From Mycobacterium heckeshornense (lineage in GTDB: Bacteria > Actinomycetota > Actinomycetes > Mycobacteriales > Mycobacteriaceae), in the NCBI RefSeq assembly GCF_016592155.1, contig NZ_AP024237.1:4712001-4776000 (forward strand): a stretch of DNA of 64,000 nucleotides, given 5' to 3'. Each line of letters opens with the position of its first letter. Within the stretch, counting starts at the first letter, position 1. Shown piece after piece: positions 1 to 64,000 of this stretch. The translations under genes were made by a program, and so were the position numbers. The notes below the pieces were generated by a model that was given only the letters and a program-made list of their open reading frames with translations, did not search any database and was not told where the DNA came from.

Positions 1-1244
1 TGCTCGCGGCCGCGGTCAAGCTGATGGAAGACCGCAAGGAACTGTTCACCGGGCTGCTCGCCGCCGAGACCGGCCAGCCGCCGACGATCATCGAAACCAT
101 GCACTGGGCCGGATCCATGGGGTCGCTGACCTTCTTCGCCGGCGCGGCGGACAAGGTCAAGTGGACCGAGACCCGCAACGGTGCCTACGGGCAAACCATC
201 GTGAGCCGCGAGCCGATGGGTGTGGTCGGCGCGATCGTCGCATGGAACGTGCCGTTGTTCTTGGCGGTCAACAAGCTCGGACCCGCATTGCTCGCCGGCT
301 GCACCGTCGTGCTCAAACCGGCCGCCGAAACTCCGCTATCGGCCAACGCATTGGCCGAGGTCCTCGTTGAAGCCGGCCTGTCTGAAGGGGTGCTGTCGGT
401 GGTGCCCGGTGGGGCAGACACCGGCCAATCCCTTACGTCCAACCCGGGCGTCGACATGTTCACCTTCACCGGGAGCTCGGCGGTGGGCCGGGAAGTCGGC
501 AAGCGCGCGGCCGACATGCTCAAGCCGTGCACGCTCGAACTCGGCGGCAAGTCGGCGGCCATCATTCTCGAGGACGTTGACCTGACCGCCGCGGTGCCAA
601 TGCTGGTGTTCTCGGGCGTGATGAACACGGGCCAAGGCTGTGTCAACCAGACCCGCATTCTGGCGCCGCGCTCCCGGTACGACGAAATCGTGGAAGCGGT
701 AAGCAATTTCGTGCAATCGCTGCCGGTGGGGCTCCCCTCGGACCCCGCCGCCCAGATCGGGCCGTTGATTTCGGAGAAGCAGCGCAGCCGAGTCGAGGGC
801 TACATCGCCAAGGGCATCGAAGAAGGGGCGCGGCTGGTTTGCGGCGGCGGCCGACCGGAGGGGCTCGACAGCGGCTACTTTGTGCAGCCCACGGTGTTCG
901 CCGATGTCGACAACAAGATGACGATCGCCCAGGAGGAAATCTTCGGACCCGTGCTGTGCATCATCCCGTATGAGACCGAGGAGGATGCGATCGCCATCGC
1001 CAACGATTCGGTGTACGGCCTGGCCGGCAGCGTCTGGACCACCGATGTGCCGAAAGGCATTGAGATCTCCCAGAAGATCCGCACCGGTACCTATGGCATC
1101 AACTGGTACGCGTTCGACCCCGGCTCACCGTTCGGTGGTTACAAAAACTCCGGCATTGGGCGCGAAAACGGGCCCGAAGGCGTCGAGCACTTCTGCCAGC
1201 TCAAGAGTGTGCTGCTGCCGATGGGCTACACGATCGACGGCTGA
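1..1244 (+). CDS. Aldehyde dehydrogenase, 5' truncated by window edge (Rv0223c-like)
   Basis: This gene encodes an NAD(P)-dependent aldehyde dehydrogenase that oxidises aldehydes to carboxylic acids. The reading frame is open from base 3, so the true start lies outside the window and roughly the first 70-80 of about 490 residues are missing. The visible part has the Rossmann-fold FTGSS segment, the ELGGK motif carrying the general-base Glu (about 534-552) and the catalytic Cys in GQGCVNQ (codon 639-641). The late EEIFGPV and PFGGYKNSG motifs are also present. The substrate cannot be read from the sequence. It sits where Rv0223c lies in M. tuberculosis and runs convergently into the broken deacetylase, with only 8 bases between the stop codons. 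Confidence 0.93.
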   Translation, partial: LAAAVKLMEDRKELFTGLLAAETGQPPTIIETMHWAGSMGSLTFFAGAADKVKWTETRNGAYGQTIVSREPMGVVGAIVAWNVPLFLAVNKLGPALLAGCTVVLKPAAETPLSANALAEVLVEAGLSEGVLSVVPGGADTGQSLTSNPGVDMFTFTGSSAVGREVGKRAADMLKPCTLELGGKSAAIILEDVDLTAAVPMLVFSGVMNTGQGCVNQTRILAPRSRYDEIVEAVSNFVQSLPVGLPSDPAAQIGPLISEKQRSRVEGYIAKGIEEGARLVCGGGRPEGLDSGYFVQPTVFADVDNKMTIAQEEIFGPVLCIIPYETEEDAIAIANDSVYGLAGSVWTTDVPKGIEISQKIRTGTYGINWYAFDPGSPFGGYKNSGIGRENGPEGVEHFCQLKSVLLPMGYTIDG

Positions 1245-1252
1245 TCGGCCCC

Positions 1253-1991
1253 TCAGGCGGCGACATCGTTGAGGGTCACCGTCTGCAGATTGCGGCTGTG
1301 GATGAGATCCAGCAGCTGCGGGTAACAGTGCGTGATAGTGGGTAGGTTGGCGTGCGCCAGCACGATCTGCTGTGGCTGAAAAGCCTTGCCGGCGTTGGCT
1401 ATGAGGCTGGCTTCGGTCTCAGGAGCGGAGTCGCCGAGGCTGGAGCTCCACAGCGTGATCGTCGTGTAGCCGTGGTCGGCGGCGACCCGGTCGATGTCAG
1501 CGTTGTGCACACCGTAGGGTGGCCGGAAGTAAGGGGTGCCGTCCACGCCGTAGGTGCATCTCAGGAAGTCGGCGTTGCGGCGAATCTGGTCGGCCACCGC
1601 GTTCAGCCCGATGCGGGTGAGGTAGGGGTGCGACCAGGTGTGGTTGGCCACCTGGACTTGCCCGGAGTCAACCAGTGGCCGCAGCGCGGGTGCGTTGACC
1701 GACCACGACGGGTGAATACCGGTGACGAAAAAAAGTCAGCCGGGTGCCGCTGTCGCGGCAGAACTGGGCGAACGCACCGACGACAGGGACGCTGGCGCCG
1801 TCATCGACGGTGAGCGCCAATTTATTTCCGCTGCCGGGCAGCCGAGTGAGCACGCCGGCCACCGTCGGCAGCGGCGCCAGCGGGATCTTCCACCGCACCG
1901 GCTCGGCGCCTGCCGCAGCCGCCCGGCCCGCGGCCGCGACAAAAGCAGCGGCAATGGCGCACAGCAATGTCCGCCGTTCGATATTCGGCAC
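1253..1991 (-). pseudogene. Polysaccharide deacetylase, frameshifted at an A7 run
   Basis: This is a carbohydrate esterase 4 (NodB fold) deacetylase of about 245 residues, likely acting on cell-wall sugars outside the cell. The N-terminal piece (1991 to about 1734) has a signal sequence with a twin-arginine-like RRTLL and the first metal motif TVDDG. The C-terminal piece has the zinc motif NHTWSH and the later RPPYG motif. The two pieces lie in different frames. They join without a break if one base is removed from the seven-A run at 1728-1734, restoring LTFFVTG in the first piece and QVANHTW further on. The start is GTG at 1991. It is annotated as broken, but a homopolymer sequencing error is at least as likely. 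M. tuberculosis has no gene here. Confidence 0.82.
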
Positions 1992-2029
1992 CGCATCAAC
2001 GCTACGCCGAAAGAGCGAATTTGCAGTTT

Positions 2030-3056
2030 TTACTTGTGCGCCTCGGGTTTTCGGTCAAATTCATCGCTTGATGCTGTTGACGCGAGCGCCAGTCTTGCGG
2101 CTTGGCGGGCACAGCCCCAGGACAGCGTCACCCCGTTGCTGCCGTGGCCATAGTTATGCACGCAGCGTGCCCGGCCCAGGGGCTCGGCCTCGAGCCGCAC
2201 CGCGGGGCGGCCGGGGCGCAGGCCGGTGACGGTCTCGAGGACCTCGGCGTCGGCAAGACGCGGCTCGATCGTCAGGCATCGCTGCAGAATCCGCTCGGTC
2301 ACATCCGGGTCGGGTGTGCGGTCCCAGCGGCCCGGCACCCGGATGCCACCGCAGACCACCCGCTGGGGATGCGGAAAAAAAGCACGTCCACTCTTCGGCC
2401 TCGGTGACCTCGACGAACACCTGGTCCAACCCGGGATTACTCAGCACGACATGCTGGCCGAACATCGGTTGCAGGGTGTCGTCGCCAACGAGTTCGCGGG
2501 CGCCCAGACCGGTGCAGTTGACGACGATCGGCGCAACCTCTGCGGCCTCGGTTAACGACTCCACCGGGCGGATCTCGATCTCGCCGCCGGCGGCCGACAG
2601 CCGGTTAAGCAGGTACTCCAGGTAGCGCGGCATGTCGATCAGCGGCATGGTGGCTCGAAACCCGTGGGTGAATCCCGGCGGAAGCTGCGAGGGAGCACAG
2701 CGGCGAAGACCGGGAACCAGGTCCGCCTGCGGCGGCAGCTCGTCGACGTTCGCCAGCTCGCCCACTGCGAGCACCGGCGCCAGCCGCACCCCGGTGCCCG
2801 CTACCCTGGCTAGCTCCTGGAAATCACGCAACGACTGCGCCATCCACGCCAGCGTCTGGGAGGCCGGTTCCTGAAACGCGGGGCCCCAGAGGGCTCCCGC
2901 GACGATGGACGTGGTTTGTGCGGGCGGCTCCGCCGCCCACACCCGTACCGGCGAGCCTGCCTCAGCCAGACAGATCGCGGTGGTCAATCCGCTCACCCCG
3001 GCACCGACCACCACGAGGGGTTCCGCATTGTCGGACCGGACGGTATGTGTGCTCAC
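2030..3056 (-). pseudogene. D-amino-acid oxidase, frameshifted at an A7 run
   Basis: This is an FAD-dependent D-amino-acid oxidase (DAO/ThiO family) that would turn D-amino acids into 2-oxo acids, ammonia and peroxide. The N-terminal piece starts at GTG 3056 and has the dinucleotide-binding VVGAGVSGL motif and a long FAD-domain stretch ending in EEWTCFF. The C-terminal piece carries the flavin-site segment NYGHGSNGVTLSWG. Deleting one base from the seven-A run at 2375-2381 fuses them through FFPHPQRVVCGGIR and gives about 341 residues, the family's normal length. It is divergent from the adenylating enzyme at 3151, across about 95 bases. As with the deacetylase, an assembly indel is a real alternative to true inactivation. 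Confidence 0.85.
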
Positions 3057-3150
3057 CGTCTTATTGTGTCGGCTCGTGGCCGGGCCAGGTGACCGCCCGC
3101 AGCGGTGCTTGCAATTGCCGGGTGGTCGGCGGTGCGACAGGATCGTTGGC

Positions 3151-4248
3151 GTGGCGCGTGTCGATGTGTCGTTGTTGGAGGTGCCGCGTTCAGAGCCGGT
3201 CGAGGATCCCGAAGCTTACCTTCGCGCGGCGGTCGCCTGGCACTTCAGCGAGGACACCGGGTCGCCATTTTGGTTGCGCATTGCCGCCACGCTGAACTTC
3301 GACCCGCTGACCGACATCAACACCTTCGCGGATCTGCGCTTGTTTCCCAACCTCGTCAACGAACTGCGCAGCGCGCCCGTGGAGGACCTGATTCCACGCG
3401 GGTACGGGTCGTCGCCGCCGCTGCCGCAGATCTTCGAGTCCGGCGGCACCACCGGGGCTCCCAAACGAACTGTGCAAATGCCGGATTGGATCGAACAGGT
3501 CGTCCGGTGGCAGACCGAGGACTTCACCGCCGGTGGATTCCTGCCGGGCCGCGGCTTCCTATGCCTAATGCCCAGCGGACCGCACGGGGTGGGCTACTTT
3601 TCCCGTCTGGTCTCCGCGAGGCTCGGCTCCATCTTCCACTCGATCGATCTGGATCCGCGCTGGGTTAAAAGGATTGCTGCCCGCAACGCCGCGTCCGACG
3701 TGCTGGCCTACGTCGAACACGTAATCGAGCAGGCCCGTCACGTTCTGCGTACCCAAAACGTCGCGAATCTGCACACCACTCCGCCGCTGCTCGAGGCCCT
3801 CGCCCGCGACGATCACACGGTGCACTTGGTGAACGAGAAGATCCGCTATGTGTTGCTCAGCGGCGCCCATGTCGACGCCGACACGCTGGATCTGTTTCGG
3901 GAGATCTTCCCGGATACCGCGATCACCATGGTTTTCGGCAGCACGATGATCCTCTCGCAGGCCATCACCCGCACCGGCGGCGATTGCGGCTCGTTCGTAT
4001 TCGACCCGCGCACACCGTATGTCGTGTTTTGGGTGCTGGATCCCGACACCGGCGATCACGTGCCGTATGGGCAACGCGGCCAAGTCGTGATGAATCATCT
4101 CAGCAAAGGAATGTTTATACCGAACAACCTGGAACGTGACAGCGCGGTCCGACTCCCAGGACCCCCGGGTCAGATCGGCGATTCGCTCAGCGAGGTGCAG
4201 CCGGTAACCATATTCGAGGGTCGAGACGTCATCGAGGGTGTGTACTGA
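3151..4248 (+). CDS. Short ANL-superfamily adenylating enzyme, EhpF-like
   Basis: This 365-residue protein resembles EhpF, the atypical adenylating enzyme of D-alanylgriseoluteic acid biosynthesis, and is close in size to the LuxE acyl-protein synthetases. The family activates a carboxylate as an acyl-AMP. The phosphate-binding loop SGGTTGAPK is clear. The A5 position reads VFGSTM rather than the usual YGxTE. The protein stops where a normal ligase would begin its mobile C-terminal domain, so the usual catalytic A10 lysine domain is missing. GTG 3151 is chosen because upstream in-frame sequence overlaps the divergent oxidase and is unlike the family. The next gene starts 2 bases after the stop, which suggests translational coupling. 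The substrate is unknown. No phenazine core genes are in the window. Confidence 0.75.
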   Translation: MARVDVSLLEVPRSEPVEDPEAYLRAAVAWHFSEDTGSPFWLRIAATLNFDPLTDINTFADLRLFPNLVNELRSAPVEDLIPRGYGSSPPLPQIFESGGTTGAPKRTVQMPDWIEQVVRWQTEDFTAGGFLPGRGFLCLMPSGPHGVGYFSRLVSARLGSIFHSIDLDPRWVKRIAARNAASDVLAYVEHVIEQARHVLRTQNVANLHTTPPLLEALARDDHTVHLVNEKIRYVLLSGAHVDADTLDLFREIFPDTAITMVFGSTMILSQAITRTGGDCGSFVFDPRTPYVVFWVLDPDTGDHVPYGQRGQVVMNHLSKGMFIPNNLERDSAVRLPGPPGQIGDSLSEVQPVTIFEGRDVIEGVY

Positions 4249-4250
4249 CC

Positions 4251-5657
4251 ATGACGTCAGTGGCCGGCGAATACGCAAGTCGAGCAACAGATCTGGTATA
4301 CCTAGACGCACTCGGACCGAACGGCCCGTACCGGACGCGGAACCGCCAGACCATCACCAGCACAGCCGGTGTGCCAGTTGCCGAGCTGAGTATTGCTCCA
4401 CCGCTCTATGTTTCGCGCAGCATTGGAGCACAGCGCAAAACGCAGCCGCTGCCTGTCAGGCAGCGTCGCACCGCCCTTGCTGACGCCGCCGACGCATTCC
4501 GCTGCGCCGTGATCGCCGGACTGGATTTCGACACCTATGTCGAACGTGCCAGCGCTGTTTCGGGGCTGCCGATCGCGGTGACCCGTGCCGGTGCGCACCG
4601 GGTCGCCCACGTCGTCACGTCGGCAATCGATGCCGTGCGGCCGGCATGCCCCACCGGGGCAGCACTGGACTGGCGCGAGCCCCGCATCCGTCACGGCGGC
4701 GCCGTCTGGACCCGGCGCGGCGACGTCTTCGCCGTGCACGCCTCAGGAAACGGCCCCGGCATCCACGCCTCGTGGCCCCAGGCGCTCGCGCTGGGATACC
4801 GGGTGGCGGTCCGCCCGTCGCGCCGTGAGCCGTTCACCGCGCATAGGCTCGTCCATGCCCTGCGCACCAGCGGATTTCGGCCCGAAGATGCGACGTATCT
4901 GCCGACCGAGCATGGGGGAGCCGACGAGATCATCCGGTCGGCCGACCTGGCGATGGTCTACGGCGATCAGCACGTTGTCGACAAATACGCGACCGACCCC
5001 ACGGTGTTTGTCAACGGGCCGGGTCGCAGCAAGATGTTGATCACCGCCGAGCAAGATTGGCGCGATTACCTCGACGTCGTGGTCGACTCGATCGCCAACC
5101 AGGGCGGGATGGCGTGCGTCAACACCACCGCCGTGCTCTATGAAGGCGATCCCACTGCACTGGCGGGCGCGATCGCCGATCGTTTGTCGACGATCGAACC
5201 GCTACCGACCGAGGACGAGCGGGCGCTTCTGCCCACCCGGAGCATCGACAAGGCCGGCCAACTGGCGGACTTTCTGGCGGCCAAGGCCGCTGGAACGATC
5301 CCGGTGCTCGGCGCCGACCAGGTGGTCGCCCCGCTGGGCAATGGCCGCGCCGCGTTGCGCCCCGCCGTGCACCTGATGGCCGCGCCCGATGTCGACACGC
5401 TCAACACCGAACTGCCGTTCCCGTGCGTGTGGGTGTCGCCGTGGTCGCGCCGCGACGATATGGCAGCACTGCGGCGCTCACTGGTCGTCACCGCCATCAC
5501 CAGCGACGAAGCCCTGGTCGACGAGCTGCTGGCCGAGCCGACCATCGCCAACGTTTACTGGGGCCGCCATCCCACCTCCTACGAGGCACCCGAAATCCCG
5601 CACGACGGGTTCCTGGCGGACTTTCTGATGCGCAATAAGGGTTTCATCCGCGACTGA
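4251..5657 (+). CDS. Aldehyde-dehydrogenase-superfamily protein paired with the adenylating enzyme
   Basis: This 468-residue protein has the aldehyde-dehydrogenase fold. Its predicted catalytic cysteine lies in NQGGMACVNTTAV, and a cofactor-domain stretch with VAVRPSRREPF precedes it. It lacks the textbook ELGGK motif, so it belongs to a divergent branch, as expected for acyl-reductases of the LuxC or EhpG type. Being coupled to an acyl-AMP-forming enzyme suggests that it reduces the activated acid to an aldehyde. That direction is inferred from context, not read from residues. The last 30 bases before the convergent SnoaL-like gene form a hairpin. An ordinary oxidative aldehyde dehydrogenase is the main alternative. 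Confidence 0.75.
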   Translation: MTSVAGEYASRATDLVYLDALGPNGPYRTRNRQTITSTAGVPVAELSIAPPLYVSRSIGAQRKTQPLPVRQRRTALADAADAFRCAVIAGLDFDTYVERASAVSGLPIAVTRAGAHRVAHVVTSAIDAVRPACPTGAALDWREPRIRHGGAVWTRRGDVFAVHASGNGPGIHASWPQALALGYRVAVRPSRREPFTAHRLVHALRTSGFRPEDATYLPTEHGGADEIIRSADLAMVYGDQHVVDKYATDPTVFVNGPGRSKMLITAEQDWRDYLDVVVDSIANQGGMACVNTTAVLYEGDPTALAGAIADRLSTIEPLPTEDERALLPTRSIDKAGQLADFLAAKAAGTIPVLGADQVVAPLGNGRAALRPAVHLMAAPDVDTLNTELPFPCVWVSPWSRRDDMAALRRSLVVTAITSDEALVDELLAEPTIANVYWGRHPTSYEAPEIPHDGFLADFLMRNKGFIRD

Positions 5658-5695
5658 CACGGTGCGTGCCGCCCGCTGCGGCGAGCATCACCGTG
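5658..5695. terminator. Nested hairpin between convergent genes
   Basis: CACGGTG at 5658-5664 pairs with CACCGTG at 5689-5695, and an inner GCCGC/GCGGC stem (5668-5672 with 5678-5682) sits inside. It lies immediately after the stop at 5657 and overlaps the stop of the gene on the other strand. There is no U-tract, so its function as a terminator is only suggested by position and structure. Confidence 0.45.
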
Positions 5696-6245
5696 CTACC
5701 GCCCTGGGGAGGCACGGGTCGAAATAGGCAGGGTCGCAAGTGATCGGGCGCAACCGGTCATTCATGGTGGTCGGCCCCACGTAACGTTCGAAGATGCGCC
5801 ATCCCCGATCGGTCCGGCGCAGCCGGTCCGTCATGGCGGAGTACACCCAGATCGCGGGCAGTTCATCGGGGCTCCCAACCACCTCGGCGGTGATCATGCC
5901 GGGCACGGCGTCCGGGGGCGCATAGCGCACGAGAAGGTTGTGGTAGCGAACGATGACACCCTCGCCGTCACGATCGACGATCGGATTGGTCGCCAGCCTG
6001 CTGACGCCCGGGACGCTGTATGGGTATGCCCGCTGGAAGAAGCTTCGCATTTCCGCCCGGCCCCGATTGACGCCGTGAGTGTGGTACGTGACGCTGTCCG
6101 GGAGGAAGGCCTCGACCATCGCGTCGATATCCCAGGCGTCGAAGAGCAAGTTGACACGGTTGATGAAGTCGATTGCGCTTGTCCGGTCGGCGGCATCGAC
6201 ATCGCTATCCAGGGTGATGGGCGGCAAGTCCGGCATTGACCCCAC
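5688..6245 (-). CDS. SnoaL-like / NTF2-like protein
   Basis: This 185-residue protein has the SnoaL-like cone-shaped alpha+beta fold. An N-terminal helix (AIDFINRVNLLFDAWDIDAMVEAFLPD) is followed by TYHTHG, a GRAEMRSFF segment and alternating strands, ending in RGWRIFERYVGP. Such proteins are polyketide cyclases, steroid isomerases or dehydratases, or non-catalytic binders, and the sequence does not decide between them. Start ATG 6245 is the first Met; Met4 at 6236 is an alternative. It is transcribed away from the TetR regulator, and one of two matching operators (6393-6408) lies about 150 bases upstream, so it is a probable regulator target. Confidence 0.72.
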   Translation of the reverse strand: MGSMPDLPPITLDSDVDAADRTSAIDFINRVNLLFDAWDIDAMVEAFLPDSVTYHTHGVNRGRAEMRSFFQRAYPYSVPGVSRLATNPIVDRDGEGVIVRYHNLLVRYAPPDAVPGMITAEVVGSPDELPAIWVYSAMTDRLRRTDRGWRIFERYVGPTTMNDRLRPITCDPAYFDPCLPRAVAR

Positions 6246-6392
6246 CTTTTCGGTCGGTTGTGCTGCGTGGCAGTCAGCACCAAAGCCACCGGCAGTTTAC
6301 CATCCGTTCATTTGTGGTTAACCCGCTCGTCGGGCCGTGTTCGGTTACATGCCGGACAAGACCTGGCCTCGAGCCGCTAGACCCAACGCGAT

Positions 6393-6408
6393 TATGTAGT
6401 ACTGCATA
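6393..6408. promoter_or_regulatory. Operator dyad 1 of the TetR regulator
   Basis: TATGT-AGTACT-GCATA is a near-perfect dyad embedded in a 20-base near-palindrome (6391-6410). The same TATGC/GCATA half-sites with the same 6-base centre recur at 6499-6514. On the minus strand, CATAAT at 6391-6396 could be a -10 element for the SnoaL-like gene. Assignment to the TetR protein at 6732 is by proximity. Confidence 0.6.
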
Positions 6409-6498
6409 ATCCGAGCGTGATGATGGACGGGTTGACCACAGGTATCGACGGACTTGCTGGGCACCTGGTGTGCAGGTCGGGAGTTCGCCTGGAGGTAG

Positions 6499-6514
6499 TA
6501 TGCTATAGTGCATA
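6499..6514. promoter_or_regulatory. Operator dyad 2 overlapping an extended -10 promoter
   Basis: TATGC-TATAGT-GCATA is a perfect 5-base-arm dyad whose centre is itself a -10 hexamer, TATAGT at 6504-6509, preceded by TG in the extended -10 position. A repressor bound here would block RNA polymerase directly. The predicted transcription start is about 6516-6518, at or next to an ATG. The dyad begins 106 bases after operator 1, close to ten helical turns. Confidence 0.62.
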
Positions 6515-6517
6515 GTC

Positions 6518-6703
6518 ATGGGTTGGCGTATCCGACCCGCGAGGCAGGAGATTGCGATGTGGGTCATCGAGCTCAACGTTGCAGGTCATCGGTTCACCCG
6601 TGCGGTTTCCGACGTACGGCGCCAGCACCTGCGTGGTGTCCGGTTCAGCCGACGCAGCCTGCACTGGCCGGTCCCGCAGGCACGTCGCGCGCACGCCGCA
6701 TAA
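6518..6703 (+). CDS. Possible small leader protein, 61 residues
   Basis: An open frame begins at ATG 6518, right at the predicted transcription start of the promoter at 6504-6509, so it could be read from a leaderless mRNA. An internal ATG at 6557 is preceded by AGGAG at good spacing and would give 48 residues. The product is rich in Arg and resembles no family I recognise. It fills the unusually long 215-base gap between the promoter and the TetR start. It may be a real small protein, a leader peptide or chance coding. Confidence is low because there is no homology support. Confidence 0.3.
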   Translation: MGWRIRPARQEIAMWVIELNVAGHRFTRAVSDVRRQHLRGVRFSRRSLHWPVPQARRAHAA

Positions 6704-6731
6704 TCGTCTGGCTGCCCGGGGGACGACGGCG

Positions 6732-7355
6732 ATGTCGACGGCAGTAGAGGCGGCGCGCAAGAAGCGTGGCGATACGCGCACCAACATGCTTGTCACCGCG
6801 GCTGAGGTGTTGCGCGAGCGCGGCGCGGCCGGGGTGACCATCGACGAGGTACTTACCCGCAGCGGCGCGCCCCGCGGTTCGGTGTACTACCACTTTCCCA
6901 ACGGTCGCAATCAGATCCTGACCGAGGCGCTGCGCTACTCCGGTGAGGCGATCACCGCGGCGATCGATGCCGCCGCCGACCAAGGCGCGATGGCACTGGT
7001 GCGCCGCTTCGTCGAGTTGTGGCAGCACCTGTTGGCCGAGAGCGACTTCAATGCCGGCTGTCCTGTCGTGGCCGCGGCGATCGGCTCGGCCGACGACGAA
7101 CCGCGGCTGACGACCGAGGCCGGAGAGATCTTCGACCGATGGCGCGCAGCGCTGAGCCGGGCCTTCGTCGCCGACGGCTTCGGCCAGTCCGATGCGGAGT
7201 CGCTCGCGGTGACGTCAATCGCCGCGCTGGAAGGCGCCGTGGTGCTGTGCCGCTCGACACGCAGCGCCACCCCGCTGCAAGAGGTTGCCGAGCAGCTCGA
7301 ATTCCTCATCAAAGCAAGGGAATTCGTCTGCCGCAACGGAGTCCCCGGCCGTTAG
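6732..7355 (+). CDS. TetR-family repressor, LmrA/YxaF-like
   Basis: This 207-residue one-component regulator has an N-terminal helix-turn-helix (about residues 12-58, with TIDEVLTRSGAPRGSVYYHFPNG) and a C-terminal ligand domain of the LmrA/YxaF type (FNAGCPVVAAAIGSADDEPRL). ATG 6732 is chosen because it begins the normal TetR N-terminus. The longer open frame upstream is low-complexity and overlaps the putative small leader gene. Two matched dyads upstream (6393-6408 and 6499-6514) are its likely operators. It probably represses itself and the divergent SnoaL-like gene. Its stop overlaps that of the convergent small gene by 4 bases. Confidence 0.88.
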   Translation: MSTAVEAARKKRGDTRTNMLVTAAEVLRERGAAGVTIDEVLTRSGAPRGSVYYHFPNGRNQILTEALRYSGEAITAAIDAAADQGAMALVRRFVELWQHLLAESDFNAGCPVVAAAIGSADDEPRLTTEAGEIFDRWRAALSRAFVADGFGQSDAESLAVTSIAALEGAVVLCRSTRSATPLQEVAEQLEFLIKAREFVCRNGVPGR

Positions 7356-7648
7356 TCGCTGGCGGGTAGCGGCTTGGCCTCTTTGAGATGTAGCGGGGTC
7401 TCACCGATCGTGAGCGTCCCGGCACCGGCCTTGGTCACCAGCACTTCGGCGCCGTTGTCATCGACATAGCGCTTGCCCATGACGTTGCCGTCGGCGAATG
7501 CCGGATCCAGCTCGCCGGAACGCTCTGCGCCGATCGGCACCATCGGGGCGCCGCCGCAGCGCAGGTCGTCGAGGCTGTCGGCGGTACGCACCACGATGAC
7601 TTGGGTGTCGCACACTTGGCTGGCGAGGCGGGTTCCGTTTTTGATCAT
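7352..7648 (-). CDS. Conserved hypothetical 98-residue protein next to an acyl-CoA ligase
   Basis: This small soluble protein has no signal peptide or membrane segment. Notable are two cysteines (SQVCDTQ and DLRCGGAPM) and a C-terminal half predicted as beta strands (KRYVDDNGAEVLVTKAGAGTLTIG). It starts 19 bases after the acyl-CoA ligase gene on the same strand, so the two are probably one transcript. I recognise it only as a conserved actinobacterial hypothetical. The two conserved-looking cysteines would fit a small metal-binding or acyl-accepting partner, but this is speculation. Confidence 0.65.
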   Translation of the reverse strand: MIKNGTRLASQVCDTQVIVVRTADSLDDLRCGGAPMVPIGAERSGELDPAFADGNVMGKRYVDDNGAEVLVTKAGAGTLTIGETPLHLKEAKPLPASD

Positions 7649-7667
7649 GATTGCGTCCCTCGATCAC

Positions 7668-9167
7668 TCACTGCTCGGCCGGGGCGGCACGAAGTTGTTC
7701 GACCAGCTCGCGGCGCAGTAGCTTGCCGGTGGCATTGGTGGGCAGTTCATCACGAAACACTACCCGGTCGGGCGTCCGTGACCCGCGCAGGCTCTTGCGC
7801 ACGTACGCGCGCAGCTGCTCTGGGTCAGGGGCAGCGCCCTCCGCGGGCACGACCACCGCGACGATCGCCTGGCCCCACTGCGGGTCGTCGACACCGACCA
7901 CGGCTACCTCACGCACCTCGGGATGCTCGATCAAGACGTCCTCCAACTCGGCCGGCGCGATGTTCTCGCCGCCGCGGATAATGGTGTCGTCGCTACGTCC
8001 GCTGATGAATAGGTACCCGTCCTCGTCCAGCATGGCGATGTCTTTGGTCGGAAACCAGCCGTCCTCGTCGAGCACCGAGCCGATTCCGGTGTAGCGGCCA
8101 GACACCTGCGCGCCGCGCACGAACAATTCCCCCGTCTCCCCGGGTCCGAGAACTGTGCCGTTCTCGTCGCGGATCTGCAGCTCGATGCCGGGCACCGCCT
8201 GACCGACCGACCCCAACCGCTTGGCGACGGCGGCATCGGAGGCCGCCAGCGCCCGCCGGTGATCCTCCGGCGTGAGGACGGCGATCGTCGAACTGGTTTC
8301 GGTCAGCCCGTAGGCGTTGACGAAACCCACGTCGGGCAACAGCTCGAGGGCCCGGCGTATCAGCGGCAGCCCCACCTTGGAACCGCCATACGCCAAATTG
8401 CGCAGCGACGGCAGCCGGTGGCCGCCTTGCTCGAGCACCCTGACGATGCGATCGAGCATCGTGGGCACCACGGTCGCGGTGGTGACATGCTCGGCGGTGA
8501 TCAGCCGCACCCACTCCTCGGCATCGAAGTCGGGCAGATAAACCATCTTGCGGCCCGCGTAGAGGTTCGACAACGCGGCACTGACCCCGGCGATGTGGTA
8601 GGGCGGCACACAGATCAGCGCGGCGTCGTCAGGCCCGGCCGAGCCGAATTCCACCGTGCCGGTGACATAGGTGGTCAGGTTGTTGTGGGACAGTTCGACG
8701 GCCTTGGGCACCGACGTGGTGCCTGACGTGAACAACACGATCGCGACGTCGTCGGGATCGGGGAATTCCGCGGCCGGCGTGGCGGTGCGGGACGCAGCCA
8801 GGAACTCGTCGGAGAGCATCGTTCGCCGGCCCGCGTCACCGACCATGTCCCGATAGCGCGCGTCGCTGACCACCAGCGGTTCGGGCAAACGCCGGATCAG
8901 GGTCTGGATGCCTTCGCCCGAAAGCCGGTAGTTGATGGGCGTGAAGGCCAACCCGGCGCGGGCCGAGGCGAAGATCAGCAGCGGCAGCATCACACCGCCG
9001 GTGCCGACGTAGGCGACATGGCGCGCATTCGACCCGGCGACGACCCCGGCGCCACCGTCGGCCAGATCGCTGAGCTGCTGGGTGGTCAACCGGACGTCGC
9101 CGCAGACCACCGCCGTTCGATCCGGGTTGCCCGACGCCGCCATTTCGAGTAGTAAGGAAATACTCAT
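7668..9167 (-). CDS. Class I adenylate-forming acyl-CoA ligase (FadD family)
   Basis: This 499-residue ligase activates a carboxylic acid with ATP and joins it to CoA. It has the P-loop LFTSGTTSVPKAVELSH, the A5 motif NAYGLTETS, the A7/A8 region WFPTKDIAMLDEDGYLFISGRSDD and the catalytic Lys near the end in TNATGKLLRREL. ATG 9167 is preferred over the more upstream Met at 9227 because family homology begins there with MSISLLLEMAA. The fatty, aromatic or sterol-derived substrate cannot be told from the sequence. The gene leads a two-gene unit with the 98-residue protein and diverges from the mycolyltransferase across about 205 bases, in which I see no clear operator. Confidence 0.9.
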   Translation of the reverse strand: MSISLLLEMAASGNPDRTAVVCGDVRLTTQQLSDLADGGAGVVAGSNARHVAYVGTGGVMLPLLIFASARAGLAFTPINYRLSGEGIQTLIRRLPEPLVVSDARYRDMVGDAGRRTMLSDEFLAASRTATPAAEFPDPDDVAIVLFTSGTTSVPKAVELSHNNLTTYVTGTVEFGSAGPDDAALICVPPYHIAGVSAALSNLYAGRKMVYLPDFDAEEWVRLITAEHVTTATVVPTMLDRIVRVLEQGGHRLPSLRNLAYGGSKVGLPLIRRALELLPDVGFVNAYGLTETSSTIAVLTPEDHRRALAASDAAVAKRLGSVGQAVPGIELQIRDENGTVLGPGETGELFVRGAQVSGRYTGIGSVLDEDGWFPTKDIAMLDEDGYLFISGRSDDTIIRGGENIAPAELEDVLIEHPEVREVAVVGVDDPQWGQAIVAVVVPAEGAAPDPEQLRAYVRKSLRGSRTPDRVVFRDELPTNATGKLLRRELVEQLRAAPAEQ

Positions 9168-9339
9168 CCTCGAATCTCTCTGCGCCTCAACCCTTTTCAG
9201 GACCGGTCCACCGATCGGACGTGACATCCATTTCCGGAACCGTATTGTAGACTATCTAACCGATACGCCCTCGCGGTGCCGCCTGAAGCGCCGCGGCGGT
9301 CTTGTCGTCGAATTGACCGCTGAAGCCCGTGTGGTTTAG

Positions 9340-10362
<1,023 letters not shown>

Positions 10363-10366
10363 GCTG

Positions 10367-10909
10367 CTATTCGGTTGGCGCCCACGCCGACAGCCGTGGG
10401 ATCCAGCGGGGCACGTGCCGGCGGTAATCGAGGTATTCACTGCCGTAGCGCCGGATGAGATGGGGCTCTTCCCAGAACCGGATGGCGATCGCCTGGAACG
10501 TTAAGAAGATCGCGAACCAGAGCAGCAGCCAGCCGGACGCGGTGAGGGCCGCCTCCCCGAGCAGGATGCACAGCACCCCGGTGATCATCGGGTTGCGCAC
10601 GTGCCGGTACGGCCCGCGTACGACGAGGTTGACCGGCTCGCCCATCACGTCGCCCACCCCGAGCGTGCCCTTGCCCACTCGGTGGAACAGCACCACCGTC
10701 CAGGTCCACAGACCCAACCCACCGGCGATCAGCAAGCCGCCGACCGTCACCAATCCGAACGTCGGCGCAGCACCGAGTTCCGGTGCCCGCAGGCCGGCCG
10801 CATTCCCGATCAGCGTGGGTATGACGAGCGTCATCGTCACCGGGAAAACCAGGATCGAAATCAGCTGCCGCCACCAAAGCCGTCGTTCACGCGTGTCCGC
10901 CACCATCAC
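10367..10909 (-). CDS. Isoprenylcysteine-carboxyl-methyltransferase-like membrane protein
   Basis: This 180-residue membrane protein belongs to the ICMT/phospholipid-methyltransferase superfamily. About four hydrophobic segments are visible (near residues 16-36, 50-75, 110-135 and 120-145, partly merged). The SAM-binding signature GPYRHVRNPM and the C-terminal EEPHLIRRYGSEYLDYRRHVPRW are characteristic. Bacterial members methylate small molecules or lipids, and the substrate here is unknown. It is convergent with the mycolyltransferase and divergent from a TetR gene whose operators lie between them, so it is a likely target of that regulator. ATG at 10909 and ATG at 10906 are equally good starts. 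Confidence 0.82.
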   Translation of the reverse strand: MMVADTRERRLWWRQLISILVFPVTMTLVIPTLIGNAAGLRAPELGAAPTFGLVTVGGLLIAGGLGLWTWTVVLFHRVGKGTLGVGDVMGEPVNLVVRGPYRHVRNPMITGVLCILLGEAALTASGWLLLWFAIFLTFQAIAIRFWEEPHLIRRYGSEYLDYRRHVPRWIPRLSAWAPTE

Positions 10910-10920
10910 GGTCTCCTTGC

Positions 10921-10998
10921 TTCAAGCGGATACTTCAACGCTTGCTGAACAATCAACCTACGCCCTCATGCCGCATACGTCAACACGCGTTGAAGTAT
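10921..10998. promoter_or_regulatory. Divergent operator region with matched 12-base inverted repeat
   Basis: ATACTTCAACGC at 10930-10941 and its exact reverse complement at 10987-10998 bracket the divergent promoters. The right arm is also half of a 22-base near-palindrome at 10976-10997. TTCAAGCG at 10921-10928 pairs with a CGCTTG at 10940-10945. These TTCAA/TTGAA half-sites are typical of TetR operators, and the right one ends 11 bases before the TetR start. Confidence 0.65.
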
Positions 10999-11008
10999 GC
11001 TGCCGGGC

Positions 11009-11617
11009 ATGACCCAAGCCCGGCGCACCGGCCGGTGGCGCACCGGTCGACAAAGCAAGCAGCGCATCATCGACGCGGCGCGCGAACGTTTCATGCGCGA
11101 CGGGTATGAGCGGGCCACCGTCCGTGCGATTGCCGCCGATGCCGGCGTGGACGTCGCGATGGTCTATTACTTTTTCGGCAACAAGGAGGGGCTGTTCACC
11201 GCGTCGGCGCTGACCGGTCCCCAGCACCCGCTGCATCAGCTGGCCACGCTGCTCGACGAGGGCACGGGCCAGATCGGCCCGAGGCTGGTGCGCCGCTTCC
11301 TCGAGCACTGGGACGAAGGCGATACCTTCGAGCCGCTACTGACGCTGTGGCGATCGGCCATGCAGCCACTGGCGCGAAAGGTGCTGCACGACAGCCTTGC
11401 CGGTCCGATCGCCCAGCGGGTCGCGGCCGAATTCGGCGTGGCGGATGCCGAGTTGCGCGTCGAGCTGGTGGCCAGCCACCTGGCGGGGTTGGCGTTCGCG
11501 CGTTACCAGCTGCGCATCGAGCCGATCGCCTCGGCTGCCGTCGAGGACTTGGTCGGCTGGATCGGGCCGACCGTGCAGCGCTATCTCACCGGCTCGAACC
11601 CGGGCCTTGCCGGCTGA
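11009..11617 (+). CDS. TetR-family repressor
   Basis: This 202-residue regulator has the helix-turn-helix at about residues 14-60 (RIIDAARERFMRDGYERATVRAIAADAGVDVAMVYYFFGNKEGLF). It also has the C-terminal domain typical of mycobacterial TetR_C_17-like proteins (FEPLLTLWRSAM and LAGLAFARYQLRIEPIA). ATG 11009 is chosen over the ORF's first ATG at 10997, which lies inside the operator repeat. It probably represses itself and the divergent methyltransferase gene through the repeats at 10921-10998. It runs convergently into echA1 with 5 bases between stops. Confidence 0.88.
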   Translation: MTQARRTGRWRTGRQSKQRIIDAARERFMRDGYERATVRAIAADAGVDVAMVYYFFGNKEGLFTASALTGPQHPLHQLATLLDEGTGQIGPRLVRRFLEHWDEGDTFEPLLTLWRSAMQPLARKVLHDSLAGPIAQRVAAEFGVADAELRVELVASHLAGLAFARYQLRIEPIASAAVEDLVGWIGPTVQRYLTGSNPGLAG

Positions 11618-11622
11618 GGTGG

Positions 11623-12402
11623 TCAGGTACCGGTCCAGCGCGGGGCGCGCTTCTCGGCGAACGCGACCGCGCCTTCCTTGGCGTCGTTGGAGGCGAACAC
11701 CGGCATCAAGATCTTCAGCTGCTCGGCGAACATGGTGTCCGGGCTCCAGCCCCGGGACTCCACGATGATTCGCTTGGTGGCGGCCACCGCCAGCGGGCCG
11801 TTGGCGGTGATCTTCTCGGCAAGCTTGATCGCTTCGTCGAGCGCCTTGCCCGGCTCGGCCAACACGTTGACCAGCCCAAGCGCATGTGCCCGTTCCGCAA
11901 GCAGGTTGTCACCGGTGAGCGCCAGCTCCATGGCGATCCCATAGGGGATGCGCTGCGGAAGCCGCAGCAGGCCCCCGCCGCCGGCCACCAGGCCGCGTTT
12001 GACTTCCGGGATTCCGAACGCCGACTCCTTCGACGCCACAATCAGGTCACACGCCAGGGCCAGCTCGGTGCCACCGGCCAGCGCATAGCCCTCGACCGCG
12101 GCGATCACCGGCTTGGCGGGTGGACGTTCGGTGAAGCCCATACCGCGACCCTCGACGACAACGTTTTCACCCCGGGCAAACGCCTTGAGATCCATGCCCG
12201 CGCAGAACGAGCCACCCGCCCCAGTCAGGATCGCCACCGACAGCCCGGTGTCGCCGTCGAGTCGGTCCATGGCATCGGCGAGGCCCTGACTGACAGCGGC
12301 GTTGACCGCGTTCTTCGCCTCGGGCCGATTGATCGTGATGATCAAGATCCGCTCGCGCTGTTCGGTCAGGACGACAGGTTGGGTGTTGGCTTCTTCGCTC
12401 AC
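11623..12402 (-). CDS. echA1: Enoyl-CoA hydratase EchA1
   Basis: This 259-residue crotonase-fold enzyme is expected to hydrate trans-2-enoyl-CoA in fatty-acid beta-oxidation. The oxyanion-hole segments AGGSFCAGMDLKAF and EGYALAGGTELALACD are present. Both glutamates expected of a true hydratase can be placed, one in GGTELAL and one in GIPEVKRGLVAGGGG. The start is GTG 12402. It is the Rv0222 orthologue by sequence and by its place between the Rv0223c-like dehydrogenase and the Rv0221 WS/DGAT. Here an acyltransferase and an acyl-CoA ligase have been added between it and the WS/DGAT. Confidence 0.92.
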   Translation of the reverse strand: MSEEANTQPVVLTEQRERILIITINRPEAKNAVNAAVSQGLADAMDRLDGDTGLSVAILTGAGGSFCAGMDLKAFARGENVVVEGRGMGFTERPPAKPVIAAVEGYALAGGTELALACDLIVASKESAFGIPEVKRGLVAGGGGLLRLPQRIPYGIAMELALTGDNLLAERAHALGLVNVLAEPGKALDEAIKLAEKITANGPLAVAATKRIIVESRGWSPDTMFAEQLKILMPVFASNDAKEGAVAFAEKRAPRWTGT

Positions 12403-12543
12403 GACGCTGTGACGCTCCGTTCGATATCGGGGGACAGGTGACGAGGCGATGGTATCCGCCGGTGCTCTGCGGGCTGCTGTCCAGCCCGCAAGGTTCCGCG
12501 ACTAGCATCACAGCAAAATCCGCGCCGAGCCCAGGGGGACGCG

Positions 12544-13350
12544 TTGACCGCCACCGATATCGAGCCCACGGAGATCTCCAAGTGGGATCCGGGCCTGACC
12601 GAACGCGTCATCGCCCTGATCCGGCCGCTGATCAAGGGCTATCACCGCGCCGAGGTGCGCGGCCTTGATTCGTTTCCCCCGGGCGGTGCGCTGGTGGTGT
12701 CCAACCACTCCGGTGGGCTCTTCCCGATGGACGTTCCGGTCTTCGCGACCGGGTTCTACGAGAAGTTCGGCTACGAGCGCCCGGTCTACACGTTGAGCCA
12801 CGACGTGTTGTTCAGCGGACCGATCGCCGAGTTCTTCGTGCGCACCGGGTTCATCCGCGCCAGCCACGAAAACGCCGACGAAGCGCTGCGCTCTGGTGGG
12901 GTGGTCGTGGTGTTCCCCGGCGGCGACTACGACGTGTACCGGCCGACGTTGTCGGAGAACAAGATTGATTTCGACGGCCGTACGGGTTACGTGCGCGCGG
13001 CGTTGAATGCCGGGGTGCCGATCGTGCCGGCGGTGGCGATCGGCGGTCAGGAAAACCAGTTGTACCTGTCGCGCGGCATGGGGCTGGCGCATCTGTTGCG
13101 GCTCGACAAACTGATGCGGGTCAAGATCTTGCCGATCTCGATCGGCTTCCCGTTCGGGCTTTCCGCAGTGCTGCCGGTCAACATTCCGCTCCCCACCAAG
13201 ATCGTCATGCAGGTGCTCGAGCCGATCGACGTGACCGCCGAGTTCGGCGAGGATCCCGATATCGACGCGGTCGACGCGCATGTGCGGCGGGTCATGCAAA
13301 CGGCGCTGGACAGGCTGGCCAAAGAGCGCCGCCTGCCGGTGATCGGTTGA
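12544..13350 (+). CDS. PlsC-like lysophospholipid acyltransferase
   Basis: This 268-residue acyltransferase would transfer a fatty acyl group from acyl-CoA to a lysophospholipid or similar alcohol at the inner membrane face. It has the mycobacterial form of the catalytic block, NHSGGLFPMDVP, where His and Asp lie farther apart than in the textbook HX4D. It also has VVFPGGDYDVYRP for acceptor binding and VPIVPAVAIGGQE. TTG 12544 is the only start upstream of the conserved N-terminus. The stop is 1-4 bases before the next start, so it is translationally coupled to the ligase that would supply its acyl-CoA. No equivalent lies here in M. tuberculosis, which has similar pairs elsewhere. Confidence 0.87.
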   Translation: MTATDIEPTEISKWDPGLTERVIALIRPLIKGYHRAEVRGLDSFPPGGALVVSNHSGGLFPMDVPVFATGFYEKFGYERPVYTLSHDVLFSGPIAEFFVRTGFIRASHENADEALRSGGVVVVFPGGDYDVYRPTLSENKIDFDGRTGYVRAALNAGVPIVPAVAIGGQENQLYLSRGMGLAHLLRLDKLMRVKILPISIGFPFGLSAVLPVNIPLPTKIVMQVLEPIDVTAEFGEDPDIDAVDAHVRRVMQTALDRLAKERRLPVIG

Positions 13351-13354
13351 GGTG

Positions 13355-14983
13355 ATGACCGGCCCGGTGCCGAACCGGTTCGCGGAGGTCGCTGGCCTGC
13401 TTACCACCATGGTTCGGGCGGGCATCATCGCACCCCTGCGGCCCGACAAGTATGTGCGGATCGCCGCGGCCGCGCGCCGCGAACGCCTGTCGATGACAAG
13501 CGGAGTCGCGATGTCAGCGCAGCGCTGCCCCGACCGACCGGCGCTGGTCGACGAGCTCGGCGCGCTCAGCTACCGTCAGCTCGACCGACGCTGCGACGGG
13601 TTGGCAGCGGGATTGCAGGCATTGCCCGGTGGCAGCCCGGGGATTGTCGCGATCATGTGCCGCAATCACCGCGGGTTTGTCGAAGCACTGGTGGCCGCCA
13701 ACCGGATCGGCGCCGACATCCTGTTGCTCAACACCTCATTCGCCGGTCCGGCGCTGGCGGAAGTCGTCGCCCGCGAAGGCGCCGACGCGATCATCTATGA
13801 CGAGGAGTTCACCGGCGCGGTGGACCGGGCGCTGGCCGGTCGGTCGCACACCACACGTGTCGTCGCCTGGACCGACCACCCGGAGAGCCACGGCCTTACC
13901 GTCGACAAGCTCGTCGCCGCGCATGCGGGTCAGCGGCCCGCCAGACTGCCGCGGAAAGGCAGGCTGATCCTGCTGACGTCGGGAACCACCGGAACTCCCA
14001 AGGGTGCCAGGCGTTCTGGCGGTGGTGCCAGTGAACTCAAGGCGATCTTGGAGCGGGTTCCGTGGCGCGCCGAGGAGACGACGGTGGTGGCGGCCCCGAT
14101 GTTTCATGCTTGGGGGTTTTCGCAGCTGGCGTTCGCGGTATCGCTGGGCTGCACCGTGGTGACCCGACGCAAGTTCGACCCGGAGGCCACGCTTGCGCTG
14201 ATCGACCGTTATCAGGCCACCGGCCTGTGTGTGGTGCCGGTGATGTTCGACCGGATCATGGCACTGCCCGAGGACGTGCGCCGCAAATACAATTGCCGCT
14301 CGCTTCGGTTCGCGACCGCGTCGGGTTCGCGGATGCGTCCCGACGTCGTGACGCGGTTTATGGATGAGTTCGGCGACATCATCTACAACAACTACAACGC
14401 CACCGAGGCCGGGATGATCGCCACCGCGACCCCCGAGGACTTGCGCGCGGCACCCGATACTGCCGGAAAACCCGCGCCGGGCACCGAGATTCGGATCCTC
14501 GATTCCGAGTTGAGGCCGGTGCCCACCGGGGAGGTCGGTCAGATCTTCGTGCGCAACACCAGCCTGTTCGACGGCTATACGTCCGGCTCCACCAAGGACT
14601 TTCACGAGGGCTTCATGGCCTCCGGCGACGTCGGCCGGCTCGATGAGGCCGGGCGGCTCTACGTGGTAGGCCGCGACGACGAGATGATCGTCTCCGGCGG
14701 GGAGAACGTCTACCCGATCGAGGTCGAAAAGACGCTCACCGCGCACCCCGCGGTGGAGGAGGCGAGCGTCATCGGTGTCGACGACGAGCAGTACGGTCAA
14801 CGACTGGCCGCGTTCGTGGTACTGACTCCCGGCGCCGCCGCGGATCCTGAGTCGCTCAAACAGCATGTGCGCGACAACCTCGCCAACTACAAAGTGCCCC
14901 GCGAGATCGTCGTGGTGGACCAGCTGCCCCGCAGCAGCACCGGCAAGATCCTGCGCGGCGAGCTGCGGGCTCGGCTCGGTTAG
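13355..14983 (+). CDS. Long-chain acyl-CoA ligase, FadD12-like
   Basis: This 542-residue ligase forms acyl-CoA from fatty acids. The P-loop LLTSGTTGTPKGARRSG, the A5 motif YNNYNATEAGM, the A7 motif FMASGDVGRLDEAGRLYVVGRDDEMIVSGGENVYP and the C-terminal lysine in RSSTGKILRGEL are all intact. The N-terminal block MTGPVPNRFAEVAGLLTTM resembles the FadD12 (Rv1427c) group. ATG 13355 is used, with GTG 13352 directly before it. It is coupled to the preceding acyltransferase and faces the WS/DGAT gene, so acyl activation and two acyl-transfer steps are physically clustered. Confidence 0.9.
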   Translation: MTGPVPNRFAEVAGLLTTMVRAGIIAPLRPDKYVRIAAAARRERLSMTSGVAMSAQRCPDRPALVDELGALSYRQLDRRCDGLAAGLQALPGGSPGIVAIMCRNHRGFVEALVAANRIGADILLLNTSFAGPALAEVVAREGADAIIYDEEFTGAVDRALAGRSHTTRVVAWTDHPESHGLTVDKLVAAHAGQRPARLPRKGRLILLTSGTTGTPKGARRSGGGASELKAILERVPWRAEETTVVAAPMFHAWGFSQLAFAVSLGCTVVTRRKFDPEATLALIDRYQATGLCVVPVMFDRIMALPEDVRRKYNCRSLRFATASGSRMRPDVVTRFMDEFGDIIYNNYNATEAGMIATATPEDLRAAPDTAGKPAPGTEIRILDSELRPVPTGEVGQIFVRNTSLFDGYTSGSTKDFHEGFMASGDVGRLDEAGRLYVVGRDDEMIVSGGENVYPIEVEKTLTAHPAVEEASVIGVDDEQYGQRLAAFVVLTPGAAADPESLKQHVRDNLANYKVPREIVVVDQLPRSSTGKILRGELRARLG

Positions 14984-14997
14984 GTGCGCTTTCGCTG

Positions 14998-16416
14998 TCA
15001 GGCTTGGGCCATCGCCGTCTCGACGACGGTCAGCTTTTCGGAAAGCCCTGCCGCGCGGCGTATTTCGGCAAACGTGTTGATCATGGCGTCGCTCACCTCA
15101 TGCGGATCCTCGACGGTGGCGCCGTCGGTCAGCACGGAGATGTTGAGTTGGTCGACGTAGCTCCACACCGTGATGTTGAGGCCGCTGCCGGCCGTCAGCG
15201 GTCCGACCGAATAGATTTCGGTGACCAGCGCACCGCCGACCCGACCGCGCTCGCGGGGGCCCGGAACGTTGGAGATATTCAGGTTCAGCACCTTGTTCTG
15301 CCCGTCACGGCCGGCCAGCCACCGAAACAGCGCCTCGGTGGGCGCCGGCGGGAAGTACGCCGCCCACCGGCTGACCAACTCCGGTCCCAGAAGCTGGTGA
15401 CTCTCCTTGGCGGCGACGGCGTTCTCATGGCACAGACGTGTCCGCTCCAGCGGGTCGTCGACGTCGACGGGAAGCGCCACCAGCATGCCGGTGAAGTAGT
15501 TGCCGGAGATTCGTTCCGGAGAAAAATCGAAGCTCACCGGCACCGACGCCAGCAGCGGATGGTCGGCCTTACCGTCATAGCGGAGCAGCAGGATGCGCAA
15601 TGCACCGGCCGACATGGCCAGCACCATGTCGTTGACCGTGCTCCCCAGGTGCTTGCCGGTCTCCTTGACATCCGCCAACGCCAACGTCGCGGTGGCAAAG
15701 CGGCGCTCGGGGGTGAGCATGTGATTGATGAACGTCGGCGGCGGGGTGAACGGTCTTGTCAACTCGGGTGAAAGCTTGCGGGCGCTGCGGCGCACCCGGC
15801 GCAGACCCTGCGCGGTGTAACCGATCGTGCGCGGAATCCGGCCGATGTGGCGCAGGTGATCGCCGAAGGCTGAGCGCAGCAGCTGTGCGCTGGTGGGGGC
15901 GGGGTCGGGCGCATACGAGCCGCGCGCAGGCTCCAGACCCGGCTGCAGGTCCATCCCGCGGGCCAACAGGTTGGCGGAGGCCACGCCATCGGCCAGCGCG
16001 TGGTGGATCTTGCCGACCACCGCGATCCGGTGGTCGGCCAGGCCCTCGATGAAGTACATCTCCCACAGCGGGCGGCTGCGGTCCAGCGGGGTGCTCGCGA
16101 TCCGTCCGATCGCCTCGTCGAGTTCGCGCCGACCACCCGGGGCCGGGAGCCGCCATGGGCGAATGTGGTAGGTCAGGTCGACTTCGCAGTTCTCCCGCCA
16201 CATGGGGTGGTGCAATTTGAACGGAATCTCCACCAACTGGTAGCGGAACGGCTCGAGCTTGTAGAGCCGGCCGTGGATGACCCGCCGGAACTCGTCGATG
16301 CCGAAGTCCCGCCGGTCGGGGTCCAGTTCGATCACGCCCACCTTCAGGGTGTGCATGTGCACGTTCGGCGTCTCGCTGTACAGCAGTACCGCGTCCCACC
16401 CGCTGAGCCGTTTCAC
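14998..16416 (-). CDS. Wax ester synthase / diacylglycerol acyltransferase (Rv0221-like)
   Basis: This 472-residue bifunctional WS/DGAT would esterify diacylglycerol or fatty alcohol with acyl-CoA to make storage triacylglycerol or wax. The active-site motif HHALADG is intact in VGKIHHALADGVASANLL. The N-terminal LSGWDAVLLYSETPNVHMHTLKVGV and the C-terminal NISNVPGPRE block are family hallmarks. GTG 16416 is chosen because it starts the conserved KRLSGWDA segment and keeps the gene clear of lipC, which ends at 16460. Lipid esterase and acyltransferase in one unit suggest turnover of stored neutral lipid. Confidence 0.92.
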   Translation of the reverse strand: MKRLSGWDAVLLYSETPNVHMHTLKVGVIELDPDRRDFGIDEFRRVIHGRLYKLEPFRYQLVEIPFKLHHPMWRENCEVDLTYHIRPWRLPAPGGRRELDEAIGRIASTPLDRSRPLWEMYFIEGLADHRIAVVGKIHHALADGVASANLLARGMDLQPGLEPARGSYAPDPAPTSAQLLRSAFGDHLRHIGRIPRTIGYTAQGLRRVRRSARKLSPELTRPFTPPPTFINHMLTPERRFATATLALADVKETGKHLGSTVNDMVLAMSAGALRILLLRYDGKADHPLLASVPVSFDFSPERISGNYFTGMLVALPVDVDDPLERTRLCHENAVAAKESHQLLGPELVSRWAAYFPPAPTEALFRWLAGRDGQNKVLNLNISNVPGPRERGRVGGALVTEIYSVGPLTAGSGLNITVWSYVDQLNISVLTDGATVEDPHEVSDAMINTFAEIRRAAGLSEKLTVVETAMAQA

Positions 16417-16459
16417 GGTTGCGCCTTCCCCATGCACGGACCTTACATTCGGTCGGCGC

Positions 16460-17680
16460 TCAAATAACCCGTTTAGCCCCAATCGGCGTGCGGCTGCGGT
16501 GAACCGCATTGAGAAAAAGTCCGACGGCGGTAACCACCGCACCGGTGCGGGCACCGTCGGTCAGGTCGAAGCCGTGTCCGGCACCCGGAAGCTCGATATA
16601 GCTGACCACCGAACGCGAGACCGACCGCAGCCGCTCGACGAAGCTGCGGGCCTGCTCGACCGGGATCACCGTGTCCCTGCTGCCGTGAATCACCAAGAAC
16701 GGCGGCGCTTTCGGATGCACCCGAGCGATCGGTGAGGCCTTGCGGAACACCTCGGGGTGGCGCGCGAGGCGCTGGTGGACCACCACGCGTTCCAGGAAAT
16801 CCACGAAGCGCACCCGCTCGGCCGTCGAGCGATCTTCCCAGTCGTAGCGACCGTAGATCCCGACCACGGCGTCGACCGAGGTGTCCGAGCCCGCAGGCAG
16901 CTCGGCCTGCAACTCGGGGTCGTTGCCGGTCAGTCCGGCCAGCGCGGCAAGATGCCCACCAGCCGAACAGCCCGCCAGCGCAATGAAATTGCGATCACCA
17001 CCGAATTTGTCGACATTCGCGCGTGCCCACCCGATGGCGGTCTTGACGTCGCTGATGTGTGCCGGCCAGCGGTGGTGCGGCGCCACCCGGTAGCCGACGG
17101 ACAGGCATACCCAGCCCCGCTCGGCCAGGTGCGACATCAGCGCATAACCCTGCAGGGCGCGGCTGCCCTGCACCCATGCGCCACCCGGCACAAAGATCAG
17201 CACGGGTGCGGGCATCGCCGCCAGCTCCTTGCGGCGCCACACGTCGAGCAGGTGGGCCGGGTCGCCGCCGTAGCGCACCGACGTGCGGTACAGGTAGCGG
17301 CGGTGGCGCCGGGCATTCCACATCGGCGGGGTCCGCTCCGGCGCGGGCCACTCGATATCGAGGTCGCGGGCGGGCACGATGCCGCGCAGCGCCGCTGCGG
17401 AGACGGCCTGAGTGTTATCGCGGTCGCGGCGGCGGATTTCGCTCATGCCCGGGGTCAGCCACGCCCTGGCGGTCGTCGAGGCGAAGTCCGGCAACACCCG
17501 GCAGCCCCAGACCCCCATCGCGGTCACGCCACCCAGCGGCTCCAAGTGCTTGCCGATCACCGGCAGCGAAGCCGACGCGACACTAACCGCCAGCAGGCAG
17601 TCGGCGGGGCGTGCTCGCAGCAGCCACCGGGCACGGCCGGCGATGCCAGGGCCGGGATAGCGGGTCGCTGCGCGCGCCAT
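16460..17680 (-). CDS. lipC: Esterase/lipase LipC
   Basis: This 406-residue alpha/beta-hydrolase of the hormone-sensitive-lipase/BD-FAE type hydrolyses ester bonds of short to medium acyl chains. The oxyanion segment VFVPGGAWVQG, the nucleophile elbow AGCSAGGHLA, the acid residue in IHGSRDTVIP and the histidine in PGAGHGFDL are visible. A roughly 110-residue N-terminal extension with hydrophobic stretches precedes the catalytic domain, as in LipC (Rv0220). It is followed by the WS/DGAT gene 43 bases downstream on the same strand. Confidence 0.9.
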   Translation of the reverse strand: MARAATRYPGPGIAGRARWLLRARPADCLLAVSVASASLPVIGKHLEPLGGVTAMGVWGCRVLPDFASTTARAWLTPGMSEIRRRDRDNTQAVSAAALRGIVPARDLDIEWPAPERTPPMWNARRHRRYLYRTSVRYGGDPAHLLDVWRRKELAAMPAPVLIFVPGGAWVQGSRALQGYALMSHLAERGWVCLSVGYRVAPHHRWPAHISDVKTAIGWARANVDKFGGDRNFIALAGCSAGGHLAALAGLTGNDPELQAELPAGSDTSVDAVVGIYGRYDWEDRSTAERVRFVDFLERVVVHQRLARHPEVFRKASPIARVHPKAPPFLVIHGSRDTVIPVEQARSFVERLRSVSRSVVSYIELPGAGHGFDLTDGARTGAVVTAVGLFLNAVHRSRTPIGAKRVI

Positions 17681-17760
17681 GCCCGGAGCGTACCGGCCGC
17701 TTTCGTGGCAATCGGTGAACGGGACAGGTTAACCCCCGGCTGCGGCATTATGCCCGCAGG

Positions 17761-18303
17761 TCATAGCCTCAGCGGCGGGCCGGGCGCGGACCCCGGGGGT
17801 GCCCGGTGTGCCCGGGCCAGCCGAACTGCGTAGACGACGGCGCTGGCGGCGAACATGGCGGCGGTAAGCGCCAGCCACCTGCCGAGGAACGGTTGCTGGG
17901 TCTGTCCGGTGGCCGCCGAATAGGTCGGTGCGCCCTGCTCGAGGATGCCGGGAAGGAAAACCAGCAGCGTCAGTCCGGACCCCAGCGCCGGTATCCGCAG
18001 GTGGTTGCGGGCCGACACCCGTGTCCGGCGCTGGTCGCGCCCGCTCCACAGGATCCGGTCGGCCAAGGCGTAGATCGGGAACAGCACCAGGTCGTGCGCA
18101 ACGATGGCGGCAGCAAACCAGGCCGCGATCGACTGCCACCAGCTCCCCGGATTCCACAGACTCGCCGGCCCGGCGACGGCCACGGTGTAGGTGGCCAGCG
18201 CTAAGCCCGACGTCATCACCACCAGGTGGAATCCACGCGACCAGTACACCCTGCCCAAAGCAGACACGATCAGCCCGCCTCGAAACTGATCGAGCTCACC
18301 CAT
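17761..18303 (-). CDS. Membrane protein of the Rv0219 family
   Basis: This 180-residue integral membrane protein has about four predicted hydrophobic segments (near residues 26-44, 60-82, 106-120 and 143-162). I know no enzymatic function for it. Its ATG start lies 34 bases inside the end of the Rv0218-like gene, which implies translational coupling. That pairing suggests it assists the oxidoreductase at the membrane, for example as an electron-transfer or assembly partner, but no haem-ligand pattern is obvious. A later GTG start is possible. Confidence 0.8.
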   Translation of the reverse strand: MGELDQFRGGLIVSALGRVYWSRGFHLVVMTSGLALATYTVAVAGPASLWNPGSWWQSIAAWFAAAIVAHDLVLFPIYALADRILWSGRDQRRTRVSARNHLRIPALGSGLTLLVFLPGILEQGAPTYSAATGQTQQPFLGRWLALTAAMFAASAVVYAVRLARAHRAPPGSAPGPPLRL

Positions 18304-19517
18304 TTGGTGTTGTGCACCCCGGGCAGCGCCGGCACGATGACCCGCGCGGGATACCCGTGGTCGAGTGACAGGTCGGCACCGTTGACCCGCAGCGCCAATA
18401 GTGAATCAGGATCGCGGATTTGGTTGGCCTGCAAGCTCGCCTGCGCGAACGCGCCGCCGCGCTCCAGCGACATCACCCGTGCTGAACGCGGGGAGGGTAC
18501 GCCCGCGAGGCGGGCCAGCTCGGCCAGCGGCACTCCGCTCCAGGTTTGGGTGGTCGACCATCCTTCGACGCAGGCGATCGGAAGTCGCGCGCTGCGTTGC
18601 GCCATCCCGGCCAGCGTGACCCGGTCCACGACCACCGTCGACGGGCCACCCGTCAGCGTGAGCCGCCACTGCGCGCCGGTGCGCCGCGGGTCGATTCCGG
18701 CCGCGGCCGCGGTCCGGTTGACTTGAAAGTCGTGCGGTCCGCGGCTGCGTCCGCGGGGCAGCAGCAAAGCGGCGCCGCGGGTGATCCCGCCCAGCGTCTG
18801 GCCGACGGTCAGCACAGCCATCAGTAGCGCGCCCGAACCAACCAGCGCCAGGGCTCCACGTCTGCTCATCGTCGGGTCAGCCGGATGGGCGGGCACCAGC
18901 CCATCGCGGTCCGGCGGCTCCGTTCTGGTGTCGATAAGCTTGGTGCACAACACTTTTCGTAGCTGCCGTGATCGCAGACCGGTGAGCATGCGGGGAAACT
19001 TGACCGCAACGTGCATGGCGAAGCCGGCGATGAAAACCCATGCCGCAAAGTAGTGCCCGGTGTAAAAGCTGAACCCGAAGACGTAGTCGTACTGGATGTT
19101 CAGCACTCCGGTGACGATCTCGAACAGTATTCCGCCGACCAGCATCGCCAGCGAGATCCGCTCCAGCAGTTGGGCGATCGACCGGGCGGGCGGCCACACG
19201 AACAGCCGCGGCATCACCGACCACAGCTTGGCCAGCACCACCGGGATGAGCACGAGGCCCAGCCCGACGTGCAATCCCTGGGTCAACCGGTATAGCCACG
19301 ATGGGCGGGTCGGCCAGTCGAAGGCGGGCAGCCGCAGCCAGCCCACGTCGGCGGGAATTGCCTGACCGAGCTGCGGTGCGTAAGCGAGGTAGGACAGCAG
19401 TCCGGTGAGGATGACGATCGGCAGCGTCGCCAGCAGCACCAGCCCGAACACCGATGTCAACCACGGGCCGCGCAGCGGGCTGCGCCACCGTAAGCGGCTC
19501 GGAGCTCGCACCCGCAT
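18270..19517 (-). CDS. Membrane-anchored molybdopterin oxidoreductase, sulfite-oxidase family (Rv0218-like)
   Basis: This 415-residue protein joins an N-terminal four-helix membrane module to a periplasm-facing molybdopterin-binding domain. The membrane part (about residues 20-175) has histidines in YRLTQGLHVGLG and FYTGHYFAAW that could bind haem b. The catalytic domain has the Mo-ligand cysteine in LPIACVEGWSTTQTWSGVPL and the later LDHGYPARVIVPALPGVHNTKWV. The natural substrate of this group in mycobacteria is not known. It overlaps the Rv0219-like gene and is divergent from lipW across about 175 bases in which I saw no clear operator. Confidence 0.9.
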   Translation of the reverse strand: MRVRAPSRLRWRSPLRGPWLTSVFGLVLLATLPIVILTGLLSYLAYAPQLGQAIPADVGWLRLPAFDWPTRPSWLYRLTQGLHVGLGLVLIPVVLAKLWSVMPRLFVWPPARSIAQLLERISLAMLVGGILFEIVTGVLNIQYDYVFGFSFYTGHYFAAWVFIAGFAMHVAVKFPRMLTGLRSRQLRKVLCTKLIDTRTEPPDRDGLVPAHPADPTMSRRGALALVGSGALLMAVLTVGQTLGGITRGAALLLPRGRSRGPHDFQVNRTAAAAGIDPRRTGAQWRLTLTGGPSTVVVDRVTLAGMAQRSARLPIACVEGWSTTQTWSGVPLAELARLAGVPSPRSARVMSLERGGAFAQASLQANQIRDPDSLLALRVNGADLSLDHGYPARVIVPALPGVHNTKWVSSISFEAG

Positions 19518-19693
19518 CCCCTCTCCCGAGTGCGCCGTAGCATACGCTGACGAGTTCGCGGTCGCCGAATACCCCGGCGGGCTCGGGCGCGAACTCGCCG
19601 CGTGGCCAGCTGCTTGCCCTCGGGGGCCAATGACCTAGCGGCGATCCCACGATCCGGCCCGCCGCGTGACCGAAGACACGCAATACTGAGCCA

Positions 19694-20587
19694 ATGCCGA
19701 GCACCGATTTTCACCCTGACCTGCGGACCATCGCCCGTGTCGCGCCCCGAACGTTGGTGGGTCCGCGAACACTGCCGCTGATCCGGACGTTGATGCGGCT
19801 GCAGGGTCTCGGTCGCGCCCGCGATGTCGACGTGCTCACCGTGGAGTCGGGAGCCGGGGTACGGCTGCACCGGCCGGCCGGTGTCACCGAACCCGCGCCG
19901 GCGCTGCTGTGGATTCACGGCGGCGGATACGTCTTGGGCACCGCCAGACAGGACGACCGCCTCTGCCGGCGCTTCGCCCGGGCGCTGGGCATCACGGTGG
20001 CGGCAGTGGATTACCGGCTCGCGCCCGAGCACCCCTATCCCGCGCCGCTGGAGGACTGCTATTCGGCGTTGACCTGGCTGGCCGGGTTGCCGGCGGTGGA
20101 TCCCGCACGGGTGGCGATCGGCGGTGCCAGCGCCGGGGGCGGCCTGGCCGCGGCGCTGGCATTGTTGGCCCGCGATCGCGGCGAGATCACCCCATGCCTG
20201 CAGCTGCTGGCCTACCCCATGCTCGACGATCGCAGCGCAGCAGCACCGAAGGATCCCAACTACCGGCTATGGAGTCCGGCCAGCAATCGGTTCGGCTGGG
20301 CGGCCTATCTCGGTGGCGCGGACCCCCAGCTGGCGGTACCGGCCCGTCGCGAGGATCTAACCGGCTTGCCGCCCGCGTGGATTGGGGTCGGCACCCATGA
20401 TTTGTTTCATGACGAGGACCTGGCCTACGCTGAGCGCCTCGCTCGCGCCGGGGTGCCATGTCATGTCGAGGTCGTGCCCGGCGCGTTCCACGGCTTCGAC
20501 CTGTTGGTGCCCAAAGCCCAAGTGTCGCGGGATTTCTTCGCCAGTCAATGTGGGTGTTTGCAAAAGGCGTTCACGCCGACGGGTTAA
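19694..20587 (+). CDS. lipW: Esterase LipW
   Basis: This 297-residue enzyme of the hormone-sensitive-lipase family has the HGGG oxyanion motif in WIHGGGYVLG. The nucleophile serine is in GGASAGGGLAAAL, the acidic residue is near GTHDLFHDED, and His is in PGAFHGFDLL. It corresponds to Rv0217c by sequence and place. The lid region is short, which fits preference for short-chain esters. Its last 4 bases overlap the end of the convergent amidohydrolase. Confidence 0.9.
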   Translation: MPSTDFHPDLRTIARVAPRTLVGPRTLPLIRTLMRLQGLGRARDVDVLTVESGAGVRLHRPAGVTEPAPALLWIHGGGYVLGTARQDDRLCRRFARALGITVAAVDYRLAPEHPYPAPLEDCYSALTWLAGLPAVDPARVAIGGASAGGGLAAALALLARDRGEITPCLQLLAYPMLDDRSAAAPKDPNYRLWSPASNRFGWAAYLGGADPQLAVPARREDLTGLPPAWIGVGTHDLFHDEDLAYAERLARAGVPCHVEVVPGAFHGFDLLVPKAQVSRDFFASQCGCLQKAFTPTG

Positions 20588-21888
20588 CCGGCTGCGTATG
20601 TCAGCTGCCCGCCGACCACGGTCGCGGCCACCATGTCGGCGTCGAGTTCCGCCAGCATCGTTTGCGGCGAAACGCTGAGCACGCACAGATCCCCGGGGTG
20701 TCCCGGCTCGACCGCGCGCGGTCGGGCCGGCTTGTCGGCTTGACCCAGGAACATCGTCAAAGCTCTACGCGCCGTTATACATTCACTCGGGTTGAGGACG
20801 TTTCCGCTGGGCGTGGTCCGGTGCACTGCGGCGCGCATGGCCGCCCAGGGATCGTCGCGGCCGAACGGCATATCGGTGGACAGTGCCACCGCGACGCCGG
20901 CGCGCAGCAACGATGCGACCCGCCAAAGCTGGGCGTGCTCCTCCGCGGGCACCTCGGCCAGGTACTCATCGCCGCGCTCGGCGACGAAGTTGGGTTGGGT
21001 CACCACGGTGACGCCCAGTTCGGCGAGGTCGGCCAACGAATCGGCGGGCGCCACAGCGGCATGCTCGACCCGGTCCCCCGGGCACGCGCCGGCTTGGCGC
21101 AGCGCCGCGACGGTCACCAGCAGCTGCGCGGCGGTGACACAGTGGACAGCGACCGAACCGCCGGCACGGTGGCGTTCGGCGATCCAGTCGGCCAGCGCAT
21201 CAAGGTCGAGATCGTCGTCGTACAGGATGCGTTTGCCCGGCGACAGGCAGCGCACGTGCTGGCGCAATTCCCCGCGCCGGTGCAGTTCGGTCAACGTCAC
21301 GATGTCGGCGACGTCGAGGTCCGGTGTGGCGTCGGTGACGCCGGTGACGCCGTATCGGGCGAGTCGGCCGCTCAGCGCGGCCAGGTTGGTGCCGCGGTGC
21401 CCCAGCGCATCCGACCAGCTCGGGTCGGCGCTGCGCAGCCGGCCGTCGGGGTGATCTGCCAGCCCCACCCGGCTCAGGCCCGCGGAATTGAGGATCCACA
21501 GCACTCCGCTGCGGTGCTGTACTCGCACCGGCACCGGCGGCGAGATGGCGTCGAGCAGCGTTCGGTCCAGCGGGCCGGCCACCGATTCGTGGTATCCGAC
21601 CGCGCGGATCCAGCCGTCGCTTCCGACTTCGGCACTGGCCAAAGCGTGGGCCAGGCCGTCGCGGTCGCGCACCTGCGGGGGTCCGGCCCGCACCGAGTCC
21701 TCCGCGGCCGCCGCCGAGTACAGGTGGACGTGATGGTCGTGCAGTCCGGGCAGCACGGTTCCACCGGCGGCGTCAAACGTCTCCTCGCCGCGCCGCGGCG
21801 CGAGCTGGCCGGCGACCTCCTCGATCTGCGCCCCCACCCGAACGTCGACCGACGTGCCGTCGAGTGTGGTAGCGCGCTGGATCAGCAT
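20584..21888 (-). CDS. Amidohydrolase, YtcJ-like (amidohydrolase family 3)
   Basis: This 434-residue metal-dependent hydrolase hydrolyses C-N bonds of an unknown small molecule. The first metal motif HDHHVHL follows a beta-sandwich N-terminus. The later ligands are in AVHCVTAAQLL and RVEHAAVAP, and the conserved Asp is in LSTDMPFGRDDPW. ATG 21888 (MLIQRATTLDG) is used rather than TTG 21897. It overlaps the end of the CoA-transferase gene by 7 bases, so the two are probably one operon with the Rv0216-like gene. This gene is not at this place in M. tuberculosis. Confidence 0.87.
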   Translation of the reverse strand: MLIQRATTLDGTSVDVRVGAQIEEVAGQLAPRRGEETFDAAGGTVLPGLHDHHVHLYSAAAAEDSVRAGPPQVRDRDGLAHALASAEVGSDGWIRAVGYHESVAGPLDRTLLDAISPPVPVRVQHRSGVLWILNSAGLSRVGLADHPDGRLRSADPSWSDALGHRGTNLAALSGRLARYGVTGVTDATPDLDVADIVTLTELHRRGELRQHVRCLSPGKRILYDDDLDLDALADWIAERHRAGGSVAVHCVTAAQLLVTVAALRQAGACPGDRVEHAAVAPADSLADLAELGVTVVTQPNFVAERGDEYLAEVPAEEHAQLWRVASLLRAGVAVALSTDMPFGRDDPWAAMRAAVHRTTPSGNVLNPSECITARRALTMFLGQADKPARPRAVEPGHPGDLCVLSVSPQTMLAELDADMVAATVVGGQLTYAAG

Positions 21889-23077
21889 GGAGCGCAAAGT
21901 CTTTCGGCGACAATGTGGCGCACCGCGGCATTGTCAGCGCCCAGCGGTGACGCGGTGGGGCTCGGTGGCGGGGGCCGCGGGGGAACGACCGGTGCGGTCG
22001 AGGTCGACGATTCGGGCGGCAGCGCGGCATAGGTCGCGGCTACCGCCGCCAGCGATAACTCGATCAGTTCGCCGCCGCCGCGGTGCAGCGACTGCGCGAC
22101 TGCCCGCGTCGCTTCCAGGCCGGTCAGCGGGTCGGCGATGGCGTCAGCGCAAAAACAGGTCCGCCAGCGTCTGCGCCGACGAGCCCGCCTGCCACCGCGG
22201 CGTCGTCACCAAATGCCGCCCGGTCGGGCTGATCACCATAGCCGTTGATGCGCAACCAAACTCGTCCCGATCGTGCCGGCACGTCGTCGGCGCTCAACTG
22301 CCGGCGCCGCAGCGCAGCCGGGCGCGATCCCTCGATGACCACGTCGGCCGCAGACAGCAGCTGCCGGATTGCCTCGGGCTGCTTATCGAAATCGACTGCG
22401 TAGGAAAGCTTCCCGAAGTTCATCCAGTCGAAGAAGGCCGGCTCGCCGCGTCGGGTGCCGTCGGGCCGCGCCGGGCTTTCCACCTTGACCACGACCGCGC
22501 CGGCCCGGGCGAGCAACTGCGCGCACAACGGTCCCGCCCACAGCGACGACAGGTCTGCCACCAAGAGGTCGCCAAGTTGTCGCGGCGCGGCAGCGTTCCC
22601 GTCGCGTCGCACCGCCGGTGGTGCTGCGGCCGTTTCGCCTAGTGCCGCGGCGGCGATGTCGAGCAGTTGGGCGCGGGCGACGATAGTGTCGCTGGAATGT
22701 GTTGCGGCCCATGCCGCCAGCATCGGCCATGGGTTTGCCGGGACGGCGTCGACTTGTAGCAGTGCGGGCAGCGCGGCGACGTCGTCGGGACGCGCCAGCG
22801 CGATCGCGCACCATCCGTCGGCACTGGCCACGAGCCGCGTCGCTCCACCGGCCGAGACGCGGCCCTGCCGCGTCAGGCCGAGCAGCGCGGCGCGACCGGC
22901 CAGTATCGTGGCGGCATCGGTGTCGACACCGAGCAGCCGGGCGATGTCGGCGGTTACCCGCCGCGCTTCGGCCAGCACAGCGGCGCGCGAGAAATCCGGC
23001 GGCCCGTCGGCCGGCCCGGTCAGATAGGCCAGGCCGCTTTCAGCCCAGTCAGCCGCGGCCGAGTCCACGCCCACCAT
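21882..23077 (-). pseudogene. Family III CoA-transferase (CaiB/BaiF), frameshifted at an A5 run
   Basis: This gene encodes a roughly 398-residue class III CoA-transferase. The core block DLSSLWAGPLCAQLLARAGA with VVKVESPARPDG sits unusually late (around residue 175), after an N-terminal half that resembles the tail of another CoA-transferase, so the domain order looks permuted. The frame ends early at GGPVFALTPSPTR. Adding one base to the five-A run at 22151-22155 restores GPVFCADAIADPLTGLEA, the family's conserved C-terminal block, and carries the frame to a TGA at 21882. ATG 23077 (MVGVDSAAADW) is preferred over 23122. It may be a sequencing deletion rather than real decay. Confidence 0.85.
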
Positions 23078-23094
23078 TGTGCGCGCGGGGCGAC

Positions 23095-24081
23095 CTAAAA
23101 CTGCAGCGCGGTAAACCGCCAATCCAGCACCTGCCGGTCGGGCTCGGAGTCGTTGACCGCGTAGACCACTGATCGCAAGCCCAGCGCTCCGCCGTTGTCG
23201 ACCGGCCGGGCCGATTCGATGTGCAGCGCGCTGTAGAGCGTGTCGCCCTCGTACACCGGTCCGGTGTGATCGCAGGACTGCCAGCCCAGCACCGTCACCA
23301 AGTTGGGCAGCATCCGGGTGGCCTGGGCGAGCGCCAGCCCGATGGTATGTCCGCCGTACACCAACCGGCGCCCGCTGACACGTGAATCATGGTGTGTGGC
23401 AGCAATATTGAGGGTAAGGCGGGCCAACTCGGGTGCGCTGCTGACCACGTCGGCGCTGCTGTGCAACACCGTGCCTGCCAAACCGGCGTCGAAATGCCGC
23501 CCGGGCACTCGTCGGCGAAACACCTCGGCGTCCCAGTTGGCGGTCGGGTCATGGGCCGGCGGCGCCGCGTCGGCGCCGACGCCGGACAGGTCGTCACCGG
23601 CCCGCTCCGCGTCGGGCTGCCACCCCGGGCTGGCGGGCAGCATGGCGCAGCGGTAGAAGTCCAGCACCAACCGGTCGGCCTGGTCGACGGTGGTCATCCG
23701 CAGCGCCGCCAGCCCGGTGGGCGCGCGGCCCGGTTTTGGCGTGTTCGCGCGCAGTCCCACCACTTCGGTGCGGGTGTAGAGGGTGTCGCCGATGACCGGA
23801 AAGCGGTGAAATACCAGACCGCGGTAGAACAGGTTGGCTTTGACCCGCTGGGTGGCCAGCGTGCTCTGCCCGATCGCCACATCGCACACCAGTCCCGGAT
23901 GCGCCAGTGCGGCGGGCGCGCCGGTGACGGCGGCGGACAGATCCGCGTCCAGCGCCAGTCGCAGCCGGTCTCCGACGATAGCCTGATGAACCGCGGCCAT
24001 CCCGGCCGTCAGCGTCACCGACGGCGCCGAGTCAAACACCTGGCCCACCGCGAGTTCGTCGAAGTAGGGCCCCCCACTCAT
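23095..24081 (-). CDS. Double hot-dog MaoC-like dehydratase (Rv0216-like)
   Basis: This 328-residue protein consists of two hot-dog folds, as in the R-hydratase-like Rv0216. The first half has YFDELAVGQVF with ALAHPGLVCDVAIGQST. The second has LVYGGHTIGLALAQ, the segment that aligns with the hydratase active-site region. Rv0216 is known as a double-hot-dog structure with uncertain catalytic ability, and the same caution applies here. It heads the operon with the CoA-transferase (17 bases downstream) and amidohydrolase, and diverges from fadE3 across 59 bases. Acting on an acyl-CoA thioester is the best guess. Confidence 0.85.
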   Translation of the reverse strand: MSGGPYFDELAVGQVFDSAPSVTLTAGMAAVHQAIVGDRLRLALDADLSAAVTGAPAALAHPGLVCDVAIGQSTLATQRVKANLFYRGLVFHRFPVIGDTLYTRTEVVGLRANTPKPGRAPTGLAALRMTTVDQADRLVLDFYRCAMLPASPGWQPDAERAGDDLSGVGADAAPPAHDPTANWDAEVFRRRVPGRHFDAGLAGTVLHSSADVVSSAPELARLTLNIAATHHDSRVSGRRLVYGGHTIGLALAQATRMLPNLVTVLGWQSCDHTGPVYEGDTLYSALHIESARPVDNGGALGLRSVVYAVNDSEPDRQVLDWRFTALQF

Positions 24082-24140
24082 CGCGCCTCCCGTGCGTCAG
24101 TATGGCGGTACAGATCCTGGCATACGCAACGAGGTGAGCG

Positions 24141-25298
24141 ATGGGCACCGGACTCGACGACGAAGAAGCCATGCTGGTCGCCACGGTGCGGGCGTTCATC
24201 GACCGTGACGTGAAGCCCGCCGTGCGCGAGGTGGAGCACGCCAACACCTACCCCGAGGCGTGGATCGAGCAGATGAAGCGCCTCGGCGTCTACGGCTTGG
24301 CCATTTCCGAGGAGTACGGCGGCTCCCCGGTTTCGATGCCGTGCTATGTGCTCATCACCCAGGAACTGGCCCGGGGCTGGATGAGCCTCGCCGGCGCGAT
24401 GGGCGGCCACACCGTGGTCGCCAAGCTGCTGTCGCTGTTCGGCACCGAGGAACAAAAACGCCGCTATCTGCCGCCGATGGCCACCGGCGAGCTGCGGGCC
24501 ACCATGGCGCTGACCGAGCCGGCAGGCGGCAGCGATCTGCAGAACATGTCCACGACCGCCCTGTGCGACGGCGACGAGCTAGTCATCAACGGCGCCAAGA
24601 CGTGGATCTCCAACGCCCGCCACTCCGGGCTGATCGCGTTGTTGTGCAAGACCGACCCGAACGCCGTCCCACGGCACCGGGGGATTTCGGTGGTGCTGGT
24701 GGACAATCCGAGTGCGGGCCTTGCGCTGTCGCGGGATCTGCCCAAGCTGGGCTACAAGGGCGTGGAAGCCTGCGAGCTGTCCTTCGACGGCTGTCGGGTC
24801 CCGGCGGCGGCGATTCTGGGTGGGGTGCCGGGCAAGGGGTTCGCCCAGATGATGAAAGGCCTTGAGACGGGCCGTATTCAGGTGGCCGCTCGCGCGCTGG
24901 GGGTGGCCACCGCGGCGTTGGAGGACGCGCTGGCGTATGCCCGGCAGCGGGAAAGCTTCGGCAAGCCGATTTGGCAGCACCAGGCTGTCGGCAACTACCT
25001 TGCCGACATGGCGACCAAGCTGACCGCGGCGCGTCAGCTCACCCGCTACGCCGCCGAGCGTCACGACAGCGGCGAGCGGTGCGACATGGAGGCCGGCATG
25101 GCCAAACTGTTCGCCTCCGAGGTGGCGATGGAGATCGCGTTGAACGCCGTGCGCATCCACGGCGGCTACGGCTACTCATGCGAATACGACGTCGAACGCT
25201 ACTTCCGCGACGCCCCGCTGATGATCGTCGGCGAAGGCACCAACGAGATCCAGCGCAACGTCATCACCGCCCAGCTGGTCGCCCGCGGCGGGATCTGA
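24141..25298 (+). CDS. fadE3: Acyl-CoA dehydrogenase FadE3
   Basis: This 385-residue FAD-dependent acyl-CoA dehydrogenase introduces the 2,3 double bond in beta-oxidation. The FAD/substrate motif [15 protein letters not shown] is present. [29 protein letters not shown] and [19 protein letters not shown] follow, and the FAD-contacting C-terminus is [11 protein letters not shown]. The catalytic base is probably the Glu of [12 protein letters not shown] 24141 follows a GAGGTGAGCG ribosome-binding stretch. It matches Rv0215c by sequence and by its divergence from the Rv0216-like gene. Confidence 0.92.
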
Positions 25299-25407
25299 TT
25301 ACCCGCATCGCCCACGATCCGGCGCGCGGCCATGCCCGCGGAATATGTTGCAGGCACTAGAGGTTATCTGTGCTGGTACGAACAGAATCGATGTCGCTGA
25401 AGGGGTG

Positions 25408-25842
25408 ATGACGATGCTGGCGTTTGACCCATTCCTGCGTGACTTCGATCGACTCACCCAGCAACTGCTGGGCACCACGCTGGGTACCACGAGCCGTCCG
25501 GCGGTGATGCCGATCGACGCCTGGCGCGAAGGGGACGACTATGTCGTCGAGCTGGACCTGCCAGGGGTCAAGCCCGACTCCGTCGATGTCAGCGTCGAAC
25601 ACGAAGCGGTCACGGTACGGGCCGAACGTCCCGCCGTCACGGAAGACCGTGACTGGGTGGTCGCCGAACGGCCGCACGGCGTGTTCAGCCGGCAGCTATT
25701 CCTGGGTAGTGGCCTTGATGCCGACAAGATCAGCGCCAACTACACCGATGGCGTGTTGCGGCTAACCATTCCGGTGGCCGAGGCGGCGCGGCCGCGCAAG
25801 ATCGCCGTCGGAACCGGCAACCAGAAAGCCATCAACGCCTAA
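25408..25842 (+). CDS. Small heat-shock protein, 18-kDa antigen type (HSP18)
   Basis: This 144-residue alpha-crystallin-family chaperone binds unfolding proteins without ATP. It closely resembles the M. leprae and M. avium 18-kDa antigen: [24 protein letters not shown], then [15 protein letters not shown], with the IPV motif of the C-terminal extension in [14 protein letters not shown]. Starts at 25408 and 25414 are both plausible. The upstream 100 bases contain neither an HspR (HAIR) nor a CIRCE repeat that I can see, so regulation is unclear. M. tuberculosis lacks an orthologue at this place, which supports a non-tuberculosis species. Confidence 0.9.
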
Positions 25843-25925
25843 GGTGCCCGATCAGCCGGACGACGGCCGCCCCGCGAAGTCATGCGCCGGGCGGCCGTCG
25901 GCTACCCGCCGCGATCGGGCGGTCC

Positions 25926-25934
25926 AAAGGAGGT
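25926..25934 (+). promoter_or_regulatory. Near-perfect ribosome-binding site of the second HSP20 gene
   Basis: AAAGGAGGT is fully complementary to the 3' end of 16S rRNA and lies about 7 bases before ATG 25942. It fixes that start against an out-of-frame ATG at 25938 and predicts strong translation of the chaperone. Confidence 0.75.
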
Positions 25935-25941
25935 GACATGC

Positions 25942-26430
25942 ATGCCCAGCCTGCTGCAATCACTCGCCGGTGACCTCGACGGGCTGACGAGGATCGTCGG
26001 TACCCCCGCGCATCCGGCACTGATGCGGATGGATGCCTGGCGTGACCGCGACACCTTCGTTGCCGAACTCGACCTACCCGGCATCAAACCCGATTCACTT
26101 GACGTCACCGTCGAGGGCGGCGTGCTGACGGTGCGCGCCGAGCGCCGCGAGCCCGGCGACGGGGACCGCACCTGGCTCAACGCCGAGCGTCCGCATGGTG
26201 TGTTCGTTCGCCAGCTATTCCTCAACGAGCGGCCAGACGTCGACCGGATCAGTGCCGACTACACCAATGGCGTTCTGCGGCTAACCATCCCGATGCATCA
26301 CGCGACCAAGCCACACAAGATCGCAATCGAGTCCGGCCCGGCCCACGCGACTCGGCGGCACCTGACGCCGGCATGGGTGCGTCGATGGCTTGCGCGCGCC
26401 GGCAAAGCTCGGCTGAGCGTGCGCCGGTGA
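25942..26430 (+). CDS. Second HSP20 chaperone with a basic C-terminal tail
   Basis: This 162-residue alpha-crystallin-domain protein is a diverged tandem copy of the HSP18 gene 100 bases upstream. The shared skeleton is [39 protein letters not shown] and [12 protein letters not shown]. It differs by a 30-residue Arg- and Ala-rich tail after the IPM motif (RRHLTPAWVRRWLARAGKAR), which is unusual for the family and could bind nucleic acid or membrane. Its stop overlaps a GTG (26427) that may be the original start of the following hydrolase. Confidence 0.9.
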   Translation: MPSLLQSLAGDLDGLTRIVGTPAHPALMRMDAWRDRDTFVAELDLPGIKPDSLDVTVEGGVLTVRAERREPGDGDRTWLNAERPHGVFVRQLFLNERPDVDRISADYTNGVLRLTIPMHHATKPHKIAIESGPAHATRRHLTPAWVRRWLARAGKARLSVRR

Positions 26431-26524
26431 GCTTCTCGCCTAGGCTGCCGAGCGGCTTCGCATAGGTGTCCCGCTGCTTGCGCCGCTGCAACGGCGGCTG
26501 ATCTACTTCCCATCACCCGGGCCG

Positions 26525-27241
26525 GTGCCGCCCGCCGACACGTTGCTGCCCGGTGGCAAGGACGTCGTGCTGGACACCGAGGACGGCCTGAGGCTCGGCG
26601 CCTGGTTCGTGCCCGCCGCCCGGCGCGGGGCCGCGGTGCTGGTCTGCAATGGCAACGCGGGCGACCGCACGTTGCGCGCGCCGCTTGCCGCCGCATTGTT
26701 GCGAGCGGGGTTGTCGGTGCTGCTGTTCGACTACCGCGGCTACGGCGGCAACCCCGGACGGCCCTGCGAGGACGGCCTGGCCGCCGACGCCCGGGCCGCG
26801 CGAGCATTCTTGCTCGCCCGCCCGGAAGTCGATCCGGAGCGGATTGCCTACTTCGGCGAGTCGCTGGGCGCCGCGGTCGCGGTCCGGCTCGCCCGCGGGT
26901 CGCCACCGGCGGCGCTGGTGTTGCGCTCGCCATTCACGTCGCTGACCGATGTCGGGCGGTTGCATTACCCGTGGCTGCCGGTCAGGGCAGTGCTGACCGA
27001 TCGCTACCCGTCCATCGACCGCATCGCCGGGGTGGCGGCGCCGGTGTTGGTCGTCGCCGGCGACCGTGACGTGCTGGTGCCCGCTGAGCTCAGTTACCGC
27101 CTTTATGAAATGGGCTGCAAGCCAAAGCGATTCGTGTCAGTACCGGGTGCGGACCACAATAGCCCGCAGCTGCTCGACGGTCCGTTGATGATCGACGCGA
27201 TCGTTCGCTTTTTTCGAGAACACGGCGTGCTCACCGGCTAG
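26525..27241 (+). CDS. Alpha/beta hydrolase, BEM46-like; N-terminal start unclear
   Basis: The catalytic domain has the elbow FGESLGAAVAVRLA with the serine nucleophile, the acid residue in VVAGDRDVLVP and the histidine in PGADHNSPQ. It resembles BEM46/ABHD13-type hydrolases of unknown substrate. GTG 26525 is the first canonical start, giving 238 residues. However, the conserved family segment RRLIYFPSPGPVP lies upstream in the same frame, back to a TAG at 26441, with no ATG, GTG or TTG. An intact gene may have begun at GTG 26427, overlapping the HSP20 stop, with a one-base loss near 26460. ATA 26462 is another possibility. It ends 4 bases inside the convergent crotonase gene. Confidence 0.8.
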   Translation: MPPADTLLPGGKDVVLDTEDGLRLGAWFVPAARRGAAVLVCNGNAGDRTLRAPLAAALLRAGLSVLLFDYRGYGGNPGRPCEDGLAADARAARAFLLARPEVDPERIAYFGESLGAAVAVRLARGSPPAALVLRSPFTSLTDVGRLHYPWLPVRAVLTDRYPSIDRIAGVAAPVLVVAGDRDVLVPAELSYRLYEMGCKPKRFVSVPGADHNSPQLLDGPLMIDAIVRFFREHGVLTG

Positions 27242-28188
27242 CCGATCGCGTCGATCAGCCCCCAGGCCAGGGCGGTCTCCGGATCGATGGTCCGCCCTGA
27301 GAGCACCAGATACGCGGTGCGCCAACGCCCGATCCGTCGGGCGATGCTGACGGTGCCGCCCGCACCGGGAATCAGTCCCAGACTCAGCTCCGGCAACCCG
27401 AGAACCGCGCCGGGGCGGCACACCACCCGTCCGCAAAACGCCGCCATCTCCAGCCCACTGCCCAGTACCTGGCCGTGCACCTCGGCGCGGCAGGCCGGGC
27501 CGAGCCGGGCGGTGAGCGCATCGAGCGCCAACGCCGGGCTGTGTCTGGTGCGGGCCAGGTGCGCGCTGGCCGGATCGGCGAACGTGCCGAATTCCGCCAG
27601 GTCACCACCGCTGCAGAACGACGGTCCGTTGCCGCGTAACACCACCTCCTGCACCGACGGGTCGAGCTGCGCGACCGCCAACGCCTCAAGCAGCGCCGCG
27701 CGCGCGTCGGTGGAGAACGCGTTATGGCGCCGCGGCCGGTTGAAGCTGATCCACAGCGTCGTGCCGTCGCGTTCGGTCAGCACCGGGTCGGGAATGTCGG
27801 GCATGCGGGCGGGTCCGCGCTCGGCGAGCCAACGGGCGAATTCCGGCCCGGCCTGCAACGTGGAGTAGGCCAGCGACTCGGTCACCACCCCGGCCAGCGC
27901 GGGCCGGTCCGGGTCGATGCTGCGCAGGACGTCGTCGCAGACGGCGCTGGCGTGCGGCCAGCGTGCGCAGCGTTGGCGGAGCTCGGCCAGGGTCTCGGGC
28001 ACCGAGTCGACGGTGATTACCCGCCGGTCGGCACCAGCGTCTTCAGTAATCGTGAAAGTGGCGGTGGTAAGCCATGTTTGAGCGTCGCGGTTGGCGAGAT
28101 CGGTCGCTGAACCGAACGCGACGATCACCCCGGGCGGCGGCGCGACGTCGGCGTCCGGCGGCGCCGACAGGTCGACCACCCGAAGCAT
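27238..28188 (-). CDS. Crotonase-fold enoyl-CoA hydratase/isomerase
   Basis: This 316-residue protein has a crotonase domain in its C-terminal half: NRPRRHNAFST, the oxyanion segment GPSFCSGGDLAEF, GSGLEMAAFCG and LPELSLGLIPGAGG. Both candidate catalytic glutamates are present. The first 130 residues are a poorly conserved extension that I do not recognise. The gene begins 3 bases after fadD4 and is surely co-transcribed with it, so an acyl-CoA made by the ligase is the likely substrate. It is absent from this place in M. tuberculosis. Confidence 0.85.
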   Translation of the reverse strand: MLRVVDLSAPPDADVAPPPGVIVAFGSATDLANRDAQTWLTTATFTITEDAGADRRVITVDSVPETLAELRQRCARWPHASAVCDDVLRSIDPDRPALAGVVTESLAYSTLQAGPEFARWLAERGPARMPDIPDPVLTERDGTTLWISFNRPRRHNAFSTDARAALLEALAVAQLDPSVQEVVLRGNGPSFCSGGDLAEFGTFADPASAHLARTRHSPALALDALTARLGPACRAEVHGQVLGSGLEMAAFCGRVVCRPGAVLGLPELSLGLIPGAGGTVSIARRIGRWRTAYLVLSGRTIDPETALAWGLIDAIG

Positions 28189-28191
28189 GGT

Positions 28192-29709
28192 TCACACCGA
28201 GTACTTCTCGACCAGTTCGCGCTTGAACAGCTTGCCGGTCTCGGTGCGCGGCAGCTGCGCCTCAAACGAGATCGAGCGCGGACATTTGTAGTGGGCCAAC
28301 CGATCCCGCAGCCAAGCCAGCAACTCGTCGGCGAACTGGTCGGTGGCATCGGCTGGGTCGACGGTCTGCACCACCGCCTTGACGCTTTGCCCCATCTCCT
28401 CGTCGGGGATACCGAACACCGCCGCGTCGAGCACCTTCGGGTGGGTCACCAGCATGTTCTCGGTTTCCTGCGGATAGATGTTCACCCCGCCGGAGATGAT
28501 CATGTGATGACGCCGGTCGGTCAGATAGAGGTATCCCTCGTCGTCGAGATAGCCGACGTCGCCGACGGTCACCCAGCCGTGTTTGTCTTTCGACGCGGCG
28601 GTCTTCTCGGGGTCGTTGAGATATTCGAAGGCGTAGCCGCCCTCGAAGTAGATCTCACCGGCTTGTCCGGGCGGTAGTTCGTCGCCGTTCTCGTCGAGGA
28701 TGTGCACCACTCCCAGCATGGGCTTGCCGACGGACCCGGGATGCTCGAGCCACTCCTCGGCGGTGATCAGTGTCGAGCCGATCGCCTCCGAGGAGGCGTA
28801 GTACTCGTCGATGATCGGCCCCCACCAGTCCATCATCTGTTTCTTGATCTCCACCGGGCAGGGCGCCGCCGCATGTATGACCCGCTTCAGGCTGGACACG
28901 TCGTACGAATTGCGGACGGGTTCAGGAAGTTTCAACATGCGGGTGAACATGGCCGGCACGAACTGCGCGTGTGTGACGCGGTAGCGCTGAATGGCGTCCA
29001 GGCAGCCTTCGGGGTCGAATTTCTCCATGACCACGGTCGTTATCCCCCCGGCCTGCACGCTCATCGACCACACCGAGGGCGCGGTGTGGTACAGCGGAGC
29101 GGGGCTCAGGTAGACCGCGTCGGGGTCTATCCAGAATCCCAATAAGGCCGACATCATGCCCGGCGCCTCGGCCGGCGAGACGTGCGGCAGCTGCCGTTTG
29201 ATCCCCTTGGGCCGGCCCGTGGTGCCCGACGAGTACTGCAGCAGGTCGCCTTCGAGCTCGTCGTCGATCGGCGTATCCGGTTGGTCGGCAACGCATTCGG
29301 GATAACGAAGCCAACCCGGCAAGTCATCGTCGGCGATCATCAGCAGGTGCGGCAGGCCGTGGGGCAGGTGCTCGCCGAGGTTCTCGCACGTCTTGCGCAG
29401 CGCCGCCGAGCCGATGATCGCCTGGGCGCTGCTGTTGTCGACGATGTAGGCGGCCTCGCCGGCGGTGAGGTGGGTGTTGATCGGCACGTAGTACAGTCCG
29501 CTGCGCCGCGCCGCCCACATCACCGCGTGGATGTGTTCGTTGTTCTCCATCAGGATCGCGACCGTGTCGCCTTCCCGCAGACCGGCGCGCCGGAAGTAGT
29601 GCGCCAGCCGGTTGGCGCGAGCTTCCAAATCGTCGAAGGTGACGACGGTGCCTGACGGATGCAGGATGACGGCCGGCTTGTCGGCGCCGAGGTATTCGCG
29701 GATCTGCAT
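28192..29709 (-). CDS. fadD4: Acyl-CoA ligase FadD4
   Basis: This 505-residue ATP-dependent acyl-CoA ligase has the P-loop LQYSSGTTGRPKGIKR, EYYASSEAIGSTL as the A5 region, GWVTVGDVGYLDDEGYLYLTDRRHHMIISGGVNIYP, and the catalytic Lys in LPRTETGKLFKREL. It resembles Rv0214. It forms a run of tightly spaced minus-strand genes with the SDR, QueA-like and crotonase genes (gaps of -1, 34 and 3 bases). All four could be driven from the SoxR-box promoter near 31544. Confidence 0.9.
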   Translation of the reverse strand: MQIREYLGADKPAVILHPSGTVVTFDDLEARANRLAHYFRRAGLREGDTVAILMENNEHIHAVMWAARRSGLYYVPINTHLTAGEAAYIVDNSSAQAIIGSAALRKTCENLGEHLPHGLPHLLMIADDDLPGWLRYPECVADQPDTPIDDELEGDLLQYSSGTTGRPKGIKRQLPHVSPAEAPGMMSALLGFWIDPDAVYLSPAPLYHTAPSVWSMSVQAGGITTVVMEKFDPEGCLDAIQRYRVTHAQFVPAMFTRMLKLPEPVRNSYDVSSLKRVIHAAAPCPVEIKKQMMDWWGPIIDEYYASSEAIGSTLITAEEWLEHPGSVGKPMLGVVHILDENGDELPPGQAGEIYFEGGYAFEYLNDPEKTAASKDKHGWVTVGDVGYLDDEGYLYLTDRRHHMIISGGVNIYPQETENMLVTHPKVLDAAVFGIPDEEMGQSVKAVVQTVDPADATDQFADELLAWLRDRLAHYKCPRSISFEAQLPRTETGKLFKRELVEKYSV

Positions 29710-29743
29710 GCGCAGACTGTACCGCCGGGAAAGTTGACGGATG

Positions 29744-30811
29744 TCAAGTGGTTGGTTCGGGCAGCAAGAGCGCGCTGTCGCCGAACTCGTGCCACAGATA
29801 CCCGTGCTCCGCGGCTTCCCGGTAGGCCGCCGCGACCAGCTCGGCGCCCGCGACCGCCTCCAGCAGGAACAGGTGGGAGGCGCCGGCCTCGTGCCATCCG
29901 GTGATCAGGCCGTCGACCACGCGGGCCCGATGATCGGGGCCCAGCACGAGATCGGTCCAACCGCGGGCCGGCCGCACGATGCCGTCGGTGCCCGCCGCCG
30001 ACTCCAGCGCCCGGGCCACCGTGGTGCCCACCGCGATCACCCGCCCGCCGGCGGCGTGCGCCAGGTTCACCAGATGCGCGGTGCTGGGCAATACCTCGAA
30101 CCACTCGGGCGCAGGCGGCTCGCCCGCCTCGGCCGAGGACACTCCGGCATGCAGGGTGACCGGCGCGATGACCACGCCGGCGGCCACCAGCGCCGTGACC
30201 AGTGTGGTGCTGAAAGGCCGCGCCGCACTGGGCATTTCGGCGCTACCCGGATGACGGGCGAACACGGTCTGATAGTGCTCCAGCGGCCAGTGCCGCTGCA
30301 CGTACGCATACCGAATCGGCCGACCGTATAAGGCCAGGTAGGCCGCGACGCGCCCGTCGTCGCCTTCGACGACCACCCTGGCCGTCCACAGTCGGGCCCC
30401 GTCCACGCCCGCCACCGGGTAAGAGGCGCCGATGACCAGTGCTGCACCGGCGGGCAGTTCGATACGCTCGCCGGGCCGGATGTCTTTCAGATGGCCGGTC
30501 GCGGTGCCCGCCGGCCGCAATTCGACCACCCACACGTCGGCCGTACGCGCCGTGGAGAAGTGGACGGTGATGGGGCGGCCGCCGCGCCGAGCGTCGACGG
30601 CGGCGGGCAGCGTCGCCGAGTTGTTCACCACCAGCAGGTCACCGGCGCGCAGATAGTTGCCCAGGTCGGCGAAGCGTACGTGGCTGATGCCGCTCGGCTG
30701 CGCGACGAGCAGCTTGACCGCGTCACGGGGCAGCCCGCGGGCCTCGGGCGGCTCGGTGGCATCCGAGCCCGGCGGGCGCTGAAACTGGGTGCGCGGCGCG
30801 GCGCGGCTCAT
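29744..30811 (-). CDS. QueA-like S-adenosylmethionine:tRNA ribosyltransferase-isomerase homologue
   Basis: This 355-residue protein is a QueA homologue. QueA moves the ribosyl part of SAM onto preQ1-tRNA in queuosine synthesis. Recognisable blocks are GDLLVVNNSATLPAAV, the RYAYVQRHWPLEHYQTVFA stretch, EMPSAARPFS and VTLHAGVSSAEAGE. Mycobacteria are generally held not to make queuosine, and no other que gene is in the window, so the substrate may differ. ATG 30811 shares one base with the SDR stop, giving tight coupling. The catalytic domain looks complete, and a short charged N-terminal extension precedes it. Confidence 0.85.
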   Translation of the reverse strand: MSRAAPRTQFQRPPGSDATEPPEARGLPRDAVKLLVAQPSGISHVRFADLGNYLRAGDLLVVNNSATLPAAVDARRGGRPITVHFSTARTADVWVVELRPAGTATGHLKDIRPGERIELPAGAALVIGASYPVAGVDGARLWTARVVVEGDDGRVAAYLALYGRPIRYAYVQRHWPLEHYQTVFARHPGSAEMPSAARPFSTTLVTALVAAGVVIAPVTLHAGVSSAEAGEPPAPEWFEVLPSTAHLVNLAHAAGGRVIAVGTTVARALESAAGTDGIVRPARGWTDLVLGPDHRARVVDGLITGWHEAGASHLFLLEAVAGAELVAAAYREAAEHGYLWHEFGDSALLLPEPTT

Positions 30812-31527
30812 CAGGGCGCCCCGCTCACCGTCAGCTCGGCGGCGCGGTACCGGTCGGCGGCGGGCCGGGTGTCGAGCAGGCGCAGCAGCGCCGGCACCAC
30901 CGACCGCGGCTCGGCGCGGTCGGAGATGTCCTCGCCCGGGAAGGCGGCCTGATGCATCTCGGTGCGCATATCCCCGGGGTCGAACGCGTAGACCGGCACG
31001 GCGGGAACCTCGGCGGCAAGGATCGCCGAAAGCTGGTCGAGCGCGGCCTTCGACGACCCGTATCCACCCCAGCCCGGGTACGGCTCGACCGCCGCGTCGG
31101 AGGTCAGGTTGACGATGACGCCGCGGTTGGCGGCCAGCGCCGGCAGCGCCGCCTGGATCAGCGCGAGCGGGGCGACGACGTTGGTGTCGTAGACGGCTCG
31201 CAGTTCGGCCAGCGGGTAGTCGGCCAGCGCAGGTTGGGGGCTGGGTCCGAGCCGGCTGGCGTTGTTCACCAGCAGCGTGAGTGGTCCGGCGCCGACCGCG
31301 GCAGCCACCAGCTGGTCGCGATGCGCGGCGTCGACCACGTCCCCGACCAAGGGGATGAACTGCGTGCAGTTCAGTGCCCGGGCCGTCGCGTTCAGCTCGC
31401 CGCCGCGACGGGCGTCGCCGACGACGGTCCAGCCGCGGTCCAGCAGAGCCGCGGTCAGGGCTCGGCCGAAGCCGCGAGCGGCGCCGGTGACGATCGCGAC
31501 CGGGCGGGCGTTGTGGGTTTGTGTCAT
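30811..31527 (-). CDS. Short-chain dehydrogenase/reductase
   Basis: This 238-residue classical SDR uses NAD(P)H to reduce or oxidise a carbonyl or alcohol. It has the cofactor motif TGAARGFGRAL, NNASRLG, the catalytic Ser in NLTSDAA and YGSSK with the Tyr/Lys pair. An Arg-rich stretch after the second strand (GDARRGGE) favours NADPH. Its stop overlaps the QueA-like start, so the two proteins are made together. A palindromic SoxR box sits 17 bases upstream of its start, between it and soxR. Confidence 0.88.
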   Translation of the reverse strand: MTQTHNARPVAIVTGAARGFGRALTAALLDRGWTVVGDARRGGELNATARALNCTQFIPLVGDVVDAAHRDQLVAAAVGAGPLTLLVNNASRLGPSPQPALADYPLAELRAVYDTNVVAPLALIQAALPALAANRGVIVNLTSDAAVEPYPGWGGYGSSKAALDQLSAILAAEVPAVPVYAFDPGDMRTEMHQAAFPGEDISDRAEPRSVVPALLRLLDTRPAADRYRAAELTVSGAP

Positions 31528-31543
31528 ACCGGCATACTGGTAG

Positions 31544-31559
31544 TTAAAGTTAACTTTAA
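31544..31559. promoter_or_regulatory. SoxR box, perfect 16-base palindrome
   Basis: TTAAAGTTAACTTTAA is an exact palindrome located midway between the SDR start (31527) and the soxR start (31585). Its centre AGTTAACT matches the core of known actinobacterial SoxR boxes (CAAGTTAACTTG-like). It likely controls both divergent units. Confidence 0.78.
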
Positions 31560-31584
31560 GTCAACTACGAGTGAGACAGGTCAC

Positions 31585-32058
31585 ATGGACACCCGGGATT
31601 TGCTCACCGTCGGCGAGATGGCTCGGCGCAGCGGATTCGCGGCGTCGGCGATCCGCTTCTATGAAAACGTCGGGCTGATCACCGCGTCACGCACTTCCGG
31701 CGGACAACGCCGTTTCGAACGAAACATGTTGCGGCGCTTAGCGTTCATCCGTGCTGCACGGAATGTCGGACTTAGCCTTGAGGAGGTGGCGGCCGCGCTG
31801 GCGAAGCTGCCCGATGGTCGCACCCCGACGCGGGCTGACTGGAACCGCTTGTCCAGGGATTGGCGGGCCCGCCTCGACGACCAGATCGCCGGGCTGGTCG
31901 CGCTTCGCGACAACTTGGACTCGTGCATCGGTTGCGGTTGTCTGTCGCTGAGGCGATGCACGATCTCCAACCCGGCCGACTCCGCGGCGACCGGCGGGCC
32001 GGGAGCGGTCTACCTGCCGAAGTCGTTGCGCCGCCCGGCGGTGCGCGAGCAGACGTAA
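31585..32058 (+). CDS. soxR: Redox-sensing transcriptional regulator SoxR
   Basis: This 157-residue MerR-family activator has a winged helix-turn-helix (residues 6-50, LTVGEMARRSGFAASAIRFYENVGL), a dimerisation helix, and the [2Fe-2S] cluster motif C114-X2-C117-X-C119-X5-C125. It senses redox-active compounds by cluster oxidation. ATG 31585 is the start of homology. The sequence downstream of the cluster is a short variable tail. The stop codon lies inside the left arm of the bidirectional terminator. The adjacent SoxR box points to the SDR/QueA-like/fadD4/crotonase genes as its regulon. Confidence 0.93.
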   Translation: MDTRDLLTVGEMARRSGFAASAIRFYENVGLITASRTSGGQRRFERNMLRRLAFIRAARNVGLSLEEVAAALAKLPDGRTPTRADWNRLSRDWRARLDDQIAGLVALRDNLDSCIGCGCLSLRRCTISNPADSAATGGPGAVYLPKSLRRPAVREQT

Positions 32059-32095
32059 AAGCCGGTCAACTGGGCGCTTTTACGTCTGCTCGCGC
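32043..32095. terminator. Bidirectional hairpin between soxR and pckA
   Basis: A perfect 20-base inverted repeat (32043-32062 with 32076-32095) has a 13-base loop. The arms contain GAGCAGACGTAAAAG and its complement, giving short A- and T-rich parts within the stem. It ends directly before the pckA stop and contains the soxR stop. Its stem resembles the hairpin at 51338-51395. Confidence 0.85.
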
Positions 32096-33922
32096 TTACT
32101 CGGCGAGTCGCTGCTTGAGCGCCTCGAACTCGTCTTTGACGCCGGTGGGCAGTTTCTCACCGACGAATTCGAACCACTCCTCGATCATCGAAAGTTCCCT
32201 GCGCCATTCGCCGGGGTCGACAGCCAGCGCCGCGGCCACGTCGTCGGCGTCGACGTCGAGTCCTTGCAAGTCCAAGTCCTCAACCGCCGGCACAGTGCCG
32301 ATCGGTGTCGAGCGGCCACCTGCCCTGCCCTCGATGCGGTCGATGATCCACTTGAGCACGCGGCTGTTCTCCCCGAAACCCGGCCACAAGAACTTGCCGT
32401 CACCGCCGCGGCGGAACCAGTTGACGAAGAACACCTTTGGCAGCTTGGACTCGTCATGGTTCTTGCCGATGTTGATCCAGTGCTGGAAGTAGTCGCCGAC
32501 GTGGTAGCCGCAGAACGGCAGCATCGCCATCGGGTCGCGGCGCACGGTGCCCACTTTGCCCTCCGCTGCGGCGGTCTGCTCGCTGCCCATGGTCGCGCCC
32601 ATGAACACGCCGTGCTGCCAGTCCCGGGCCTGCGTGACCAGCGGCACCGTGGTCTTGCGACGGGCGCCGAACAAGATGGCCGAGATCGGAACACCCTGCG
32701 GGTCGTCCCATTCGGGCGCCAGGATCGGGCATTGCGACATCGGTGTGCAGTACCGCGAATTGGGATGCGCAGCAAGGGTTTCCGTCTCACGGAAGTACCA
32801 GTCGTTGCCCTTCCAATCGGTGAGGTGATCGGGGGTGGGGCCGTCGATGCCCTCCCACCACACGTCGCCGTCATCGGTGAGCGCCACGTTGGTATAGATC
32901 GTGTTGCCGGCCTCGAGGGTCTTCATCGCGTTCGGGTTCGACTTGCGGCTGGTGCCCGGCGCCACCCCGAAGAAGCCGGCTTCCGGGTTGACCGCGTACA
33001 GCCGGCCGTCCTTGCCGAACCGCATCCAGGCGATGTCGTCGCCCAGCGTTTCCGCGCGCCAGCCCGGGATGGTCGGCTGCAGCATCGCGAGGTTGGTTTT
33101 GCCGCACGCCGAGGGGAACGCCGCCGCGATGTAGTACGCCTTGTTCTCCGGGGAAATCAGCTTGAGGATCAGCATGTGCTCGGCCAGCCAGCCCTCGTCG
33201 CGGGCCATCACCGACGCGATGCGCAGCGAATAGCACTTCTTACCCAACAGCGCGTTGCCGCCGTAACCCGAGCCGTAGCTCCAGATCTCACGGGTTTCAG
33301 GGAAGTGGGTGATGTATTTGGTGTCGTTGCACGGCCACGGCACGTCTTTTTGGCCCGGCTCCAGCGGGGCGCCGACCGAATGCAGGCACTTCACGAAAAA
33401 GCCGTCATCGCCGAGCTTTTCCAGCGCCGCCGTGCCCATCCGCGTCATCACCTTCATCGAGACGACGACATATTCGGAGTCGGTGATCTCCACCCCGAGC
33501 TTGGGGTCCTCGGCGCCCAGCGGGCCCATACAGAAAGGGACCACCCACATGGTTCGTCCCCGCATACAGCCCCGGTACAGGTCGGTCATCGTCGACCGCA
33601 TTTTGACCGGGTCCATCCAGTTGTTGGTCGGCCCGGCGTCGATCTCGCGCTCCGAGCAGATGAAGGTGCGCGACTCCACCCGGGCCACATCCGACGGATC
33701 GGACAACGCAAGATAGGAGTTGGGGTGCTTGGCCGGGTTGAGCCGCTTGAACGTGCCCACCCCGACGAGGTGATCACAGAGCCGCTGCCATTCTTCATCG
33801 GAGCCGTCAGCAAAGACCACCCGGTCCGGCTGGGTCAGCTCGGCGACCTCCTCCACCCAGGCCAACAGGCCCTGATGATTTGTCGGTGCGGTATCCAGAC
33901 CGGGAATGGTCGCTGAGGTCAT
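32096..33922 (-). CDS. pckA: Phosphoenolpyruvate carboxykinase, GTP-dependent
   Basis: This 608-residue enzyme converts oxaloacetate and GTP to phosphoenolpyruvate, the entry step of gluconeogenesis. That step is essential to mycobacteria growing on fatty acids. The kinase-1a loop [12 protein letters not shown] is intact. The substrate-site [12 protein letters not shown] block, the [10 protein letters not shown] metal region and the guanine-binding C-terminal part [19 protein letters not shown] are also present. Length is normal for the GTP type. It is the Rv0211 orthologue. The 117 bases upstream of its ATG at 33922 are gene-free and presumably hold its promoter, although I saw no clear repeat. 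Confidence 0.96.
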
Positions 33923-34039
33923 AAGAAAAACTCCTGCTCACATGTCGTCGCGGACGTATTTCGTCCCTGGCACTCGCTGTGGCTGTAAATACAGGCTATC
34001 GCGGGCGACTTATCCAGGATGGCCTGGGCAGGTATCAGC

Positions 34040-35563
34040 TCACTCACGGGAACGATTCAGATGAGCCTCACTCGCGCTCGGGTGGGGTTGCTCGCTCGGG
34101 TCCGACCGCGGCGTCGACCGGCTCGATTCGCCCAGCTCGCGTCGCACTGCATCCAGGGCGGCCAGCAGCGTCGGCATCTCGCGGTCACGTAATGCGCTGG
34201 CCCGCGCCGCGGCCACGGCGTGCTCACGCAGTTCGGTGTCGAGCGCTTTCAGCCGGGTGACGACGCGGGCGTTGTCAAGCTCGTCCTGTTCGCCCAGCGC
34301 GGCGAAAAGCGCGCTTTCCGCGGCCAGCACCCGGGTGGCGACCAGCTGTTCGACCACCGAACGCAGCGATGCGGTCGCCTCCCCCACCCAGCGGTCGAGC
34401 ACCGCGCGGTCGTGCAGCAATCCTCGCGTGCCCACCACCCACGCGGTGACCGCAAGCCCGATCGCCACGCACGCCACGGCGCCGACCGCCGTCAGCCCGG
34501 GCGCCAGGTTGGCAAGAAGCCGGCTGAGCGTCAGCGCCACCCCCAACCCGAAACCGGCGCCCAGCAGCCTCATCAGCCGGGTCTCCAGCCGCCGGGACTG
34601 CAGCGGCGGCGGCGCCACCTCGACCGGGGGCGGCTCCGGGGCGGCGGGCAGTTGCACGGTAAGGCCTGACACCGCGGCCATGTCGCTCAGGTGCCGGCTA
34701 GCGCCGTCGTTCACCTGGGCAACCACCTCGCTGAACCGGTCGCGGGCGTAGCTTTCGAACTTCGGCAGCGTGCGGCGGGTCAGAGTGGCCGCGTCCTCCT
34801 GCAGCTCGCTGCGCACCGAGGTGCAGCGGTTGCGTGCGAAGTAGGACAGCTGGACGCGGGCCTGCTGGATTTGGCTGCGCAGCGCGATGGTGCGCTCGGA
34901 TTTCGCCAGCCGTCGCTGCCTGAGGACCGCGCTGCGCTCGTCGCGCAGCGCGGCAATCCGGGCCTGCCGACCCACCCCCTCGGCGTCACGCTCATACCGG
35001 CTGGCAATCATTTGCAGTCGAGATTCCCAGGCGCGCAATCGGTTTCGTCGTACCAAGTCCGTGTCGGCGAGCTGTTTTTGGACCTCGGCGACCAAGTCGT
35101 CGACGCGTGGTTCGCCGGCTTGGGGCGCGGCGGCCACCCCCACCCACGGCACGTTGCGGTAGCGCGGTGCGTGCGTGGTCAGCACGTCGCGGTCGATCGT
35201 GAGCATGTCGCGCCACTTGTGGTGCACGTCGATCTTGGACACCGCCCCGATCACCAGGTCGGTGTCGGCGGCCGCGGCATCGAGCAGCGCACAGTCGGAT
35301 GGGGTCAGCGCGGCAGCCGCGGAGACCACGAACACCACCGCCAGCGGGACCTCGCCGGCCACCAAATCCGCCGATTCGACGAACGTGTGCTCGGGCAGCC
35401 GTTCGCGCAGCGCCGCCGCCACACCGCTGACGCCCGCCAGCCAGGGACCGGTGACAAGCACCACATCGCGGCGCTGCACCCTCGGCGCCGCCAGCCGGGG
35501 CCCGATCGCGGCGACCAGCGCGTCGACCCTGGCGACCGGATCCTCGTGCGCCGTCTCGGTCAC
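34040..35563 (-). CDS. Membrane-associated degenerate dynamin-like protein (Rv0210-like)
   Basis: This 507-residue protein has a GTPase-like N-terminus and a central membrane hairpin. The P-loop region reads VTGPWLAGVSGV, lacking the Lys-Ser of a real Walker A. The G4 base-recognition motif is replaced by SKID in VIGAVSKIDVHHKW. A long coiled-coil-like helical section follows, then two hydrophobic segments near residues 330-380, and a charged helical C-terminus. This layout is that of bacterial dynamin-like proteins such as IniA/IniC. The GTG start at 35563 overlaps the stop of the Rv0209-like gene, so the two are made together. Membrane remodelling is inferred. Confidence 0.78.
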   Translation of the reverse strand: MTETAHEDPVARVDALVAAIGPRLAAPRVQRRDVVLVTGPWLAGVSGVAAALRERLPEHTFVESADLVAGEVPLAVVFVVSAAAALTPSDCALLDAAAADTDLVIGAVSKIDVHHKWRDMLTIDRDVLTTHAPRYRNVPWVGVAAAPQAGEPRVDDLVAEVQKQLADTDLVRRNRLRAWESRLQMIASRYERDAEGVGRQARIAALRDERSAVLRQRRLAKSERTIALRSQIQQARVQLSYFARNRCTSVRSELQEDAATLTRRTLPKFESYARDRFSEVVAQVNDGASRHLSDMAAVSGLTVQLPAAPEPPPVEVAPPPLQSRRLETRLMRLLGAGFGLGVALTLSRLLANLAPGLTAVGAVACVAIGLAVTAWVVGTRGLLHDRAVLDRWVGEATASLRSVVEQLVATRVLAAESALFAALGEQDELDNARVVTRLKALDTELREHAVAAARASALRDREMPTLLAALDAVRRELGESSRSTPRSDPSEQPHPSASEAHLNRSRE

Positions 35564-36564
35564 GGCGCATCCCCGGCCTGCGACCACAACCGCAGCGATC
35601 CCCTGGTGATGTCCGCGGCGCAGCGGCGGTGCAGGCCCGGGCCCGGTCGGCGGCCATGGCGCTGCCATGTCACGGCCCGCCGCAGCTGGGCAGCCCGGTC
35701 GTCGCCCGACTCGACGCGCAGCCCGGCGGCTTCGATGACGTCGATCGCGGCCGCCATCCGGGCCAGCACCGTGGCGTCGCGGCGCAGGAAGTCGTTGATC
35801 CGCTGGTCGCTGACCGCCATCGCCTGCAGTTCATCGAACGCGTCCACGACGCGCCGGTAGCGCACCTGCGCGCCGGTCGCGCCGATGCGCTCGACGACGG
35901 TGTCGACGCCGCTGGCGCGGCGCAACAGGGCACGCACCTGCGGCAGGGCGCAGCCCCGGCGCGCCGCGGCGACGGCCAGCGTGACGCCGAACATGTCGAG
36001 GGTGCCCACCAGCCGCTGGCGTGCGGCGCGCGGCACCGGATGGGCTGCGGCGACAAAGGCGTCCGCCGAACTCAGGTCGGCGGGATGGGCGGCGAGTTGC
36101 CGGACCGCGGCCCACAGGCTGTCCAGCACCGAACCGTCGAGCACTGCGAGGGCCAGTAGCCCGACCATCGGCTCCACCGTTGCTCCGGTGAGCTCGGACA
36201 GACGTGCGCAGTGGGTGCGGGCCGCCGCGAGCGGTCCGCCGCCCGCCGAGCCGGTGAGATCCGCCTTGTTGAGCACCACCAGTACCTGATGTGGCGTCGC
36301 TGCGATGGCGTCTCGGTCCTCCGGCTTGACCACCTCGGCGATGACGTGGACGCACACGTCGGCGGCTGCAGAGCCGGCGAGCTCGATTCCGGCGCCGGCC
36401 AAGGCACGCGCGACGGTGCTGCGGCCGACCCCGCGGCGACCGTGGACGGCCACGCGCAGCGGCGCCGCGATTCGCTGCGCGATCGCGGACAGCCGCGGCT
36501 GGTCTGCCTCGCCGGCGAATCGCGCCAGCTCATCGGCGAAGATTCGGTGTCCCTGGGCGTTCAT
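35560..36564 (-). CDS. Dynamin-like GTPase partner with Arg in place of Walker A Lys (Rv0209-like)
   Basis: This 334-residue protein has a P-loop at residues 42-50 (GRRGVGRST) in which the invariant Lys is Arg, and an intact G4 motif NKAD in LVVLNKADLTG. The rest is helical. ATG 36564 (MNAQGHRIFADELARF) is preferred over 36606. It forms a two-gene unit with the downstream Rv0210-like gene and diverges from trmB. The Lys-to-Arg change suggests nucleotide binding without fast hydrolysis, though this is inference from related GTPases. It may be a regulator of its partner rather than an enzyme. Confidence 0.75.
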   Translation of the reverse strand: MNAQGHRIFADELARFAGEADQPRLSAIAQRIAAPLRVAVHGRRGVGRSTVARALAGAGIELAGSAAADVCVHVIAEVVKPEDRDAIAATPHQVLVVLNKADLTGSAGGGPLAAARTHCARLSELTGATVEPMVGLLALAVLDGSVLDSLWAAVRQLAAHPADLSSADAFVAAAHPVPRAARQRLVGTLDMFGVTLAVAAARRGCALPQVRALLRRASGVDTVVERIGATGAQVRYRRVVDAFDELQAMAVSDQRINDFLRRDATVLARMAAAIDVIEAAGLRVESGDDRAAQLRRAVTWQRHGRRPGPGLHRRCAADITRGSLRLWSQAGDAP

Positions 36565-36672
36565 GCCCTCGAATGGTGGCATCTGCGCCGCGGCGACGCG
36601 AGCCACGCGCTACCAGCCGAAGGCAACTGTTGGGTATCAATCTGGACCACCAGGCGGCTGCACCATGGGTTC

Positions 36673-37467
36673 ATGGGCCACCATGGACGAATGCATGCGC
36701 AGCACGGGGCAGCGGCGACGTCGCCGAAGCTGCCCGATACAGACGTGCCTGCGCAGCGCTATGTGCGCGTCACCAGCTTCCGGTCACGCCGATCGGCGCT
36801 GTCGGGCGCCCAGCAGCAGACGTGGGAGCGGCTGTGGCCGGTGTACGGGCGTGACGCCCCCCGCTACAGCCAGGCGCACTCGACCGGCGAGGATGCCGAA
36901 CCACGGCCGCTGGATACCCGTGCCTGGTTCGGGCGTGACGCGCCGGTGGTGCTGGAAATCGGTTGCGGCGCAGGAACTTCGACGCTTGAGATGGCGAGGG
37001 CCGAGCCCGATGTCGACGTCATCGCAGTGGACGTGTACCGCCGGGGGCTGGCGCAGCTGCTCAGCGCCATTGCACGTGAGGGCGTCGGGAACATCCGGCT
37101 GATCCGTGGCGACGCGGTCGACGTCCTCGAACACCTGATCGCACCGGCTTCGCTGACCGGGGTTCGGGTGTTCTTCCCCGACCCGTGGCCCAAGGCTCGC
37201 CACCACAAGCGCCGGCTGCTGCAGCCTGCCACGGTTGCCATGATCGCCGACCGGCTGCGACGCGGTGGTGTGCTGCACGTGGCGACCGACCACGCCGGTT
37301 ACGCCGCGCAGATCGCCGGGGCCGGTGACGGCGAGCCGCGGCTGGCTCGGGTCGGCCTCCACGCCCGGCCGCTGGCGATCTCGGTCGACCGCCCGACCAC
37401 CAAATACGAAACCAAGGCCCGGCATGCCGGCAGTACCGTCATCGACTTGGTCTGGGAAAGATGCTGA
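36673..37467 (+). CDS. trmB: tRNA (guanine-N7-)-methyltransferase TrmB
   Basis: This 264-residue SAM-dependent enzyme makes m7G46 in tRNA. It has the SAM motif VVLEIGCGAGTSTLEMA, DVIAVDVYRRGLAQLL, and the TrmB signature VFFPDPWPKARHHKRRL, followed by the conserved TDHAGYA. ATG 36673 (MGHHGRMHAQ) matches the start of Rv0208c. Its stop overlaps the start of the Rv0207c-like gene by 7 bases, beginning the operon that runs towards mmpL3. Confidence 0.93.
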   Translation: MGHHGRMHAQHGAAATSPKLPDTDVPAQRYVRVTSFRSRRSALSGAQQQTWERLWPVYGRDAPRYSQAHSTGEDAEPRPLDTRAWFGRDAPVVLEIGCGAGTSTLEMARAEPDVDVIAVDVYRRGLAQLLSAIAREGVGNIRLIRGDAVDVLEHLIAPASLTGVRVFFPDPWPKARHHKRRLLQPATVAMIADRLRRGGVLHVATDHAGYAAQIAGAGDGEPRLARVGLHARPLAISVDRPTTKYETKARHAGSTVIDLVWERC

Positions 37468-38195
37468 CCATGAGCCTGACGCAAGAAGCGGGCACACAAG
37501 CACCCGAACCGATCCCGCCGCCCGTGCCGTCGGCCGAGCCGGGCGGCAACGGCGTGGACGGATTCGCGCCCCGGATTCGGCGGGTGCTGCTGGTGTGGGA
37601 CGCCCCAAACCTCGACATGGGCCTGGGCTCAATCCTGGGTCGCCGCCCCACAGCGCTGGAACGCCCGCGCTTTGACGCGCTGGGCCGCTGGCTTCTCGCC
37701 CGCACCGCCGAGCTGGCGGCAAGCCGTCCCGACGTGTCGGTCGAGCCGGAGGCCACCGTCTTCACCAACATCGCCGCGGGCAGCGCCGACGTGGTTCGTC
37801 CCTGGGTGGACGCACTGCGCAACGTGGGTTTCGCCGTCTTCGCCAAACCCAAGATCGACGACGACAGCGACGTCGACACCGACATGCTTGCGCACATCGC
37901 GCTACGGTCCCAAGAGGGGCTCGCGGCGCTGGTGGTGGCCTCCGCCGACGGCCAGGCCTTCCGGCAACCGCTGGAGGACATCGCCCGCGGTGGGATCCCG
38001 GTTCAGGTGCTCGGATTTCGCGAACACGCGAGTTGGGCGCTAGCGTCGGATACCTTGGAGTTCGTCGACCTGGAGGACATTGCAGGCGTATTCCGGGAGC
38101 CGCTGCCGCGAATCGGCCTGGATTCGCTGCCCGAACAAGGAGCGTGGCTGCAGCCGTTCCGACCGCTGTCCGCGCTACTGACCTCGCGTGAGTGA
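37461..38195 (+). CDS. NYN-domain protein (Rv0207c-like)
   Basis: This 244-residue protein has a NYN/PIN-like nuclease domain. The first acidic residue is in VLLVWDAPNLDMGLG, and others are in KIDDDSDVDTDMLAHI and VVASADGQAF, the usual spacing for a metal-dependent ribonuclease site. An acidic, Pro-rich N-terminus (about 35 residues) is variable. The target RNA is unknown. It lies between trmB and mmpL3 on one strand, about 50 bases before mmpL3. An RNase next to a tRNA-modifying enzyme hints at a tRNA- or translation-linked role, but this is only context. Confidence 0.85.
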   Translation: MLTMSLTQEAGTQAPEPIPPPVPSAEPGGNGVDGFAPRIRRVLLVWDAPNLDMGLGSILGRRPTALERPRFDALGRWLLARTAELAASRPDVSVEPEATVFTNIAAGSADVVRPWVDALRNVGFAVFAKPKIDDDSDVDTDMLAHIALRSQEGLAALVVASADGQAFRQPLEDIARGGIPVQVLGFREHASWALASDTLEFVDLEDIAGVFREPLPRIGLDSLPEQGAWLQPFRPLSALLTSRE

Positions 38196-38244
38196 CAACT
38201 CAAGACCAATGCGACGGTCGCCACAGATCCAGTAAGGAGATTGC

Positions 38245-41200
38245 GTGTTCGCCTGGTGGGGCCGAACTGTGTACCGCTACCGGTTCGTCGTAATCGGGGT
38301 CATGGTGGCGCTTTGCCTTGGCGGCGGCATCTTCGGGCTGACCCTGGGCAAGCATGTCACGCAGAGCGGTTTCTATGACGACGGCAGTCAGTCGGTGAAG
38401 GCGTCGGTCCTGGGCGACCGGGTTTACGGCCGTGACCGCACCAGCCACATCGTGGCGACGTTCACCGCCCCACCGGGCAAGACCGTCGACGACCCGGCAT
38501 GGTCGAAGCAGATCAAGGACCAGCTCAACAAATTCAAAGCGGATCACCCCGACCAGGTGCTCGGCTGGGTCGGGTATCTGGCAGCCCCGAAAACCACCGA
38601 CCCGGTGGTCAAGGGCATGGCGACCGAAGACAAGAAGCACACTTTCGTGTCGATCCCGCTCAAGGGCGACGACGACGACACCATCCTCAACAACTACAAG
38701 GCGATCGCACCGGCCCTGCAGAAGCTCGACGGCGGCAAGGTCGAACTCGCCGGCCTCGAACCGGTGGCCAACGCTTTGACCGGCACCATCGAAACCGACC
38801 AGCGACGGATGGAAGTCCTGGCGCTGCCATTGGTGGCGGTGGTCCTGTTCCTGGTGTTCGGTGGGGTGGTCGCCGCCTGCCTGCCCGCGATCGTCGGCGG
38901 TCTGGCCATCGCCGGGGCGCTGGGCATCATGCGTTTCATCGCGGTCTTCGGGCCGGTGCACTTCTTCGCCCAACCAGTCGTGACCATGATCGGCCTGGGC
39001 ATCGCGGTCGACTACGGGTTATTCGTGGTGAGCCGGTTCCGCGAGGAGATCGCCGAAGGCTACGACAGCGAGGTCGCGGTGCGCCGCACCATGATGACGG
39101 CCGGGCGCACCGTGACGTTTTCGGCCGTGCTGATCGCCGTGTCGGCGGCCAGCATGCTGGTGTTCCCGCAAGGATTCTTAAAGTCGTTGACCTACGCCAC
39201 CATTGCGGCGGTAATGCTCTCGGCGATTTTGTCGATCACGATCCTGCCGGCCGTGCTTGGCATCTTGGGCCGTCACGTCGACGCGCTGGGCGTGCGCACG
39301 CTGTTCCGGGTGCCCTTCCTGGCGAACTGGAAGGTGTCGCGGGCATATCTGAACTGGCTCGCCGACCTGTTGCAAAAGACGAAGACCCGCGAAGAGGTCG
39401 AGCAAGAGTTCTGGGGCAAGCTGGTCAACCGGGTGATGAAGCGACCGCTGCTGTTCGCCATTCCGATCGTGGTCGCGATGATTTTGCTGATCATTCCGCT
39501 GTTCAACCTGTCCCTCGGTGGCTTCAGCGAAAAGTACCTGCCGCCCAGCAACCCGGTGCGCCAGGCGCAGGAGCATTTCGACAAGCTCTTCCCCGGCTAC
39601 CGCACCGAGCAGCTGACCCTGGTGATCCAGAGCACCAATCACAGCAAGGTCACCGATCAGCAGGTCGCCGACATCCGCAGCAAGGCACCGCTGAACGGAT
39701 TCACCTCCAAGCAGTGGGAGGAACGTCCCTGCCCCAACATTGCGGGCAATCCGTGTGTCGCCGGACCCAACGGCACGACTCACCCCAAGGACGACTCGGT
39801 CCGGGTGATCCAGAACGGCCTGGTGAATCCCAACGACGCGGCGAAGAAGATCGCCGAGGTGCGGGCCATCACGGTGCCCAAGGGGCTCAACATCATGGTC
39901 GGCGGTACCCAGGCCCTGGTGCAGGACAGTATTCACGGCATCTTCGCCAAGTTGCCGCTGATGTTGGTGATCCTGTTGACCACCACCACGTTGTTGATGT
40001 TCCTGGCGTTTGGCTCGTTGGTGCTGCCGCTCAAAGCGACGGTGATGAGCGCGCTGACCCTCGGATCCACGATGGGCATCTTGACGTGGATTTTCGTCGA
40101 CGGGCACCTGTCGAAGTGGCTGAATTTCACCCCGACGCCGCTGACCGCGCCGGTCATCGGCCTGATCATCGCGGTGGTCTTCGGTCTGTCGACCGACTAC
40201 GAGGTGTTTCTGGTCTCCCGGATGGTCGAGGCACGAGAACGCGGCATGTCGACCGCGGAAGCGATCCGGATCGGCACGGCGACCACCGGTCGCATCATCA
40301 CCGCCGCCGCGACCGTGCTTGCGGTGGTCGCCGGCTCGTTCGTGCTCTCCGACTTGGTGATGATGAAGTACCTGGCGTTCGGTTTGATGGCGGCGCTGCT
40401 GCTGGACGCCACCGTCATCCGGATGTTCCTGGTGCCGTCGGTGATGAAGCTGCTCGGCGACGACTGCTGGTGGGCTCCGCTGTGGATGAAACGCCTGCAG
40501 AACCGCATCGGGCTGGGCGAAATTCACCTGCCCGACGAGCGCAAGCTACCGGCGCCGCGCAGAGCAGGGCATCCTGTCGCCGGGCGGCCTCCGGCCGCCC
40601 CTGCCCGCTCACCGCGTCCGCCGCACGACCCCACCCATCCCGGCGCGGAAGGGACATCACGTCCGCGCGCAGCCGGTCGGCCCGCACCCGGGCCGGTGGC
40701 GCAAACCCGACCGCCCGGTGGTGACACCACCCGGATGCCCGCCGGCGGTGGCGAGCCAACCGAACCGCCGACCACCCGCTTGTCGACGCCCAAAAGCGCC
40801 GTCCAGCACGCGGCGCCCGCCAACCGGCGGCCCAAGGCATCCCCACCGCCGCGCGACCGCGAAATCGAGTCGTGGTTAAGCGAATTGCGCGACGGCTTGG
40901 ACCTCCCCCAGGACCGGTCGCCGCACCACGGCGACGTGCCGTCACCACCGCCACGCCCCCGCGACGGGGATCGCGCCGGTGGCCGTCCCGCCGACCGGTA
41001 CCAGGCGGGCGCCGACCCAACACCCAAGCCGTCGGCCGAGCAGACCCGCGCGATGCCCATCCCCGCAAACCAGACCGGCAGCCAAACACCAAGCGATGCA
41101 GGTGATCCCACCACTGCCATCCCTACCCCGCCGCCAGACGACGACTCCGATGTGGCCACCGAGAAGCTGAACTCCCGCGGCCAAAGCGGCAACAGCGCCG

Positions 41201-41271
41201 AGCAGGCCCGCCAGCGTCGCAGCGGCAGCGTCAGCGCACAGGAACTGCTGCGCCGCGAAGGCCGGTTCTAA
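38245..41271 (+). CDS. mmpL3: Trehalose monomycolate exporter MmpL3
   Basis: This 1008-residue RND-family transporter moves trehalose monomycolate across the inner membrane and is essential in mycobacteria. It has 11-12 transmembrane helices and two large periplasmic porter domains. The proton-relay Asp/Tyr pairs lie at 256/257 (GIAVDYGLF) in TM4 and 651/652 (GLSTDYEVF) in TM10. GTG 38245 follows an AAGGAG ribosome-binding site. The cytoplasmic tail after about residue 735 is a long Pro/Arg-rich disordered region of some 270 residues, longer than in M. tuberculosis (total 944). The last 4 bases overlap the convergent Rv0205-like gene. Confidence 0.97.
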
Positions 41272-42449
41272 CTCCGGTCTGCGCCACGCTCCGTGGCGTC
41301 GCCCCCAGCGGGTGCCGGCCGCGCGTCGACGCTATCCGGTTCGGCGTGCACAAGCGTGCTGCCGCCGTCGGCTGGCCCGGCTGATGCCTCGGGCGCGGGC
41401 GTCGATGCGAGCAGCACCCGGACCGCGCGGTCAATGAACGCAATGGTCGGCACGGCCAGCAGCGCGCCGACGATGCCCGCCAGTATTCCGCCCGTCGATA
41501 TGCCCACCACCACCGCCAGCGGGTGGATCGACACCGCGCGCCCCATGACTAGCGGTTGCAACACGTGGCTTTCCAACTGGTTTACCGCGATGATCACCCC
41601 CAGCGTGATCAACGCGTAAACCCAGCCCTTTGCGATCAGCGCGACGACCACGGCCAAAAACCCGCTGACCACTGCGCCGACCAGCGGAATGAACGCGCCG
41701 AGGAAGACCAGCGAGGCCAGCGGCAAGGCCAGCGGCACGCTCATGATCGCCAGACCGGTGCCGACACCGGCCGCGTCGACCAGCGCCACCAGGAATGTCG
41801 CCCGCACATAACCGATCAGCGACTGGAACCCGGCGATGCCGGCTTGGTGGACCTTGTCGCGCACCTCGCCGGGGAAGATCTTGACCACGAACTGCCAGAT
41901 GTTGCGGCCGCCGTACAGAAAGAAGATCAGCGTGAACAGCACCACGAACGCGCCCGTGACGATCTCGGTGACGGTCGTGGCCGTCGACAGCGCCCCGCTG
42001 GTCAGCTTGGCCTGATTCTTTTGCAGCACGTCGGTCATCGTGTTGCCGAGGTTGTTGACCTGATCCCGGCTCAGATGCACCGGACCTTCGACCAGCCACT
42101 TACGGGTCGAGTCGATCAGGCGCGTCACCTGGTTGACCAGCCCCGGCAACCCGTCGATGAACTGGCTGACGACGAACGCCAGGACCCCGCCGATCGCGGC
42201 GAACCCGGTCAGCAACAGCAGGAACACCGCGAGCCCGCGGTGGACGCCGTGGCGGTCCAGCCAGTCGACCCCGGGCAACAGCAGTGCCGACAGGATCAGC
42301 GCCAATGCCAGCGGAACGGAGATCAACTCCAGCCGCTTGATCAACCACAGCACTGCCACCAGGGCCGCCAACAGCACCAGGAGTCGCCACGACCATGCCG
42401 CGGCCTTGCGCACAAGCGGGTGAACGGATTCGTCTTCCGGGACCGGCAT
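41268..42449 (-). CDS. AI-2E family transporter (Rv0205-like)
   Basis: This 393-residue membrane protein of the AI-2 exporter/TqsA (UPF0118) family has about seven to eight hydrophobic segments. The family hallmark is the re-entrant region near [27 protein letters not shown]. The N- and C-terminal tails are charged, and the C-tail is Ala/Pro-rich. Members are variously reported as AI-2 exporters or Na+/H+ antiporters, and which applies here is unknown. Its 3' end overlaps mmpL3 by 4 bases. Confidence 0.88.
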
Positions 42450-42565
42450 TCCGGTAGCGTATCCGCCTCACCGGGACTCAAACGGCGACGATCTGCGCCG
42501 GCAACGACACGGCGGCGAAGCCAAGCACCGCTGACGGCGCGATCTGCACCGCTACCCTAAAGCAC

Positions 42566-43759
42566 GTGTCGGGTGACGCGCCGGCCGGCAACCTTCGCCA
42601 GCAGCAAGAGCCTGTCCGCGGCAAGTACTGGTGGATCCGGTGGGTCATTCTCGCGATCGTGGCGATCGTGCTCGCGATCGAGGTGGCGCTGGTCTGGGAT
42701 CAGTTGGCCAAGGCCTGGAGAAGCCTGCTGTCAGCCAAGTGGTGGTGGCTGGTCGCCGCGGTGCTGGCAGCCGGAGCGTCGATGCACAGCTTCGCCCAGA
42801 TTCAGCGCACCTTGCTGAAATCGGCCGGCGTGCGGGTCAAGCAATGGCGATCGGAGGCCGCCTACTACGCCGCCAACGCGCTGAGCACCACGCTTCCCGG
42901 CGGTCCCGTCCTGTCTGCGACATTTCTCCTTCGGCAACAACGGATTTGGGGTGCCTCGACGCTGGTGGCGTCATGGCAGCTGGTGATGTCGGGGGTGTTG
43001 CAGGCGGGCGGGCTGGCCCTGCTTGGCCTGGGAGGTGCATTTTTCCTGGGCGCGAAGAACAACCCGTTCTCGCTGCTGTTCACCGTCGGTGGTTTCGTCG
43101 CGTTACTGCTGCTCGGTCAGGCGGTGGCGTCGCGGCCGGAGTTGATCGACGGCATCGGAGCTCGTGTGCTCTCGTGGGTCAATTCGGTGCGCGGCAAGCC
43201 CGCTGACACCGGTCTGGAGAAGTGGCGCGAGACGTTGACGCAGCTTGAGGCGGTCAGCCTGAGCCGGCGCGATCTCGGCGTGGCGTTCAGCTGGTCGCTT
43301 TTCAACTGGATCGCCGACGTCGCCTGCCTCGGCTTCGCCGCCTACGCGGCCGGCGACAAGGCGTCGCTGGCCGGCTTGACAGTCGCCTACGCCGCCGCCC
43401 GCGCGGTCGGCACGATCCCGCTGATGCCCGGCGGCTTGCTGGTCGTCGAAGCGGTGCTGGTGCCCGGCTTGGTATCCAGCGGCATGTCGCTGCCGGACGC
43501 CATCTCGGCGATGTTGGTCTACCGGGTGATCAGCTGGTTGCTCATCGCCGCCATCGGCTGGGCGGTGTTCTTCGTCATGTTCCGCACCGAAAACGAAGCC
43601 GACCCCGACACGATTGACGCCGGCGTCGACGGGTCGAGCAGCAACGACAACCCGCCGCGGCCCGAACCGGATCCGGCCGACGCGGCCCTGCCGGGTGCAC
43701 AACCCCCGGCTAATCCAGACCGTGCGCCCGGCGACCGACGCAGCTCGCCGGCCAGTTAA
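42566..43759 (+). CDS. Lysylphosphatidylglycerol-synthase-like membrane protein, UPF0104/YbhN type (Rv0204c-like)
   Basis: This 397-residue integral membrane protein has the transmembrane fold shared with the flippase domain of MprF, with eight or more helices. The conserved segment AAYYAANALSTTLPGGPVLSATF and the late PLMPGGLLVVEAVLVPGL are family hallmarks. Without the cytosolic aminoacyltransferase domain it is more likely a lipid flippase or transporter than a lysyl-transferase. The start is GTG 42566, and the C-terminal 60 residues are acidic and disordered. It lies convergent to Rv0203 with a 3-base gap. Confidence 0.85.
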   Translation: MSGDAPAGNLRQQQEPVRGKYWWIRWVILAIVAIVLAIEVALVWDQLAKAWRSLLSAKWWWLVAAVLAAGASMHSFAQIQRTLLKSAGVRVKQWRSEAAYYAANALSTTLPGGPVLSATFLLRQQRIWGASTLVASWQLVMSGVLQAGGLALLGLGGAFFLGAKNNPFSLLFTVGGFVALLLLGQAVASRPELIDGIGARVLSWVNSVRGKPADTGLEKWRETLTQLEAVSLSRRDLGVAFSWSLFNWIADVACLGFAAYAAGDKASLAGLTVAYAAARAVGTIPLMPGGLLVVEAVLVPGLVSSGMSLPDAISAMLVYRVISWLLIAAIGWAVFFVMFRTENEADPDTIDAGVDGSSSNDNPPRPEPDPADAALPGAQPPANPDRAPGDRRSSPAS

Positions 43760-43762
43760 CGC

Positions 43763-44308
43763 CTACCTGACGGCGGTGATCGGCGACATGCCGGCCGGAC
43801 CCGGCAGCGGCCCGGTTCCCGGTGGCGGGGCCGCCGGTGCGGCCGGTGCGCCGCCGGGCATTCCGGCAACCGGCTGCACGCCAGCGCCGGGCAAGCCGCC
43901 CGGCAGACCGTTTTGCGCGCCCTGCATCAGCCCGAGCACCTGCGGAATCGTGATCGGCAACTTGCACTTTGCTCCCAGGCCGGTCAGCGGCTGCGAGATC
44001 GTCTGCAGGTCGCTGGCCACCTTGGGGTTGGCTTCGAAGTAACTCTTCAGCGACGTCACCGACTGAGGTCCGGCGGGCTGCTGCAGGATCGTGGTCATCG
44101 CCTGATTGGTCTCAGGGTGCGAGTCGAGGTAGTCGCCCGCCGACTTGGCCACCGAGCCGACCGTCCTTGCCATCTCGCTGGCGGCGCACGGATCCTGCGC
44201 CCCGCTGGCCGACGGCACGACCAGCACGGCCGCGGCCGTACCGCCTACCGCGGCGGCGGCCAACACGCCGAAAAGCCCGTGACGCAACGTTGCAGCGGTC
44301 ATCTTCAT
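43763..44308 (-). CDS. Secreted haem-binding protein (Rv0203-like haemophore)
   Basis: This 181-residue exported protein is related to Rv0203, the mycobacterial haemophore that passes haem to MmpL3 and MmpL11. The N-terminal signal peptide ends at about residue 36 (PSASGA). The mature helical domain has DPCAASEMARTVGSVAKSAGDYLDSHPETNQAM and a second cysteine in GAKCKLPIT, which probably pairs with the first. Unlike the 136-residue Rv0203 it carries an extra Gly/Pro/Ala-rich tail of about 50 residues. ATG 44308 and ATG 44302 are equivalent. It diverges from mmpL11 across about 290 bases. Confidence 0.88.
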   Translation of the reverse strand: MKMTAATLRHGLFGVLAAAAVGGTAAAVLVVPSASGAQDPCAASEMARTVGSVAKSAGDYLDSHPETNQAMTTILQQPAGPQSVTSLKSYFEANPKVASDLQTISQPLTGLGAKCKLPITIPQVLGLMQGAQNGLPGGLPGAGVQPVAGMPGGAPAAPAAPPPGTGPLPGPAGMSPITAVR

Positions 44309-44600
44309 GGACAACTCCTCACGGCTTGCGAACGCCCTCCCGTCCCGCAACCGGCTGTGTTCGACGGCATGTGGCCCGCTTCGGCCCCTGACATCGTGCC
44401 ATCCGGTCCGGCGACACCGCCAATCGGCGCGGCTGAGAATCTGCTTTGGAACGCTGTGCCGGATCGCGGCATCAATACCATCACAATTCGACAGTCACCG
44501 CAGCTCAGAGCCGATAAGTAGAGTTACTTTACGCCCATCTGCGGTAGGCTCACGGCCACGCAACGCGGGAGAAGGCGGGGAGAGCGAAATCCAGCAGTTC

Positions 44601-47531
44601 ATGATGCGTCTGAGCAGCAACCTGCGCAGATACCGCTGGCTGGTGTTCGCAGGTTGGTTGCTCGCACTGGTGCCCGCGATCTATTTGACGACGACCCAGT
44701 CAGGTCACCTCACCGGTGGCGGCTTTGAGGTAGCCGGGTCCCAGTCGCTGTTTGTTCACGACCAACTCGAGGACCACTACCCGGACCAGGGTGCGTCCCC
44801 GCTCGCCCTGGTGGCCGCGCCGCGCGCCGACGCCACTTACGCCGACATGAACGACGCCGTCGCCCTGCTCAAGCGGGTCGCCGGCGAGGTGCCCAGCGTG
44901 TCGGTGGTTGCCGACTCGCGCCAGCCGGCCCCGCAGCCCGACCGGCCGTACGTGGTGTCGCTGCGGCTGGACTTCAACAACACCGGCGCCAGCGACGTCG
45001 CCAGAAAACTGCGGGACAAAGTGGGCGTCAACGGTGACCAACCAGGCAAGATCGACAATGGCCGGGTCCGGTTGTATGTCATCGGGCAGGGCGCGCTGAG
45101 CACCGCCGCGGCGGGAAACACCAAACACGACATCGCCGCGGCAGAGCGGTGGAACCTTCCGATCATTTTGATTGTCTTGCTCGCGGTGTTCGGTTCGTTG
45201 GCCGCGGCCGCCATCCCGCTGGCGCTGGGCATCTGCACCGTCGCGATCACCATGGGCTTGGTCTATCTGTTGTCGACCTACACCACGATGTCGGTGTTCG
45301 TCACCTCGACGGTGTCGATGTTCGGTATCGCGCTGGCCGTCGACTACTCCCTGTTCATCCTGATGCGCTTCCGCGAGGAGCTGCGCGCCGGCCGCCAGCC
45401 GCAGGAGGCGATTGACGCGGCGATGGGCACTTCGGGGCTGGCGGTGGTGCTGTCCGGCATGACCGTCGTCGCCTCGCTGACCGGGATCTACCTGATCGAT
45501 ACCCCGGCGCTGGCATCGATGGCCACCGGCGCGATTCTCGCGGTCGCGGTCGCGATGCTGACGTCGGCCACCCTGACACCGGCGGTGCTGGCGACGTTTG
45601 GCCGCGCCGTCGCCAAGCGGTCGGCGCTGCTGCACTGGTCGCGCCGGCCCGAGTCCACCCAGTCGCGGTTCTGGGCCCGCTGGATCGGTTGGGTCATGCG
45701 CCGCCCGTGGGCATCGGCCCTCGCCGCCGCGGCGGTGCTTCTCGCGATGGCCGCACCGTCTCTGTCGATGGTGCTGGGCAATAGCCTGTTGCGCCAATTC
45801 GACTCCACCCATGAGATCCGCGCCGGCGTCGCGTCGGCCGCCCAGGCGCTCGGGCCCGGGGCGCTGGGCCCGGTGCAGGTGCTGGTGAGCTTCCCGGACG
45901 GGCACGCGTCGTCGCCCGCACACCAGGAGACACTGGCCGCGATCGGTCGCGAGCTGGCCCACGCTCCCGACATCGTTTCGGTGACACCGCCGGTATTCGC
46001 TGACGACAACAGCAGCGCGCTGCTGAGCGCGGTGCTGTCGGTTGATCCCGAAGACATCAGTGCGCGCCATACCGTCGACTGGATTCGCACTCACCTACCC
46101 GAAGGTGCCGGCGCGCTGCGGGTCGACGTCGGCGGACCCACCGCGCTGATCAAAGACTTCGACGACCGGGTGGCCCAAACCGAGCCGCTGGTACTGGTTT
46201 TCGTCGCGCTGATCGCCTTTGTGATGCTGCTGATCTCGATCCAATCGGTGTTCTTGGCGTTCAAAGGCGTGCTGATGACGGTGCTGTCGGTCGCCGCCGC
46301 CTACGGCAGCCTGGTGATGGTGTTCCAATGGGGCTGGCTGGAAAAGCTCGGTTTCGAGCGGATCAGCTCCATCGACAGCACCGTTCCGCCGCTTGTGCTG
46401 GCAATGACCTTCGGGCTGTCGATGGACTACGAGATCTTCCTGTTGACCCGTATCCGGGAACGCTTCCTGCAGTCCGGACACACCCACGACGCCGTCGCCT
46501 ACGGGGTGAGCACCAGCGCCCGGACCATCACCAGCGCGGCGCTGATCATGATTGCGGTGTTCATCGGCTTCGCGTTCGCCGGCATGCCACTGGTCGCCGA
46601 GATCGGCGTGGCATGCGCGGTCGCGATCGCTGTGGACGCCACCGTCGTGCGGCTGGTGCTGGTGCCGGCGCTGATGGCGATGTTCGACCAGTGGAACTGG
46701 TGGTTGCCCGGCTGGCTGTCACGCATCCTGCCCTCGGTCGACGTCGAAAAGCCGCTGCCCGAGGTCGACCTCGGCGACGTCGTGATGATTCCCGACGACA
46801 TCCCCGCCCCGGCGGTGCCCAGCGCGGACCTGCGAACGGTGATCAAGTCGGCGGCACGGCTCAAGCGGCTGGTTCCCGACGCGATCTCGGTAACCGACCC
46901 GCTGGCCTTCACCGGTTGCGGCTGCGACAACGGCGGCGCCGAGGACACCGCCCTGACCGCTACCAACGTCACGGCCAACACGCCGGCGCTGGCCCGCAAG
47001 TTCGTCGGCGGCTTGCCGTCCCGCAACGGCGTCAGCCGGGGCACGTCGCGCCCGGTACATCCCGTCACCGTCTGGCGCGGCCGACTTTCGGTGGCCCTCG
47101 ATGCGCTGGAGACCCAGGCCGACGCGGTCGAGCCGGCCGTCGAGCGGCGCAGCCCGGTGGAGACCACCAACGTCCAATTGCCCACCGGCGACCGGCTGCA
47201 GATCCCGACCGGCGCGGAAACGCTGCGGCTGAAGGGCTACCTGATCATGTGCCGCAACAGCAGCCGCGACTACGCCGAGTTTGCTGAGCTCGTCGCCACG
47301 ATGGAACCGGAAACCGCTGCGATGATCCTGGCTGGGATGGACAGGTACTACTGTTGTCGACAACCTAGGCGAGAATGGGTCGCCAGCCAGTTGGTCCGTC
47401 GGCTCGCGGACCCACATCCGTCTGACCTTGACGACGACCATTGGTCCGACCCGGATGCGCGGGCCGAGTGGGAAGACGTCAGGCAACGCTGCCTGTCGGT
47501 AGCTGTGGCAATGCTGGAGGAGGCGAGGTGA
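44601..47531 (+). CDS. mmpL11: MmpL11 lipid/haem transporter
   Basis: This 976-residue RND-type transporter exports mycolate wax ester and long-chain triacylglycerol and is linked to haem uptake. Twelve transmembrane helices and two porter domains are visible. The proton-relay motifs are ALAVDYSLFILM and GLSMDYEIFLLTR, and a cysteine pair lies in FTGCGCDNGG in the cytoplasmic tail. The start ATG 44601 (MMRLSSNLRRYRW) matches M. tuberculosis MmpL11. The reading frame extends upstream over the Rv0203 start, but that stretch is not coding. The Rv0201c-like gene overlaps its stop, so they are translationally coupled. Confidence 0.96.
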   Translation: MMRLSSNLRRYRWLVFAGWLLALVPAIYLTTTQSGHLTGGGFEVAGSQSLFVHDQLEDHYPDQGASPLALVAAPRADATYADMNDAVALLKRVAGEVPSVSVVADSRQPAPQPDRPYVVSLRLDFNNTGASDVARKLRDKVGVNGDQPGKIDNGRVRLYVIGQGALSTAAAGNTKHDIAAAERWNLPIILIVLLAVFGSLAAAAIPLALGICTVAITMGLVYLLSTYTTMSVFVTSTVSMFGIALAVDYSLFILMRFREELRAGRQPQEAIDAAMGTSGLAVVLSGMTVVASLTGIYLIDTPALASMATGAILAVAVAMLTSATLTPAVLATFGRAVAKRSALLHWSRRPESTQSRFWARWIGWVMRRPWASALAAAAVLLAMAAPSLSMVLGNSLLRQFDSTHEIRAGVASAAQALGPGALGPVQVLVSFPDGHASSPAHQETLAAIGRELAHAPDIVSVTPPVFADDNSSALLSAVLSVDPEDISARHTVDWIRTHLPEGAGALRVDVGGPTALIKDFDDRVAQTEPLVLVFVALIAFVMLLISIQSVFLAFKGVLMTVLSVAAAYGSLVMVFQWGWLEKLGFERISSIDSTVPPLVLAMTFGLSMDYEIFLLTRIRERFLQSGHTHDAVAYGVSTSARTITSAALIMIAVFIGFAFAGMPLVAEIGVACAVAIAVDATVVRLVLVPALMAMFDQWNWWLPGWLSRILPSVDVEKPLPEVDLGDVVMIPDDIPAPAVPSADLRTVIKSAARLKRLVPDAISVTDPLAFTGCGCDNGGAEDTALTATNVTANTPALARKFVGGLPSRNGVSRGTSRPVHPVTVWRGRLSVALDALETQADAVEPAVERRSPVETTNVQLPTGDRLQIPTGAETLRLKGYLIMCRNSSRDYAEFAELVATMEPETAAMILAGMDRYYCCRQPRREWVASQLVRRLADPHPSDLDDDHWSDPDARAEWEDVRQRCLSVAVAMLEEAR

Positions 47532-48016
47532 CGTTGACCGCGGACCGACGCCCTGGACCGGTGCCGCATCGGCCCGCTCCCCGGCCGCGGTACGCCGACC
47601 AGCCCGTCGAATTCTGGCCCACCGCCGCGATCCGCTCCGCGCTGGAGGGCGGGGACATCGGCACCTGGAAGCAAATCGCCGTTGCGCTCAAGCGTGACCC
47701 GTACGGACGCACCGCACGCCAGGTCGAAGAGGTGCTCGCGGGTTCGCGGCCCTACGGCATCTCCAAGGCGATGGCCGAGGTGCTCGAGCGCGCCCGGGCA
47801 CACCTGGAAGCAGACGAACGCGCCGAGGTTGCCCGCCACGTGCGGTTGCTGATCGACCGGTCGGGGTTGCGCGAGCAGGAATTCGCCTCGCGCATCGGGG
47901 TCACCGCCGAGCAGCTCGCCACCTACCTCGACGCGAAGGTGAGCCCTTCGGCGTCGCTGATGATCCGCATGCGCCGACTATCCGACCGGTTCGCCAAAGC
48001 CAGGCCGGACAGCTGA
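47528..48016 (+). CDS. Helix-turn-helix protein of the Rv0201c family
   Basis: This 162-residue protein starts at GTG 47528, overlapping the mmpL11 stop (GTGA). Its C-terminal third has the XRE-like pattern LLIDRSGLREQEFASRIGVTAEQLATYLDAKV. Its N-terminal part (IRSALEGGDIGTWKQIAVALKRDPYGRTARQVEEVL) also looks helical and DNA-binding. Rv0201c has no established function. Coupling to mmpL11 suggests it regulates or serves that transporter, although a MmpL11 operon repressor is just one possibility. Confidence 0.82.
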   Translation: MTLTADRRPGPVPHRPAPRPRYADQPVEFWPTAAIRSALEGGDIGTWKQIAVALKRDPYGRTARQVEEVLAGSRPYGISKAMAEVLERARAHLEADERAEVARHVRLLIDRSGLREQEFASRIGVTAEQLATYLDAKVSPSASLMIRMRRLSDRFAKARPDS

Positions 48017-48035
48017 CGCGAGCGGTTGGCGCGGG

Positions 48036-48725
48036 TCATCGCGAGTGGATCGGCAACACGTCGAACACCAGCCAGTGACCGCTGTTCTTGGTCAGCGTCA
48101 CCCGCAGCGCCAGCACGGTACGGCTCGGCTGCTGACCCGGGGTGTTCTGGGTCGCACGCACGACCACCGCCACACTGGCCGCCGACGGCCCCAACGCCTC
48201 CACTCCGGCGGACAACGTCGAAGCCTGCGCGGTGACCTGGCGCTGCGCCAAATCGGCGGTGGACTTGGCGAATTGGTCCTTGAACGCCGTCGCCCGCTCC
48301 GGCACCATCATCGCCGCGGCCCGGTCGACCGATCCCGTCGGATCCTGCGGGGAGTACGTCGCCGTCGCCTCCGCCATGCTTGAGGCGATCCGAACCACGT
48401 CTCGAGCGTCGCGGTTGAAGTCGCGATCGGGCATCGTCCAGCGAGCGAAGCCGGTCAGCACGGCCGCCACCAGGGCCGCCGCGCAGACCGCGACTAAAGC
48501 CAGTCGCAGCGCGGGCGCGTCGTCATCGGTTCCGACTGTTACCGAATCACGGTGCGCCAGAACGAAATTGATCACCACCCCTTCGACGATGAGCAGCATC
48601 AGCACCGAGCACAGCGCCACCCACCACAGCGGCCACGCCAGGATGATCCCGATCATCGCCAGCGCGCCGATCGTGCCGAGCGGCGCTGCGACGTCGAACA
48701 CCAGCACCCGCCAGAGGTTTCTCAT
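48036..48725 (-). CDS. omamB: Orphan Mce-associated membrane protein OmamB
   Basis: This 229-residue protein has three N-terminal hydrophobic segments (near residues 10-45 and 75-95) and an extracytoplasmic Mce-associated domain ending in NSGHWLVFDVLPI, the pattern of VirB8/NTF2-like Mam proteins. Its position as Rv0200, next to omamA with a 4-base ATGA overlap, supports the name. Such proteins are thought to stabilise Mce lipid importers. No mce gene is in the window, so it acts in trans. Confidence 0.85.
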   Translation of the reverse strand: MRNLWRVLVFDVAAPLGTIGALAMIGIILAWPLWWVALCSVLMLLIVEGVVINFVLAHRDSVTVGTDDDAPALRLALVAVCAAALVAAVLTGFARWTMPDRDFNRDARDVVRIASSMAEATATYSPQDPTGSVDRAAAMMVPERATAFKDQFAKSTADLAQRQVTAQASTLSAGVEALGPSAASVAVVVRATQNTPGQQPSRTVLALRVTLTKNSGHWLVFDVLPIHSR

Positions 48726-49309
48726 CGGATCGATCCCAACTGCGAGATCAGCAGCTTGCCGTCCACATCCGAGACATCCAGGCGCAGATTCCAATGCACC
48801 GTCTGCGGTTTGCCGCCGACGTTCTCCGCGACCGACGTCGCGACCACCATGACGGTGTCGGTGCGCCGGGCCACCGGCGGCAGCTCCGAAGCGGACGGCC
48901 GAGCACGTGGCTGGGCGTCGGGATCGTGATGCACCGACTCGATCGCGACCGCCTCGATCCGACCGGTGCTGCGAGACTTCAGCCGCTGCACCACTTCGCG
49001 ATACGGGCGCACAGCGGCGTCGAAGTCCGCGTTGAGCTCACCGACCGTCCCGTCATGCAGCCGCTGCAAGCTGGCGTCGACGTTGTCGCTGGTCATGTTG
49101 ATCAGCACACCGGTCCAGTCGGCCGCGGTTTGCAGGACTCTGCTCTGGTAGGAGCGTTCTGCAACCTCGTCGCGGTGCGCCGACCAGATCGCGGCACCCA
49201 ACGCGACGGCCGCGATGCACAGCGCCCCCAGCGCGGCCGACGCGACACCGTAGGCCGAGAAGATGCGCCCGTCGGCGGGTGGCGCGGTTGCTTCGCCGTC
49301 GTCAGGCAT
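48722..49309 (-). CDS. omamA: Orphan Mce-associated membrane protein OmamA
   Basis: This 195-residue protein corresponds to Rv0199. It has a single transmembrane segment (residues 22-44, ASAALGALCIAAVALGAAIW) and an extracytoplasmic domain with the Mam pattern YQSRVLQTAADWTGVLINMTSDNV to VHWNLRLDVSDVDGKLLISQLGSI. In M. tuberculosis OmamA is needed for stable Mce1 and Mce4 function and thus fatty-acid and cholesterol uptake. ATG 49309 is the first Met of the homologous region. Upstream in-frame sequence lies antisense to zmp1. Confidence 0.88.
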   Translation of the reverse strand: MPDDGEATAPPADGRIFSAYGVASAALGALCIAAVALGAAIWSAHRDEVAERSYQSRVLQTAADWTGVLINMTSDNVDASLQRLHDGTVGELNADFDAAVRPYREVVQRLKSRSTGRIEAVAIESVHHDPDAQPRARPSASELPPVARRTDTVMVVATSVAENVGGKPQTVHWNLRLDVSDVDGKLLISQLGSIR

Positions 49310-49348
49310 GGCCGAGAGGCTACCCGGCGGGGATGGAAGGATGGCGGG

Positions 49349-51334
49349 GTGACGGTAGAAGCGCTGCGCTCGGGCCTGGACCTGAGCTTTCTCGACACCG
49401 GTATCCGACCCCAAGACGACTTGTTCGGCCACGTCAACGGTCGCTGGCTGGCCGAGTATCAGATGCCGCCCGACCGCGCAAGCGACGGGGCATTCCGGCA
49501 GCTGTTCGACCGCGCCGAGGCCCAGGTGCGTGACCTGATCACCGACGCGGCGCACACCGCAGCCGATCCGGGCACCGACGAACAACGCATCGGCGACCTT
49601 TACGCCAGCTTCCTCGACGAGGACACCGTCGAACAGCGCGGAGTGCAACCACTGCTGGAGGAACTGGCGGCAATCGACGAGGCCGCCGATCCCGACGCAT
49701 TGGCGGGAACGCTCGGCGCCCTGCAACGCACCGGGGTGGGCGGCGGCGTCGGGGCGTACGTGGACACCGACGCCAAAAACTCGGACCGCTACCTGATGCA
49801 TGTGACGCAATCGGGTATCGGGTTGCCCGACGAGTCCTACTACCGCGACGAGCGGCACGCCGAGATTCTGGCCGCCTACCCCGGGCACATCGCCCGGATG
49901 TTTGCGCTGGTGTACGGCGGTGAGGCCAGCGACCATGCCCGAACCGCGGACCGCATTGTGGCACTGGAGACCAAGCTGGCCGCGGCGCACTGGGACGTGG
50001 TCAAACGCCGCGATGCCGAGCTCACCTACAACCTGCGCACCTTCACCGAGGTGCAAGCCGAGGCAGCCGCGTTCAACTGGACCCGTTGGATCAGCATGCT
50101 AGGCAGCACACCGGAGGCGGTGGCGGAACTCGTTGTGCGCCAACCAGATTACCTGACCGCGTTCGCACGGCTGTGGGCCAGCGAGGATCTGGACGACTGG
50201 AAGCACTGGGCGCGCTGGCGGGTGATCCACTCGCGGGCGGGGATGCTCACCGATGCGCTGGTGCGCGAAGACTTCGCCTTCTACGGGCGCATATTGACCG
50301 GCGCCGAGCGGATCCGGGACCGCTGGAAGCGCGGCGTTGCCCTGGTGCAAACCCTGATGGGCGACGCCGTTGGGAAGCTTTACGTGCAGCGGCATTTCCC
50401 GCCGCAGGCGAAGGCGCGCATCGACGCCCTGGTGGACAACCTGCGCGAAGCGTATCGGATCAGCATCGAGGGCCTGGACTGGATGACCCCGCAGACCCGC
50501 GAGCGCGCGCTGGCCAAGCTGGACAAGTTCACGGCCAAAGTCGGCTACCCGAACAAGTGGCGCGACTACTCCGGACTGGTGATCGACCGCGCCGACCTGT
50601 ACGGCAACTACCGGCGCGGCTGCGCAGTCAACTACGAGCGCGAATTGGCCAAGCTCGGTGGACCGGTCGACCGCGACGAGTGGTTTATGACGCCGCAAAC
50701 GGTCAACGCCTACTACAACCCGGGGATGAACGAAATCGTCTTCCCGGCAGCGATTCTGCAACCCCCGTTTTTCGACGCCGACGCCGACGACGCCGCCAAC
50801 TACGGTGGCATCGGGGCGGTGATCGGACACGAGATCGGGCACGGATTCGACGACCAGGGCGCCAAATACGACGGTGACGGCAATCTGGTCGACTGGTGGA
50901 CCGACGAGGACCGCAACGAGTTCGCCGCCCGCACCAGGGCGTTGATCGAACAATACGGCGACTACACGCCAAGAGCGCTCGGCGACGGTCACCGGGTCAA
51001 CGGAGCGTTGACCGTCGGCGAGAACATCGGCGATTTGGGCGGGCTGTCGATCGCGCTGCTGGCCTATCAGCTGTCGCTGAACGGCCGGCAGCCTCCTGTC
51101 ATCGACGGTCTCACCGGCGTGCAGCGGGTGTTCTTCGGGTGGGCGCAGGTATGGCGGGCCAAGTCGCGCGACGCCGAGGCGATCCGGCGGCTGGCGATCG
51201 ACCCGCATTCACCGCCAGAGTTTCGGTGCAACGGCGTGATTCGCAACATCGACGCCTTCTACGACGCGTTCGGTGTGACCGAATCCGACGCCCTCTACCT
51301 GAAGCCCCAGCAGCGGGTGCGCATCTGGAATTGA
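49349..51334 (+). CDS. zmp1: Zinc metalloprotease Zmp1 (M13, neprilysin family)
   Basis: This 661-residue M13 endopeptidase has the zinc-binding helix HEIGH (His494, Glu495, His498) and the third ligand Glu in GENIGDLGGL. The substrate-binding NAYYNPGMNEIVFPAAIL is the family hallmark of the strand before it. In M. tuberculosis Zmp1 helps block phagosome maturation and the inflammasome. The start is GTG 49349, matching the 663-residue Rv0198c. No signal peptide is seen, as in the known orthologue. It ends at the hairpin at 51338 against the transpeptidase. Confidence 0.95.
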   Translation: MTVEALRSGLDLSFLDTGIRPQDDLFGHVNGRWLAEYQMPPDRASDGAFRQLFDRAEAQVRDLITDAAHTAADPGTDEQRIGDLYASFLDEDTVEQRGVQPLLEELAAIDEAADPDALAGTLGALQRTGVGGGVGAYVDTDAKNSDRYLMHVTQSGIGLPDESYYRDERHAEILAAYPGHIARMFALVYGGEASDHARTADRIVALETKLAAAHWDVVKRRDAELTYNLRTFTEVQAEAAAFNWTRWISMLGSTPEAVAELVVRQPDYLTAFARLWASEDLDDWKHWARWRVIHSRAGMLTDALVREDFAFYGRILTGAERIRDRWKRGVALVQTLMGDAVGKLYVQRHFPPQAKARIDALVDNLREAYRISIEGLDWMTPQTRERALAKLDKFTAKVGYPNKWRDYSGLVIDRADLYGNYRRGCAVNYERELAKLGGPVDRDEWFMTPQTVNAYYNPGMNEIVFPAAILQPPFFDADADDAANYGGIGAVIGHEIGHGFDDQGAKYDGDGNLVDWWTDEDRNEFAARTRALIEQYGDYTPRALGDGHRVNGALTVGENIGDLGGLSIALLAYQLSLNGRQPPVIDGLTGVQRVFFGWAQVWRAKSRDAEAIRRLAIDPHSPPEFRCNGVIRNIDAFYDAFGVTESDALYLKPQQRVRIWN

Positions 51335-51337
51335 TGG

Positions 51338-51395
51338 CGAGCAGACGCAGAATCGCACGAAAATTGCGTTGACGCTGCGATTCTGCGTCTGCTCG
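51338..51395. terminator. Bidirectional hairpin between zmp1 and the L,D-transpeptidase
   Basis: A perfect 20-base inverted repeat (51338-51357 with 51376-51395) has an 18-base loop. The arms contain GAGCAGACGCAGAATCGCA and its complement. It begins 4 bases after the zmp1 stop and ends 5 bases before the transpeptidase stop. The stem shares GAGCAGACG with the hairpin at 32043. Confidence 0.85.
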
Positions 51396-51399
51396 GCGG

Positions 51400-52419
51400 T
51401 TAAATCTGCCAGTCGTTGGAGCCGTCGTTTTTGCTGTAGGTTCCCACCGAGTTCTTGACGACGATGGGATCGCCGGCGCCGAAGTTGTCGAAGAACCACC
51501 TGGCATTGGCCGGGCTGATGTTGATGCACCCGTGGCTGACGTCGCGCACACCCTGGTCGGCCACCGACCAGGGCGCGCTGTGCACGAAATCGCCGCTGTT
51601 GTCGAACTGCACGGCGTCCTGAACCGTGACTTTGTAACCGTACGTCGAGTTGACCGGCACCCCGTAGGTCGACGAGTCCATCACCACGGTGGCCTTCTTG
51701 TCGAGCACGTAGTACGTCCCGTTGGGGGTCTGGTGCCCGCCCGCCGACATCCCCATCGACATCGGGATGGTCTTCTCCACCTTCCCGTTGCGGGTGACGG
51801 TCATCATGTGGGTGGCGTCGTCGGCGGTAGCCACCAGCGCGTCACCGGTCTGAAAGCTCGACTTGGTGCCGGCCGCATCGATATTGACGATGGTGTGGGC
51901 CGGCCAGAAGCTCAATGGACGCCACCGCACCTGGGTTGGGCTCATCCAGTAAAACTTGCCGGGCACCGGGGGCTCCGACGAAATGTGGATCGCTTTTTCG
52001 GCCATCGCCTGGTCGGCGATCGGCCGCTGGAAATTGATGACGATCGGCTTGGCCACTCCGACCGTCGCGCCGTTGACCGGATTGAACGATGGCGGCAGGA
52101 ACGGCGGCTCGCCGACAAACGGTGTCGGGTCCTGGCCGGCGACGGGACCGGCCGGTGCGGCAGCGGCCGCGATCGGTGCCGACGGGGGGGCCGCAGGGTC
52201 CGCGGGAGGCGGCGCCGCCACCGGATCGCCCGCGGCGGGCGCTGGCGGCCCGATCGGCGGCGGTGGCGGTGCGTCACCTGGGCCGGGATCGACCACGGTC
52301 GGATCGCCGGGCGGCTGGTCGGGGTCGGCCAGGGCCGGGCCGGGACCCCAGGCCAGCACGGCGGCCAGTCCCGCCGTGCTGAGAACGGCGAGAAGCGTGC
52401 CTCTCGTCGATCGCGACAT
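51400..52419 (-). CDS. L,D-transpeptidase (Rv0192/LdtMt4-like)
   Basis: This 339-residue secreted YkuD enzyme makes or trims 3-3 cross-links in peptidoglycan. A signal peptide ends near residue 28 (ALADPDQP), a Pro/Ala-rich linker of about 80 residues follows, then an Ig-like module and the YkuD domain. The catalytic motif is in [24 protein letters not shown] with Cys298. ATG 52419 (MSRSTRG) is preferred because GGAGGT lies 7-8 bases before it. The adjacent ATG at 52425 is too close to that ribosome-binding site. It is the Rv0192 equivalent. The genes Rv0193c-Rv0197 that separate it from zmp1 in M. tuberculosis are missing. Confidence 0.92.
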
Positions 52420-52561
52420 ATGCATACCTCCAGTCACAGTCTGTAGCCCAGTGTGGCATAGCACGGCGAGGGGTTTTCGGCTCGGCGAGCGTCGACCGGT
52501 CGCGCAACTGCCACAATTGGCGTCCTGAGCTGCGCTGTTAATCGACGCAACGGCACGGACG

Positions 52562-53794
52562 TTACGGCTGTTCGGCCAGCGCAGGCACCGCGAACAGCTG
52601 CCGGCTGGCCGCCATGCCGCTCAGCGCGGCGCCCATCAGCAGCGCCGAGGCGGCCAGCATCACCGGCACGCTGCGCTCGTAGAGCAGACCGCCGGCCAGT
52701 GACCCGGCGGTGATCCCGATCTGGAAGGCCGCCATGTACAACCCCGACGCGCCGTCGGGATCGTCGGCGCCGGCCCGCATCGCAGCAGCCTGCATCATCG
52801 GCGACACGGCGTTGGCGGCCGCGCCCCACAGCGCGATTGCACCGGTGCCGATCACCGCGGTCACCGCGCTCGGCGAGCCGAATGCCAATGCGGTCAGCAG
52901 GAACAGCGCCGCCCACAGTGCGCCCATGCAGCTGATCACGGCGGCCTTGGGTCGACGGTCCGACGGCCGGGCCACCACCGGCATCGCCACCAGGCCGGCA
53001 ATCCCGTAGGCGGCCAGCAACCAGGCCAGGTTCGGGCCGTGCACGCCAACGACGTCACGGATGATCACCACGATGTACGTGTAGGAGATGTAGTGGCCGG
53101 TGACAGCGACCAGGGTGAGCAGGCTCACCCGCAACAGCCGCCGGTTGCGGTGGTGGCGGGCCCGGGGGCCCACGGTAGCGAGTTGGTCGTCGGTGAGCGC
53201 CAGCGCGGGCAGTACCGCCCAGGCCGCCAGCGTGACGGCGGCCGCGGCGACGGTGATGCACGCGACCGCCAGCCGCCAGCCCCACAGCAAGCTCATCGCC
53301 GCGGTCAGCGGGCTGCCGACTACGACCGCGAGGCTGATGCCGACGTAGACCATCGTCGTGGCGCGTCCGGCATGGCTGGCCGGGACCAACCGCGTCGCGA
53401 TCGGGGCCAGCACCGACAGCATCAGGCCGTGGGTGATCGCGCACAGCACCCGACCGACCGCCAGCATCGAAAAGGTGGGCGCCACCGCCGAGATGGCCTG
53501 TGAGGCGGTCAGACACAGCAAAGTCAGCAGCAGCGTCCGCCGCCGCGGCCAGTGCGCTGTCCAGCGGACCAGCGGAATCGTCGTCACCGCGGCAACCAGC
53601 GCATACCAGGCCAGCAGCGTGCCGACCAGGGGCACGCTGACGTGCAGATCACGCGCGATCGCGGGCAGCGCGCCGACCGGCAGGATCTCGGCGGTGACGT
53701 AAATGAAGGCCGCGGCCGCCAGCACCGTCAATTGCGCCGCGATCCGGGGCGTCCAGGGCCCGGCGCGGGCCGGCGCGTGGTCCGCGCCGCGCAT
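52562..53794 (-). CDS. MFS drug exporter (Rv0191-like)
   Basis: This 410-residue major-facilitator protein has 12 predicted helices and the DHA1 motif A variant in [14 protein letters not shown]. It resembles chloramphenicol and sugar exporters of the CmlR/AraJ type. Rv0191 has been linked to drug efflux in M. tuberculosis. ATG 53794 ([12 protein letters not shown]) is chosen. The longer ORF adds an unlikely basic leader. ricR lies 106 bases upstream on the same strand, so the exporter may be co-transcribed with it. Confidence 0.87.
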
Positions 53795-53900
53795 GTGGGT
53801 TGCAGCATCGAGCCGGCGCTGGCGCAATCGCGCTGCTCGCCCGGTATGCGTTGCCCCCACGGCCACTACTCAACCATGGGTTTGCCCCGGGCGTTAACCC

Positions 53901-54191
53901 TCACGAACGAACGAGTCGGGCGATCGCGGCCGACGCTTCCGCGATTTTCGCGTCGGCTTCGTCATCACCGCCGGCGATCGCACGGCTGACGCAATGGCTG
54001 AGGTGTTCGTCAAGAAGGCTCAGCGCCACCGACCGCAGGGCGCTGTTGGCGGCGCTGATCTGGGTGAGGACGTCGATGCAGTACTTGTCCTCTTCGATCA
54101 TCTTCGCGATCCCGCGCACCTGTCCTTCAATGCGGCGCAACCGTTTAGCGTAGTTGTCCTTTTGCGACGAATAGCCGCGGGTCGATGCCAT
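53901..54191 (-). CDS. ricR: Copper-responsive repressor RicR (CsoR family)
   Basis: This 96-residue all-helical CsoR-family repressor has the Cu(I) triad Cys38 (KYCIDVL), His63 and Cys67 (DEHLSHC). Copper binding releases it from DNA. It is Rv0190. Its own operator ATACCC-N5-GGGTAT lies 84 bases upstream, between it and ilvD, which supports autoregulation. A second copy of that operator overlaps the mymT promoter at 58411-58433. Confidence 0.95.
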
Positions 54192-54274
54192 CTAACCTCC
54201 CAGCATCGTGGTGTGAGCCTGTGGTGTGGTGACGCTGCGCCTGCAAGGAGCTGCCCTACGACCAACCTTACTCG

Positions 54275-54291
54275 ATACCCCAGCGGGGTAT
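54275..54291. promoter_or_regulatory. RicR operator upstream of ricR
   Basis: ATACCCC-AGC-GGGGTAT is a 7-base-arm palindrome lying 84 bases upstream of ricR and 45 bases upstream of ilvD. Its core ATACCC-N5-GGGTAT has the same arms and spacing as the mymT operator, matching the known RicR recognition pattern. Confidence 0.85.
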
Positions 54292-54335
54292 GTGACCCGT
54301 TTGGGGCCCTGAGCCGTCTCCCGCATACTTGGACG

Positions 54336-56054
54336 ATGGCACACACCACCGAGTCGGAGCCACCATCCATCGACATCAAACCTCGCAGCCGTGATGTCAC
54401 CGACGGTCTGGAAAGAGCCGCCGCTCGTGGCATGTTACGGGCAGTGGGCATGGGCGACGACGACTTCGCCAAGCCGCAGATCGGCGTCGCGTCGTCGTGG
54501 AACGAGATCACGCCGTGCAACCTGTCACTGGACCGGCTGGCCAAGGCGGCCAAAGACGGGGTGTTCGCTGCCGGCGGTTATCCGCTTGAGTTTTGCACGA
54601 TCTCGGTGTCCGACGGCATTTCGATGGGCCACGAGGGCATGCACTTCTCGTTGGTGTCCCGCGAGCTGATCGCCGACAGCGTCGAAACCGTGATGCAGGC
54701 GGAACGCTTCGACGGCGTGGCGCTGCTGGCCGGCTGCGACAAGTCGCTGCCCGGGATGCTGATGGCCGCCGCCCGCCTGGATTTGGCCGCGGTTTTCCTC
54801 TACGCGGGCACGATCTTGCCCGGGCGAACCAAACTCTCCGACGGCAGCGAGCGCGAGGTCACGATCATCGACGCGTTCGAAGCGGTCGGCGCGTGCGTTC
54901 GCGGCCTGATGCCGCGCGAAGACGTCGACGCCATCGAACGCGCCATCTGCCCGGGCGAAGGGGCATGCGCAGGCATGTACACCGCCAACACGATGGCCAG
55001 TGCCGCCGAGGCGCTGGGGATGTCGCTGCCGGGCAGCGCGGCGCCGCCGGCGACCGATCGCCGCCGCGACGGGTTCGCGCGCCGCAGCGGGGAGGCCGTT
55101 GTCGAATTGCTGCGGCGCGGTATCACCGCGCGCGACATCCTGACCAAGGAGGCGTTCGAGAACGCGATCGCGGTGGTGATGGCGTTCGGTGGCTCGACCA
55201 ACGCCGTGCTACACCTGCTCGCGATCGCCAACGAGGCCAACGTCAAGCTGTCGCTGGACGATTTCAGCCGCATCGGGGCGCGGGTGCCGCACTTGGCCGA
55301 TGTCAAGCCCTTCGGGCGACATGTGATGGCAGACGTCGACCGGATCGGCGGGGTGCCGGTGGTGATGAAAGCACTGCTGGATGCCGGCCTGCTGCACGGC
55401 GACTGCCTGACGGTGACCGGCCGGACGGTGGCGGAAAACCTCGCGCGCATCGTTCCGCCGGACCCGGACGGCAAGGTGCTGAGGGCACTGGACACGCCCA
55501 TCCATCCGACCGGCGGAATCACGATCCTGTACGGATCGTTGGCGCCCGAGGGTGCGGTGGTCAAGACGGCAGGCTTCGACACCGAGGTATTCGAAGGTGC
55601 CGCAAGGGTTTTCGACGGTGAGCGGGCCGCATTGGATGCCCTGGAGGCCGGAACCATCAAGGCTGGCGACGCCGTGGTGATCCGCTACGAGGGGCCCAAA
55701 GGCGGTCCCGGGATGCGCGAAATGCTTGCTATCACCGGCGCCATCAAGGGCGCTGGCTTGGGTAAGGACGTGCTGTTGTTGACCGACGGCCGATTCTCCG
55801 GCGGCACCACGGGCCTGTGCGTCGGGCACATCGCCCCGGAAGCGGTCGACGGCGGGCCGATCGCTTTCCTTGCGGACGGCGATCGGATCCGGCTCGACGT
55901 CGCGCGGGCAACCCTGGACGTGTTGGTCGATGCCGATGAGTTTGCCTCGCGCCGTTCCGGTTTTACTCCACTACCGCCGCGCTACACCAGCGGGGTGCTA
56001 GCCAAGTACGTCAAACTGGTCGGCTCGGCGGCAACCGGAGCGGTCTGCGGTTAG
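54336..56054 (+). CDS. ilvD: Dihydroxy-acid dehydratase IlvD
   Basis: This 572-residue Fe-S dehydratase makes the 2-oxo acid precursors of valine, leucine and isoleucine. Candidate cluster cysteines are in [20 protein letters not shown] and [14 protein letters not shown], and the C-terminal active-site block [17 protein letters not shown] is intact. ATG 54336 begins the homologous region. The longer frame upstream crosses the divergent ricR gene. It diverges from ricR across 144 bases that contain the RicR operator, so copper could in principle affect it, although none is reported for ilvD. Confidence 0.96.
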
Positions 56055-56117
56055 GCCGCGCCGCGCCTTACCCGGCCGGCTGAACCCGGCCGGGTGGCGA
56101 ATCGGCGCCTGACCTAG

Positions 56118-56561
56118 TTACGCGTGCTTTGCTTCGTAGCTGCGTGCGCGCATGCCGAAGTACACGGCGGTCAGGCCCAGGACGGTTATCACCGCACCGG
56201 CAACCACATTCGACCAGATCATGCCGGCCGTCGGCGACACACCGTGCAAAACCCACGGCGCGACGATCAGCCACACACCGAACACCGGCAGCGTCCAGGT
56301 CATGCCGTGGGTGCGGTCTAGCGCCGACGCAAAGCAAAACGCCAGCACGGCGACGGCGATCCCGCAGATCAGGTCGTTGCGGGCCAGCGCTCTCGTCCCG
56401 GCGAACCCGACAACCCATGGCGACACGGCCGCGTAGATCCCGGTCAGCAGCGCCAAACCGAAGGTGAACTGCGCGGTCATTGACTCCGCGGCCCGCTCAT
56501 AGTTGGCGCGCAGAGCCAACAGATCCGGGTGTTGTTCGATTGATGGATGCACCGTACTCAT
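56118..56561 (-). CDS. SPW-repeat membrane protein (Rv0188-like)
   Basis: This 147-residue membrane protein has four hydrophobic segments after a soluble N-terminus (about 28 residues). It carries two SPW-type motifs, VSPWVVGF and VAPWVLHG, the mark of the SPW family. The function is not known. It corresponds to Rv0188, which follows ilvD on the opposite strand in M. tuberculosis. The 171 bases upstream to the next gene hold no evident repeat. Confidence 0.85.
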   Translation of the reverse strand: MSTVHPSIEQHPDLLALRANYERAAESMTAQFTFGLALLTGIYAAVSPWVVGFAGTRALARNDLICGIAVAVLAFCFASALDRTHGMTWTLPVFGVWLIVAPWVLHGVSPTAGMIWSNVVAGAVITVLGLTAVYFGMRARSYEAKHA

Positions 56562-56732
56562 TTTGTGACCTTTCTGTTATGCGGCAAGCCTTTTGGGCTT
56601 ACCGCAACCCATCCATCTGCCCCAAGATTACGCCCGTCGGTGTAACGCCAGCAACGAAAAGTGACCCGTGGTCACCACCCCCTCGACGTGCGCCGGCCCA
56701 CCCCGTAGCGTCAAGGAGCAGCGAGGTGAGAC

Positions 56733-57713
56733 ATGGATGTCGCGGATCGGCTCAAGCTCGACGTTCCGGTGGGCCAAGCAGGGATGGGCGGTGGCCTGGC
56801 GGGCGCGCCGCTAGCGGCCGCGGTCGCCAAGGCCGGTGGCCTGGGAACACTGGGGCTTACGACACCCACCGAGTTGCGCAGGTCCATTGATCAGGTGCGC
56901 GACGAAGCCCCGGGACGCGCCGTCGCGGTAAACCTCTTGTGGCCCTTCACCCGTCGCCGCCATGTGCGCGTCTGCGTCGAAGCCCGCATCGATGTCGCGG
57001 TGCTGGCCTTCGGCGGCGACCGCAGCCTGGTCGAGCATCTACACGACACGGGGATCTTCGTCTTTGTCATGGTCGGCACCGAAAGCCAAGCGCGACAAGC
57101 CATCGCATGGGGCGCTGACGGTCTGATTGCCCAAGGACGCGAGGCCGGCGGCCACCTGGTCGGCACCCTGCCGGCGCTGGACTTCCTGCGGCAGGCGCTG
57201 TCGGTGGCCGGGCAGCGTCCGGTGTTCCTCGCCGGCGGGATCGCCACCGGCACCGACGCCCGCGCCGCGCTCGCGGGTGGCGCCAGCGGTGTCATCGCCG
57301 GAACCAGGTTTTTGCTGACGCACGAGTCCAACGCCCACCCGGAGTACCAGCGCCGAATCCTCGATGCGGACCGGACCGTCGAAACCACGCTGTTCGGCCT
57401 GAGTTGGCCGTTGCGGCACCGGGTCGCGCCCAATGCCGCCACCCGCCGGTGGTGCCGCAGCGACGGGACCGCCAAGGCGCTTCCAGCCGCCCTCAACACA
57501 TGCAGTCGCGCGCTTGCAGTGCTGGGCTACCTCGACGCCGGCGCGTTGCTGCGATGGCAGTCAGCGCGGCGTCCGTGGTTCACGCCGCTGGCGCCGCTGG
57601 CGGGAATGCCCGATTCCTGGGTCGACTGGGCAGCGCTCTACGCCGGTGAGACGGCGCTGCGGATAACCAAAATAACCTCGGCAGCGCAGGCTCTGGCAGA
57701 GCTGACGCCGTGA
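56733..57713 (+). CDS. Nitronate monooxygenase / FMN TIM-barrel enzyme
   Basis: This 326-residue enzyme has the FMN-dependent TIM barrel of 2-nitropropane dioxygenases. FMN-binding stretches are QAGMGGGLAGAPLAAAV at the start, IAQGREAGGHLVGT and FLAGGIATGTDARAALAGGASGVIAGTRFLLT. These enzymes oxidise alkyl nitronates, or in other branches act as enoyl reductases. The C-terminal 90 residues (from RVAPNAATRRW) are less conserved. It follows a ribosome-binding GAGGTGAG. M. tuberculosis has no gene between Rv0188 and Rv0187, so it is an insertion here. It meets Rv0187 convergently with a 3-base gap. Confidence 0.88.
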   Translation: MDVADRLKLDVPVGQAGMGGGLAGAPLAAAVAKAGGLGTLGLTTPTELRRSIDQVRDEAPGRAVAVNLLWPFTRRRHVRVCVEARIDVAVLAFGGDRSLVEHLHDTGIFVFVMVGTESQARQAIAWGADGLIAQGREAGGHLVGTLPALDFLRQALSVAGQRPVFLAGGIATGTDARAALAGGASGVIAGTRFLLTHESNAHPEYQRRILDADRTVETTLFGLSWPLRHRVAPNAATRRWCRSDGTAKALPAALNTCSRALAVLGYLDAGALLRWQSARRPWFTPLAPLAGMPDSWVDWAALYAGETALRITKITSAAQALAELTP

Positions 57714-57716
57714 CGA

Positions 57717-58376
57717 CTAGCTGACCAACGCCATCGCGAAGCCGTCCCAATCCTTGGCCCCGACCGTTTGCAGCGCCGCGGCATCCAGTTGTGGGTGCTT
57801 GCCCATCAGCTCAATGGTCTGGCGCACCGCCTGCATCTGACGGTCCCCTGGCGCTGGCGTCACGACCTGACCGGCGCGAATGACGTTGTCCACCACGATG
57901 AGTGAGCCGGGTCGGGTCAGTCTTACCGCCCATTCGAGGTATGCGACATTGTTTTCCTTGTCTGCGTCGATGAATACCAAATCGAACGGTCCGCCGGTCA
58001 GGGTGGGCAGAGTGTCCAGTGCGGCGCCGACGATCACCTCCACTCGATCTGCAACACCGGCGCGCTCTAGGTTGCTTCGGGCCACCTCGGCGTGCTTCGG
58101 CTCGTATTCCAGCGTTACCACCCGACCTTCCCGACCTGCGCCGCGCGCTAGCCAGATGGTGCTGAAGCCGCCCAGCGTGCCGATCTCGAGAATCCTGCGC
58201 GCCCGCATCGCGCTGGCCAGCAAGAACAAAAACTTGCCCTGCTGCGCCGATACCGCGATGGGCGGCAACCCGGCAGCATTGCTCGCTTCCAGGGCCGCCC
58301 ACAGCGCCGGATCGTCACCGATCAGTGCGCCGTTCAAGAACTCGTCGACGTCGTGCGGACTCGGCTCTTGTCCCAT
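57717..58376 (-). CDS. O-methyltransferase, class I SAM-dependent (Rv0187-like)
   Basis: This 219-residue enzyme is of the caffeoyl-CoA/catechol O-methyltransferase family. It has the SAM motif [42 protein letters not shown], the metal-binding Asp in [19 protein letters not shown], and [13 protein letters not shown] 58376 ([14 protein letters not shown]) begins the homologous region. It diverges from mymT, and their shared intergenic stretch holds the RicR operator. The catechol-like substrate is unknown. Confidence 0.9.
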
Positions 58377-58405
58377 GACCGCCAACATACTGGATTCGCC
58401 CACTC

Positions 58406-58435
58406 TTTACTATATACCCGTATGGGGTATATACT
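58406..58435 (+). promoter_or_regulatory. mymT promoter with overlapping RicR operator
   Basis: TATATACCC (58411-58419) and GGGTATATA (58425-58433) are perfect inverted arms around 5 bases, containing the ATACCC-N5-GGGTAT core. A -35-like TTTACT (58406-58411) and -10 TATACT (58430-58435) flank it at 18-base spacing, so a bound RicR would shut the promoter. Confidence 0.82.
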
Positions 58436-58499
58436 CCGCCCTAGCGGAACCACCGCTGGATTCTTGCCTTTCGCGGGAATCCCACGACGAATAGGGGTG

Positions 58500-58652
58500 A
58501 TGCCAATGGCGAGCTATGAGGAAGGCACCGTACTGACCTGTGGCCACGAGGGCTGTGGGTGCCGCGTTCGCATCGAGGTCGCATGCCACTGCGCTGAGGC
58601 CGGCGAGGCGTACCGCTGCACATGCGGCGACGAACTGGTCGCCGTCGGATAG
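58500..58652 (+). CDS. mymT: Copper metallothionein MymT
   Basis: This 50-residue protein binds several Cu(I) ions in a thiolate cluster and protects against copper. Seven cysteines lie at 14, 19, 21, 29, 31, 40 and 42, with the family pattern [19 protein letters not shown] and [12 protein letters not shown] 58500 and ATG 58506 are both possible starts, and GTG 58497 precedes them. It is controlled by the RicR operator at 58411-58433. The 35 bases to the bglS stop hold no strong hairpin. Confidence 0.93.
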
Positions 58653-58686
58653 CGCCCGCTGCGGTGGGGGCCGGGGCTTTGGTCGA

Positions 58687-60804
58687 TCAACGTCCGAACG
58701 TGCGCCCGGGAAGGCCGACGGTGGCCCTAAGCTCCGGCTCCGCCGCCGAAGCACCTACGGCCACGGCGTAGCTGCCCTCGTCGATGCGCCAGCTGCCGGC
58801 CCTGCCGTCGTAGCGGGCGAGGACTCGCGGATCGGCTTCGATGGTGACCCGGCGTGACTCGCCGGGCATGAGCTCGACACGCTCGAATCCCAGCAACCGC
58901 ACCCGCTGCCCATCGGGCGCTGCGGTCAAGTAGAGCTGCGGGACGTCGGCGCCGGCGCGCCCGCCGGCGTTGACGACGGTGAAACTGGCCGTGACGGTGT
59001 CGCCGCCGGTCACTGCCAAGTCGCGGTGCTCGAATCTGGTGTAGGACAGGCCATGACCGAACGCGAACATCGGGCTATGACCCTGCTTCGCGTACCACCG
59101 GTACCCGACCTCGGCTCCCTCACTGTAGTGAATTGTGGTCGGTGTCCCCCACGGAGCGCCCAGGCCGGGCAACTGCGGGCGCGGCGTCTGGCTGAGATCA
59201 CGCGGAAATGTGACGGGCAGCCGCCCGGACGGATTAGCGGCGCCGACCAGTATCTCGGCGATCGCCTGCCCCCCGGCCTGCCCCGGGTACCACGCTTGCA
59301 GAATCGCATTCACTTTCCCACGCCAGGGCATGGCCGTCGGGTTGCCGGTTTCGAGCACCACCACCGTGTTGGGCTGAGCCTCGGCGACGGCTTCAATCAC
59401 TGCGTCCTGCCCCCACGGCAAGAAAAGATCGGCATTGTCGAAGCCTTCTCCCTCGACGCGCACCGCGAACACCACGGCGATGTCTGCCCGCCGGGCCGTC
59501 AGCACAGCTTCGGCTGGGCTGAGCCCCGGGTCAAACTCAATGATCGTGTGCGGCAGCAGTTTTCGTAGTTCAGTCAGCGGACTGGAGGGCAGCAGATAGA
59601 GATTGCGGGCGCTACCCATCAGCCCCGGGCCACCGATCGGGATGACGGCGGCGTAGCCGCCGGGCGGGACGACGGCGCTCGAACCACAGCCGGCCGGCAC
59701 GCCGATCTGCGCGTAACCACCGATGACAGCGATACGTCCCGCCGACTCCGGTTCGATGGGGAGCAGGCCGCGGTTTTGCAGCAGCACGATTCCTTGTCGA
59801 GCGATGTCAAGCGCAATCATATTGTGGGCGGCCATATCTGGTGGCGGCATAGCTGCCCATTGATCGGCGCCGACCGCAAATATCGAACGCAGAATCCGGC
59901 GCACCATATCGGAGAGGCGTTGTTTGGGCACTTTGCCTTCGGAATAGGCGGCTCTGAGCTGGCCGGTGAATGCCTCTGCGCCCCAGAGTAATCGGTCAAT
60001 TTGTGCGCCTGATTCCTGGTCCAGGCCCTTGAGCGCAAACTCCCAGCTAGGGGTAGCACCCCAGTCCGACATCACCCAACCCCGGTAGCCCCAAGCGACT
60101 TTCAGTATGTCGTTGAGCAAAACGTCGTTTCCGCCCGCGTAGTCGCCGTTGACCTTGTTGTATGCGGCCATCACCGCGCCGGGTTGCGATCGCCCGATGG
60201 CGATCTCGAAGGCCAGCAGGTCGGATTCGCGGTGGGCGTCGGCGTCGATGACAGCGTCCAGCCAATGGCGGTTGGCCTCGTTACAGTTCAGCGAGTAATG
60301 CTTGATCGTCGAGACGACCCCCTGCTGCTGGATGCCGTTGATCGACTCGGCAGCGATCACGGCGCTCAGAAACGGGTCCTCAGAAAGGTATTCGAAGTTG
60401 CGGCCGTTGCGTGGGTCGCGGGCGAGATTGATGCCGCCCGCCAGGAGCACGTTGAATCCGCGACTGCGGGCCTCGCGGGCTATCGCCCCGCCTGAGGCGC
60501 GCGCCAGTGTGGGGTTGAAGCTGGCGGCCAATGCCAGGCCGGCCGGCAGCGCAGTCGCGGTGTCGCCCGGACGGTACCCGGGATTGGTGACGCCGAGGCT
60601 GGCATCGGTCATCAGCAGCGCTGGCACACCAAGTCGCGCGATGCCGGGTACGTATCCGGCGCTCATTGGAACGTCGGCCGGGATGCGCTCGTCGCGCACG
60701 GGCAGTAACTCGTTGGCGCCCATCACGCTTGCCAGCAACGAAAACCGCTCGTCGTCGGTCATTTCCGCCTCGATCTCGCGTGCGCGGGTGTCAGGGTCGG
60801 TCAC
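58687..60804 (-). CDS. bglS: Glycoside hydrolase family 3 beta-glucosidase BglS
   Basis: This 705-residue GH3 enzyme hydrolyses beta-glucosides. The barrel domain has the catalytic nucleophile Asp in GWVMSDWGA. A C-terminal sandwich domain follows, and the last 80 residues (from HRDLAVTGGDTVTASF) form a fibronectin-III-like domain. GTG 60804 (VTDPDTRAREIEAEM) overlaps the Rv0185 stop (GTGA), so it is translated with the upstream metallohydrolase and Rv0184-like genes. No signal peptide is visible, so the substrate is taken up or made inside. Confidence 0.92.
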   Translation of the reverse strand: MTDPDTRAREIEAEMTDDERFSLLASVMGANELLPVRDERIPADVPMSAGYVPGIARLGVPALLMTDASLGVTNPGYRPGDTATALPAGLALAASFNPTLARASGGAIAREARSRGFNVLLAGGINLARDPRNGRNFEYLSEDPFLSAVIAAESINGIQQQGVVSTIKHYSLNCNEANRHWLDAVIDADAHRESDLLAFEIAIGRSQPGAVMAAYNKVNGDYAGGNDVLLNDILKVAWGYRGWVMSDWGATPSWEFALKGLDQESGAQIDRLLWGAEAFTGQLRAAYSEGKVPKQRLSDMVRRILRSIFAVGADQWAAMPPPDMAAHNMIALDIARQGIVLLQNRGLLPIEPESAGRIAVIGGYAQIGVPAGCGSSAVVPPGGYAAVIPIGGPGLMGSARNLYLLPSSPLTELRKLLPHTIIEFDPGLSPAEAVLTARRADIAVVFAVRVEGEGFDNADLFLPWGQDAVIEAVAEAQPNTVVVLETGNPTAMPWRGKVNAILQAWYPGQAGGQAIAEILVGAANPSGRLPVTFPRDLSQTPRPQLPGLGAPWGTPTTIHYSEGAEVGYRWYAKQGHSPMFAFGHGLSYTRFEHRDLAVTGGDTVTASFTVVNAGGRAGADVPQLYLTAAPDGQRVRLLGFERVELMPGESRRVTIEADPRVLARYDGRAGSWRIDEGSYAVAVGASAAEPELRATVGLPGRTFGR

Positions 60805-61292
60805 CGCACACCTGCTTTCGCGTACACCACCCGCAGCACATGCCCAAGCTCCGGTCCCATCACCAGTTCGGACAGGGCGCACATGGTGTCGACGAAGTCC
60901 GGGCCATGAGGCGGCTGCGCCTGGCAGAGATGGTGTGCTATTTCATGCAAGACCACTAGCTCACGCATCGCCCAGTCGGCGGTGTCATGGCTGGGCACTG
61001 CGATAACGCCAGCGCCGTCATGGTTTTCATAGTGCGCGGCGGAAGCGGCACGCCGGGTCCGGACCTTCAGCGGCGGCAGCACTGGCCACCGGTGTTGCAC
61101 GCCTGGCAGGGCCAGCACGTCATCGACGTAGCGCTGCACCGCCGCAACCGACCCGAACCGCCCTTCCGGCGGCAGCGTCAGCTGGGTGCCGAAGAACTCG
61201 ACAACCCGCGATCCATGCTCGGCCGCCCGGTCGAACAACGTCCGGACGAAGTCCTCGGCGGCGTAGACCTTGGAGCGCTGCGTATCCCGCGT
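60801..61292 (-). CDS. TIGR04338-type metallohydrolase (Rv0185-like); probable ACG start
   Basis: This 163-residue protein has the zinc motif HEIAHH in LVVLHEIAHHLCQAQPP, typical of zincin metallopeptidases, and is otherwise uncharacterised. The homologous start begins with RDTQRSKVYAAEDFV. That stretch is in frame, and a strong GGAAGGAGG (61298-61306) precedes it by 5 bases. The codon at the expected start (61290-61292) is ACG, not ATG or GTG. The first canonical start downstream is TTG 61238, which would lose 18 conserved residues. The stop overlaps bglS and the gene follows the Rv0184-like gene by 17 bases. Confidence 0.82.
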   Translation of the reverse strand, partial: TRDTQRSKVYAAEDFVRTLFDRAAEHGSRVVEFFGTQLTLPPEGRFGSVAAVQRYVDDVLALPGVQHRWPVLPPLKVRTRRAASAAHYENHDGAGVIAVPSHDTADWAMRELVVLHEIAHHLCQAQPPHGPDFVDTMCALSELVMGPELGHVLRVVYAKAGVR

Positions 61293-61309
61293 GGCGGCCT
61301 CCTTCCGGA

Positions 61310-62059
61310 TCAGCGGTCCAACGCAGCCCGGGCCGCCGACAACTCCGGGGTGCTGCCGAGCCGCGCGCGCCGGCCAGCCCGGTCCCCCGCCCGCTGTGCG
61401 GCCGACGAATACCCCGCCGATGCCCGGTAGGCCTGCCAGGTGCCGCGCGCCCTCGATGCCCTGCGATAGTAGTCGCGTAGTTCAACCTCCTTGTCGCGCA
61501 GAGCGATCGCGGTACCGGGTAAACGCAAAGGGTCTTGTTCGGCTTCCTGGCGTGCCAGCCGACGGGCCTCAGCCAGCCGTTGACCCACCCGCGTGCCGAA
61601 TGCGAGCTGGAAGTTGAGCCGAGCCGTGATGGTCGGCGTCGGACGGTGCGCACCGGAGGCGATATAGGCGTCCGAGGCCCGCACCATCTGGACCACCAGG
61701 CTGGCGTAGAGGGTGTGGGTGGCATCGATGTCCTCGGCGAACCCGTAAGCGTAGACAAACGTGGAGTTCGACGCGACGTCACAGCGCACGTCGTTGGCGT
61801 GGGCGATCACCACGAACAGGTGCACATATGTCCGCAGCCCCTTGGTACCCGCCGTTCCGATAGTGATCGTGCGTTGGATCGGTGTCTGCGCGCGGGTGCG
61901 CTTATCGGCATGCGAACGGGCCACCGCCAAGTCGATGGACGTCGCCGTGGCCAGACGTTGTGCTGCGGCCATGAACGCCTCGGCCTCATGCGGGTTGTCG
62001 GTGCCCTCGGCCTGTCGCAGCAGGGCGGCGATTCGCGCCAGCATCTTGTCGTCGGTCAT
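61310..62059 (-). CDS. DUF2786-domain protein (Rv0184-like)
   Basis: This 249-residue protein has an N-terminal DUF2786 (MLARIAALLRQAEGTDNPHEAEAFMAAAQRLATATSIDLA) and a long helical, Arg-rich C-terminus. The function is unknown. It begins the three-gene unit with Rv0185 and bglS, and its 3' end lies next to the ribosome-binding site of the Rv0185-like gene. The zinc metallohydrolase next to it is the usual partner in mycobacteria, so a joint job is likely. Confidence 0.85.
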   Translation of the reverse strand: MTDDKMLARIAALLRQAEGTDNPHEAEAFMAAAQRLATATSIDLAVARSHADKRTRAQTPIQRTITIGTAGTKGLRTYVHLFVVIAHANDVRCDVASNSTFVYAYGFAEDIDATHTLYASLVVQMVRASDAYIASGAHRPTPTITARLNFQLAFGTRVGQRLAEARRLARQEAEQDPLRLPGTAIALRDKEVELRDYYRRASRARGTWQAYRASAGYSSAAQRAGDRAGRRARLGSTPELSAARAALDR

Positions 62060-62156
62060 ATCCGCCGCTCCTTTCCATCGCGTCGCTTCGCATCGTCGTC
62101 GGCTCCGATGACTGGCGCCAAACTACGGGATGGCTCTGACATTCCGGCTCTGCGAC

Positions 62157-63020
<864 letters not shown>

Positions 63021-63048
63021 TCAGATCGTCTGCGTAAGCTTTATCCGC

Positions 63049-64000
63049 GTGAGCCTGCTCACCGAAAGCCGCGACGGCGATTTCTCCGCCCAGGCTGAGC
63101 CCTACCGGCGGGAACTGCTTGCTCATTGTTACCGGATGACGGGGTCGCTGCACGACGCCGAAGATCTGGTGCAGGAAACCTATCTGCGGGCCTGGCAGGC
63201 CTATGACCGCTTCGAAGGCAAGTCATCGGTGCGGACCTGGCTGCACCGCATCGCCACCAATACCTGTCTGACCGCGCTGGAGGGCCGGCAGCGCCGGCCG
63301 TTGCCGAGCGGGCTGGGCGCGCCCAGCTCCGATCCCACCGCCGAACTGGTGGAGCGGACCGAGATCGCGTGGCTGGAGCCGTTGCCGGAATCCGCCGCCG
63401 ATCCGTCGGACATTGTGGGAGCACGCGAGTCGGTGCGGTTGGCGTTCATCGCGGCGCTGCAGCATCTGTCGCCCCGGCAGCGGGCGGTGCTGCTGCTGCG
63501 TGACGTGCTGCAGTGGAAGGCCGCCGAGGTGGCCGAGGCGATCGGCACCAGCACCGCCGCCGTCAACAGCCTGCTGCAGCGGGCCCGCGCCCAGTTGGAG
63601 ACCGTCGGCCCCAGCCCCGACGATCGATTGGCAGCGCCGGACTCGGCGGACTCCCAGGATCGGTTGGCCCGCTACATCGCGGCGTTCGAGGCCTACGACG
63701 TGGACCGGTTGGTGGAGTTATTCACCAGGGAGGCGGTCTGGGAGATGCCGCCGTATGCCGGCTGGTACCAAGGTCCACAAGCGATCGCCACCCTGATCCG
63801 CCGGCGATGCCCCGCACAGGCGGCCGGGGACATGCGACTGATCCCGCTGCTGGCCAATGGGCAGCCGGCGGCCGCGATGTACATGCGCGACGGTGACCGT
63901 CATCAGCCGTTCCAGCTGCAGGTGCTCGACATCACCGCGGCCGGTGTCAGCCGTGTGGTCGCCTTCCTCGACACCACGCTGTTCACCAAATTCGGTCTAC
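63049..64000 (+). CDS. sigG: ECF sigma factor SigG, 3' end beyond window
   Basis: The frame starts at GTG 63049 and runs open to the window edge, giving 317 complete codons. Region 2 is in YRRELLAHCYRMTGSLHDAEDLVQETYLRAWQAYDRF, and region 4 is in LSPRQRAVLLLRDVLQWKAAEVAEAIGTSTAAVNSLLQRAR. A SnoaL-like C-terminal domain (from LARYIAAFEAYDVDRLVELF) follows, as in the SigG/SigJ group. That extension is thought to control the sigma factor in place of an anti-sigma. It corresponds to Rv0182c. Confidence 0.92.
   Translation, partial: MSLLTESRDGDFSAQAEPYRRELLAHCYRMTGSLHDAEDLVQETYLRAWQAYDRFEGKSSVRTWLHRIATNTCLTALEGRQRRPLPSGLGAPSSDPTAELVERTEIAWLEPLPESAADPSDIVGARESVRLAFIAALQHLSPRQRAVLLLRDVLQWKAAEVAEAIGTSTAAVNSLLQRARAQLETVGPSPDDRLAAPDSADSQDRLARYIAAFEAYDVDRLVELFTREAVWEMPPYAGWYQGPQAIATLIRRRCPAQAAGDMRLIPLLANGQPAAAMYMRDGDRHQPFQLQVLDITAAGVSRVVAFLDTTLFTKFGL

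Follow-up and report, generated by a model that had tools for sequence, protein, structure and literature searches.

EhpF and EhpG act on a phenazine dicarboxylate. LuxE and LuxC are likewise two proteins, which activate an acid and then reduce it, with LuxE holding the acyl group on its own cysteine, whereas carboxylic acid reductase (CAR) carries out the same net reaction in one large adenylation-carrier-reductase polypeptide whose reductase domain is of a different type. The C-terminal domain of ANL (adenylating) enzymes serves thioester formation, and in ordinary aldehyde dehydrogenases (ALDHs) a cysteine is catalytic and the glutamate of an ELGGK motif acts as general base. A table in one paper places ehpF and ehpG next to each other in the phenazine operon of Proteus mirabilis (PMC11278526), and another paper describes GriC as forming an acyl-AMP, which GriD then converts to the aldehyde by reduction (PMC10179220).

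We analyzed a gene pair in a 64,000-nucleotide stretch of Mycobacterium heckeshornense DNA, hereafter the window (G000:C1:4712001-4776000 of a 4.96 Mb genome; Table 1). The two genes, ORF1 and ORF2, are probably transcribed together and encode a two-component carboxylate reductase like EhpF/EhpG. What the analysis shows directly is the homology of both proteins, their conserved residues, the predicted fold, the coupling of the genes, selection on them, and their differing chromosomal positions.

Table 1. Coordinates of the gene pair, its motifs and the adjoining genes (window positions)
Feature	Position	Strand	Details
D-amino-acid oxidase gene	2154-3056	-	Divergent from the pair
ORF1, EhpF-like truncated ANL (adenylating) enzyme	3151..4248	+	365 aa, GTG start
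P-loop (A3) SGGTTGAPK, ORF1 residues 97-105	3439..3465	+	Conserved across alignment A1
ERD motif, ORF1 residues 328-330	4132..4140	+	Close to the C-terminal end; 14/14 A1 members
ORF2, EhpG-like ALDH-superfamily reductase (predicted)	4251..5657	+	468 aa, ATG start, 2 nt past the ORF1 stop
GPGRSK, ORF2 residues 256-261	5016..5033	+	Replaces ELGGK; 96-row alignment
Codon of catalytic Cys289, ORF2	5115..5117	+	Cys in 96/96 aligned family members
SnoaL gene	5688-6245	-	Convergent to the pair

For ORF1, the GTG at 3151 was preferred over a longer in-frame ORF from 2905 because at least 90% of 14 aligned relatives share the column of the first Met. A phmmer search against the PDB matched ORF1 to EhpF (3l2k, 3hgu/3hgv) at 281.6 bits and E = 8e-83 over residues 11-365, with the next matches at E of 0.017 or worse; this is not a chance match. 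Pfam assigned AMP-binding to ORF1 (30 bits) and to 13 of the 14 members of the ORF1-family alignment (A1, window protein included), and found no further family, LuxE included, in any of the 14; the C-terminal ANL domain (AMP-binding_C) is absent from ORF1 and from the 13 other members. The original prediction of an EhpF-like ANL enzyme of this length, carrying SGGTTGAPK and lacking the A10 lysine domain, was thus borne out.

Within the P-loop, S97, G98, G99, T100, G102, and P104 are kept in 14/14 A1 members, and T101 and K105 in 13/14. The ERD motif, which we take to be ATP-binding from its role in ANL enzymes, is accompanied by conserved Lys173, Arg334, and a terminal EGxY. No conserved cysteine was found in ORF1 across A1, the best column holding Cys in 5/14. 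ORF1 is 38% identical to the Pantoea member, and its dN/dS against six relatives is 0.10-0.17. The Pantoea plasmid protein is identical to the solved EhpF where the two were compared by eye. In some database entries, the ORF1 homologues of mycobacteria already bear the name ‘phenazine antibiotic biosynthesis protein’; given these labels, and with EhpF/EhpG and GriC/GriD already described, the suggestion that the system is undescribed goes too far.

The exact start of ORF2 is less sure, since some homologues have 454 aa and residues 1-12 are without a confident model. In Pfam, ORF2 scores just 29.3 bits to Aldedh and has no LuxC match, which counts against the preferred reading, and an NCBIfam search with it gave no match. 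At E ≤ 0.001, at least 2852 of 7999 scored proteins match ORF2, possibly including distant ALDHs; each of the best 120 matches shows at least 73% identity, and the closest named homologue among the matches listed is from M. heckeshornense (98%). ORF2 is 31% identical to its Pantoea counterpart, and its dN/dS against six relatives is 0.22-0.30, so that the 12 comparisons for both genes span 0.10-0.30.

In the window ORF2, the stretch equivalent to ELGGK reads NGPGRSK. Across the 96 aligned rows, P257, G258, and K261 are invariant, G256 occurs in 92 and R259 in 89, and none has Glu at columns 254-261; Asn167 and Glu387, like Cys289, are kept in 96/96. The loss of Glu fits a reductase, because the acyl-enzyme must escape hydrolysis. 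A structure model built from the same alignment has an ALDH fold (pLDDT 94.4), and the expectation of a divergent ALDH-superfamily protein with a catalytic Cys and no ELGGK was confirmed. In fold searches with this model, the 50 rows shown in each were aldehyde dehydrogenases, mostly oxidative and some CoA-acylating, with no LuxC or EhpG structure among them; these rows have near-equal Z, so the search gives the fold and not the subfamily.

To place ORF2, 24 of the 27 ALDH matches in its own genome were examined, one of which (L167) was removed by a score cut; the remaining 23 and 25 hand-chosen EhpG-family rows were put in a tree, using the ‘quick’ method with SH-aLRT as the only support measure. 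The branch between ORF2 with its relatives and the 23 ALDH-family proteins of the genome has an SH-aLRT of 100. ORF2 thus does not cluster with the ordinary ALDHs of its genome, the outcome that would have told against the original prediction. We considered whether ORF2 might be an oxidative aldehyde dehydrogenase, with ORF1 removing or activating the resulting acid. The ALDH fold and the mostly oxidative fold-search rows would agree with this, but the absence of Glu at the ELGGK position in all 96 rows, when a script found an ELGGK-type motif in 19 of the 24 examined ALDH-hit loci of the same genome, and the separation in the tree make it very improbable.

The two genes are closely coupled. 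The ORF1 stop ends at 4248 and the ORF2 ATG begins at 4251, leaving a gap of two bases, as had been noted from the sequence. We surveyed coupling at 121 loci (the window plus 40 and 80 relatives), or 112 once nine duplicates were dropped. Both genes are near full length at 99 of these 112 loci. Partial pairs occur at 7, of which three lie at contig ends and four are split or decayed; ORF2 was not found at 6, two of them at contig ends. Adjacency of the homologues had been set beforehand as a test: in 94 of the 99 full pairs the genes share a strand and ORF2 starts within 30 nt of the ORF1 stop, the distance being 2 nt in 52. These spacings are biased low, since the script chose whichever start codon lay closest to that stop. 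The remaining five comprise four Streptomyces pairs in reversed order and one mycobacterial pair on opposite strands. The conserved unit is the ORF1-ORF2 pair itself.

The pair is common within the genus. Near-full-length ORF1 occurs in 67 of the 198 genomes of the genus sample (E ≤ 1e-100) and ORF2 in 67/198 (E ≤ 1e-30). Matches to ORF1 at E ≤ 0.001 extend to 88/198, the extra ones being fragments or weak matches, of which the weak ones are probably other ANL enzymes. ORF2 is present at least in part in 66 of the 67 ORF1-bearing genomes; the exception, G103, has its ORF1 near a contig end. Only a short piece of ORF2 was found in G097, G118, and G134, and a split copy in G060, while the copies in G008, G018, G053, and G163 are full but interrupted by a single in-frame stop. 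Certain species carry an intact ORF1 beside a decayed ORF2, an observation that counts against the preferred reading. In the phylum sample, ORF1 was detected in 7 of 396 genomes (E ≤ 1e-15), five of them from the window's genus, and the best 80 of 571 confirmed relatives are mostly Mycobacterium (broad sense), followed by Streptomyces and other actinomycetes.

Relatives of ORF1 also occur without ORF2. Four actinomycete loci of ∼17 kb (L127, L132, L135, and L137) hold an ORF1 relative with no ORF2 found nearby, and L132 adjoins CoA-transferase, HpcH aldolase, and PrpD-like genes. Among plasmid records, 28 match ORF1 and 18 match ORF2 (E ≤ 1e-10), so some ORF1 relatives stand alone at this threshold. 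Such cases count against the preferred reading and in favour of one in which ORF1 served another acceptor (CoA, an amine, or a carrier protein) and ORF2 were an acyl-CoA reductase or independent; acyl-CoA reductase is also the name carried by the Pfam LuxC family. Against this alternative, ORF1 lacks the C-terminal domain with which ANL enzymes form thioesters, and coupling is nearly constant where both genes are present, which leaves this explanation unlikely.

The genes around the pair differ from species to species. In the window, the oxidase gene is divergent and the SnoaL gene convergent, so the pair is most likely its own unit. Scanning for promoters yielded no promoter-like site; there were 4 terminator-like sites where 1.6 were expected, and none of them is positioned informatively. 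We clustered the neighbourhoods of 41 loci, 40 from the genus and one from outside Mycobacterium. At the clustering thresholds used, the window, L023, and L024 are the only neighbourhoods with oxidase and TetR family members next to the pair; SnoaL accompanies it in these three and in L047. The gene order kept in those three loci is the evidence for a small local pathway in which the pair would act with the oxidase, the SnoaL protein, and TetR, as the original prediction proposed. These genes were not found in the other 38 neighbourhoods (save SnoaL in L047), SnoaL genes occur in three sampled genomes with no ORF1 match (G071, G094, and G117), and the oxidase gene is not only divergent but frame-shifted in the window, all of which makes such a pathway extremely improbable.

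At least seven settings are common to two or more of the 41 loci. The 20 mycobacterial neighbour proteins scanned (Nramp, CobW, SSB, CtaG, polyprenyl synthase, amidase, sigma/anti-sigma factors, and others) are mostly unrelated to the pair, and no aromatic pathway was found among them, which counts against an aromatic substrate. The sole relevant-looking neighbour is a short-chain dehydrogenase (SDR), upstream and in the same direction in 7/41 loci. Two pair-bearing loci have 3.1 kb from CtaG/CopD to SSB with the pair in between; at 30 CtaG loci without the pair, SSB lies 142-1218 bp downstream in 21 and was not found in the stretch examined in 9. In G041, G060, G067, and G090, SSB lies close behind CtaG and the pair is elsewhere in the genome. 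This empty-site comparison places the pair at different chromosomal positions within the genus: it is free-standing, at several sites.

Outside mycobacteria, we opened nine plasmid regions, five of which hold phz-type, DAHP synthase, PabB, or isochorismate synthase genes. On a Pantoea plasmid the pair lies in the same order within a phz operon, and on E. coli and Burkholderia plasmids it lies in the same order among phz-type genes. The Streptomyces goshikiensis plasmid pair adjoins DAHP synthase and PabB. Streptomyces NBC_00998 carries DAHP synthase, isochorismate synthase, and an SDR, with the pair genes ∼2 kb apart on opposite strands. In S. angustmyceticus the ORF1 homologue stands beside menaquinone-type genes; this locus and two others on Streptomyces plasmids bear the name ‘arylcarboxylate reductase’, and the incomplete gene table lists no ALDH near any of the three. 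Among the matches listed, loci of this name show 32-34% identity to ORF1. On a haloarchaeal plasmid, the ORF2 homologue follows a ‘hypothetical protein’ that is probably an ORF1 homologue, since the organism is also among those with ORF1 matches; a solute symporter and an SDR are nearby. By comparison, 20 hand-chosen neighbour proteins from 11 actinomycete loci include ketoacyl synthases, AMP ligases, and FAD and P450 proteins, and none is a chorismate-pathway enzyme, which again counts against an aromatic substrate; the aromatic context was seen in five of the nine plasmid regions and not in these actinomycete loci.

These contexts bear on whether the pair could be a fatty-acid reductase like LuxE/LuxC, with ORF1 activating a long-chain fatty acid and ORF2 yielding the fatty aldehyde. 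Pfam LuxC is matched by 57 of the 96 ORF2 family members and not by the window protein, so a link to LuxC shows at the level of the family and not in the window ORF2 itself; the family match also speaks for the preferred reading. Fatty acids are abundant in mycobacteria. The lack of any LuxE match or conserved Cys among the 14 ORF1 relatives, EhpF as the closest solved relative of ORF1, and the aromatic genes in the five plasmid regions all point away from this explanation, which we regard as quite unlikely.

The acid-reductase reading itself is supported by homology, as an EhpF-like and EhpG-like pair. Under this preferred reading, ORF1 would bind ATP together with a carboxylic acid and form the acyl-AMP; the acid is more likely to be aromatic than aliphatic. 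With both the C-terminal ANL domain and a conserved Cys missing, ORF1 probably forms neither a CoA thioester nor a covalent acyl-carrier state. We infer that the acyl group passes directly from the ORF1 adenylate to Cys289 of ORF2, and that the reaction runs towards reduction, ORF2 reducing the Cys289 thioester with hydride from NAD(P)H and releasing the aldehyde. The two genes would be co-transcribed. Where present, the upstream SDR may convert the aldehyde to an alcohol. Because the cassette is free-standing at several sites, its substrate must derive from general metabolism or from outside.

We tentatively suggest that mycobacteria may have taken up a reductase of antibiotic pathways and spread it as a free-standing cassette, which would reduce an aromatic acid supplied by no neighbouring pathway (from the environment or a competitor) to an aldehyde or alcohol that is a detoxified or bioactive product. 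If true, this would mean that an EhpF/EhpG pair is used outside biosynthetic clusters, and that a split carboxylate reductase independent of CoA and carrier is common in Mycobacterium, in about one-third of the genus sample. It would also coexist in one genome with the well-known CAR: the window's genome encodes a separate CAR at 3164158-3167637 (2065 bits), so the pair does not replace CAR. The phenazine label would then mislead in mycobacteria. Small split reductases have practical value in aldehyde production. Among the titles and abstract openings listed, in a search outside which most subscription journals lay, we found none on the mycobacterial pair, and no activity data for any mycobacterial member were found, which counts against the preferred reading; the point of interest is the pair's free-standing life in mycobacteria.

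Among known systems, the EhpF/EhpG pair of the Pantoea D-alanylgriseoluteic acid (phenazine) operon resembles the mycobacterial pair in the homology of both proteins, the truncated ANL enzyme, and the gene order and coupling. Unlike in that operon, no phenazine genes were seen around the mycobacterial pair: PhzA/B, the only phz family searched, is absent from 16/16 pair-bearing mycobacterial genomes and was detected in 2/2 control plasmid records. GriC/GriD (grixazone, Streptomyces griseus) likewise divide the task between an adenylating protein and a second protein, a reductase that forms the aldehyde, with an aryl acid as substrate; this likeness is drawn from the published description. LuxE/LuxC share the two-protein logic, and 57 of the 96 ORF2 family members, though not the window protein, match Pfam LuxC; the ORF1 family differs from LuxE in its Pfam match and in having no conserved Cys. 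Unlike CAR, the mycobacterial pair is encoded by two separate ORFs. ORF2 shares fold and catalytic Cys with ordinary ALDHs, whereas the ELGGK Glu is missing from its family. EhpF/EhpG and GriC/GriD are already described two-component systems, and the assignment of the mycobacterial pair to the EhpF/EhpG type, with a likeness to GriC/GriD, is well supported by homology.

Beside the pair formed by ORF1 (the EhpF-like truncated ANL enzyme) and ORF2 (the EhpG-like ALDH-superfamily reductase), the D-amino-acid-oxidase-like gene is matched in two reading frames: against its relative at L023, a locus with the same surroundings, different frames cover residues 1–227 and 226–332, reflecting either a sequencing error or a broken gene. 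The match to a CtaG/CopD-like gene elsewhere in the window's genome (G000:C1:1758182-1760157) is likewise split into two pieces, and indel errors in this assembly are therefore possible.

Flanking features in the window
Feature	Window position	Strand	Remark
Rv0768-like aldehyde dehydrogenase, C-terminal part	24-1244		gene start before the window, at G000:4711826
D-amino-acid-oxidase-like gene	2060-3056	-	two reading frames

Among mycobacterial relatives, an intact ORF1 accompanied by a split or decayed ORF2 was seen in L024 (genome G060), one Mycobacterium interjectum record (L087), M. bohemicum (L093), M. lepraemurium (L117) and genome G118, whereas ORF2 is full in a second M. interjectum record (L085). 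Genome G146 carries ORF1 in pieces, with ORF2 not found, and genome G172 holds pieces of ORF1 and one piece of ORF2.

Gene order is reversed at four Streptomyces loci (L123–L126), where ORF1 lies downstream of ORF2; a further cluster, whose member in L125 is DUF3105, follows the reversed pair at these loci.

ORF2 was not found within ∼17 kb around the ORF1 homologues of L127, L132, L135 and L137, which have ∼50–53% identity. The L132 homologue adjoins CoA-transferase III, HpcH aldolase and PrpD-like genes; all three of these neighbour clusters also occur in L127, and one or two of them in L135 and L137. At these four loci, the EhpF-like enzyme may have a different use.

A haloarchaeal homologue of ORF2 is present on a Halalkalicoccus plasmid (L213), with a sodium:solute symporter, an IclR regulator and an SDR nearby, a setting that is perhaps catabolic or related to uptake.
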